Made by a program: the position numbers and the translations under genes. A stretch of 36,926 nt of DNA from Armatimonadota bacterium (GTDB lineage: Bacteria; Sysuimicrobiota; Sysuimicrobiia; Sysuimicrobiales; Humicultoraceae), in contig JAVKIA010000024.1 of assembly GCA_031459715.1 (NCBI GenBank), forward strand, positions 1 through 36,926, given 5' to 3'. Under the pieces are notes generated by a model, which worked only from the letters and a program-made list of their open reading frames with translations, ran no database searches and had not been told where the DNA came from. This document shows, piece after piece, positions 1 to 36,926 of this stretch (position 1 is its first letter; each line of letters starts with the position of its first letter).

Positions 1-473
1 GTCCCCCGGCGGTCGCTGCCCGCCGCCACCACAACATCAGGCGCCACTTTGAGGACGTAGCCTTCCGGCCCCGGATCCTCCGGCAAGACCCGCAGCCCCT
101 CCCGGGCCACCAGTGCGGCCGACCACCTGTTCAGCGCCGGCTCTCCCAGCACGATGATGTCGCGTGCTTCCCCAACCTCCGCGGCGCGCACCACCGGCAG
201 CGCCCGCCCGGTCAGGGTGCGCAGCTCCGCGTTCAGGTCGCGTGCTGCGTAGAGGTCCTCCGCCGCAGCCTTGTCCCCCACCACGATGCGCGTCCGGTCG
301 CTGAGGGGGAAGACCGCGGGCAGCCAGAGCAGGGACTGAGGTCGGGGGAGGATCTGTGGTGGCCGCGATGATGGTGCCCAGGCGTCGGGCACCGCCGCCG
401 GGGGGGCCGCGGCCGCTACGCTCACCGTCACGGCCATCGCCAGCAGCGCCAGGGCAGCCCGCGCAGAGGTCAT
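1..473 (-). CDS. GH20b-domain glycosidase (hexosaminidase-like), N-terminal part
   Basis: Reading from an ATG at 473, the minus strand stays open to the left edge (157 complete codons, 3' end missing). Residues 1-23 are a signal peptide (Ala/Leu/Val-rich). After a proline-rich linker comes an alpha/beta region: I-V-V-G-D near residue 70, then GRALPVV, I-I-V-L-G-E, G-Y-V-L and finally V-A-A-G-S-D-R-R-G at the edge. This order matches the non-catalytic GH20b domain that precedes the TIM barrel in beta-hexosaminidases and related GH84 or alpha-glucuronidase-type enzymes, where the next residues would be the FYG turn. The catalytic domain is outside the window, so substrate is unknown. An SD-like GGCGAGAG sits just before the ATG. 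The gene lies 16 nt downstream of a sugar-binding protein gene, suggesting uptake and hydrolysis of the same glycan. Confidence 0.6.
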   Translation of the reverse strand, partial: MTSARAALALLAMAVTVSVAAAAPPAAVPDAWAPSSRPPQILPRPQSLLWLPAVFPLSDRTRIVVGDKAAAEDLYAARDLNAELRTLTGRALPVVRAAEVGEARDIIVLGEPALNRWSAALVAREGLRVLPEDPGPEGYVLKVAPDVVVAAGSDRRG

Positions 474-489
474 CTCTCGCCGGCCGGGT

Positions 490-1752
490 TCAGAGCCGGG
501 CGGTCCACTGCCTGGCAGCCCAGTCCAGGGCCTCTTTCGGGGTCATCTTGCCGAAGAACGCGGACTCGATGGCCTCGCGGAAGATGCGGTAGAGGTCGGC
601 GGCATGGGGGACCACCACCGTGAGGTCACGTGCATAGGGCAGCTCCGCCACAGCTACCACCCGCGCCCGTTCCTCCGCGCCGGCTCCACCCTGGGTGAAG
701 AAGGGATGCCCCGCCGCCGCCCGCGTGGAAGGCAGGATCACCGTCAGCCTGGAAAACGCCAGCTGGTTCTCATCGCTGGTGACGAAGAGACCGAAGGCCA
801 CCGCCGCCTGCTGGTGCCGGCTGGCCTTAGGTACGGCGATGGCCATGGTGGGCAGGTGGATGACGTTGCCTCTTCCCCGGGGGTGGGAGGCCACCAGGGT
901 CTGGGCGTAGACCTCGGGGTTGTCCCGCTTCACCCGCAGGAGGAACTGGGGCCCTGTGATCAGGATGCCCAGCTGGCCCGCGCTGTACCGCTCGGTGGCG
1001 CCCAGGTACCCGCGGCGCAGGGTGTCCTCGGGAAAGTAGTCCTGGCGAAAGAGCTGCACGTACCTGGTCAGGTAGGCCACGTGCGCCGGGGAATTGAAGA
1101 CCGCCCGGTTCCCGTCCGCGCTAAGGACGGGCAGCCCGTGCTCCTGGAAGCGGTGCAGCAGGCGGATGCCGTCCACGTTGGGCATGAACCCGTATACCCC
1201 GGTGCGGTCTTTGATGGTCCTGGCGTGGGCGATCACCTGCTCTTCGGTGGCCGGAGGCTGCAGGGGGTCCAGCCCCGCCCGGCGGTACAGGCCGGCGTTG
1301 TAGGCGAGGATGTTGGGCGCCACATACCAGGGCAGCCCGTAGCTCCGGCCACGGTAGCGCAGGGAGCTCCACAGCCCGGGGAAGTAGCGCTGGCGCACGG
1401 CGGGTGGGACCGCAGCGTCCATGTCCACCAGCAGCCCCTGCTCCGCCAGCCGCAGGACCATCTCCGTGTTCAGGTTGACCACATCGGGAGCCAGGCCTCC
1501 GGCCAGGGCCGCCAGCAGCTTCTGCTCCACGGCGGCGAACTGGACGTCCACCCAGCGCACGCGCACCTCCGGGTGCGCCCGGGTGTATGCCCCCACCAGC
1601 CCGTTGACGTAGTCGGTGAAGAACGGCTGCAGGGAGATGGTCCAGAACTCCAGGGTGACCTGGGGGACGGCAGCCGTCGGCGCCGCGGTTACGCCCAGCA
1701 GGACCAGGGCGAGGGCGGTCCGCAGCATCGGCGGCCTGGGAGAACGGGCCAT
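490..1752 (-). CDS. Extracellular sugar-type ABC substrate-binding protein
   Basis: 420 residues, the usual length for family 1 (MalE/UgpB-like) binding proteins. The chosen start (ATG at 1752, AGGGGAC about 9 nt upstream) gives a short basic N-terminus and a hydrophobic signal peptide ending near A-A-V-P; an ATG at 1728 is possible. After it come V-T-L-E-F-W-T, A-P-D-V-V-N-L, Y-G-L-P-W-Y, and a C-terminal helix rich in Glu/Ala, all typical of this fold. It should deliver a carbohydrate to an ABC permease outside the cell membrane, but no permease or ATPase gene adjoins it here. The reading frame stays open far upstream of 1752 only because of high GC; that extension is antisense to nothing useful and overlaps the PP-loop gene. 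Substrate cannot be read from the sequence; the adjacent GH20b gene hints at amino-sugar glycans. Confidence 0.82.
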   Translation of the reverse strand: MARSPRPPMLRTALALVLLGVTAAPTAAVPQVTLEFWTISLQPFFTDYVNGLVGAYTRAHPEVRVRWVDVQFAAVEQKLLAALAGGLAPDVVNLNTEMVLRLAEQGLLVDMDAAVPPAVRQRYFPGLWSSLRYRGRSYGLPWYVAPNILAYNAGLYRRAGLDPLQPPATEEQVIAHARTIKDRTGVYGFMPNVDGIRLLHRFQEHGLPVLSADGNRAVFNSPAHVAYLTRYVQLFRQDYFPEDTLRRGYLGATERYSAGQLGILITGPQFLLRVKRDNPEVYAQTLVASHPRGRGNVIHLPTMAIAVPKASRHQQAAVAFGLFVTSDENQLAFSRLTVILPSTRAAAGHPFFTQGGAGAEERARVVAVAELPYARDLTVVVPHAADLYRIFREAIESAFFGKMTPKEALDWAARQWTARL

Positions 1753-1850
1753 GGCGCTACTGTCCCCTGCGTCGTTCGGGTGGGTCGCCGGCAAGTCCTG
1801 CCGTCGCGCCGGAATCCAGCCTCGCCCACGCCACGTTCTCGGGCGGCACC

Positions 1851-2852
1851 CTAGCCAGCTACCGGTCGGAAGTCGACGACCTGGAAGGTGTGCAGGCGGC
1901 TGTTGCGGGCCAGCTCCCACTGCACCTCGATAGGGAAGGCGAAGTCCGGCTGCATCCGCCCGTGCTGCAGCCAGTGGCGGGCGTGCGCGTCGTGCATCAC
2001 CCCGGGCCCTGCCTTGACCACCAGGCGCAGCGGCGTCTCCACCAGGTGGACCTCGTCCAGCTCCGGCAACGCGCGCAGGGCCTGCAGCAGCGCCTCCCGC
2101 AGCGGAGGGTCCGGCAGGGGGCGGACGTTGACCAGCCCGATGTTCCGCCCCAGGGGGCCGATGATCTTCACGTTGGCCAGATCCACGGCGGCCCCGGCGT
2201 CTTGCAGCACCCGGAGGAGCACCTCGTTGGCCTCCGCCACGGCGCGGCCGTGGTAGGTGGGGTTGATCAGCGGCTTCAGCAGGTGCTTGAGCTTGCATCC
2301 TTCCCGCCCGGGGTGCTCCCCGATCCGAGGGATGCGCAGGCCGAGGTGGTCGGCGATGGCCCGGATCTGTGGCTTGTTCAGGTCCAGCAGCGGCGCGTAG
2401 TAGCCGTTGCATACCTTCAGACCAAGCTGCCCCCAGGTGTCGCTGCGGTTGGCTCCGGTGAGCACCAGGCGGCCGCCGCTGGCGCGGCGCACCATCCCCA
2501 GCTTGATCTCCCGGGTGCAGCGGTTGCAGGCCGGGCCGTTGCGCTGCACCCGGTGCTGGGCGAACTGGCCGAGCAGGCAGCGCTGCTGCAGCCCCAGCTG
2601 CTGTGCCAGCTCCAGGACGATCTGGTTGCCGCGGCGGTAGGCATAGGCCCCCATGTTCACCGTGACCAGGAGGACGTGGGGACCTCCCAGAGCTTCCCTG
2701 GCCAGAGCAGCCACGGTGGTGCTGTCCAGACCTCCGCTGAAAGCCACCACCACCGGCTGACCGCGCGTCACTTCCCTTATCTCCCCGATCAGCCGGTCGG
2801 TCAGGGCGGGGGCTTCGATTTCAACCGGAAGGGCCAGGGTGGCTGCCGTCAT
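1851..2852 (-). CDS. PP-loop ATPase, LarE/TtcA-like sulfurtransferase family
   Basis: 333 residues from ATG 2852. The PP-loop S-G-G-L-D-S-T is at residues 39-45, the signature of ATP pyrophosphatases that adenylate their substrate (GMP synthetase, TtcA, LarE, ThiI). It has C109-x-x-C112, then G-A-N-R-S-D, a further Cys148, and G-R-E-G-C186. The order CxxC, then G(A/T)N-x-x-D, then a late Cys, resembles LarE (sacrificial sulfur transferase) and TtcA (tRNA 2-thiocytidine), but it is not a clear member of either. The C-terminal ~120 residues (starting at the L-I-N-P-T-Y-H-G stretch) are not recognised. It is divergent from the secreted-protein gene at 2929, with only 76 nt between. Reaction unknown; sulfur transfer to a tRNA or cofactor is inference. 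Confidence 0.7.
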   Translation of the reverse strand: MTAATLALPVEIEAPALTDRLIGEIREVTRGQPVVVAFSGGLDSTTVAALAREALGGPHVLLVTVNMGAYAYRRGNQIVLELAQQLGLQQRCLLGQFAQHRVQRNGPACNRCTREIKLGMVRRASGGRLVLTGANRSDTWGQLGLKVCNGYYAPLLDLNKPQIRAIADHLGLRIPRIGEHPGREGCKLKHLLKPLINPTYHGRAVAEANEVLLRVLQDAGAAVDLANVKIIGPLGRNIGLVNVRPLPDPPLREALLQALRALPELDEVHLVETPLRLVVKAGPGVMHDAHARHWLQHGRMQPDFAFPIEVQWELARNSRLHTFQVVDFRPVAG

Positions 2853-2928
2853 CGTCCGACCTTTGTTCGAAGCCAGTATACCTGAACACCGCCCCGGATC
2901 CTGCCGTACCTTACATAGGAGGTGGGGG

Positions 2929-3603
2929 ATGATCGGTCTGCGCGCCGCCCTGCCGGCAGTGCTCGTTGTGGTGGTCGCTGGCGCACCGGCGCCTGCGCCT
3001 TCCGCCGCGGCGGTCCTGGAGCTGGTGGACGTGGGCCACGCGCTGCGGGAGCAGACCCTGGTCATTACGGGAGGGGTGCGCAACACTGGCGCCCTGCCAG
3101 CCGGCGGGCTGGTGATCGACGCTTCCGGATTCGCCGCCAGCGGCGACCTGGCCGCCTTCGGCAGCGACGGGATTCCCTGGACGCTGGCCCCCGGTGCCGC
3201 CGAGCCCTTCCAGATCTTCCTCCCGCTGGGCCGCAGCCTGGTGAGCAGGTACACCGTGACCGTCTCCGGGTCCCGCCCGCGCCAGGCACGTCCGGCCGCC
3301 CTGAGCCGGACGATTCCTCCCGCCTTCTACCGGTCGCTGATTCTGCCACGGGTGGGGGTGGACGTAGATGCCGAGCCCACGGCGCTCACCTTCACTGCCG
3401 CGGCCAAAGGCCTCCCGGTGACCGCGGTGCGGGTGACGGTGACCCTGCTGGTGCGGGACAGGGACGGCCTGACACTTCGCGCCCTCAACGTGGAGGTCCC
3501 CGTGGACCGTCCGCTGCGCCTCCGGTTCGCTCCGCTCATTGTCCGTGTGGTCTCGGTCACCGTCGCCGACGTGGTGCTGACCTCTACCTGGACCTTGCCG
3601 TAG
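2929..3603 (+). CDS. Secreted protein of unknown function, beta-sandwich-like
   Basis: 224 residues; a near-perfect SD (AGGAGGTG, 2918-2925) five bases before ATG 2929 fixes the start. Residues 1-28 are a signal peptide (hydrophobic core V-L-V-V-V-V-A-G, then Ala/Pro-rich cleavage region). The mature part begins with alternating hydrophobic strands and a pattern (V-I-T-G-G-V-R-N-T-G, later I-P-W-T-L-A-P-G) like the FxLYD/DUF3426 exported domains, in which a newly acquired strand pair is followed by a P-G turn before a final strand. The second half (from about residue 140) is again strand-rich. No catalytic motif or membrane anchor is visible. Probably exported to the cell surface or periplasm; function not known. 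Confidence 0.65.
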   Translation: MIGLRAALPAVLVVVVAGAPAPAPSAAAVLELVDVGHALREQTLVITGGVRNTGALPAGGLVIDASGFAASGDLAAFGSDGIPWTLAPGAAEPFQIFLPLGRSLVSRYTVTVSGSRPRQARPAALSRTIPPAFYRSLILPRVGVDVDAEPTALTFTAAAKGLPVTAVRVTVTLLVRDRDGLTLRALNVEVPVDRPLRLRFAPLIVRVVSVTVADVVLTSTWTLP

Positions 3604-3627
3604 TAAGCGCCGTGTTCAGGCTGCTGT

Positions 3628-3640
3628 CGGGCTCAGCCCG
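3628..3640 (+). terminator. Weak hairpin after the secreted-protein gene
   Basis: CGGGC-TCA-GCCCG, a perfect 5-bp stem with a 3-nt loop, followed by GTTTG, 25 nt after the stop at 3603. Stem and U-tract are both short, so termination here is only possible. Confidence 0.25.
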
Positions 3641-3744
3641 GTTTGCCCTCGGCTGGCGGCGGCAAGGTGCGCCATCGCGTGGCACAGGCGCCGGGGAGGG
3701 CATTCAGGCGGCGGGGAGGAGGACGACGGAAAGGTGCACACCAG

Positions 3745-3834
3745 TGGCGGAGAGGGTGGGATTCGAACCCACGAGAGCGTTTCCGCCCTAGCTGCTTTCA
3801 AGGCAGCCCCGTTCGTCCGCTCCGGCACCTCTCC
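3745..3834 (-). tRNA. tRNA-Ser (anticodon TGA)
   Basis: The minus strand folds as a class II (long variable arm) tRNA of 90 nt. Acceptor GGAGAGG pairs with CCTCTCC; the discriminator is G and the CCA end is encoded (3745-3747). The anticodon stem GCTGC/GCAGC encloses CTTGAAA, anticodon TGA at 3798-3800. The variable arm lies between, and the T-arm GTGGG-TTCGAAT-CCCAC is canonical. It reads UCN serine codons. Confidence 0.97.
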
Positions 3835-3923
3835 ACCGGCGATTATACCCCCATCCCGGGAGCCCCTTCTCCCCAGGGGAGCCCGCCGGGACTTTGAAGC
3901 GCGGGTGCTCCACGGGCGCCCCG

Positions 3924-3979
3924 ACCATACGAATGCAGGTGATCGACCTCCGCCCCCACCATGCGGACGCAGGTAATCG
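3924..3979 (+). repeat. Two imperfect 22-nt direct repeats, 34-nt period
   Basis: ACCATACGAATGCAGGTGATCG (3924-3945, 22 nt; differing from copy two at four positions) recurs at 3958-3979 with all four differences being transitions (A/G, A/G, T/C, G/A). Similarity extends a few C-rich bases to the left. A third, much weaker copy may start near 3989. They fill the gap between tRNA-Ser and the dehydrogenase gene at 4029 and could be a regulator site or an eroding dispersed repeat. Confidence 0.5.
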
Positions 3980-4028
3980 GGGGCCGGCCCGACAATAATG
4001 AAGCGGGATTTCCGCGGGAGGTGAGGCC

Positions 4029-5579
4029 ATGGCGCTGCCGGAGTTTCGCAACGAGCCCTTCACCGATTTCACCGTCGAGGCCAACCGCACGGCCATGCAG
4101 GCCGCCCTGGCCGAGGTGCGGCGGGAGCTGGGGAAGGAGCTGCCCCTGGTCATCGGCGGGCAGCGGCTGACCGCGTATGACCGGTTCTACTCGCGGAACC
4201 CCTCCAGCGTGGACGAGATCGTGGCCGTGGTGCCCAAGGCCTCGCCCCGGGAGGTGGAACAGGCGGTGGAGGCGGCGGAGCGGGCTTTTCAGACCTGGAG
4301 CCGCGTTCCCGCCGAGGAGCGGGCGGCCCTCCTGCTGCGCGCCGCCGACCGGCTGCGTCGCCGCAAGTTCTTTGCGGCAGCCTGGCAGATCTACGAGGTC
4401 GGCAAGAACTGGGCAGAGGCGGACGCCGACGTCGCCGAGACCATCGACCACCTGGAGTACTTCGCCAGGGAGGCGCTGCGCTACGCCCGGGGCCAGCCCC
4501 TGGCGTCGCACCCCCAGGAATACAGCGAGTACACCTACCTGCCGCTGGGGGTCGTGGCCGTGATCCCTCCGTGGAACTTCCCCCTGGCCATCCCCGTGGG
4601 CATGGCGGCGGCGGCCATCGCCGCGGGCAACACGGTGGTGCTGAAGCCCAGCAGCGACTCTCCGGCCAACGCCCACGTCTTCCTGGAGGTCATGGAGGAG
4701 GCCGGCCTGCCTCCGGGCGTGCTGAACATCGTCACCGGGTCTGGCAGCGAGGTGGGCGACCCGCTGGTGCTACACCCCAGGGTGCGCATGATCGCCTTCA
4801 CCGGCTCCAAGGACGTGGGCGTGCACATCTACCAGCAGGCGGCCAGGGTCTCCCCCGGCCAGATCTGGCTCAAGCGCGTCATCTGCGAAATGGGCGGGAA
4901 GAACGCGGTTATCGTGGATGAGGAGGCCGACCTGGAGGAGGCCGTCTCTGCGGCGGTGGTCTCCGGCTACGGCTTTCAGGGGCAGAAGTGCTCCGCTGGA
5001 TCGCGGCTGGTGGTGACCGCCCCGGTCTACCGCCGGGTGCTGGACGCCTTCGTGGAGAAGGTGCGCGCCCTGGAGGTGGGTCCGGCCCCGGAGAACTTTC
5101 CGGTGGGGCCGGTGATCAACGAGCGGGCGAGGCAGAGCATCCTCAACTACATCCAGATCGGGATGAAGGAAGGGCGCCTGGCCGCCGGGGGCGAGCCCGC
5201 CGCCGGCAACGGCCACTTCATCCAGCCTACCGTCTTCGCCGACGTGGACTTCCGCGCGCGCATCGCCCAGGAGGAGATCTTCGGACCGGTGGTGGCGGTG
5301 ATCAAAGCCCGCGACTTCGACGACGCCCTGACCATCGCCAACTCCACGGAGTACGGGCTGACCGGCGCGGTCTTCACAAAGAACCCGGAGAAGATGGCCC
5401 GGGCGCGACGCGACTTCCACTGCGGCAACCTCTACATCAACCGCAAGTCCACCGGCGCCCTGGTGGGTGTGCACCCCTTCGGCGGCTTCAACATGAGCGG
5501 GACCGACGCCAAGGTGGGCGGCCCGGACTACCTGCTTTTCTTCCTGCAGCCGAAGGTGACGTCGCTGAAGTGGCGCTAG
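4029..5579 (+). CDS. rocA: L-glutamate gamma-semialdehyde dehydrogenase (P5C dehydrogenase)
   Basis: 516 residues, the family's usual length. Oxidises glutamate semialdehyde/1-pyrroline-5-carboxylate to glutamate with NAD, the last step of proline and arginine breakdown, in the cytoplasm. Seen: P-P-W-N-F-P (NAD-binding region), F-T-G-S-K-D-V-G, the general base E287 in I-C-E-M-G-G-K-N-A, and the catalytic C321 in G-Q-K-C-S-A-G-S-R, 34 residues later as expected. The extended N-terminus (F-R-N-E-P-F-T-D-F) and H-P-F-G-G-F-N-M-S-G near the C-terminus are typical of the RocA/PutA branch rather than general aldehyde dehydrogenases. SD GGGAGGTGAGG precedes ATG 4029. No proline dehydrogenase or arginase gene is next to it. 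A decayed amidase gene follows 25 nt downstream. Confidence 0.92.
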   Translation: MALPEFRNEPFTDFTVEANRTAMQAALAEVRRELGKELPLVIGGQRLTAYDRFYSRNPSSVDEIVAVVPKASPREVEQAVEAAERAFQTWSRVPAEERAALLLRAADRLRRRKFFAAAWQIYEVGKNWAEADADVAETIDHLEYFAREALRYARGQPLASHPQEYSEYTYLPLGVVAVIPPWNFPLAIPVGMAAAAIAAGNTVVLKPSSDSPANAHVFLEVMEEAGLPPGVLNIVTGSGSEVGDPLVLHPRVRMIAFTGSKDVGVHIYQQAARVSPGQIWLKRVICEMGGKNAVIVDEEADLEEAVSAAVVSGYGFQGQKCSAGSRLVVTAPVYRRVLDAFVEKVRALEVGPAPENFPVGPVINERARQSILNYIQIGMKEGRLAAGGEPAAGNGHFIQPTVFADVDFRARIAQEEIFGPVVAVIKARDFDDALTIANSTEYGLTGAVFTKNPEKMARARRDFHCGNLYINRKSTGALVGVHPFGGFNMSGTDAKVGGPDYLLFFLQPKVTSLKWR

Positions 5580-5604
5580 GTGCAGACCTCAGGAGGTGAG
5601 GGAG

Positions 5605-5915
5605 ATGGGACGGACGCACTTCTTGCCAGCCGACCGCGTGCACTATGTGTGGAACAACCGCTGGGCGGCCCCGTGGCGGTGAAAGGTGCGCAGTCCGGCG
5701 ATGTGCTGGAGGTGGAGATCCTGGACCTGCACCCAGGGGCTGGGGCTGGACGGGGGTCATCCCCGGTTTCGGGCTACCTGACGGAAACCCATGGCCTCAC
5801 CCCTGAGGATGCCTACGTCCTGTGCAGCGTGGCCGTGGACCTGAAGATCAGCGAGGTGGTGGACAAGCCCAACTGGATCGTCACGGCCTACGCGCCGTTG
5901 TCCATGTTCGGGTAG
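5605..5915 (+). pseudogene. Acetamidase/formamidase, decayed with two deletions and a frameshift
   Basis: A strong SD (AGGAGGTGAGGG) and ATG 5605 start an N-terminus (MGRTHFLPADRVHYVWNN) like AmdA/FmdA amidases, which hydrolyse short amides to ammonia and acid. After WNN about 35-40 codons are missing and the frame changes: P-L-G-G-P-V then A-V-K-G-A and G-D-V-L-E-V-E-I-L-D-L-H-P-G continue the family pattern. A one-base slip then puts W-G-W-T-G-V-I-P-G-F-G-L in a third frame. A second, much larger deletion (most of the ~300-residue enzyme) jumps to E-D-A-Y-V-L-C-S-V-A-V-D-L-K-I-S-E-V-V-D, the conserved C-terminus, ending at TAG 5915. Only about a third of a normal gene is left, so no enzyme is made. 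Confidence 0.85.
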
Positions 5916-5949
5916 GCGGGTCTCCGGGACCTTGTCCGGAGGGGGTGGT

Positions 5950-7965
5950 GTGCTCAGGGGAGCAGACCTCCATGCAGGCCTGCGGCTCCTGCTGAGAGAG
6001 GTCGGTGAGGTCCCCCCGGGGCCCTTCGTCCCGGCTCGCTTCCAGGTGGAGGCGCTGCAGGCGGTGGGGCGAGGGGATGTGTTCGTCTCTGCCCCCACCG
6101 GAAGCGGCAAGACCTGGATCGCCGAGCGGGCCATCGAGGACCTCCTGGCGCGGGGCGGCACCGCCTGGTACACGACCCCCCTCAAGGCCCTGAGCAACCA
6201 GAAGTTCCACCGGTTCCAGCGCCTCTACGGCGAAGAGCGGGTGGGCCTGCTCACCGGCGAGCGAAAGATCCGCCCGCAGGCCCCGGTGATTGTGGCCACC
6301 ACCGAGATCCTGCGCAACGCCCTCTACGACGGTCGAACCGCTCCCGACCTGGCGGTCCTGGACGAGGCCCACTACCTGGGAGACCCCGAGCGGGGCATGG
6401 CCTGGGAGGAGATCATCCTGCTGGCCCCGCCGGCGACCCACCTCCTGCTGCTCTCCGCCACGCTGCAAAACGTGGACGACCTGGCGGCGTGGCTGGCCCG
6501 CGTCCGCGGGCGGCCGCCGGCTGTGGTGCGGGAGTGGGAGCGCCCCGTGCCGCTACGCCGCATCCTGGTAGATGCCGCAGGCCACCTCCTGCCGCAGGAC
6601 CTGGCCCCGCGCCTGCGGGGCGGGGAGCGGCGCCCCGGCTGGCTGGGCGTCTGCGTGCGCGAGCTGGCCGCCGCCGGCCTGTTGCCGGCGATCCTCTTCT
6701 TCCCCTCACGGCGGGAGTGCGACCAGGCAGCCCGCGAGCTGGGCGCACTGCGCCTGCCGGGGGAGGCGGCGCGCCGGAGCGCCTTCCGGGTGTGGGAGCA
6801 CCGCTTCCCTTACCTGGCGGTGCACCCCTTCCGCTGGGTCCTGGTCCAGGGCGGGGTAGCGCCGCACCATGCGGGGCACCTTACGGCCTGGCGGCTGGCC
6901 GTGGAGGACCTCCTGGACCGGGGGTTGCTCCGGGTGGTCGCAGCCACCACGACCCTGGCCAGCGGCCTGGACGTCCCCGCCCGGACTGTGGTCCTGAGCA
7001 CCCTTTCGCGACAGAGCCCGCAGGGGCGGGTGGACCTGACGGCCACGGAATTCCACCAGATGGTGGGGCGGGCCGGAAGGCGCGGGCGGGACCGCATCGG
7101 CGTGGTGGCGCTGCCGGCGGCCTCGCGGGGTGAGGCCCAGTTCGGCCTGGCCCTGGCCCAGGCGGAGACCGAGCCGGTGCGCTCGGCCTTCCACCCGGGC
7201 TACACGCAGGTCCTCAACCTGCTGGCGCGGCGGACGCTGCAGCAGGCGCTGGGCGAGCTGCAGCGCTCGCTGGCGGCGTACGAGGCGGAGCGGTTCGGCA
7301 CCCTGCGGGTGGGTCCCTCGAGGATCCTGCGCCGCCTGCCGCCTGGTGCTGCGGCGCGCGCCCTGGAGCAAGTGCATGACCCGCTATGCCAGGCCTTCCT
7401 CCTGCGGGCGGTCCTCCTGCAGGCGCTCGGCTACCTGGATGACGAGGCGCGGCTCACCCTCCAGGGGCGCTGGGCGGCCCGCCTGCGCCATCCCCGGGCG
7501 CTGGTCCTGGCGGAGATCGTGCGGCGCGACGGCATCCCCGCGTCCCCCCACCGGCTGGCCGCCATGGCTGCGGCGCTGGGCTCGGAGCGGCCCCCGCGTG
7601 CTGGCGGGGAGGATGCGCGGCTCGGTGGGCTGGCGGCGCTGGTGCGCCGCCTGGCCCATCTGGAGGAGGAGTTCGGCCTTGAGCCCGACCCCTTCCCCCA
7701 GGAATTCCGCGGAGAGTGGGACCGGCAGCGGCGCCGCGCCGTCCCTTCTCCGGCGGAGCGGCGCGCCGCAGTGTGCGCGGCGTGGGCGCGGGGCGGGGAG
7801 TGGGGGGTACTGGTGCGCGAGTTCGAGGTGGAGGAAGGCGACCTGCAGCGTATCGTCCTGCAGGCGGCGGAGGTGTTGATGCAGCTGGAGGGGTTGCCCC
7901 AGCCGTCTGTGCGCGCCGTCGCCCGAGAAACCCGGAATCTGTTGCTGCGACCACCCGTGCTTTGA
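5950..7965 (+). CDS. Ski2-like DEAH-box helicase
   Basis: 671 residues from GTG 5950, chosen because GGAGGGGG (5938-5945) sits five bases before it; an in-frame TTG at 5932 has no such site. An ATP-dependent superfamily 2 helicase. Motif I A-P-T-G-S-G-K-T is at about residues 48-55, motif II D-E-A-H at 138-141, motif III S-A-T-L, and motif VI Q-M-V-G-R-A-G-R-R-G around 370-379. The spacing between motifs and the short winged/helical C-terminal region (F-H-P-G-Y-T-Q-V-L-N-L-L) match the Ski2/Mtr4/HelY branch, usually involved in RNA unwinding or turnover. It is shorter than eukaryotic Ski2 and lacks an arch domain. It is transcribed just after the amidase remnant, probably by read-through, with no functional partner nearby. 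Confidence 0.85.
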   Translation: MLRGADLHAGLRLLLREVGEVPPGPFVPARFQVEALQAVGRGDVFVSAPTGSGKTWIAERAIEDLLARGGTAWYTTPLKALSNQKFHRFQRLYGEERVGLLTGERKIRPQAPVIVATTEILRNALYDGRTAPDLAVLDEAHYLGDPERGMAWEEIILLAPPATHLLLLSATLQNVDDLAAWLARVRGRPPAVVREWERPVPLRRILVDAAGHLLPQDLAPRLRGGERRPGWLGVCVRELAAAGLLPAILFFPSRRECDQAARELGALRLPGEAARRSAFRVWEHRFPYLAVHPFRWVLVQGGVAPHHAGHLTAWRLAVEDLLDRGLLRVVAATTTLASGLDVPARTVVLSTLSRQSPQGRVDLTATEFHQMVGRAGRRGRDRIGVVALPAASRGEAQFGLALAQAETEPVRSAFHPGYTQVLNLLARRTLQQALGELQRSLAAYEAERFGTLRVGPSRILRRLPPGAAARALEQVHDPLCQAFLLRAVLLQALGYLDDEARLTLQGRWAARLRHPRALVLAEIVRRDGIPASPHRLAAMAAALGSERPPRAGGEDARLGGLAALVRRLAHLEEEFGLEPDPFPQEFRGEWDRQRRRAVPSPAERRAAVCAAWARGGEWGVLVREFEVEEGDLQRIVLQAAEVLMQLEGLPQPSVRAVARETRNLLLRPPVL

Positions 7966-8052
7966 GGCGTCGGTTTGGTCCGCTTTTCGGCGCCCTATGC
8001 GCGACCCTCGAATGCGGGTATATTTTTCTTGATATCGTATTGGGGACGAATT

Positions 8053-8067
8053 GTCCGTATTTCGGAC
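8053..8067 (+). promoter_or_regulatory. Candidate IclR-type operator
   Basis: GTCCG-TATTT-CGGAC is a perfect 5-bp inverted repeat around a 5-nt AT-rich spacer, 24 nt before the IclR gene start. IclR-family sites are commonly 13-15 bp palindromes of this shape, so autoregulation of the cluster is plausible. A second half-site pair GGAC...GTCC (8044-8056) overlaps it. The flanking DNA (8019-8040) is markedly AT-rich for this genome, as expected for a promoter, but no convincing -35/-10 pair could be picked. Confidence 0.5.
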
Positions 8068-8091
8068 CACCCTTCTGGCCGGAGCACACCG

Positions 8092-8937
8092 ATGGGACGG
8101 GAGCAACGGCAGGCCGGCGGACAAGAGCGCGCCAGCAGCGGTACCGCAGACCGGGACAAGGTGAAGTCCCTCAACCGGGCGTTCACCCTCCTGATGGCGC
8201 TGGGCCAGGCCAGCCGACCCCTCTCCGTAGCCGAGCTCATCGTCAGGACCGGGCTTCCGCGGCCCACAGTGTACCGGTTAGTGCACACCCTGGAGTTGAA
8301 CGGGGCGGTGGTAGCCAGCGACGGCCGGTACGCCATCGGCCCCCGCGTCCTCTGGCTGGCGGGGCGGCGGCTGGGGCAGATTGAGCTGCGCGCGGCTGGC
8401 CGTCCCCACCTGGTGGAGCTGGCCCGGCGCACAGGGGAGACCGCCCACCTGGCCGTGCTGGAGCAGGGCCAGGTGGTCTACATCGACAAGGTGGAGTCGG
8501 GCGGACCGCTGCGCATGGCGTCTACCGTGGGGGCCATTATGCCTGCCCACTGCACGGCGCTGGGGAAGTCCATGCTGGCCTTCCTGCCTCCGGCACAACT
8601 GCAGGAGGTCCTGCGCACCCACGGGCTGCCCCGCCGCACGGCCAACACCATAACCGACCCGGCGCGCCTCCTGGCAGAGCTGGCCGCGGTCCGCGCCCGC
8701 GGCTACGCCATCGACAACGTGGAGAACGAGGAAGGCATCCGCTGCGTGGGCGCCCCGATCATGGACCACCGCGGCCAGGTCGCCGGAGCGATCAGCGTCT
8801 CCGGGTCGGTAGCCACCATCACCCTGGAGCGGGCGCGGCGCGAGCTCAGCCCCCTGGTGCGGGAGGCGGCGCAGCACATATCCCGGACCCTGGGCTGGAC
8901 CCAGCCCCCGGTCCGCTCGAGAGGAGGGGAACCGTGA
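8092..8937 (+). CDS. IclR-family transcriptional regulator
   Basis: 281 residues, slightly longer than the ~250-270 usual. Residues about 23-85 form the winged helix-turn-helix (L-S-V-A-E-L then T-G-L-P-R-P-T-V-Y-R-L-V-H-T-L). The rest is the IclR effector domain: G-E-T-A-H-L-A-V-L, V-Y-I-D-K-V, C-T-A-L-G-K-S-M-L-A, G-Y-A-I-D-N-V-E-N-E-E-G-I-R-C-V and G-A-I-S-V-S-G. Start at ATG 8092, with GGAG 8 nt upstream; a longer open frame from 7975 would run over the candidate operator. IclR proteins sense small acids and sugars and often control sugar-acid operons (KdgR type). Its stop shares one base with the next ATG (TGATG), so it is probably co-transcribed with the sugar-acid genes it controls. 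Confidence 0.9.
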   Translation: MGREQRQAGGQERASSGTADRDKVKSLNRAFTLLMALGQASRPLSVAELIVRTGLPRPTVYRLVHTLELNGAVVASDGRYAIGPRVLWLAGRRLGQIELRAAGRPHLVELARRTGETAHLAVLEQGQVVYIDKVESGGPLRMASTVGAIMPAHCTALGKSMLAFLPPAQLQEVLRTHGLPRRTANTITDPARLLAELAAVRARGYAIDNVENEEGIRCVGAPIMDHRGQVAGAISVSGSVATITLERARRELSPLVREAAQHISRTLGWTQPPVRSRGGEP

Positions 8938-9602
8938 TGGCAGAGGGCGCGGAGCTGTACACCCTGCTGGAGGGGTTCCGGGCTACAAGCACCGCATCCG
9001 TCGCCGATGCCGTCGACCGCGTGGTGCGGCGACCGGGGTTCATGAGCCATGAGATCAAGCCCATCCTGCCCGGCAGGATCGCCGGGCCGGCGGTCACCGT
9101 GCTGGAGCGAACCGCGCTGGAGGCCCAGCCACCACGCCACGCGCTGACGGCCATCGACGAGGCACCCGCGGGGAGCATCATCGTCATCGGCCTGGAGGAT
9201 GCAGGGGGCGCGCCGGAGGTGGCGCTGTGGGGCGGGCTGATGGCCTCGGCGGCTGCAACCCGCGGGCTGGGCGGTGCGGTGTTGGATGGCGGTGTGCGGG
9301 ACGTGGAGGAGATCCGCCAGCTGGGCTTCCCGGTGTTCTCGCGCACAATTGTCCCCTCCACCAGCGTGGGGCGGCTGGTCACCGTGGCCAGGGAGGTCCC
9401 CGTCCCCTGCGGCGGTGTCCTGGTCAACCCCGGAGACATCATCGTAGGGGACAGCGACGGCGTGGTGGTGGTGCCCCGGGCCGCGGCGGCAGAGGTGCTG
9501 GCCGCCGCCACCCAGATCGAAGAGACCGAGCGGCGCATGACCGCCCGCATCAGAGCCAGCGGGTCGATCCTGCAGGCGTTGCAGGAGTTCGGCCGGATCT
9601 AG
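8937..9602 (+). CDS. RraA/HMG-aldolase family protein
   Basis: 221 residues. The core signature of the family is present: L-G-G-A-V-L-D-G-G-V-R-D, with D117, R121 and D122 corresponding to substrate- and metal-binding residues of the 4-hydroxy-4-methyl-2-oxoglutarate/4-carboxy-4-hydroxy-2-oxoadipate aldolases, and later N-P-G-D-I-I-V-G-D-S-D-G-V-V-V-V-P. Older names call this family demethylmenaquinone methyltransferase, a misannotation. Members are class II pyruvate aldolases or oxaloacetate decarboxylases, as well as the RNase E inhibitor RraA. In this position, between an IclR regulator and a sugar-acid kinase, a retro-aldol cleavage of a 2-oxo acid giving pyruvate is likely, but this is inference. 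A GTG at 8934 could also start it; SD GAGAGGAGGGGA precedes. Confidence 0.82.
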   Translation: MAEGAELYTLLEGFRATSTASVADAVDRVVRRPGFMSHEIKPILPGRIAGPAVTVLERTALEAQPPRHALTAIDEAPAGSIIVIGLEDAGGAPEVALWGGLMASAAATRGLGGAVLDGGVRDVEEIRQLGFPVFSRTIVPSTSVGRLVTVAREVPVPCGGVLVNPGDIIVGDSDGVVVVPRAAAAEVLAAATQIEETERRMTARIRASGSILQALQEFGRI

Positions 9603-9611
9603 GAAGATCCC

Positions 9612-10577
9612 GTGCCCCACCTCATCGCCCTGGGAGAGGCGATGGCTGAGTTCGCCGCCGAGGAGCGGGGGCGCCTGGGGGAGGTGACCCGCTTCCGCCG
9701 CGGATGGGGCGGGGACACCTGCAACGTGGCTGTGGCCGCCGCCCGCCTGGGGGGCTCCGCGGGCTACATCACCCGCGTGGGAGGAGACGAGTTCGGCCGC
9801 TCCTTCCTGGAGCTTCTGGAGCGAGAGGGAGTCGACAGTTCCCGCGTGCTCGTCGACCCCGAGGGTTTCACCGGCGTCTACTTTATCTCCCTGGACGAAT
9901 CGGGGAAGCACGACTTCACCTACTACCGGGCGGGGTCCGCCGCCAGCCGCCTGCGGCCTGAGGACGTGGACCCCTCCTACCTGCAGACCGCCCGCATCTT
10001 CCACACCAGCGGGATCACCCAGGCGATCTCCGCAAGCGCCCGCGCTGCCGCCGCTGCGGCCATCGCCGCCGCTCGCAGCGGTGGGGTCACCGTGAGCTAC
10101 GACCTGAACCTGCGGCCCAAGCTGCTGCCGCTGCCCCAACTGCGGCCGGTGGTGGAAGCTACGCTCCCCCTGGTGGACATCGTCTTCCTGAGCACGGAGG
10201 ACGCCTCCTACCTGGATGGATCCAGGCCGGCGGAGGCCGTGGCGCTGGAGCTGCTGGCGCGCGGGCCGCGGCTGGTGGTGCTGAAGATGGGCGAGGAGGG
10301 GTGCCTGGTGGCCACGGCGGAAGGCTCGCCGCTGCGCCTGCCGGCCTATCCGGCGCGGGTGCTGGACAGCACGGGGGCGGGTGACGCCTTCGACGCGGCG
10401 TTTCTGGTGGAGTGGATGCGCGGGCGGCCGCCGGAGGAGGCGGCTCGTTTCGCCAATGCGGTCGGTGCGCTGGCAGCGGGTGGGCTGGGCGCGGTGGCGC
10501 CGCTGCCCTCGCGGACGGCGGTGGAAGCGTTCATGGCGGGAGGGGCTGAGTCCATGACGGAGGAGGGACGAGGATGA
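9612..10577 (+). CDS. PfkB-family sugar kinase, 2-keto-3-deoxygluconate kinase-like
   Basis: 321 residues from GTG 9612 (AGGAAGA upstream). Phosphorylates a sugar or sugar acid with ATP. N-terminal substrate motif G-G-D-T-C-N-V-A-V-A-A-A-R-L-G and the second PfkB signature D-S-T-G-A-G-D-A-F-D-A-A-F (residues 252-264; D258 the catalytic base) are intact. The opening G-E-A-M-A-E-F and length agree with KdgK, which makes KDPG from 2-keto-3-deoxygluconate in hexuronate breakdown; ribokinase- or fructokinase-like specificities cannot be excluded. The stop overlaps the next start by ATGA, so translation is coupled with the transporter genes. No separate KDPG aldolase is present in the window. Confidence 0.85.
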   Translation: MPHLIALGEAMAEFAAEERGRLGEVTRFRRGWGGDTCNVAVAAARLGGSAGYITRVGGDEFGRSFLELLEREGVDSSRVLVDPEGFTGVYFISLDESGKHDFTYYRAGSAASRLRPEDVDPSYLQTARIFHTSGITQAISASARAAAAAAIAAARSGGVTVSYDLNLRPKLLPLPQLRPVVEATLPLVDIVFLSTEDASYLDGSRPAEAVALELLARGPRLVVLKMGEEGCLVATAEGSPLRLPAYPARVLDSTGAGDAFDAAFLVEWMRGRPPEEAARFANAVGALAAGGLGAVAPLPSRTAVEAFMAGGAESMTEEGRG

Positions 10578-11662
10578 CGCAAAGAGCAAGGCGCATCAAG
10601 CGGTCCGCAGTCCTGGGGGTGCTGCTGATAATGGTCTTGGCGGTGCCGGCGGCGCAGGCCGCGCCGGTGCTGACGAAGGTACGAGCCGGGATCGTCGCGG
10701 CCATTGACCAGCTGGGCGTGCCGGTGGCCCTGGACCAGGGTCTGTTCGAGAAGTGGGGCCTGGAGGTGACCATCGCCACGCCCTACCCGACGGGGGTCGA
10801 CCAGTTGAACGCGCTGCAAGCTGGCGAGATCCAGATGGGCCAGGTGGGCGTCCCCATGATCGGAGCCGTCCTCCGGGGGATGGACCTGGTCATCGTGGGC
10901 AACTACAGCGGCTCCTCGGTGAAGCTGGGGGGCGACGACACCATGGCGCTGGTGGCGCGGCAGGGCAGCGGCATTCGCACCATCCGCGACCTGAAGGGCA
11001 AGCGGGTGGCCGTCTCCTTCGGCACCATCAGCCACCTGTACATACTGGGGATCCTGCAGCGGGCCGGGCTCGCCGTCACTGACCTTACCCTGGTGAACAC
11101 CCCGCCCGCGGAGATGGCCGTGGCCCTGCGTGGCGGGGCGGTGGACGCCTTCGCCACCTGGGACCCCTGGCCGGTGATCGCGCTGGCGGATGTGCCCAAC
11201 AGCTACGAGGTGGTCCGCGGCGGCGGGTTCATTGGGTTCATGGGGTTCAACGTGGCCATCCGCTCCTGGGCAGAGCGCAACCAGGAGACCATCGAGAAGT
11301 TCCTGGCCGCGCGCGCCGAGGCCGACAAGTTCATGCGCGCCGAGCCGGTGAAGACCGCCATCGTGGCTGTGCGCTGGCTCCCCGGGCTGCGGCCGGAGGT
11401 GGCCCTGCGGGGCGTGCGCAACAACCTGCCCACAGTGGACATCCGCATCTCCTGCTATAACTACCTGGCGCTGCATAACGCGGTGCAGACGCTCCACCGG
11501 CTGGGCTTCATCCCGGGGACCTTCGACGTGAACAAGGTCTTCATGCCGGGGCCGATCCTCAACGTGATGCGGCGCTACCCGCAGCTCTTCGCCGACCTGC
11601 CCCCGATCCCGTCCCGGGCGCAGGTTGGCCCGGGATTCACCTTCCAGGGGACGTGTCCCTAG
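10574..11662 (+). CDS. ABC substrate-binding protein, taurine/nitrate (NMT1/SsuA) type
   Basis: 362 residues. A basic N-terminus followed by a hydrophobic segment and A-Q-A-A gives a signal peptide of about 30 residues. The mature sequence has the SsuA/TauA/NMT1 pattern: L-D-Q-G-L-F-E-K-W-G-L-E-V, D-Q-L-N-A-L-Q-A-G-E-I-Q-M-G, I-R-T-I-R-D-L-K-G-K-R-V-A-V, and A-F-A-T-W-D-P-W-P. These bind sulfonates, nitrate, bicarbonate, thiamine precursors or aromatic acids. Such proteins sit outside the membrane and feed the adjacent permeases. Overlaps the kinase by 4 nt. The company of sugar-acid enzymes suggests an anionic sugar-acid ligand, which would be unusual for this class. Confidence 0.87.
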   Translation: MTQRARRIKRSAVLGVLLIMVLAVPAAQAAPVLTKVRAGIVAAIDQLGVPVALDQGLFEKWGLEVTIATPYPTGVDQLNALQAGEIQMGQVGVPMIGAVLRGMDLVIVGNYSGSSVKLGGDDTMALVARQGSGIRTIRDLKGKRVAVSFGTISHLYILGILQRAGLAVTDLTLVNTPPAEMAVALRGGAVDAFATWDPWPVIALADVPNSYEVVRGGGFIGFMGFNVAIRSWAERNQETIEKFLAARAEADKFMRAEPVKTAIVAVRWLPGLRPEVALRGVRNNLPTVDIRISCYNYLALHNAVQTLHRLGFIPGTFDVNKVFMPGPILNVMRRYPQLFADLPPIPSRAQVGPGFTFQGTCP

Positions 11663-11674
11663 GATGAGGGCCCC

Positions 11675-12514
11675 ATGACCCTGCGGAACCCTTCGGAGGT
11701 GGCGGCCGTAGCACCGGCGGCGCCGCGGCCGCGCCCCACCGCCCGGTACCTGGAGGCGGGGCTGTGGTTCGCTGCGCCCTTCGTCCTCCTGGTCCTGGTC
11801 TGGGCCGCGGTGGTCCGACTCTCCGACGTTCCCCTGCGAGTCTTTCCGGGCCCCGCGGATGTGGCCGGCGCGCTGCTGCAGCAGGCCCGCAGCGGCGCGC
11901 TGGCCGGTCACATCTGGCAGAGCCTGCGCCGGGTGCTGGTGGGGACCACGCTGGCGATCGCCTCCAGCATCCCCCTGGGTATCGCCATCAGCACCAACCG
12001 GCACGTCGCCGCCCTGTTTGTGCCCATCCTCCGCTTCTTCTCGGTGCTGGCGGGCATCGCCTGGATCCCCCTGGCCACTTTATGGTTCGGCTACGGCTTT
12101 GGGGCCATCACCTTCATCATCTTTAACGCCGTCTTCTTCATCGTCCTCTACAACACCATCCTGGGGGTCACCAGCATCCCGCAGGTGCTGCGGGATGCCG
12201 CCCGCTCCCTGGGAGCGAACCGCTGGCAGGTGCTGACCGAGGTGTTGCTGCCCGGAGCCCTGCCCAATATCGTCACCGGCATCCGCACGGGTATGGGCTT
12301 CGCCTGGCGCGGGCTGATCGCCGCCGAGATCATCGCCACCAACGCCGGGCTGGGCTACATGCTTTTCCTGGCGCGCGACTTCTACCGCACCGAGGTGATC
12401 GTCCTGGGGATGATTCTCATCGGGGCCATCTGGGTGCTGCTGGACCGGCTGATTCTGGCCCCCATCGAGCGCCGCACCATCGAGCGCTGGGGCCTGGCCC
12501 GCGCGCTGATATGA
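11675..12514 (+). CDS. ABC permease (SsuC/TauC type), first of two
   Basis: 279 residues with about six membrane helices: first near residues 28-46 (F-V-L-L-V-L-V-W-A-A-V-V). The cytoplasmic EAA loop that docks the ATPase is clear: L-R-D-A-A-R-S-L-G-A, followed by V-L-L-P-G-A-L-P-N-I-V-T-G-I-R. SD GATGAGGG precedes ATG 11675. It shares the whole family organisation with the next gene, and the two overlap by ATGA, so they probably form a heterodimer, whereas most transporters of this type use one permease as a homodimer. Confidence 0.88.
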   Translation: MTLRNPSEVAAVAPAAPRPRPTARYLEAGLWFAAPFVLLVLVWAAVVRLSDVPLRVFPGPADVAGALLQQARSGALAGHIWQSLRRVLVGTTLAIASSIPLGIAISTNRHVAALFVPILRFFSVLAGIAWIPLATLWFGYGFGAITFIIFNAVFFIVLYNTILGVTSIPQVLRDAARSLGANRWQVLTEVLLPGALPNIVTGIRTGMGFAWRGLIAAEIIATNAGLGYMLFLARDFYRTEVIVLGMILIGAIWVLLDRLILAPIERRTIERWGLARALI

Positions 12515-13311
12515 GGCCGCCCGGGCGCTGGCTGCGCCGCTTCCTCACTCACCCCGGCGTGCAGGGGGCGGGACCCTTCGTCCTCCTGGTTGTGCTGTGG
12601 GCGGTGGTGGTGCAGCTGGAGATCTACCCGCGGACCTTCTTCCCCGGCCCGCAGGACGTGCTGCGCGTCTTCGCCAGTCTGATGTACAAGGGCGTCCTGC
12701 CCACCTACCTGCAGGACAGCATCACCCGGCTGGCTGTGGGCGCCGGCGTGGGCATCTGCGTGGGCGTCCCCCTGGGACTGCTCATCGGCCTCCATGCGGC
12801 CAGCTACCGCTTCTTCTGGCCGCTGATCATCTTCTTCCAGGCCATCGGCGACATCGCCTGGCTGCCCATCTTGCTCATCTGGTTCGGCTTCACCCTCACC
12901 ACCATGACCTTCGTCATTGTCTACACGGTGATCTTCCCCATGATCTTCAATACGGCCCTGGGCGTGCGCACCGTACCCGTGGAGATGATCCGCGCCGCGC
13001 AGAGCCTGGGGGCTTCGCGCTGGCGTATCCTGGTGGAGGTGCTGCTGCCCGGCGCCCTGCCCAACGTGATCACCGGACTGCGCAACGGCCTGGGCTACGG
13101 CTGGCGGGCGCTGATCGCCGCCGAGATCATCGTGGGCACCAGCGGCATCGGCTTCATGATGTTCGACGCCCGGCGCAGCGGCAGTGTGGTGGAGATGATC
13201 CTGGGGATGATCCTGCTGGGCATCCTCTGGTACGTGGTTGACGCCTGGGTCCTCCGGCCCGCCGAGCGGGCCACCATCGAGCGCTGGGGGCTGGTGCGTC
13301 AGGCGTCCTGA
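12511..13311 (+). CDS. ABC permease (SsuC/TauC type), second of two
   Basis: 266 residues, multiple hydrophobic helices, EAA loop M-I-R-A-A-Q-S-L-G-A then L-L-P-G-A-L-P-N-V-I-T-G-L-R. The C-terminal R-A-T-I-E-R-W-G-L closely matches the end of the preceding permease (R-T-I-E-R-W-G-L), which indicates an old tandem duplication that then diverged. It starts four bases inside the previous gene and lies 11 nt before the ATPase. Membrane part of the same importer. Confidence 0.88.
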   Translation: MRPPGRWLRRFLTHPGVQGAGPFVLLVVLWAVVVQLEIYPRTFFPGPQDVLRVFASLMYKGVLPTYLQDSITRLAVGAGVGICVGVPLGLLIGLHAASYRFFWPLIIFFQAIGDIAWLPILLIWFGFTLTTMTFVIVYTVIFPMIFNTALGVRTVPVEMIRAAQSLGASRWRILVEVLLPGALPNVITGLRNGLGYGWRALIAAEIIVGTSGIGFMMFDARRSGSVVEMILGMILLGILWYVVDAWVLRPAERATIERWGLVRQAS

Positions 13312-13322
13312 AGAGTGGGACG

Positions 13323-14093
13323 ATGGACGGCCTGGTCATCCGCGATCTGAGCAAGACCTACTATGACATCTACACGGGGGAGCACGTGGCGGCCGTGGAG
13401 GCCGTCTCCCTGGAGATCGCTCCGGGGGAGTTCGTGGCCATCCTGGGCCCCAGCGGCTGCGGCAAGACCACCCTGCTGAACATGGTGGCGGGCTTCATCC
13501 CGCCCACCCGGGGGGAGATCCTGCTGAACGGACGGCGCATCCAGGGGCCTGGACCTGACCGCGGCGTCGTTTTCCAGAGCTTCGCCCTCTTCCCCTGGAA
13601 GACGGTCCTGGACAACGTAGCCTTCGGGCTGAAGATGCGGGGCGTGCCCCGGGAGGAGCGCTACCGCATCGCCCGGGAGTACATCGCTCTGGTGGGCCTG
13701 GACGGCTTCGAGCACCGCTACCCCCATGAGCTCTCCGGGGGCATGCAGCAGCGCGTCGGCGTCGCCCGCGTCCTGGCCAACAACCCGGACCTGCTGTTGA
13801 TGGACGAACCCTTCGCCAGCGTGGACGCCCAGACGCGCATGACGCTGCAGGAGGAGCTGACCCGCATCTGGGAGGCCCGCCAGCCCACCATTCTCTTCGT
13901 CACCCACGACGTGGAGGAGGCGGTCTTCCTGGCCAACCGCGTCGTGGTGCTTACTCCGCGTCCCGGGCGCGTGCGCGAATCGGTGGCGGTGCCCCTGCCC
14001 AGGCCGCGGAGCTGGCAGCACTTGATCGAGGACCCGGACTACAAGAGCCTGGTGGCGCGGGTGCTGGGGCTGGTGCGCGCGCCGGCGTCATGA
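13323..14093 (+). CDS. ABC ATPase (SsuB/TauB type)
   Basis: 256 residues. Hydrolyses ATP to power the importer encoded just upstream. Walker A G-P-S-G-C-G-K-T at 42-49, Q-loop F-Q-S-F-A-L-F-P-W, ABC signature L-S-G-G-M-Q-Q-R beginning at 137, Walker B L-L-L-M-D-E-P (D161, E162), and H-loop F-V-T-H-D-V-E-E-A. Length and the P-W-K motif agree with the nitrate/taurine branch. GTGGGACG precedes ATG 13323. Its stop overlaps the next small gene by 4 nt. Confidence 0.93.
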   Translation: MDGLVIRDLSKTYYDIYTGEHVAAVEAVSLEIAPGEFVAILGPSGCGKTTLLNMVAGFIPPTRGEILLNGRRIQGPGPDRGVVFQSFALFPWKTVLDNVAFGLKMRGVPREERYRIAREYIALVGLDGFEHRYPHELSGGMQQRVGVARVLANNPDLLLMDEPFASVDAQTRMTLQEELTRIWEARQPTILFVTHDVEEAVFLANRVVVLTPRPGRVRESVAVPLPRPRSWQHLIEDPDYKSLVARVLGLVRAPAS

Positions 14094-14434
14094 GGGTGCG
14101 GCGGCTCTTCGCCCGTCGGCCGGTGCGCCTCCTTCTCCTCCTGGTGCTGCTGGCCGGCGCCTGGCAGGGATGGCTGGCCTGCCAGGCCGGCCCGAAGATC
14201 CCTCCGGACCTGGAGCGCTACGCCTCTCCCCGGGGCACCGTGGACCTGCTGGTCATCCTGCGCTTCCCCCCGGAGCGGTTCCATATACTGACGTTCCAGC
14301 GCTTCGGCCGCGTCTCGGGGACGCGGGACAACGCCGTGGAGGTACGAAGCGTCCCTCTGGGACGGGTGCGGCAGATTGCCCGCTTCTACTGGGTGCGGCG
14401 TATCGCGCCGCTGCAGGAGGACACCCGCCTGTGA
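14090..14434 (+). CDS. Small single-helix membrane-anchored protein, unknown
   Basis: 114 residues. An Arg-rich start (M-R-V-R-R-L-F-A-R-R) precedes one hydrophobic segment at about 13-28 (L-L-L-L-L-V-L-L-A-G-A), then a ~85-residue soluble domain rich in Arg and aromatic residues (V-D-L-L-V-I-L-R-F, F-H-I-L-T-F-Q-R-F, A-R-F-Y-W-V-R-R-I). Positive charges before the helix put the domain outside the membrane. No known family recognised. It overlaps the ATPase stop by ATGA and precedes the transaldolase-like gene, so it is translated as part of this operon. It may be an accessory to the importer; a Cys at residue 31 after the helix leaves a lipoprotein possibility but does not fit a lipobox well. 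Confidence 0.6.
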   Translation: MRVRRLFARRPVRLLLLLVLLAGAWQGWLACQAGPKIPPDLERYASPRGTVDLLVILRFPPERFHILTFQRFGRVSGTRDNAVEVRSVPLGRVRQIARFYWVRRIAPLQEDTRL

Positions 14435-14498
14435 TAGGCTGCGTTTTGGAGCTACGGCCGCTGCGCCGTGGCCGGCTCCGAGGGGGAGGCAGAGGGAG

Positions 14499-16682
14499 AT
14501 GACGCAGGAACAGGTTGAGGCGATCGTGGCCGACAGCCGCCCGGTGCGGCTCTCCGATGCGGGCAGGCGCCCCATCCCCGAGGACCACGTGGCGCACATC
14601 GTCCAGCTGGCCGGCTGGGGCCATGCCCCGCTGGCGGCCGACCACCTGCTGTTTCCGGAGATCACCGGGCGGCTGGTCGCGGTTGTGGGCGGTGTCATCC
14701 GGCAACTGGGGATGGACTTTGCGGCCGCCAGGCCTCATCCCGCCGACGGCCCGGTAGAGCTGGAACAGAAGGTACGCCGGCGGCAGTTCGCCTACAAGAC
14801 CCTCCTGGAGATGGCCGTCAACTTCTCGGGGCTGGAGAGCCGCTGGCTGGATGCGGAGGAGAAGCGACAGGCGGTGGAAGCCATCCGCGCCGCCCTGGCC
14901 GAGTGGGAGGAGCGGGAGCAGGCAGAAGGTGAGCTCTCGGTGGCGCAGGCGGTGGTGCGTCACTCCCTGGGGCGGATGAAGCTGGTGCAGGGTGGCGCGG
15001 GCATGGTGGCCCAGGCTGCGGTGCGCATGGAGCAGGCGCTGGACGGAAAGCGGCCGGTGCTGCCGGCCTACCTGGAGGCGGCAGCCGCGGAGATCGAGAG
15101 CAACATCTACGCCCGCATGGTGCGCGAAGGAGTCTGCCGCTTCGGCAACGACTACGCCCTGGGGCTGCGCTGGCTGCGCCACCTTGGATTCGAGCAGGTC
15201 TCCACTAACCCGGTGCTGGCGGCCCTGGCCTACAAGGACGACCCCGCGCTGGGCCGGATGTTCCAGGAGGAAGTGCGCCACCACCCCCGCTTCGCCCGGT
15301 GGGCCGGGGCCCCCGATCAGTTTGCCGACGAGATCGCCCTCTATGCCACCCTCCTGGCCCTGTGGGACAACCTGCACGTCTACCGGCCCATCTTCTTCAA
15401 CCTGGCTGCCGAGTCGGGGGGCGGGGTGGTCTCCTTCCAGCTCAACCCCCGCGTCGCCCACCTGGTGCGGGAGAGCATCGAGGACGTCTTCACCGCGTTC
15501 GCCGCGGCCGCCGAGGACCTGCGGGTCTACGATGACTTCCTGCTGGCCGGCTACCCGGCCACGCGGGAGCGGGCCCGGCCCAACATGGTGATCAAGGTCG
15601 CCGCCTCCTCTCCCGCGGCCCGGGAGATCGCCCGCAGCATCAACCGTCTGGGCATCGGCTCGAACATCACCCTGAGCTACAGCGCGGCGCAAGAGATAAC
15701 CATGGCCCTGGAGGAGCTGGCCGGGATGGCCGGGGCAGTGAAGAAGGGAATCGCCCCCACGCAGGTCTACGTCACCAACATGGGCGGGAGGCTGGAGAGC
15801 CACCTGCGCGAGGTGAAGCTGGAGGAGCTGTTCGCCGCGCTGAAGGCACGCCTTGGAGAAGCCGCCGCCCTGGAGCGGGTGCGCACGCTGGCCGCCGCCA
15901 ACGGCAGCGCTGCCCGCGTGGAGCAGGCGGAGGGCTACCAGGCCAAGGTGGTCGCGGCTACCCGCTACGCCCACCAGCGGCGGATCGACGCCCACCTGGC
16001 GGAGGCGCTGCGCGAGGTGGCATCGGCAGAAGAGCTGCAGCGCTGGGAGGAGGCCATCGGGCGTGCGGGGACCCTGGTGGCCCGCCGTGTCTGGGGCATC
16101 TTCTTCTCGCCGGAGAACCGGGAGAAGTGGCTGAGCTACCTCTGCCGTACCCACCGGTTGACCCGGGAGCAGGCCGAGCTGATCTTCAGTCGCATCTGCT
16201 ACCTGCCGGCCTCCAAACGCAAGCCGGAGGACACCTACTGGGCCCTGGCCGGCCGCAACCTGGTGCACACCGAGTTCCCCAACCACCAGGAGAACGTCCG
16301 CCGCATGGCTGCATCCGAGACCTTCCGGCTGGCAGACTACCGGGAGTCCATCGGCGCAGACTTCCCACCCGAAGTACTGGAGCGGCTGCAGACGATGGCA
16401 GACTTTCGCACCGCCTACGAGCTCACCCCTGAGCTGACCCAGATTCTGCGGGAGGTGGGCGTGGACGGAGACTTCGGCAGCGGTGGCCACACCCCCGAGC
16501 AGTGGCCGGAGTTTGGGCCGGTGCAGAAGACCCTGGCAGAGTTCACCGGGGCCTACGAGAATTTCCGCGCGGAGATGCTGCGCCTCTTCCGGGAGGTGCT
16601 GCCGGCCGCTCCACGGGCTGCCGCGCGGGGCAGGAGGCGTGCGGCCCTGAGCGGGGCGCGGTCGTCCCGGACACCCCGGTGA
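14499..16682 (+). CDS. Transaldolase-like protein, 727 residues
   Basis: Start ATG 14499 with GGAGG nine bases upstream. The middle (about residues 190-450) carries transaldolase features: F-E-Q-V-S-T-N-P (STNP 235-238, like the T-T-N-P of TalB) and P-N-M-V-I-K-V-A-A-S, in which K366 matches the Schiff-base lysine region, followed by G-I-G-S-N-I-T-L-S-Y-S and Y-V-T-N-M-G-G-R. Ordinary transaldolases are 210-330 residues and fructose-6-phosphate aldolases about 220; this one has roughly 190 extra residues before and 270 after. The flanks are helical with no recognised motifs. It overlaps the UxaE gene by 4 nt. An aldol cleavage or transfer on a sugar acid or its phosphate is a reasonable inference; the true substrate is unknown. 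Confidence 0.72.
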   Translation: MTQEQVEAIVADSRPVRLSDAGRRPIPEDHVAHIVQLAGWGHAPLAADHLLFPEITGRLVAVVGGVIRQLGMDFAAARPHPADGPVELEQKVRRRQFAYKTLLEMAVNFSGLESRWLDAEEKRQAVEAIRAALAEWEEREQAEGELSVAQAVVRHSLGRMKLVQGGAGMVAQAAVRMEQALDGKRPVLPAYLEAAAAEIESNIYARMVREGVCRFGNDYALGLRWLRHLGFEQVSTNPVLAALAYKDDPALGRMFQEEVRHHPRFARWAGAPDQFADEIALYATLLALWDNLHVYRPIFFNLAAESGGGVVSFQLNPRVAHLVRESIEDVFTAFAAAAEDLRVYDDFLLAGYPATRERARPNMVIKVAASSPAAREIARSINRLGIGSNITLSYSAAQEITMALEELAGMAGAVKKGIAPTQVYVTNMGGRLESHLREVKLEELFAALKARLGEAAALERVRTLAAANGSAARVEQAEGYQAKVVAATRYAHQRRIDAHLAEALREVASAEELQRWEEAIGRAGTLVARRVWGIFFSPENREKWLSYLCRTHRLTREQAELIFSRICYLPASKRKPEDTYWALAGRNLVHTEFPNHQENVRRMAASETFRLADYRESIGADFPPEVLERLQTMADFRTAYELTPELTQILREVGVDGDFGSGGHTPEQWPEFGPVQKTLAEFTGAYENFRAEMLRLFREVLPAAPRAAARGRRRAALSGARSSRTPR

Positions 16683-17923
16683 TCCTGCCCCCCTACAGCC
16701 TGGGCCTGGGGGACCGCTTTGGCCGCCAGGGGCGGGCGCAACTGGCGGCGGTGGTGGCGGCGCGGGATGTGGGCGTGGACCTGGCGCCGGTGTGGAACAA
16801 GTCTCACCGCGAGCACGCCATCACCGGGACGCAGCCGGCTGCGGTGCGCGCCGAGGCTGATGCGGCTGTGGCTGCGTTGGGCTGGACCGGGCCGTACTTC
16901 GTCGACGCCGACCACGTGACCCTGGGGACTGTAGATCCCTTCATCCCCGCGTGCGACTACTTCACTCTGGACGTGGCCGACTTCGTCGGCCGCCCGGCGT
17001 CGGCAGCAGAGATCGAGGCGTTCGTGGCCCGCTACGGGCACTTCGCCAGGGAGCGGAAGATCCCGGGGATGGACCAGGTGCCAGGCGACGTCGATGTGGC
17101 CGCCATCGCCGGGAGGTACCTGCTGGCAGCGCGGCAGGCAGGAGCCATCTACCGGCATATCGCCTCGTTGAGGGGCGCCGGAAACTTCATCACCGAGGTC
17201 TCCATGGACGAGACCGCCAGCCCGCAGACTCCCGTGGAGCTCTTCTTCATCCTCGCCGCGCTGGCGGAGGAGCAGGTCCCCCTCCAGGCCATCGCTCCCA
17301 GGTTCGTCGGCCGGTTCAACAAGGGGATCGACTACAGAGGCGACCTGGCCAGCTTCCAGGAGCACTTCCGCGCCTGCCTGGGGGTGATCGCCTTCGCCGT
17401 GCAGGAGCTGGACCTGCCGGCCACCCTCAAGCTGAGCGTCCACTCCGGAAGCGACAAGTTCTCGCTCTATGGGCCCATGGCCCGCATTTTGCGAGAGCAC
17501 CGGGCGGGGGTGCACCTGAAGACCGCCGGCACCACGTGGCTGGAAGAGGTGGCGGGGCTGGCCCTGGCCGGGGGAGAGGCGCTGCGGCTGGTGCAGGAGA
17601 TCTACGCGAGGGCCTACCAGCGGATCGAGGAGCTGAGCGCACCTTACGCCGCCGTGCTGGAAATCGACCGGTCTCAACTACCCTATCCGGATGTGGTGGA
17701 GAGGTGGTCGGGGGAAGAGTACGCGGCGGCGTTGCGCCACGATGAGGGCGCTGCCGCCTACAATCCCCACTTCCGCCAGCTCCTGCACGTGGCCTTCAAG
17801 GTGGCGGCGGAGATGGGCCCCGTCTACCTGCAGGCCCTGGACGCCCACGCCGACCTCATCGGCCCGCTGGTGACGGAAAACCTCCTGGAGAGGCACATCA
17901 GGCCTCTATTCCTGCAGCCGTAA
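16679..17923 (+). CDS. Tagaturonate epimerase family (UxaE-like)
   Basis: 414 residues if translation starts at GTG 16679, which overlaps the preceding stop (GTGA) and places P-P-Y-S-L-G-L-G-D-R-F-G at the N-terminus as in UxaE. No SD is near, so coupling is assumed; no better start exists. UxaE, first described in Thermotoga, interconverts tagaturonate and fructuronate in galacturonate breakdown. Family patterns seen: V-W-N-K-S-H-R-E-H, F-V-D-A-D-H-V, S-M-D-E-T, P-R-F-V-G-R-F-N-K-G-I-D-Y, and L-S-V-H-S-G-S-D-K-F-S-L-Y near residue 260. Histidines and acidic residues in these segments would bind a metal. Some members are of unknown specificity. It closes the sugar-acid operon. Confidence 0.82.
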   Translation: MILPPYSLGLGDRFGRQGRAQLAAVVAARDVGVDLAPVWNKSHREHAITGTQPAAVRAEADAAVAALGWTGPYFVDADHVTLGTVDPFIPACDYFTLDVADFVGRPASAAEIEAFVARYGHFARERKIPGMDQVPGDVDVAAIAGRYLLAARQAGAIYRHIASLRGAGNFITEVSMDETASPQTPVELFFILAALAEEQVPLQAIAPRFVGRFNKGIDYRGDLASFQEHFRACLGVIAFAVQELDLPATLKLSVHSGSDKFSLYGPMARILREHRAGVHLKTAGTTWLEEVAGLALAGGEALRLVQEIYARAYQRIEELSAPYAAVLEIDRSQLPYPDVVERWSGEEYAAALRHDEGAAAYNPHFRQLLHVAFKVAAEMGPVYLQALDAHADLIGPLVTENLLERHIRPLFLQP

Positions 17924-17970
17924 GGCACGCCGCGCGCCTGCAGCGGCCCGCGCACCCGCGCAAGCCCTGG

Positions 17971-18855
17971 CTACCTCAGGCCGGTCAGGGCGATTCCACG
18001 GATCATGAACCGCTGGGAGAAGGCGTAGGCCAGCAGCATGGGCCCGATGGTGATTACCGTCCCCGCCATCAGCGGGCCGTAGTTGATGAACCCGTATGGG
18101 TCCTTGAACAGGGCGATGCCCACGGGCAGGGTGCGCAGGGACACGGAGTTGATGACGATCACCGGCCAGAGGAAGTCGTTCCAGCTGCTGAGGAACAGGA
18201 GCATGGCCACTGCGGCAACGGTGGGCTTGATCAGAGGCAGGACCACCGTGGCCACGATGCGCGCCTCCCCAGCCCCGTCGATGCGCGCCGCGTCGATGAG
18301 GTCCATGGGCACGGCCTTGATGGCCTGGCGGATCATGTAGACGCCGAAGGCGCTGGCGAAGTTGGGGGCCAGGATCCCCGGATAGGTATCCACCCAGCCG
18401 ATGCGCGAGAGGAAGACGTACAGGGCCACGCTGGTCACCTGCACCGGGACCATGAGGGTCCCCAGGATAACCAGAAAGAGGACGTTCTGCAGGGGGAAGT
18501 CGTAGACGGCGAAGGCGTAGCCGGCGAAGAGGCCGAAGAGGACCGACAGCCCCACGGACACGGTGGCCACCACCAGGCTGTTCTTGTAATAGGTCAGCCA
18601 GGGCGCCTTGACCCAAGCCTCCTGAAAGTGCTCCCAGGTGATGCGGCTGGGGATCCATTTGGGCGGGAAGGCGATGATGTCGGGAGCGGGGCTGACGGCC
18701 GTGACCACCATCCAGTAGAAGGGCAGGACCATGAGCACGGCCCCCAGCCCCACGACGATGTACAGCGGCAGGCGTCGGACGCTGCCCAGCGCGGCCTGCA
18801 CGCGGGCCCGTCCTCTGGCCGGCAGTGGGGCGACGACCTCCGCAGAGCGCGGCAT
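17971..18855 (-). CDS. Carbohydrate ABC permease (MalG/UgpE type)
   Basis: 294 residues; ATG 18855 shares its first base with the stop of the preceding permease (TGATG). Six predicted helices; the first is around residues 30-55 (L-Y-I-V-V-G-L-G-A-V). The EAA loop E-A-A-like sequence appears as L-I-D-A-A-R-I-D-G-A-G-E, standard for CUT1 family transporters. C-terminus F-S-Q-R-F-M-I-R-G is typical. No sugar ATPase gene (MalK/UgpC type) is in the cluster, so a shared ATPase elsewhere is presumed. Converges on the UxaE gene, 47 nt away. Confidence 0.9.
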   Translation of the reverse strand: MPRSAEVVAPLPARGRARVQAALGSVRRLPLYIVVGLGAVLMVLPFYWMVVTAVSPAPDIIAFPPKWIPSRITWEHFQEAWVKAPWLTYYKNSLVVATVSVGLSVLFGLFAGYAFAVYDFPLQNVLFLVILGTLMVPVQVTSVALYVFLSRIGWVDTYPGILAPNFASAFGVYMIRQAIKAVPMDLIDAARIDGAGEARIVATVVLPLIKPTVAAVAMLLFLSSWNDFLWPVIVINSVSLRTLPVGIALFKDPYGFINYGPLMAGTVITIGPMLLAYAFSQRFMIRGIALTGLR

Positions 18856-19769
18856 CAGTAGGCCACCTCGAAGCGCCGGCTGTAGAAGTACTGGAGGACG
18901 GTCACGCCCAGGATGAACAGGAAGAGGACCATGGCCTCGGCGGAGGCGTAGCCGAAGCGGTAGCGCTGGAATGCCTGCGTGTACAGCTCCAGGACCACCA
19001 CGTTGGTGGAGAAGGCGGGCCCGCCCCCCGTCAGCACCAGCACCTGGTCGAACACCTGGAAGGCGAAGATGGTGTTGTAGATGAGGATGAACGTGGTGGT
19101 GGGGGCCAGCAGGGGGAGGGTGATGCGGACGAAGCGCTGGAACGGGCCGGCACCGTCGATGGTAGCCGCCTCGTAGAACATGGCGGGGATGGCCTGCAGG
19201 GCAGCGATGTAGATCACCATGTTGTAGCCCAGCGTCTTCCAGATGCTGAAGATGATCACCGAGGGCAGGGCCATGCGCGAGGAGAGAAGCCAGGGCTGCT
19301 CCGGCAGGTGCAGCACCCGCAGCACGCTGTTGAACAGGCCGAACTGGGGGTTGTACAGCCACCACCACACCACGGCCGCGGCCACGGTGCTGGTGACCAT
19401 GGGAGCGAAGTAGACGGCCTTGAAGAGCTCGCGCAGGTGAAAGTGCTCTGAGAAAAGCACGGCCAGGATCATGGCCAAAAACGCCGAGAGCGGCACGATG
19501 GTCAGAGCGTAGATCAGCGTGTTGGCGATGGCGCGGCGGAAGATCTCGTCCTGGGCCAGGTCGATGAAGTTCTGCAGGCCGACGTAGGTCAGGCGGCCCT
19601 TCAGCAGCTCCACCTTGAAGAAGCTGAAGTACAGCGTCTGTAGCGACGGCCAGATGCGAAACAGCGTGAACAGGACGATGACCGGGGAGATGAAGAGGTA
19701 GGCCTGAAGGTAGTGACGGCGGTGCGCCCGGCCAAGCAGCGCGCCTGCGGAGTGGCGAATGCTGGCCAT
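18855..19769 (-). CDS. Carbohydrate ABC permease (MalF/UgpA type)
   Basis: 304 residues from ATG 19769. A longer frame with GTG at 19805 is rejected because that codon starts inside a perfect hairpin. After an Arg/His-rich stretch, the first helix is A-Y-L-F-I-S-P-V-I-V-L-F. The EAA loop is Y-E-A-A-T-I-D-G-A-G. Together with the neighbouring permease it forms the membrane channel for sugar import. No clear SD; the hairpin upstream may lower its expression below that of the binding protein, which is needed in excess. Confidence 0.88.
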   Translation of the reverse strand: MASIRHSAGALLGRAHRRHYLQAYLFISPVIVLFTLFRIWPSLQTLYFSFFKVELLKGRLTYVGLQNFIDLAQDEIFRRAIANTLIYALTIVPLSAFLAMILAVLFSEHFHLRELFKAVYFAPMVTSTVAAAVVWWWLYNPQFGLFNSVLRVLHLPEQPWLLSSRMALPSVIIFSIWKTLGYNMVIYIAALQAIPAMFYEAATIDGAGPFQRFVRITLPLLAPTTTFILIYNTIFAFQVFDQVLVLTGGGPAFSTNVVVLELYTQAFQRYRFGYASAEAMVLFLFILGVTVLQYFYSRRFEVAY

Positions 19770-19785
19770 GGGCGCTAGAATGTGC

Positions 19786-19818
19786 GCCTGCCCTGCGCGG
19801 GACACGCGCAGGGCAGGC
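19786..19818 (-). promoter_or_regulatory. Perfect 14-bp intercistronic hairpin
   Basis: On the minus strand GCCTGCCCTGCGCG (19818-19805) pairs exactly with CGCGCAGGGCAGGC (19799-19786) around a 5-nt loop. It lies between the stop of the sugar-binding protein and the start of the first permease. No T-run follows, so it is not a normal terminator; it resembles the stem-loops that protect the malE part of malEFG mRNA and set a higher binding-protein:permease ratio. Confidence 0.75.
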
Positions 19819-19832
19819 TCCCTGAGGTCACG

Positions 19833-21143
19833 TCACTTCGCCGCGTCGGCGATCGCCTTGTTGGCCAGACGTTCCGCCTCGGCCAGCGCCTGCTGCACCG
19901 TGGCCTCGCCGTGCCAGGCCTTCTGGATGGCCCCTCCCAGGGCGTCCATGATGCCGTTCAGCCCCAGGTTGATGGGCAGGCGACGGCCGTAGGGCGCCAT
20001 CTTCAGCAGCGCCTGGGCGTAGGCGTCGGACTTGAACGGTTCTTTCTGCCAGTTGCTCTTGTACCGCGGCGTCAGCCCGTACTTGCGGGCAAAGTTGTAG
20101 TCGTTAATCTCGCTGTTCACCCACTCCACGGCCCTCCAGGCCAGGTCGCGGTTCTTGGCGCCGCGGGGCACGGAGAAAAGCCATGCCCCCAGCAGCGTGG
20201 CCGGCCTGTCCCCCGCTTTGCGCGCCGGCGGCAGCGCCATCCCCCAGCCGGTGGGCCAGGGCATGTCCGGGGCCTCCTTGGGCTGGCGGGCGCGGATGCT
20301 CACCGTCTCGCTGATCTGCATGGAGGCGATGCCCTTCAGGAAGGCCGCCCGGGGGTCGGGGAAGTCCAGGCTGGTGCACTTGTCCACATTGAGCATGTCC
20401 AGCACCAGCTGCAGGGCGGCCCGACCACCCTCGTTGTTGAACTTGACTCGCCCCCCGCGCAGGGCGTTGGGGTCATCGATCAGGTCCGCCCCCGCGCCCC
20501 AGATGGCCCAGAGGTGCTTGTGCACCACCCCGTGCGGGTGCCCCACGTGGCGGATGGCGTAGCCCACCCGGACGATCTTCCCGGTGGCGTCACGCCTGAC
20601 CAGCTTGCGGCAGTACTCGCGCAGCTCGTCCCAGGTCCTGGGGGGCCGCTCGGGATCCAGGCCGGCTTCCTTGAAGTGCTGCTTGTTCCAGGTGAGGCCG
20701 TAGACGTCGATGCCCATCTGGGGGTAGCCCCACATGGTGCCCTTGCCGTAGTCTGAGAGTTCCACGATCTCCGGCGTCACCGCCGCCAGCCAGCGCTTGG
20801 CCTTGGCGGGATCCACCTGCTCCAGCAGCTCCTCCTTCAGGAAGCCGGGCATCCACGAAGTGTCGATGAACAGGATGTCGGGAACATTGCGCGCCGCCGC
20901 GGCGGCAAAGATCTTCTGCTGCATGGTGTCGTAGTCGAGGGCGACCATCTCCACCTTGACCTTGGCGGTCGCCTCGAAGGGTGCGAAGAGCGTGGGGTCC
21001 CGAAGGGGGAGGGTGGTCTGGGTGATCTCCCCCGCCGGGTACCAGAGGGTGAGGGTTGGTTGTGCCTGGGCTGAGACCCCGGGCAGGCCGATGGCCAGGG
21101 AGAGCACGGCCACCAGCAGAACGCTCGTCCTGCTTCTAGACAT
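19833..21143 (-). CDS. Carbohydrate ABC substrate-binding protein
   Basis: 436 residues, family 1 length. Signal peptide from residues 1-26 (R-S-R-T then S-V-L-L-V-A-V-L-S-L-A and A-Q-A). The mature start L-T-L-W-Y-P and D-I-L-F-I-D-T-S-W-M-P, W-G-Y-P-Q-M-G-I-D-V-Y-G-L-T-W-N, and P-P-R-T-W-D-E-L are hallmarks of sugar or glycerol-phosphate binding proteins. SD AGGGGGTGA lies 9 nt before ATG 21143. First gene of the minus-strand transporter operon; ligand unknown, though neighbouring sugar epimerases suggest a monosaccharide or polyol. Confidence 0.9.
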   Translation of the reverse strand: MSRSRTSVLLVAVLSLAIGLPGVSAQAQPTLTLWYPAGEITQTTLPLRDPTLFAPFEATAKVKVEMVALDYDTMQQKIFAAAAARNVPDILFIDTSWMPGFLKEELLEQVDPAKAKRWLAAVTPEIVELSDYGKGTMWGYPQMGIDVYGLTWNKQHFKEAGLDPERPPRTWDELREYCRKLVRRDATGKIVRVGYAIRHVGHPHGVVHKHLWAIWGAGADLIDDPNALRGGRVKFNNEGGRAALQLVLDMLNVDKCTSLDFPDPRAAFLKGIASMQISETVSIRARQPKEAPDMPWPTGWGMALPPARKAGDRPATLLGAWLFSVPRGAKNRDLAWRAVEWVNSEINDYNFARKYGLTPRYKSNWQKEPFKSDAYAQALLKMAPYGRRLPINLGLNGIMDALGGAIQKAWHGEATVQQALAEAERLANKAIADAAK

Positions 21144-21202
21144 GCAGCTTCACCCCCTCTTGGCGCACAGAGTCCGACTGCGCTCCATCACCTCCTTCTC
21201 CT

Positions 21203-21218
21203 GGTTGTGAGTACAACC
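21203..21218. promoter_or_regulatory. Candidate operator between divergent sugar genes
   Basis: GGTTGT-GAGT-ACAACC, a perfect 6-bp inverted repeat with a 4-nt spacer, 60 nt before the binding-protein start (minus) and 174 nt before the isomerase start (plus). Shape is like LacI or GntR family sites. The remaining 249-nt divergent gap has no gene; a TCAATTATC stretch near 21271 is the only AT-rich, promoter-like part. Confidence 0.45.
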
Positions 21219-21392
21219 TTCACCGCCTGGCTGCAAGCACGCCCGCGCTCCGCCGGCCGGCCCGTCAACCTCAATTATCGGGAAATGGCCGCCGGCCAGC
21301 AATCAGCCGGCCAACCGATCATGCCCGCAGGCCGCCGCGGAAGGGCTTGCCGCTGCACGCGCGGAAGCGTTCTGGCGGAGGAGGGAATGCTT

Positions 21393-22292
21393 ATGCAACT
21401 CGGGGTGACCGTGGCCTATGCCCGCGTGCACTACAGTGACGAGCCTACCCTGGAGCAGTACCAGGCCTTTGCCCGCTGGGCGGCGGAGAGGAAGTTTGGC
21501 GGGATTGAACTGGCCGCCTTCAGCCTGGAGCACTTCAGGCGGGACTTTGCCGACCTGCGTGCTGTCCGCGCGCTGCGCAGCCTCTGCCAGGACCTGGGGG
21601 TTACCGTCAACGCCTTCGAAGCTGGCTTCCTGCGGCACATGACGGTCAGCGAGGAGGCGACGGTGCGGCAGCAGGCCCTGGACGGCCTGCGCCGGTCCCT
21701 GGAGGTGGCGAGGGAGCTGGGGACCGACCTGGTCTACCTGCACTCGGCGCCCCATCCCTCGTGGGCCATCGAGTTCCGACGCCTCTATGACGACTTCACC
21801 CCGCCAGCCAGGGTGGAAGTCCCTCCGGCCTTCGACTGGAAAGCCGCCTGGCAGCAGTATGTGGCCACCATCGGGGAGATGGCACGTCTGGCCGAGCAGG
21901 CCACCGCCCGCCTCGCCCTGGAGATTCGCCCCTACGAGATGGTGAGCAACGCCGACGGCATGCGCCGTCTGATTGAGGCGGTAGAGTCGCCCGCTCTGGG
22001 GGTGGTCTTCGACACCGCCCACTTCTTCGTGCAGAAGGAGATCCTGCCGGTGGCGGTGCAGAAGCTGGCCGACCGCATCTATCTGGTGCACCTGGCCGAT
22101 AACAACGGCATCGAGGACTTCCACTGGGCCCCGGGGAAGGGGGGCGTACCCTGGGAGGGGGTGCTGCAGGCGCTGGGTAAGATCGCCTACCAGGGGTTTG
22201 CCAATATCGACGTTGCCGGCACCTACGCAGACATCGATGCCGAGATCTGCCAGGGGCGCGACTTCGTCTTGCAGCGCTGGCCGGGGAGCTGA
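21393..22292 (+). CDS. TIM-barrel sugar isomerase/epimerase (AP-endonuclease-2 fold)
   Basis: 299 residues. ATG 21393 is preferred since GGAGGAGGG ends 7 nt before it; ATG 21387 is too close to that site. The fold is recognised from F-G-G-I-E-L-A-A, L-A-L-E-I-R-P-Y-E, V-V-F-D-T-A-H-F-F, L-V-H-L-A-D-N-N and a final I-D-V-A-G-T, which supply the Glu, Asp, His and His/Asp metal ligands used by IolE, IolI and xylose-isomerase-like enzymes. G-V-P-W-E-G-V-L is also typical. It isomerises or epimerises a keto-sugar or inositol derivative; which one is unknown. It is divergent from the sugar ABC transporter and probably processes its cargo. Confidence 0.82.
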   Translation: MQLGVTVAYARVHYSDEPTLEQYQAFARWAAERKFGGIELAAFSLEHFRRDFADLRAVRALRSLCQDLGVTVNAFEAGFLRHMTVSEEATVRQQALDGLRRSLEVARELGTDLVYLHSAPHPSWAIEFRRLYDDFTPPARVEVPPAFDWKAAWQQYVATIGEMARLAEQATARLALEIRPYEMVSNADGMRRLIEAVESPALGVVFDTAHFFVQKEILPVAVQKLADRIYLVHLADNNGIEDFHWAPGKGGVPWEGVLQALGKIAYQGFANIDVAGTYADIDAEICQGRDFVLQRWPGS

Positions 22293-22312
22293 CCCGGAGG
22301 TTCCGGATCAGC
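22288..22312. terminator. Hairpin shared by two convergent genes
   Basis: GCTGACCCGGA (22288-22298), loop GGT, TCCGGATCAGC (22302-22312): 10 of 11 pairs match. It contains the stop codon of the isomerase (22290-22292) and that of the opposing epimerase (22308-22310). No T-run on either side, so it may be a factor-independent block only weakly, or an mRNA end-protecting structure working for both strands. Confidence 0.5.
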
Positions 22313-23147
22313 CCGACTGAGGACGAAAGAGCTGCCGCACAAACCCCAGGGCCTGCCGCGCCGCTGTCTCGAAGTCGGGTTCCAGCAGGATCTCCACGCC
22401 GACGGCGCCGTCGTAGCCGATCTCCCGCAGCGCCGCCGCCACCGCGGGGAAGTCCAGGTGTCCCCACCCCGGCGCCCTGCGGTTGCTGTCGGCCAGGTGC
22501 AGGTGGGCCAGGTGCGCGCTGCCCTGGCGTAGCGCATCGGGGAGGGAAGCCTCCTCGATGTTCATGTGGAAGGTGTCTGCCTGCAGGCGCACAGAAGGCA
22601 GGTCCACCTCCTGTAGAAGCGCCACCCCTTCCTCCACGGTGTGGATGAAGTCCGTCTCGTAGCGGTTCCCCGGTTCCACCAGGAGCAGCAGTCCTAGCTC
22701 CCCTGCTGTCATCCCGCACTCGCGGGTGGCGGCCACAAGGTGCTCCCGGGCCTGCTGCGGCGATGCTCCGGCGGGCAGCTTGCCCCGGACCAGGCCCAGG
22801 GAGACGAACCTCGCGCCCGCGCGCTGCGCGGATCGGAGGCAGGCCTGCACGGCGCGCACGGCCTGGCGCCGGACGTCATGGTCGGGATGGGTCAGGGTCA
22901 GGCCGCGTTCCAGGGCGATGAAGCCCGTAGCCAGGCCAAGAACCTGCAGGCCGCACCGTTGGGCGGCATCCCGCAGCGCCTCAGGAGTCGGATCCTCGAC
23001 GTCCCGGGGCATCAGCTCCACCGCGCCGAAGCCCAGGGCGGCCGTCCGGGCCAGGGCGTCCTCCAGAGCAAGGCCGCTGGCCGCCGCCCAAAAACGGGAA
23101 CCGGGCGCGGACAGGTAGAGAGATACCACCGGGATCCGCCCACTCAT
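22308..23147 (-). CDS. D-tagatose 3-epimerase-like ketose epimerase
   Basis: 279 residues from ATG 23147; a longer start at 23207 adds 20 residues not typical of the family. TIM barrel with the ketose 3-epimerase ligand set: E in L-L-V-E-P-G-N-R-Y-E-T-D, D in A-D-T-F-H-M-N-I-E-E, H in H-L-H-L-A-D-S-N-R-R-A-P-G-W-G-H, and E in V-E-I-L-L-E-P-D. D-T-F-H-M-N-I-E-E and S-N-R-R-x-P-G-x-G are specific to the D-tagatose/D-psicose/L-ribulose 3-epimerase group. It exchanges the configuration at C3 of a free ketose, using a divalent metal in the cytoplasm. It converges with the other TIM-barrel gene and is divergent from tctC with a 243-nt gap in which no gene was seen. Confidence 0.87.
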   Translation of the reverse strand: MSGRIPVVSLYLSAPGSRFWAAASGLALEDALARTAALGFGAVELMPRDVEDPTPEALRDAAQRCGLQVLGLATGFIALERGLTLTHPDHDVRRQAVRAVQACLRSAQRAGARFVSLGLVRGKLPAGASPQQAREHLVAATRECGMTAGELGLLLLVEPGNRYETDFIHTVEEGVALLQEVDLPSVRLQADTFHMNIEEASLPDALRQGSAHLAHLHLADSNRRAPGWGHLDFPAVAAALREIGYDGAVGVEILLEPDFETAARQALGFVRQLFRPQSG

Positions 23148-23390
23148 GGTGCTAACCCTGGCAGCCCACCTCGCAGCCTCCTTGGCCTGCTCAGCTCCGC
23201 ACCGCATCTCTCCAACACTTGCGGACCGGCTCTCCTCCTCAACTTCTCCCCCACGGCCGGGCCACCCTGCGGTCGGCGCAGCACTGCGCCCGTCCCTGCG
23301 GCAAAGCAGCGTCGCGGCAGCCTCCGCAGCCGGGCGGCCGCCGCCTGCAGTAGAATGGGGGCGGGCCCTGAGGCGGCCGGAGGTGAGACC

Positions 23391-24341
23391 GTGCGCACAG
23401 TACTGGCCGTTCTCGTCCTAATCCTTCTCCTCGTGCCCGGTACTGCTGGTGCGGCGGCCTGGCCGGAGGGACGTGCGGTTACCATCGTGGTCCCCTTTGC
23501 CGCAGGCGGCGGTACCGACATCATCGCCCGGCAGTTGCAGCGGGCGATGCAGCGTTTCCTCGACGCGCCCGTCGTCATCCGCAACATCCCCGGTGCGGGC
23601 AGTGGCATCGGCACCAACGAGGTGCTGCGCGCCCGGCCGGACGGCCACACCCTGCTGCTGTCCGGCACGCACACGGTGACAGCCTCCCTGCAGGGACTGA
23701 CCGCCGGGTCTGTTGCCCAGCTGGACCACATCGCCAGCCTCAACTGGGACGCCTTCGTCATCGGCGTCCTGGAGGGGGCACCGTACAAGACCCTCAAGGA
23801 GCTCATCGAGGCCGGTAAGCAGAACCCGGGGAAGGTGACCATCGGCCACGCCGGCGTGGGGGCCCTCACGCACCTGACGGCTGAAGCCCTGAACCGCGCT
23901 GCGGGAACCCCCTGGACCGTGGTCCCCTTTGAGGGCGGAGCACGGCTCATCGCGGGGGTGCTGGGCAACGTGGTCACCGCCGGGGTCTTCTCGCAGTCCG
24001 AGGTGGTGGGGCAGGCCGGCCGGCTGCGCCCCCTGGCGGTCACCAGCCAGCGCCGCTCGCCCCTCTTCCCGCAGACCCCTACACTGGAGGAGCTGGGATT
24101 CAAAGGCATTCCCCAGGGGAGTTTCCGGGCGGTCAGCGGACCCAAGGGCATCCCCATGGAGACCCGCCGGGCCATCGCCGCTGCAGTGGCCAGGGCGATG
24201 AACGATCCGGAGTGGATCGCCTTCAGCCGGCAGAACGGGCTGGTGAAGACCTATCTGGCCAACGAGGACCTGGAGCGCTACTTCGGGGTCCTGACCATTG
24301 AGCTGTCCCGGCTGCTGCGTCAGGTCGGACTGATCAAGTGA
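23391..24341 (+). CDS. tctC: Tripartite tricarboxylate transporter binding protein
   Basis: 316 residues. GTG 23391 follows SD GGAGGTGA; an upstream ATG at 23355 has none. Signal peptide from residue 1-24 (V-L-V-L-I-L-L-L-V-P). TctC/Bug family marks: I-V-V-P-F-A-A-G-G-G-T-D-I-I-A-R, N-I-P-G-A-G-S-G-I-G-T-N, A-R-P-D-G-H-T-L-L, and P-L-A-V-T-S at about residue 215. It catches an organic acid outside the membrane for the TctA/TctB carrier encoded downstream. Ligand of these proteins varies widely (citrate, other carboxylates, nicotinate, amino acids). Overlaps tctB by GTGA. Confidence 0.93.
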   Translation: MRTVLAVLVLILLLVPGTAGAAAWPEGRAVTIVVPFAAGGGTDIIARQLQRAMQRFLDAPVVIRNIPGAGSGIGTNEVLRARPDGHTLLLSGTHTVTASLQGLTAGSVAQLDHIASLNWDAFVIGVLEGAPYKTLKELIEAGKQNPGKVTIGHAGVGALTHLTAEALNRAAGTPWTVVPFEGGARLIAGVLGNVVTAGVFSQSEVVGQAGRLRPLAVTSQRRSPLFPQTPTLEELGFKGIPQGSFRAVSGPKGIPMETRRAIAAAVARAMNDPEWIAFSRQNGLVKTYLANEDLERYFGVLTIELSRLLRQVGLIK

Positions 24342-24787
24342 GCCGCCCCGCCCTTCTGGCCGTCGGTGCCGCCATCGCCGGCCTGGGGGTACTGGCCCTG
24401 CTCCTGGCCGGGAGCATCTCCGTCCTTCAGGTCCGCGGAGATCCGGGCCCGCGGGCAGTGCCGGTCGCGGCCGCTGTCGTCGTGGTCGCCGGCGCCGCCG
24501 GGGCCACCGCGGCGGACCTGCGCCGCCTTCCCCAAAGCGAGCGGATCTCTCCCGCTTCGCTGGTGGTGGCCCTGGCCACCGTGGCCTGCGTACTCTTTCT
24601 GTCGCGCCTGGGCTTCGTGGCGACCACCGCGCTTTTCCTGGCCGTGGTCTCCCTCTACCTCGACCGGCCGCGGCGTCACTCCCTGGCCGCGCACCTGGCG
24701 GTGGCGGCGGGCGCAGCAGCAGGGCTCTGGCTGGTCTTCGGGCGCCTATTCGGGGTGATCCTGCCTGCCGGTTCGCTGGGGTTCTGA
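24338..24787 (+). CDS. tctB: Tripartite tricarboxylate transporter small membrane subunit
   Basis: 149 residues from GTG 24338, which overlaps the previous stop by 4 nt. Four hydrophobic segments can be seen (L-A-L-L-L-A-G-S-I; A-V-V-V-V-A-G-A-A; V-V-A-L-A-T-V-A-C-V-L-F; A-V-A-A-G-A-A-A-G-L), with a charged loop between the second and third. Length and topology are those of TctB, the small partner of the TctA carrier. The sequence itself is poorly conserved in the family, so the name rests largely on position between tctC and tctA. Confidence 0.85.
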   Translation: MSRPALLAVGAAIAGLGVLALLLAGSISVLQVRGDPGPRAVPVAAAVVVVAGAAGATAADLRRLPQSERISPASLVVALATVACVLFLSRLGFVATTALFLAVVSLYLDRPRRHSLAAHLAVAAGAAAGLWLVFGRLFGVILPAGSLGF

Positions 24788-24855
24788 GATGATCACCGTC
24801 CCGAGATGGACGCCGTACTGATGCTGACACCCTCCTGAGATGGACGCCGTCCTGA
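24785..24855 (+). repeat. Repeated start segment and mini-ORF chain before tctA
   Basis: GAGATGGACGCCGTACTGA (24803-24821) is repeated at 24837-24855 with one change (A to C); the second copy is the real tctA start. A weaker third version (TGAGATGATCACCGTCC) begins at 24785, at the stop of tctB. Together they create a chain: tctB stop 24785-24787, ATG 24789 to TGA 24821 (10 codons), ATG 24821 to TGA 24838, then tctA ATG 24840. tctA has no SD of its own, so termination-reinitiation may carry ribosomes across. Confidence 0.6.
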
Positions 24856-26327
24856 AAGGCCTGGCCTTCGTCCTGCAGCCGGGCACGCTACTGTGGATCG
24901 TGGTGGGCGACATCGTGGGGGTCTTCATCGGCGCCCTGCCGGGTCTGACCGCGACCATGGGGCTGGCCCTTTTCCTGCCCATCACCATCCGGCTGGACAG
25001 CCTGACGGGCATTGCCCTGATGCTGGGGCTCTACTTCGGGGCTGTCACCGGCGCATCCATTCCGGCGATCCTCTTCGGCATCCCCGGGAACCCCAACGCC
25101 ATCGCCACGGTGCTGGACGGCCTGCCCATGGCGCGCAAGGGCCAGGCCGGAGTGGCCCTGGGCGGCGCGGTGATCGCCTCCCTGATCGGCGGGCTGGTCA
25201 GCACCACCGCCCTCCTGATCGCCTCCCCGGCGCTGGCCCGCTTCTCCCTGTTTTTCGGGCCGGCCGAATACTTCGCCCTGGCCGTGGCCAGCCTGACCAT
25301 CATCGCCAGCGTCTCGGGGACTTCGCTATTGAAGGGGCTGGTGATGGGGGCAGTAGGAGTCCTGCTCTCCACTGTGGGCATCGACACCATGACCGGCGCC
25401 AAGCGCTTCATGTTCGGCAACCCCTTCCTGGCCAACGGCATCGGTCTGGTGCCGGTGCTCATTGGGATGTTCGGGATCACCCAGGCGCTGGAGGACGCGG
25501 CACGCCCCGGCGGGGTGGGCGAGATGATCACCCAGCGGCTGGGCCGCCTCTTCCCCCGGCTGGCGCAGCTAGCTCGCATGTGGCGCATCATCCTGGAATC
25601 GAGCTGGATCGGCACGCTGGTGGGGATCCTGCCGGGCGCCGGGGCCAGTGTGGCCGTCATGCTGGCCTACGAGCGGGCCAGGCAGCTCTCGGAGAGGCCG
25701 GCCGAGTTCGGCAGCGGCAGGCTGGAGGGGGTCATCGCCCCCGAGGTGGCCAACAACGCCTGCATCGGTGGAGGGCTCATCCCCACCCTGACCCTGGCCC
25801 TGCCCGGCGAATCCGCCGCTGTCCCCATCCTGGCCGCGCTGGTCATCCACGGAATCACACCGGGTCCGCTGCTCTTTTCCTTCCAGCCTCACTTCATTTA
25901 CGCCGTGGTCTTCACCATGATCGTGGCCAACGTCACCACCTGCGTCTTCCAGCTGGGCGGCATCCGCCTGTTCGTCAAAGCCCTGAGCGTGCCTCCAGCC
26001 ATGCTGACCCCGCTGATCATCGTCCTCTCCGTGCTGGGCGCCTACGCCCTGAACGGCTGGATCTTCGACGCGGGGGTGGCGGTGGCCGCCGGCGTGGGCG
26101 GGTTCTTTCTCAAGCGCGCCGGGTATCCCCTGATCCCGCTGATCCTGGGTCTGGTACTGGGTGGGATGCTGGAGTCCGAGTTCCGCCGGGCCATGATCAT
26201 CACCGGAGGTGACCTCACAATCTTCGTCACCCGGCCGCTGGCTGCGCTGCTGCTGGCTGTCGGGGCCATCTCCCTGGTCCGCCAGCTCGCGGCGCAGCGC
26301 CGCCTGGCCGCGGGGCATGGGAGGTAA
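24840..26327 (+). CDS. tctA: Tripartite tricarboxylate transporter large membrane subunit
   Basis: 495 residues, about 11-12 membrane helices, the family's normal length. Recognised by V-F-I-G-A-L-P-G-L-T-A-T-M-G near the N-terminus, G-A-V-T-G-A-S-I-P-A-I-L-F-G-I-P-G, and the repeated motif in the second half, G-I-L-P-G-A-G-A-S-V-A and L-A-L-P-G-E-S-A-A-V. The two P-G motifs belong to the internally duplicated fold that forms the substrate site. It is the ion-coupled carrier of the TctABC set. Its start has no SD and follows short repeated sequences. Confidence 0.95.
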   Translation: MDAVLKGLAFVLQPGTLLWIVVGDIVGVFIGALPGLTATMGLALFLPITIRLDSLTGIALMLGLYFGAVTGASIPAILFGIPGNPNAIATVLDGLPMARKGQAGVALGGAVIASLIGGLVSTTALLIASPALARFSLFFGPAEYFALAVASLTIIASVSGTSLLKGLVMGAVGVLLSTVGIDTMTGAKRFMFGNPFLANGIGLVPVLIGMFGITQALEDAARPGGVGEMITQRLGRLFPRLAQLARMWRIILESSWIGTLVGILPGAGASVAVMLAYERARQLSERPAEFGSGRLEGVIAPEVANNACIGGGLIPTLTLALPGESAAVPILAALVIHGITPGPLLFSFQPHFIYAVVFTMIVANVTTCVFQLGGIRLFVKALSVPPAMLTPLIIVLSVLGAYALNGWIFDAGVAVAAGVGGFFLKRAGYPLIPLILGLVLGGMLESEFRRAMIITGGDLTIFVTRPLAALLLAVGAISLVRQLAAQRRLAAGHGR

Positions 26328-26332
26328 CCGCG

Positions 26333-27157
26333 ATGGACGGTCTGCCGCAGAGCCAGCTCATCCCTGCCGCGGCGGAACTGCCGGGGATCCGCCCGGTAGC
26401 CCGTCCGCCCGGCAGCCCGCTGCGCTTCCTCGAGTTTGCCCTGGTCACCCTGGGCCCGGGCGAGGATTCGCTCGCCTGGATCTCCGGTGACCGGGAGGCG
26501 GTGCTCTACCTGATCGGCGGCGCCTGCCGGTACGCGGTCTCGGGCGCCGGTTCGCTTGAAGGGGTCCTGGATTCGCGTCCCGCCCTCTTCGAAGGCCCAC
26601 CTTCGGCCCTCTACCTGCCGCCGGGCGCGCGGCTGCGCCTCACCGGCCAGGATGGCGCGCGCCTGGCCCTGTTCACCGCTCCTCCGGTCGCTGATCGCCC
26701 GCCCCGCGCTGTCTTGCCAGATGAGGTGAGCGAACGCAGCGTGGGCAGGGAGGCCTGGGCGCGCACCGTGCGCAGCGTGATCGACCAGCGCACGGCCAGC
26801 CGACTCCTGGTGGGGGAGACCATCAACCGGCCGGGGGCCTGGTCCAGCTACCCCCCGCACAAGCACGATGTCCACGTCCCCGGCCGAGAGGTACCCATGG
26901 AAGAGGTCTACCACTTCTTCGTTCGGCCCCCCGGGGGCTTCGGCTTGCAGATGGTCTATACCGCGCCCGATGTGCCCGATCCGTTCGAGCACATCTACCG
27001 GGTGCGTCAGGGGGACACCGTGGTGATTCCGCGGGGCTACCATCCGGTGGTGGCGGCCGGCGGCTACCACCTGGCCTACCTCTGGGCCATTTCAGGCGAA
27101 CGGGTGGACTATGGGGCGTGGAACAACGACCCGGCCCACGCCTGGCTGGTGGGGTGA
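26333..27157 (+). CDS. 5-deoxy-glucuronate isomerase-like protein (IolB family)
   Basis: 274 residues, SD GGAGG nine bases upstream. A bicupin with a clear second-domain signature: G-E-T-I-N-R-P-G-A-W-S-S-Y-P-P-H-K-H-D (metal-ligand histidines 176 and 178), M-E-E-V-Y-H-F-F, G-G-F-G-L-Q-M-V-Y-T, and P-R-G-Y-H-P-V-V-A-A-G-G-Y. IolB turns 5-deoxy-D-glucuronate into 2-deoxy-5-keto-gluconate in inositol breakdown; KduI is a distant relative. No other Iol genes lie in the window, so a related sugar acid could be the substrate. Ends overlapping the HAD gene (TGATG). Confidence 0.88.
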   Translation: MDGLPQSQLIPAAAELPGIRPVARPPGSPLRFLEFALVTLGPGEDSLAWISGDREAVLYLIGGACRYAVSGAGSLEGVLDSRPALFEGPPSALYLPPGARLRLTGQDGARLALFTAPPVADRPPRAVLPDEVSERSVGREAWARTVRSVIDQRTASRLLVGETINRPGAWSSYPPHKHDVHVPGREVPMEEVYHFFVRPPGGFGLQMVYTAPDVPDPFEHIYRVRQGDTVVIPRGYHPVVAAGGYHLAYLWAISGERVDYGAWNNDPAHAWLVG

Positions 27158-27747
27158 TGGAACGGCCTGTCGTCGTCTTCGACTACGATGGGACCCTGGT
27201 GGATACCTTCGCCGCCAAGCAGGTGGCCTACGCGCGGGCGGTGATGGAGACGCTGGCGCTGGACGAGGCTTACCGGGCGCTGGTGGAAGCGTCCTACGCC
27301 CGCACCAGCGGTGCGCATCGCCTCACCCAGCTGGCGGAGACGGCCGCGGAGCTTGGGGTCACCCTGACAGAGGAGCAGCGAGAGGAGTTCTCCCGCCGCT
27401 TCTCCGCCTACAGCGCCGAGCTGGCCGACACCATGCCAGAGTTCCCCTCCGCCCGCCGCGTCCTCCAGGCGCTGGGGGCGCGCTACGACCTGGTCCTGAC
27501 CAGCGGCATGCCCCGTGACGTGCTGCTGGGGGATGCCAGGCGGCGCGGTCTGGCCGCCTACTTCGTGCGGGTGGAGGGAGGTGACAAAGGTGCCACGTTG
27601 GACAGGTTGCGGGCGGAGGGTCGGCGCGTGGTCCTGATGGTGGGCGACACTCCGCATGATGCCTCGGTGGCCGACTCGCGGGAGGTGCCGTTTTACCGCG
27701 TGACCAGCGATGCAGACCTGGCGCGGCTCCCGGAGGTGCTGCTGTGA
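27157..27747 (+). CDS. HAD-family phosphatase
   Basis: 196 residues. Motif I is D-Y-D-G-T-L-V-D (nucleophile D9, acid/base D11), followed by a helical cap, motif II T-S-G-M-P, motif III lysine in G-G-D-K-G and motif IV V-G-D-T-P-H-D. This is the phosphoglycolate phosphatase-like (subfamily IA) arrangement, acting on a small phosphorylated metabolite in the cytoplasm. Start ATG 27157 lies one base into the IolB stop, and its end overlaps the MBL gene by GTGA; a longer frame from 27118 is unneeded. Substrate unknown. Confidence 0.85.
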   Translation: MERPVVVFDYDGTLVDTFAAKQVAYARAVMETLALDEAYRALVEASYARTSGAHRLTQLAETAAELGVTLTEEQREEFSRRFSAYSAELADTMPEFPSARRVLQALGARYDLVLTSGMPRDVLLGDARRRGLAAYFVRVEGGDKGATLDRLRAEGRRVVLMVGDTPHDASVADSREVPFYRVTSDADLARLPEVLL

Positions 27748-28526
27748 GCGCCAGGCTGGTCATCCTGGGTACCGGCGGAGCCCTGCAGACCGCGGCCCGG
27801 GATAACACGGCGCTAGCCCTGGTCATCGGTGACCGGGCGGTCCTGGCGGACTGCCCCGGCAGCGTCTACCAGAAGCTGTTGCGGGCGGGAGTGGATCCTC
27901 TGCACCTGCTGGCCGTGGTGATCACGCACATGCATACCGACCATACGTACGGACTGCCCTCGCTGGTGCACAACCTCTGGATGGTGGACCAGCAGGTGCG
28001 GGTGCCGCCTCTGCCGGTGTACGCACCGGGGGAAAACCTGGAGGCGCTGCGCCGCCTGCTGGCGGTCTTCGATCTGGAGCGGCGTGCCACGTTCCTGGAG
28101 TATCGATCCCTTCCCGCTGAGGCGGGTGCGGTATTCCTTGAGCACGAGGGGCACCGCTTGGCCGCGCATCCGGTGGACCACGGCCCGGCGGCGTTTGCCC
28201 TGCGCTGGGACACCCCGGGAGGCGGGCGCGTCCTGTACTCCACGGATACCAGGCCCCTGGAGGCGCTGGCGCGGTTTGGCCGGGGGGCGGACTACTTCCT
28301 GCACGACGCCACCCACGCGCAGGCCGACGTCGAGACGGCGCAGCGCGGCGGCCATTCCACCGCAGCGCAGGCCGGCCGGATCGCTGCGCTGGCCGGCGCC
28401 AGGCGCCTGGTCTTACTGCACCTGTCGGAACGGGCGGATGCCGGCCGGTGGGTGGCCGAGGCTCAGGCCGAGTTCGCCGGGCCGGTGGAGGTACCCGACG
28501 ACGGGGCCGTTTACCCTGTGCGTTGA
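27744..28526 (+). CDS. MBL-fold hydrolase, RNase Z/lactonase-like
   Basis: 260 residues from GTG 27744. Zn-binding motif T-H-M-H-T-D-H at 61-67, a further H in A-A-H-P-V-D-H, D in Y-S-T-D-T-R-P, and a late H in L-H-L-S-E-R. The opening L-V-I-L-G-T-G-G-A is like RNase Z and phosphodiesterase-type members. Similar genes act on tRNA ends, cyclic nucleotides, lactones or phosphonates. As last gene of the tctCBA-iolB-HAD operon it could hydrolyse a lactone or phosphodiester of the same acid, but this is not shown. Confidence 0.8.
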   Translation: MSARLVILGTGGALQTAARDNTALALVIGDRAVLADCPGSVYQKLLRAGVDPLHLLAVVITHMHTDHTYGLPSLVHNLWMVDQQVRVPPLPVYAPGENLEALRRLLAVFDLERRATFLEYRSLPAEAGAVFLEHEGHRLAAHPVDHGPAAFALRWDTPGGGRVLYSTDTRPLEALARFGRGADYFLHDATHAQADVETAQRGGHSTAAQAGRIAALAGARRLVLLHLSERADAGRWVAEAQAEFAGPVEVPDDGAVYPVR

Positions 28527-28571
28527 TGGCTCTTGGGCAGAAACGGTGCCGTCCCCGTGAGCCGAGGGCCC

Positions 28572-29540
28572 TCAGGGTAGGAGCAATCCCTTCCCTGTGA
28601 GCAGCCGCCCTTCCAGGTCGCGGTGCGCCAGTGGGGCATCGGGCAACGCGTAGGTGCGGGCCACGCGCACCTTCACCTCTCCCCGGATGACCCAGTCAAA
28701 GAGCGCCCCGGCGCGGCGCAGCAGCTCCTCCCGGGTGGCGATGTAGTGGGCCAGGCTGGGCCGCGTGAGGAAGAGGGAGCCCTTGGCCATCAGGGTCAGC
28801 GGGGCCACCGCTGGGGGCGCACCGCTGGCGTTGCCGAAGAGCACCAGATACCCGCGCGGGCGCAGGCAGTCCATGCTCCGCTCGGCGGTGGTTTTCCCCA
28901 CGGAGTCGTAGACCACGTCAACCCCGCGCCCGTCGGTCAGGTGCCGGATAGCCTCGACGAAGTCTTCCTCTGAGTACAGGATGACCTGGTCCGCGCCGGC
29001 CTCCCGGGCCAGCCGGGCCTTCTCCGCCGTGGAGGCGGTGCCGTAGACGGTGGCGCCCAGGCGCTTGGCCACCTGCACCAGAAGCTGCCCGGTGCCCCCG
29101 CCGGCGGCGTGCACCAGCACCGTGTCGCCGGGTTTTACCGCGTACGTGCTGTGAGTGAGGTAGTGGGCCGTCATCCCCTGCACCAGCGCTGCTGCGGCCG
29201 TGCGGGCGTCGATCCCTGCGGGCAGAGGGACCAGCCGCCACGCGGGGACCACAGCGTACTCGGCGTAGGCGCCGGGGTACATGGCGAAGCCCACCCGGTC
29301 TCCCGGACGCACCTCCGCCACCTCCGGCCCGACCGCGTCCACCACCCCTGCCGCTTCGGACCCGGGGATAAAGGGAAGACTGACCTGGTAGAGCCCGCTG
29401 CGGTAGTAGGTGTCCAGGAAGTTGAGGCCGATGGCCTCGACCTTCACCCGCACCTCCCCCCGGGCCGGCTCGGGGAGCGGCACTTCCTCGTAGCGCAGGA
29501 CTTCCGGACCGCCGTGCTCGTGGATGCGGACGGCTCTCAT
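28572..29540 (-). CDS. NADPH:quinone reductase-like zinc-independent dehydrogenase
   Basis: 322 residues. Start ATG 29540 with GGGAGGT upstream. Medium-chain dehydrogenase fold with N-terminal GroES-like domain (G-P-E-V-L-R-Y-E-E, L-N-F-L-D-T-Y-Y-R-S-G-L-Y, F-I-P-G-S-E-A-A-G-V-V) and Rossmann domain V-L-V-H-A-A-G-G-G-T-G-Q-L-L at about 141-155. The zinc-binding cysteines of alcohol dehydrogenases are absent, so it is the QOR type, which uses NADPH to reduce quinones or enones. It faces away from the regulator at 29697 and converges on the MBL gene with 45 nt between. Not obviously part of either neighbouring operon. Confidence 0.93.
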   Translation of the reverse strand: MRAVRIHEHGGPEVLRYEEVPLPEPARGEVRVKVEAIGLNFLDTYYRSGLYQVSLPFIPGSEAAGVVDAVGPEVAEVRPGDRVGFAMYPGAYAEYAVVPAWRLVPLPAGIDARTAAAALVQGMTAHYLTHSTYAVKPGDTVLVHAAGGGTGQLLVQVAKRLGATVYGTASTAEKARLAREAGADQVILYSEEDFVEAIRHLTDGRGVDVVYDSVGKTTAERSMDCLRPRGYLVLFGNASGAPPAVAPLTLMAKGSLFLTRPSLAHYIATREELLRRAGALFDWVIRGEVKVRVARTYALPDAPLAHRDLEGRLLTGKGLLLP

Positions 29541-29696
29541 GTCTTTGTGGACCTCCCACCAGGATTCTGCTCTTCAGTATAGGATGGCCGGACTGCGCCG
29601 TCGTCTGTGAGCGTGAAGGAGGGAGTTAAGACTTGCCGAAAACACCGAAAATACGCATGGGGGTTCCTGTTGGCCAGGGTTGCGCCAGGACAGCGG

Positions 29697-32627
29697 ATGG
29701 GTGCGCGCGGGCAAGAACGGGTGGCCAAGCGCTCGGGCGTGCTCCCATCTCCCCGCAGCAGTCTCATCGGCCGTGCCGCCGAGACTGACGCCGTCACAGA
29801 GATCCTGCTCCGTCCTGAGGTCCGTGTCGTCACTCTGACGGGCGCACCGGGCATCGGCAAGACCCGGCTGGCGCTGGAGGTAGCGGGCAGGCTGGCCGGC
29901 CGCTTCTCCGGCGGTGTCGCGTTCATCGACCTGAGCGCGGTGACGGATCCGGTTGCCGTTGGCGCGGCGATCGCCCAGTCCCTGGGCATTCGCGAAGTCT
30001 CCTCACAGCCGCTGGTGGACACGCTGCGGGACGCCATAGCGGAACAGCGGCTGCTGCTGGTCCTGGATAACTTCGAGCAGGTTCTTCCGGCTGCCCCCGT
30101 GGTGGCCGAGCTGCTGGACGGCTGCCCTTCCCTGACGGTTCTCCTGACCAGCCGGGCGCCGCTGCGGATAAGAGGCGAGCAGGAGTTCCCTGTCCCCCCA
30201 CTGCCGCTCCCCGAAGAGAGGTCGGCGGCGGAGCCGCGGGCCCTGCGCGAAGTGGCCTCGGTCGCCCTCTTCGTGGAGCGGGCGCGGGCGGTGCGTCCGG
30301 ACTTTACCCTGACATCTGCCAACGCGGCCGCCGTGGCCGACATCTGTGTTCGCCTGGACGGTCTTCCCCTAGCCATCGAGCTCGCCGCGGCGCGGGTGAA
30401 GCTGTTGACGCCGGCCGGAATCCTGCGGCGTCTCCGCTCCAGCCTGGACCTGCTGTCCCGGCAGTCGCCCGACGTTCCGCCGCGGCACCGGACGCTGCGG
30501 CAGGCCATCCGCTGGAGCTACGACCTGCTGGAGGGCGGCGAGCAGGTGTTGCTCCGCCGTCTGGCGGCCTTCAGTGGTGGGGCGGCGCTGGATGCCGTGG
30601 AGGCGGTTTGCCGGGCGGAGACGGATCCTGCAGGGAGCGTCCTCGATGCGCTCGGCTCCCTTGTGGAGAACAGCCTCCTGCTGCACGATCCCCAGCCGGA
30701 CGGCGAGTCCCGCTTTCGCATGCTGGAGACGGTCCGCGAGTTCGCCCAGGAGGAGCTGGAGGCGTCCGGGGAGGGACCAGCACTCTGGGAGCGCCATGCC
30801 GCGCATTTCGCGCAGCTGGCCCAGGCCGCGGAGCCCGCCCTCGCTGGACCCGACCAGGCCGTCTGGCTGGAGCGCCTCGAGCGCGAACATGACAACTTCC
30901 GGGTGGCGCTGGCATGGTCGGCGGAGGCCGGGCGTGCGGAGACCGGCCTCACCATCGCCATCGCCCTGGGGCGCTTCTGGGAGCGGCACGGTTACTCGGG
31001 GGAAGGTCTCTCCTGGCTGCAGCGGTTCCTGGCTATGGCGCCCCTGGCGCCGGCCGCCCTGCGGGCGACGGCCCTGAACATCGCTGGCAACCTGGCACGC
31101 AGCCGAGGCGACTACGGTCTGGCGGTTTCCTCATACGAACATACGCTGGCGCTGCGACGGGAAGCACAGGACGCGCGGGGGATAGCCGTCGCCCTGAACA
31201 ACCTGGGGGTGGTGGCGAAAGACCAGGGGGACTACGTGCGGGCGCGCGCCTTCCTCGAGGAGAGCCTGGCGATAAAACGTCGGGAGGGAGACCGGCGCGG
31301 CGTCGCCGTCACCCTGAGTAACCTGGGGCTGACAGCCAAAGCGCAGGGCGACCTGGCCGCCGCGGCGGCCTTTTTCAGCGAGAGCCTTGGCCTCTTCCAG
31401 GGGCTCGGCGACACCTGGGGCCAGGCGCTGTGCCTGAACAACATGGGCACGTTGGCCTTTGCCAGCGGCGACGTTGAGCGTGCCCTGGCGCTGCATAAGA
31501 CCAGCCTCGCCGGGCGACGCGCCATGAAGGAGAAGTGGGGCCTGGCCGAGTGCTTGGAAGGCCTGGCCCGGGTCGCGGAGGTGATGGGGGATCCCGAGGG
31601 CGCCGTCCGCCTCCTGGGTGCCGCCGACCGGCTCCGCCAGGTCCACGGATTCCCGCTGCCGCCGGACGAGCGGGCGCCGCTGCAGCGTCTGGTCGCAGCC
31701 CTGCGCAGCGCGCTGAGCGAGGACGCCTTCCGCGTTGCCTGGGACGCCGGGCAGGGATGGAGTCCGGAGGAGGCGCTGGACGCTGGCCTCGCCCTGCAGC
31801 CGCCCTCAACTCCTCCCGCTGCCCATTCCACAGCGCGTGTGCGCATTTACTTGCTCGGCCCCTTCCGCCTGGTGGTGGACGGGCGGCCCGTGTCGGATAC
31901 GGTCTGGGGACGCCCGGCGGCCTTGACCCTCTTCCAGTACCTCCTGCTGAATCGCCACCGCTACGTCTCTGCCGAGGAGCTCGCGGAGACCTTCTGGCCC
32001 CAGGCGCCTTCGGTGGAGACCACTGCTGTCTACACCACCATCTCCCGTGTGCGCCGCGCCCTGCGCAGCCTCTCGCTGCCCGCCCAGCTGGAGCTTGTCC
32101 GGGAGCATGTCGGCTACCGGCTGCGGGTGGCAGCGGAGGTGTGGCTGGACGTCGATACCTTCATGCAGGCGCTACAGCGGTGCGGGCGGAGCGGAGAGGG
32201 CGAGGAGATCGCCGCGCTGACGGAGGCGCTGGCCCTCTATGAGGACGACCTCCTGGCGGGCTCCGATGCAGTCTGGTTCCTGCAGGACCGTGAGGCGCTG
32301 CGCCGCCGGTGGGCGCAGGCTTGCCTGCACCTGGCCGGCCTCCTCGAGGGACGGGGGCAGGCGGACGAGGCGATCGCCGTCTACGCGCAGACGCTGTCCC
32401 GGGAGCCGCTGCTCGAAGCCGCGCACCGGGGACTGATCCGCTGCTACGCGCATACGGGTCGGCGGGATCTGGCTTTGCGGCAGTATCGCCTCTGCGTCGA
32501 GGTGCTCGCTCGCGAGCTCGATGTGGCACCTGAGGAGGAAACCCAGGCGCTCTACGAAGCCGTGAGCGAAAGCCGTCGGATCCCGCTGCCGTCCCCGCAA
32601 GGGGCGGCGGTGTTCCCGTCCGGATGA
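29697..32627 (+). CDS. NB-ARC/TPR/BTAD transcriptional regulator, inverted domain order
   Basis: 976 residues from ATG 29697 (AGGA six bases upstream; GTG 29607 gives 30 more residues but has no SD). Domains: ATPase with Walker A G-A-P-G-I-G-K-T at 49-56 and Walker B L-L-L-V-L-D-N-F-E; NB-ARC helical part up to about 340 (R-H-R-T-L-R-Q-A-I-R-W-S-Y-D-L-L); at least four 40-residue TPR units around 450-670 (A-L-N-N-L-G-V-V, S-N-L-G-L-T, L-N-N-M-G-T); then an OmpR-type winged helix from about 714 (R-I-Y-L-L-G-P-F-R-L, W-G-R-P-A-A-L-T-L-F) and a BTAD domain to the end. Actinobacterial AfsR carries winged helix and BTAD first. It is an ATP-dependent signal-sensing DNA-binding regulator. Target unknown. 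Confidence 0.88.
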   Translation: MGARGQERVAKRSGVLPSPRSSLIGRAAETDAVTEILLRPEVRVVTLTGAPGIGKTRLALEVAGRLAGRFSGGVAFIDLSAVTDPVAVGAAIAQSLGIREVSSQPLVDTLRDAIAEQRLLLVLDNFEQVLPAAPVVAELLDGCPSLTVLLTSRAPLRIRGEQEFPVPPLPLPEERSAAEPRALREVASVALFVERARAVRPDFTLTSANAAAVADICVRLDGLPLAIELAAARVKLLTPAGILRRLRSSLDLLSRQSPDVPPRHRTLRQAIRWSYDLLEGGEQVLLRRLAAFSGGAALDAVEAVCRAETDPAGSVLDALGSLVENSLLLHDPQPDGESRFRMLETVREFAQEELEASGEGPALWERHAAHFAQLAQAAEPALAGPDQAVWLERLEREHDNFRVALAWSAEAGRAETGLTIAIALGRFWERHGYSGEGLSWLQRFLAMAPLAPAALRATALNIAGNLARSRGDYGLAVSSYEHTLALRREAQDARGIAVALNNLGVVAKDQGDYVRARAFLEESLAIKRREGDRRGVAVTLSNLGLTAKAQGDLAAAAAFFSESLGLFQGLGDTWGQALCLNNMGTLAFASGDVERALALHKTSLAGRRAMKEKWGLAECLEGLARVAEVMGDPEGAVRLLGAADRLRQVHGFPLPPDERAPLQRLVAALRSALSEDAFRVAWDAGQGWSPEEALDAGLALQPPSTPPAAHSTARVRIYLLGPFRLVVDGRPVSDTVWGRPAALTLFQYLLLNRHRYVSAEELAETFWPQAPSVETTAVYTTISRVRRALRSLSLPAQLELVREHVGYRLRVAAEVWLDVDTFMQALQRCGRSGEGEEIAALTEALALYEDDLLAGSDAVWFLQDREALRRRWAQACLHLAGLLEGRGQADEAIAVYAQTLSREPLLEAAHRGLIRCYAHTGRRDLALRQYRLCVEVLARELDVAPEEETQALYEAVSESRRIPLPSPQGAAVFPSG

Positions 32628-32628
32628 T

Positions 32629-33504
32629 TCAGCTCAAAGGTGTCTCTCCGGCCGGGGTCCGTGCTTCCGCCGCCGCAGAGGCGCCGCAGCTCAGCCGCTG
32701 CGACCGGAAGGGCGAGCGGGCCAGGGCGTGGCGCAGCAGCAGCAGGTAGATGACCACCCCCGCGGCCCACACCAGGGTGACGGCGCCGAACGATGGGGAG
32801 AGGATGCCCTGGCTGGCGCCCAGCTTCCCCGCCAGCACCGTGGGGAAGTTGTAGGCGGCGTGCAGGAGGCTGGCCGCCAGCACGCCAAGCGGCACCACTC
32901 GGGGGGCTCCGCCGGCGACCACCCGTCTGGCCAGGAAGTAGCCGGTGATCCCGGAGAAGGAGGCGTGGCCGACGGTGGTCAGGAGGGCGCGCATGGGAGC
33001 CACGACCCCGAAGGCTCCCACCAGCGCTCCTGCCTGCGCTTCCGTCAGGGCCAGTCCCTGCTCCACGGCCTGCTGCAGTGTGCCCACGTAGGTCATCATG
33101 ATGTAGACGAAGTTCTCCGCCGCGGCGAACCCCAGGGCCACCGTGGTCATATAGATCATCCCGTCTGCCAGCTCGTTGAAGTTGGGGTCGCTGCGGGTGC
33201 TGTTGGCCGTCACCAGGTACTTCAGGATCTCCTCGTTGAAGGCGGCGAGGAAGACCAGGAAGAAGAGAAGCCCGACGGCCAGGCGGATGGTCCCGGACTG
33301 TCCCACTCCATCGACCAGCGGTTCCAGATTCAGGTCCAGGAACATGTTGTACCCCGCCGCCCAGGGCGCCGCCAGTAGCCCCCAGAGGAAGAGCTTGCCA
33401 ATCAGGCGCTTGGGCTCCCGTTCGTAGCGGTCCCGGCTGTAGAAGAACCACAGCCAGAGGATTGCCGGGACAAAGGAGGCCATCAGGGCCAGGAGCTGCA
33501 CCAT
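32629..33504 (-). CDS. PrsW-family intramembrane metalloprotease
   Basis: 291 residues, about eight hydrophobic helices. Sequence marks are E-E-x-x-K (E91, E92, K95 in F-N-E-E-I-L-K-Y), E130 in F-A-A-A-E-N-F-V, H180 in V-G-H-A-S-F-S-G, and H215 in L-L-H-A-A-Y-N-F. These are the conserved acidic and histidine residues of PrsW and its CAAX-protease-like relatives. PrsW of Bacillus cuts an anti-sigma factor; here no sigma or anti-sigma gene is near. Only one base separates its stop from the stop of the opposing regulator gene. Confidence 0.88.
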   Translation of the reverse strand: MVQLLALMASFVPAILWLWFFYSRDRYEREPKRLIGKLFLWGLLAAPWAAGYNMFLDLNLEPLVDGVGQSGTIRLAVGLLFFLVFLAAFNEEILKYLVTANSTRSDPNFNELADGMIYMTTVALGFAAAENFVYIMMTYVGTLQQAVEQGLALTEAQAGALVGAFGVVAPMRALLTTVGHASFSGITGYFLARRVVAGGAPRVVPLGVLAASLLHAAYNFPTVLAGKLGASQGILSPSFGAVTLVWAAGVVIYLLLLRHALARSPFRSQRLSCGASAAAEARTPAGETPLS

Positions 33505-33515
33505 CGCCCCGTTCC

Positions 33516-34358
33516 CTATCCCTTCCCGCGCTTGCGATCGATGATGGCCTTGCCGATCTTCAGGGGGATGGCTCCCCCGGGAAGGATCAGGTTCACCGAC
33601 TCCGCCCCCAGGTCGAACAGCACCTCACGGTTGAAGATCCGCCGCATCTGCTGCTGGAAGCCCGTCCCACCCGCCCGGGCCTCCCCCGTGATGGCATCCA
33701 GCTCCACCACACCCCGTTTGCCTCGCGCCTCCCAGGCGTACTCGAAGGCGTAGATGGGGCGGTAGAGGAGGTGGAGGAACTCCACGTCGATGGTCTCCTC
33801 GGAGATCTGATCCGCCTCGTAGGGCGTCATCAGTCGTTGCACCAGACGCTGCACCACCGTGAAGGCCTTGACCTCAGGAGGCACGACTACAGCGTCGGCC
33901 GGCGCAAACCCGGACAGGTCGACGATCTCCTCCCGGGGCCCGGTCAGGCCCCGGGGTGGGAGCTCCTCCCCCGTCACGCCCTCCACCACGCACTCCTGTC
34001 GGTCGTCCTCCTCGCAGTGCTCCACACCGCGGATGATGAAGTGCGGCGGCGGTCCCGCGGCCACAGCGTAGTCCACGCCCTCCACGGTCACCGCCCGCAC
34101 GCTGGCGTCGGCCACCGGCACCAGGTACTGGCGGCCGCGGTCGAAGACGAGCCGCTTGCGGGCGGCGGCATGCCAGACGGGGAGAAAGCGCTTCTCAATG
34201 GCCGCCACGGTGATCTCGTCGCCCTTGGGCCTCAGCAGCAGGCGGGAGAGGGAGCCGAAGGCCACCATCTTGTGGTCCCAGGCCTTCTCCCTCGCTTGCT
34301 CCGGGGAGAGGGCGGAGGCCAGGAGGAAGACCTTTTGCTCGCTGACCCTGATCTCCAC
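33516..34358 (-). CDS. Conserved-looking protein of unknown function
   Basis: 280 residues, ATG 34358, no signal peptide or membrane helix seen. Not recognised. It is rich in Val, Arg and Glu; central part I-I-R-G-V-E-H-C-E-E-D-D-R-Q-E-C has two Cys and a run of acids, and the C-terminal half (F-L-H-L-L-Y-R-P-I-Y-A-F-E-Y, R-G-V-V-E-L-D-A-I-T-G) suggests a strand-rich domain similar in look to PepSY-type folds. It begins 11 nt after the DUF350 gene stop and ends 11 nt before the PrsW start, so the three look co-transcribed. Probably acts on or under the membrane with DUF350 protein; the role is unknown. Confidence 0.6.
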   Translation of the reverse strand: MEIRVSEQKVFLLASALSPEQAREKAWDHKMVAFGSLSRLLLRPKGDEITVAAIEKRFLPVWHAAARKRLVFDRGRQYLVPVADASVRAVTVEGVDYAVAAGPPPHFIIRGVEHCEEDDRQECVVEGVTGEELPPRGLTGPREEIVDLSGFAPADAVVVPPEVKAFTVVQRLVQRLMTPYEADQISEETIDVEFLHLLYRPIYAFEYAWEARGKRGVVELDAITGEARAGGTGFQQQMRRIFNREVLFDLGAESVNLILPGGAIPLKIGKAIIDRKRGKG

Positions 34359-34369
34359 GGGCGTTCCGG

Positions 34370-34663
34370 CTACTTGAGAATGACGGCGACGACAAGCAGG
34401 GCCATGGCCAGGATCGTCGCTCCCTGGACCAGCGCCACAGCCATGTTGCCGTTCTTCAGCTCGGCCATCTCGTCGATGCCGGGGGCGACGCGGTTGAAGA
34501 CCCGCATGGCGATGGGAGCCATGATGGCGAAGGCGATCCCGGCGACGACGACCCAGAACAACAGGAAGAGTGCATTGAGCAAGACCCGGCCGTAGTCTGG
34601 CCCTCCCAGGGGGATCCCGAAGGGGGGCAGCTGCTGCGCGAGCGTGACCAGATGCGGTATCAT
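34370..34663 (-). CDS. DUF350-type small membrane protein
   Basis: 97 residues. SD GAGAGGAGG precedes ATG 34663. Two membrane helices (N-A-L-F-L-L-F-W-V-V-V-A-G-I-A-F; L-V-Q-G-A-T-I-L-A-M-A-L-L-V-V) flank a short loop with I-D-E-M-A-E-L-K-N-G-N-M-A-V-A, the pattern DUF350 proteins share (they carry an E-L-x-x-G-N-x-A-x-A motif). DUF350 genes are often next to ATP-grasp or membrane-stress genes; their function is not established. Located between the unknown protein and a broken gene. Confidence 0.7.
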   Translation of the reverse strand: MIPHLVTLAQQLPPFGIPLGGPDYGRVLLNALFLLFWVVVAGIAFAIMAPIAMRVFNRVAPGIDEMAELKNGNMAVALVQGATILAMALLVVAVILK

Positions 34664-34675
34664 CTCTGCCTCCTC

Positions 34676-34930
34676 TCAGTCGCTGAAGTTCTTGTTGATG
34701 AAGTCCTTCTCGCTGGTGAACTGCTGCCGCTCGATGTCGAAGACGGTGAACCGCATGGCCTTCATCAGGCCCCGCGCCGCCCGCCGCCTGGCCTCATCCC
34801 CCGTGGCGCTCTCCCAGGCCCGGATAAAGGTCAGCCAGTCTCGCTTGGCCACGATGAAGTTGAGGATGTACTTGCTTCACACCTGGGCGGCGATCAGGGT
34901 GGTGGCCGGCGGCTCCCGGGTGAGGACAGC
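34676..34930 (-). pseudogene. Fragment of a broken gene with in-frame stop
   Basis: A coding-looking stretch of 66 codons (S-K-Y-I-L-N-F-I-V-A-K-R-D-W-L to K-N-F-S-D) ends at TGA 34676-34678, just before the SD of the DUF350 gene. It has no start codon near its 5' end: immediately upstream in frame is TGA (34877-34879), preceded by T-R-E-P-P-A-T-T-L-I-A-A-Q-V, which reads well as protein but overlaps the RDD gene's 3' end in another frame. So it is either the C-terminal part of a gene damaged by a stop mutation, or the former C-terminus of the RDD protein after a frameshift. Internal GTG 34852 or ATG codons could still start a shorter peptide. Confidence 0.5.
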
Positions 34931-35547
34931 GTTTGTGCTATCCTCACCTGCGCCACCCCGGCCTGCTCTGTCGGACGGGCGGGGAAGTCGGCGCCTGGGC
35001 CCACGGGACCGCGTATCCGGTACCCTCCAAACACCCCGACCGCCGCGAGGGCCAGAGCGACCGCCACCGCGGCAATCCTTGCCCACGGAGCCGTGGGGCG
35101 CTGGACGACCACCGATCTGGCAGCGAGGTCGCCCAGGCGCTGGCGCTGTTTCGTCACCATGATGAGCACCGCTCCCACCAGGTAGACGCCCAGGCCGTCC
35201 AGCGCGCGGAGCAGATTGCGCAGGAGGGCCGCTCCAAGTGTGATACGGCCGCCTCCGAGGCGGCGCACGCGGATGCCGGCCGAAACCTTCCCCAGGGTGG
35301 CGCCGAACAGGGTCTCAAAGAAAGTGAAGTACGCCAGCAGGACGCCAGTGACGACCGCTGTCACCAGGAGGGCCGGCGCGCCCTCAAGCTGGAAACCGGT
35401 GGCCGTGGCCCCGCCGAACCGGGGCGCCAGGGTCAGGCCCACGAACATGAACGTGCCGAAGGCCAGGAACCCGTCCACCACCTGGGCCAGGATTCGCTGG
35501 CCCAGCGTGGCCAGGGTTGCCGTGGCGGGTTCTCCCCTTGCGTCCAT
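34894..35547 (-). CDS. RDD-family membrane protein
   Basis: 217 residues, ATG 35547 with AGGGTGG upstream. RDD marks are clear: L-G-Q-R-I-L-A-Q-V-V-D-G-F at the first helix, F-G-A-T-L-G-K-V-S-A-G-I-R-V-R-R after the second, and Q-R-L-G-D-L-A-A-R-S-V-V-V near residue 150. After that comes an additional hydrophobic helix (I-A-A-V-A-V-A-L-A-L-A-A-V) and a tail of low complexity ending in P-P-P. RDD proteins are small transporters or membrane partners of unknown general role. The tail runs through a strong hairpin (34919-34948) and may be foreign or frameshifted sequence. Confidence 0.85.
   Translation of the reverse strand: MDARGEPATATLATLGQRILAQVVDGFLAFGTFMFVGLTLAPRFGGATATGFQLEGAPALLVTAVVTGVLLAYFTFFETLFGATLGKVSAGIRVRRLGGGRITLGAALLRNLLRALDGLGVYLVGAVLIMVTKQRQRLGDLAARSVVVQRPTAPWARIAAVAVALALAAVGVFGGYRIRGPVGPGADFPARPTEQAGVAQVRIAQTLSSPGSRRPPP
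34919..34948. repeat. 12-bp inverted repeat at the RDD 3' end
   Basis: GGTGAGGACAGC, loop GTTTGT, GCTATCCTCACC: 11 of 12 pairs, 1 mismatch. It lies inside the last codons of the RDD frame, next to the broken gene fragment. It could be a former terminator or a remnant of insertion or deletion at this junction. Confidence 0.55.
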
Positions 35548-35610
35548 GGCGCCACCCTAGCGGGTCCACCTGAACAAAACCTGGACAGGGACCTGAGCCT
35601 GAGGCTTCCG

Positions 35611-35640
35611 TTGACAGCACCCCCCGCAGTAAAGTTAAGT
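35611..35640 (+). promoter_or_regulatory. Candidate sigma-70-type promoter for tRNA-Ala
   Basis: Perfect -35 TTGACA (35611-35616) followed after an 18-nt spacer by TTAAGT (35635-35640), a weak -10 (three matches to TATAAT). The region is unusually AT-rich for this genome (AAAGTTAAGTAAGG) and lies about 85 nt before the tRNA, so a promoter is likely even if the exact -10 is uncertain. Confidence 0.5.
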
Positions 35641-35724
35641 AAGGAATGGTAAGCGCCTGGGTTCCTGCGGGATCCGGGCGAGGGCAAGATACGTCGAACT
35701 GCACGTACCTGTGACCGCACTGTT

Positions 35725-35799
35725 GGGGACGTAGCTCAGCGGGAGAGCACCTGCTTTGCACGCAGGGGGTCAGGGGTTCGAATCCCCTCGTCTCCACCA
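35725..35799 (+). tRNA. tRNA-Ala (anticodon TGC)
   Basis: 75 nt with encoded CCA (35797-35799). Acceptor GGGGACG pairs with CGTCTCC (one G-U), discriminator A; D-arm GCTC...GAGC; anticodon stem CCTGC/GCAGG encloses TTTGCAC with TGC at 35757-35759; T-arm AGGGG-TTCGAAT-CCCCT. Reads GCN alanine codons. Directly followed by the decayed integrase, as expected for a tRNA gene used as an integration site. Confidence 0.97.
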
Positions 35800-35854
35800 C
35801 TCCTTGTAACGATGCGGCTTTCAGCCTTTCCCCTCGTCCCCAGCAGACGAAAAA

Positions 35855-36170
35855 GCGGATGCTCAGGGGCAGGAGGCCATCGTGGCCTTCCTGCTCAGCC
35901 GTCGAGTCACCAACTGTATCGCCCGAACCCTCGAGATCTGTGCCGATAGCCAGTCCCGCTTCCAGGTCGCCGCCTGTCTCCCGCCTGTGGGGGCAACGTC
36001 TGTTGCGATCCAGCGGTGCCTCGCTGGGCTCCGCGTCCGGATGGAAGCCGCTGGCGTGGACCAGCACTTTCGTACGCTCAAAACCTTCTTCAGCTGGTAT
36101 GTGGAAAGCTGCCTCATTGGGGAACACCCGGTGCGGATATGCTGATGAGAGCCCCAAGACGCTGCCTTGA
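35855..36170 (+). pseudogene. Tyrosine recombinase (integrase) N-terminal remnant
   Basis: Frame at 35855-36145 reads A-D-A-Q-G-Q-E-A-I-V-A-F-L-L-S-R-R-V-T-N, then L-E-I at the place of the typical T-x-x-x-Y-x-x-x-L-x-x-F, and later L-R-V-R-M-E-A-A-G-V-D-Q-H-F-R-T-L-K-T, F-F-S-W-Y-V-E-S-C-L-I-G-E-H-P-V-R: the SAM-like core-binding domain of XerC/phage integrases. It stops at TGA 36143-36145; another frame continues with E-S-P-K-T-L-P to 36170, matching the linker before the catalytic domain. The catalytic domain with R-H-R-Y is absent. No good start or SD is visible. It is 56 nt after tRNA-Ala. Confidence 0.72.
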
Positions 36171-36652
36171 GCCCCGGAAAATGAATCGGTGCGCCAGCTT
36201 CTTCCGCACGCGCTGCGTCACTTCGGCGCGACGTGCATCCTCCGACACACAGGACTTTCATGTCAACGCTGAAATGCGGCGGCGACTTGGATTGGGACAA
36301 TGGGACACCCCTACCTACGGCGTGTCCCTTCCCCAGAGCAGGTGACTCGTTTCCGTTCCGCCGTCACATGGGTACGGATCGCTCTCCGTCGCGGGGCGAG
36401 GATCTCCAAGCGCTTGGGATTTCCCAGGGCCTGGCAGATCTGGGTCTAGAGGTCGAACAATGGATGATCGGTCCCGTACCACCTGTGGCCCTGTCCCGCA
36501 GAGTGTGGCGGCGCCGCTGAGCAGGGGCAGGGTCTGGTGTCGGCGAATCCCCCGCCTTGGTCTGCGGCCGACAGAGTACGGAAGGGAAGCGAGGCGGATT
36601 GTGCGCGGGGCCGCCGTGGGGTCGGTTGTTGATCTCAGGAGGGAGGTGTAGC
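36171..36652. other. Non-coding stretch, nothing recognised
   Basis: About 480 nt between the integrase remnant and the next gene. Short open frames exist on both strands but none carries a motif, signal or SD that supports it. The base composition is a little lower in G+C than the flanks. It could be further eroded mobile-element DNA. An SD-rich segment at its end (36638-36649) belongs to the following gene. Confidence 0.5.
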
Positions 36653-36926
36653 GTGAGAAGGCTTCTACATCTTACCCTGGCCATGCTGGGTGTTCTGCTG
36701 GTAGCGGTTCTGCTCCAGAACGGGAGAGTTGACGCGGGGAAGAAGACAAAAGTGACCTGGCTGGGCCACGCCAGCTTTCGCATAGAGACGCCGCGGGGGC
36801 GTGTTCTCTACATAGACCCCTGGCTTAAGAACCCTCAGTTGCCAGCCGCGAAGGCCAAGGTAGATCGGGCCGACTTCGTCCTGATCACGCACGGGCACTT
36901 TGACCACGTGGGAGAGGCAGTAGAGA
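36653..36926 (+). CDS. Exported MBL-fold hydrolase (UPF0173-like), N-terminal part
   Basis: Runs off the right edge after 91 codons. GTG 36653 follows AGGAGGGAGGTG. Residues 1-20 are a hydrophobic signal sequence or anchor (L-T-L-A-M-L-G-V-L-L-V-A-V-L-L). Then V-T-W-L-G-H-A-S-F-R-I-E-T, L-Y-I-D-P-W-L, and the zinc motif T-H-G-H-F-D-H-V-G. The opening W-L-G-H-A-S-F is characteristic of UPF0173/YtkL metal-dependent hydrolases, here with an export signal not present in most cytoplasmic members. Substrate unknown. Confidence 0.82.
   Translation, partial: MRRLLHLTLAMLGVLLVAVLLQNGRVDAGKKTKVTWLGHASFRIETPRGRVLYIDPWLKNPQLPAAKAKVDRADFVLITHGHFDHVGEAVE

Follow-up and report, generated by a model that had tools for sequence, protein, structure and literature searches.

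The window analysed here, a stretch of 36,926 nucleotides from an Armatimonadota bacterium, encodes a long transaldolase relative, real and conserved but uncharacterised, which we call TALx, and its gene overlaps that of a UxaE-family epimerase. By sequence TALx belongs to the transaldolase superfamily, within a Gln-type branch that has yet to be characterised. We give an even chance to the proposal that it works as a class-I (Schiff-base) aldolase or transaldolase directly after UxaE, splitting D-fructuronate into tartronate semialdehyde and a dihydroxyacetone unit.

A long relative of transaldolase

The gene and the parts of its product are as follows.

14499 to 16682, + strand: TALx gene, complete with stop, for a 727-aa protein of the transaldolase superfamily, Gln-type
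14499 to 15095, + strand: N-terminal region, residues 1-199; helical in the model, conserved, unique to the long TALx form
15096 to 15818, + strand: first part of the transaldolase barrel, residues 200-440, by homology and alignment
15819 to 16103, + strand: insert of ~95 aa (residues 441 to about 535) that separates strands 6 and 7 and that relatives of ~370 aa do not have
16209 to 16280, + strand: last two barrel strands, ASKR 571-574 and TEFP 591-594, by alignment
16299 to 16598, + strand: C-terminal tail, residues 601-700, common to Gln-type transaldolases (FR..YE ... FG.V.KT..F..AY)

Translation of the open reading frame gave 727 amino acids and confirmed the STNP motif at 235-238 and the N-M-V-I-K366-V-A-A segment named in the sequence-only reading. 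The frame is already open from a TTG at 14376, the ATG at 14499 being the preferred start; both start and frame are borne out by the purine-rich, strong ribosome-binding site that precedes it (GGGAGGCAGAGGGAG-ATG), by homologues starting near the same ATG and by codon composition, the GC content at third codon positions (0.89) being similar to that of neighbouring genes. Full-length orthologues at 42-68% identity argue against a chance or mis-joined frame. The normal transaldolase of this genome, encoded on another contig, has 223 amino acids, thus TALx is more than three times as long, where more than twice the normal length had been claimed.

A Pfam search with TALx returned TAL_FSA as sole match (residues 226-405, with 26.1 bits just short of the cut-off of 27), and the same family (PF00923) was matched by 12 of the 13 aligned TALx members, the best at 1.6e-21. 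Profile-profile comparison with hhalign linked TALx to Gln-type transaldolases (E=3.2e-21 over residues 200-699) and these in turn to TalC-type transaldolase (E=3.2e-26), a chain that, together with Pfam, supports the homology proposed earlier; in a profile search of the PDB every match was a transaldolase, BmSF-TAL being one of them.

Full-length relatives, at the identities given above, occur in four phylum-level groups. A contig scan placed TALx in three Methylomirabilota contigs and a genome search in 5 of 95 Methylomirabilota genomes, 1 of 43 of its own phylum, 5 of 7 of a third phylum (two of those partial) and 3 of 17 of a fourth, while the plasmid, phage and viral collections searched held no relatives. 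Among eleven aligned TALx sequences, the most distant at 44% identity, 169 positions are invariant and scattered over residues 18 to 689; therefore the whole length of the protein is under selection. In three members (L033, L034 and L038) the surroundings consist of housekeeping genes. The Methylomirabilota proteins (L005, L006, L025) end in long Ala/Lys-rich tails, the tail in the window being Ala/Arg-rich.

Residues 200-700 align end to end with Gln-type transaldolases of ~370 aa, which means that the C-terminal part supplies the rest of the barrel together with the tail of the clade: ASKR aligns with the transaldolase ASFR strand, which carries the phosphate-binding Arg228, and TEFP falls on the last barrel strand. 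What TALx has beyond its shorter relatives is residues 1-199, the insert of ~95 residues and a short basic tail. Both flanks had been described as devoid of any recognised domain; this stands for residues 1-199 and fails for the C-terminal ~270, which are the last barrel strands and the clade tail. A new C-terminal domain was accordingly rejected, and with it the idea of a two-domain enzyme, residues 200-700 being one elaborated transaldolase chain.

It is also quite improbable that TALx is a transaldolase fused to two unrelated new domains. The N-terminal 199 residues, for which a PDB profile search found no relative at E<10, speak for such a fusion; the alignment of residues 200-700 throughout with the ~370-aa transaldolases, last strands and tail included, speaks against it, and on this comparison its C-terminal side appears mostly refuted already. 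The N-terminal region shows conserved L45-A-A-D-H49, R95, E104, N108 and E113. It was helical in an AlphaFold2 model of low confidence (full TALx, four-sequence alignment, mean pLDDT 49.1); residues 195-705 modelled from an alignment of four sequences gave a mean pLDDT of 47.2.

The active site of TALx

15150 to 15152, + strand: D218 codon, equivalent to TAL Asp17 and FSA Asp6 in the hhalign columns; invariant
15201 to 15212, + strand: STNP motif, residues 235-238, by translation and alignment
15438 to 15440, + strand: Q314 codon, at the position of TAL Glu96 and FSA Gln59 by alignment
15594 to 15596, + strand: K366 codon, predicted Schiff-base lysine, from alignment, PDB profile match and invariance
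15780 to 15782, + strand: M428 codon, at the position of TAL Phe178 and FSA Tyr131 by alignment

The strands of residues 200-440 carry D218, STNP, Q314, K366, T391 and TNMGGR 426-431, and thus the catalytic set of the superfamily is kept (D218, STNP, K366, T391 and GR 430-431). Wherever the sequence is present, D218, N237, Q314, K366, T391, R431 and R574 are invariant across phyla; this invariance and the alignment support Lys366 as the probable Schiff-base lysine, as first suggested. A new aldolase class had been considered possible as well. The catalytic set is that of class-I Schiff-base enzymes; TALx is a new subfamily and not a new class.

Could TALx simply be an isozyme of the classical transaldolase of the pentose phosphate pathway (EC 2.2.1.2) with extra regulatory segments? 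The barrel and the Arg residues of the phosphate site are kept, as such an isozyme would need; however, Glu96 is replaced by Gln and Phe178 by Met in all TALx, nine of the nine TalC-type sequences compared having Glu and Phe. Moreover, TALx is tied to UxaE and not to transketolase, and most TALx genomes hold a separate match to the transaldolase family, for which reason the idea of TALx as the sole transaldolase of its genomes was also rejected. We regard the isozyme as slightly less probable even than the fusion. Least probable of all is a transaldolase-derived scaffold or regulator without enzyme activity, binding UxaE or its product: the extra conserved helical region of ~200 residues without known relative would suit it, whereas the full catalytic set, Lys366 included, is invariant over 42-68% identity.

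In FSA, Gln59, Thr109 and Tyr131 hold the catalytic water, and residue swaps in this water network interconvert aldolase and transaldolase (PMC13259622). TALx keeps the Gln and the Thr and has Met428 in place of Tyr131, so it is neither FSA nor a classical transaldolase; with Met at the proton-shuttle position of both enzymes, its chemistry may differ.

Relatives of 360-400 aa from the same genomes likewise have Gln at the Glu96 position and, in most, Met at the Phe178 position (6 of 7). Gln plus Met and a common C-terminal tail form the signature of what we here name the Gln-type clade, and TALx carries all of it. We know of no activity for any Gln-type transaldolase found here. Those examined for surroundings (L088-L094) have TRAP or ABC sugar transporters, an FGGY-type kinase and Zn-dehydrogenases as neighbours. 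In genome G372 (L036:4132-7428) a Gln-type transaldolase of 462 aa, intermediate in length between TALx and the shorter relatives, immediately precedes a second, diverged UxaE-like gene; the run to which they belong also includes TRAP and ribose-type ABC transporters.

UxaE, inositol genes and the possible source of substrate

The genes around TALx in the window are listed below.

7975 to 8937, + strand: IclR-family regulator, first gene of the same-strand run
8934 to 9602, + strand: RraA-like aldolase/decarboxylase family protein
9612 to 10577, + strand: sugar kinase of the PfkB family, closest to the models for KDG/KDGal kinase and IolC but under the cut-off of each
10574 to 14093, + strand: SsuA/NMT1-type ABC transporter (binding protein, two permeases, ATPase)
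14090 to 14434, + strand: predicted membrane protein of 114 aa, no Pfam match, just upstream of TALx
16679 to 17923, + strand: UxaE-family epimerase, divergent subfamily, 414 aa; its GTG start overlaps the TALx stop
22308 to 23207, - strand: IolO-like (5-keto-L-gluconate epimerase), second copy, 214.6 bits (cut-off 300)

The translational coupling of TALx to UxaE, already proposed, takes the form of a start/stop overlap, GTGA, in which the GTG of UxaE at 16679 overlaps the TGA of TALx (16680-16682). The epimerase matches Pfam PF16257 with 162.5 bits (cut-off 27.1), a divergent score as full-length UxaE exceeds 500 bits, and matches the UxaE structure 6il9 from Cohnella at 2.6e-26. Members of this subfamily (~415 aa; the window copy and L060-L064) are devoid of the first ~80 model positions, and in L062 and L064 they adjoin UxaC in hexuronate operons.

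A UxaE-family gene was found in all 13 TALx genomes, and in G372, against a background of 34 in 386 genomes; all four full-length TALx genomes of the background set have it (hypergeometric 5e-5, or 6e-4 without the genome of the window, both values uncorrected for kinship within phyla). The order is TALx-UxaE in the window, L004 and L025 and UxaE-TALx in L035 and L032, two opposite arrangements that occur in different phyla. The intergenic DNA measures 0.26 kb in L004 and 1.1 kb in L025, which leaves the window and L035 as the only cases where co-transcription is likely. TALx lies apart from UxaE in G063, G066, G393, G256, G481, G482 and G494, where the substrate of UxaE is an assumption.

In the classical pathway UxaE is fed by the galacturonate isomerase UxaC. 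Of the 13 TALx genomes 11, that of the window included, lack this gene and two have it, counts to be read in the light of the incompleteness of metagenome-assembled genomes; a classical hexuronate supply can thus not be assumed, and the classical pathway was rejected as the setting of TALx in most genomes. A motif scan for UxuA, UxaB/UxuB and UxaA over 2.03 of the 2.76 Mb of the window's genome found none, a weak result from a scan run without positive control.

Inositol genes were found in the three of the 13 TALx genomes that could be checked. In G311 (L035), from a different phylum, IolN, UxaE and TALx are contiguous, and in G494 (L070) a run comprises PPi-phosphofructokinase, IolM, an alcohol dehydrogenase, IolN and UxaE. 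The genome of the window, examined over the same 2.03 Mb, has a Thermotoga-type inositol cluster on a contig other than that of TALx (C1, ~81-101 kb; L123, L124:398-1297). It contains IolM (564 bits, cut-off 450), a rhizopine/ribose-type transporter, an IolG-like gene (155.6 bits with the inositol 2-dehydrogenase model, cut-off 355), IolN (532 bits, cut-off 245) and IolO (296 bits, just below the cut-off of 300), and ends in hydroxypyruvate isomerase (333 bits, cut-off 353) and tartronate semialdehyde reductase (386 bits, cut-off 341). This IolO scores better than the IolO-like copy in the window, which is located ~4.4 kb past the end of UxaE.

A ketose acid, the kind of substrate put forward in the sequence-only reading, is supported as the likely one. 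Another ketose or ketose acid, with UxaE as a general ketose 4-epimerase beside TALx, seems rather unlikely to us; examples would be 2-deoxy-5-keto-gluconate, tagaturonate, 5-keto-L-gluconate and a phosphorylated or unphosphorylated hexulose. In its favour are the lack of UxaC in most TALx genomes, the housekeeping surroundings of L033, L034 and L038, and, within the window, an IolB-like gene and the PfkB kinase near IolC. Nevertheless, the steps of IolM, IolN and IolO end in tagaturonate, and for a three-carbon product that carries the carboxylate one would expect an enzyme such as tartronate semialdehyde reductase; moreover, the constant partner of TALx is UxaE and not IolB.

The IolB-like gene (5-deoxy-glucuronate isomerase, 26333-27157, 167 bits, cut-off 205) follows a TctABC-type transporter, and a 1006-aa open reading frame at 29607-32627 resembles an ATPase-TPR regulator with a C-terminal SARP-like domain. 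The upstream ABC transporter, RraA-like and PfkB genes are not accounted for by the inositol/uronate route proposed below. A sulfonate substrate, which the SsuA-like transporter upstream of TALx might suggest, is mentioned as a remark, as no sulfosugar genes were seen and the family of this transporter is broad.

A possible route and its known counterparts

IolO-type enzymes convert 5-keto-L-gluconate into D-tagaturonate (PMC12632266), and UxaE interconverts tagaturonate and fructuronate (PMC6353982). In the route that we propose, IolG-like, IolM and IolN would oxidise and open inositol, or a derivative, to 5-keto-L-gluconate, from which IolO would make D-tagaturonate; inversion of one centre by UxaE would then yield D-fructuronate, whose configuration resembles that of fructose and is of the kind accepted by transaldolase-type enzymes. 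A Schiff base would arise between Lys366 of TALx and the C2 ketone, and cutting between C3 and C4 would release C4-C6 as tartronate semialdehyde. The dihydroxyacetone unit might be passed to glyceraldehyde-3-phosphate, giving fructose-6-phosphate, or be freed, and the Gln of TALx is compatible with free release instead of transfer. Tartronate semialdehyde reductase and hydroxypyruvate isomerase of the inositol cluster would take up the other product, and the phosphofructokinase of the G494 operon would return fructose-6-phosphate to triose phosphates.

The choice of products follows from structure: fructuronate differs from fructose in having a carboxylate at C6, so a transaldolase-type lysine enzyme that cuts it between C3 and C4 can only produce a dihydroxyacetone unit plus tartronate semialdehyde, and the reductase that ends the inositol cluster of this genome has the latter as its substrate. 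As a whole, a new route from inositol through D-tagaturonate and D-fructuronate to tartronate semialdehyde by TALx cleavage or transfer, bypassing the reductase-dehydratase-KDG-KDPG branch, is offered tentatively, its chance falling a little short of even. To our knowledge, all known hexuronate routes past tagaturonate or fructuronate reduce the ketose acid and run through KDG, and our literature search found no report linking transaldolase with cleavage of either compound. If true, keto-uronates would have a second logic of C-C cleavage in direct splitting by a transaldolase, a uronate counterpart of the sulfo-TAL pathway; such splitting would also assign a role to a transaldolase branch that carries no name so far and occurs next to sugar transporters, and would account for genomes with UxaE and inositol genes but without UxaC.

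Regarding known systems, the Thermotoga IolG-IolM-IolN-IolO pathway is the one whose IolM, IolN and IolO models are matched at or near cut-offs by the genome of the window; as described, and as far as we know, that route has no transaldolase step. The epimerase belongs to the same Pfam family as UxaE of Thermotoga and Cohnella (6il9), although the window copy is shorter, of a divergent subfamily and in a genome without UxaC. The Gln-type proteins annotated as "transaldolase family" (L079-L084, L086; Pfam TAL_FSA) share with TALx the Gln, mostly the Met, a QxNP/QxDP motif and the C-terminal tail, but are devoid of the 199-residue N-terminal region and the ~95-aa insert. FSA has the Gln59, Thr109 and Asp/Asn/Lys set likewise present in TALx (roles in PMC13259622), while TALx differs in its Met, is three times longer, and the FSA substrate is a phosphate. 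SqvA removes the C4-C6 part bearing the C6 anion, transferring dihydroxyacetone from sulfofructose to glyceraldehyde-3-phosphate to make fructose-6-phosphate (PMC12890257). TALx is proposed to act alike, by dihydroxyacetone transfer through a lysine Schiff base, whereas SqvA/BmSF-TAL (PDB 8bc3, 8c4i) is a TalC-type chain of ~220 aa with a sulfonate substrate and weak sequence similarity to TALx.
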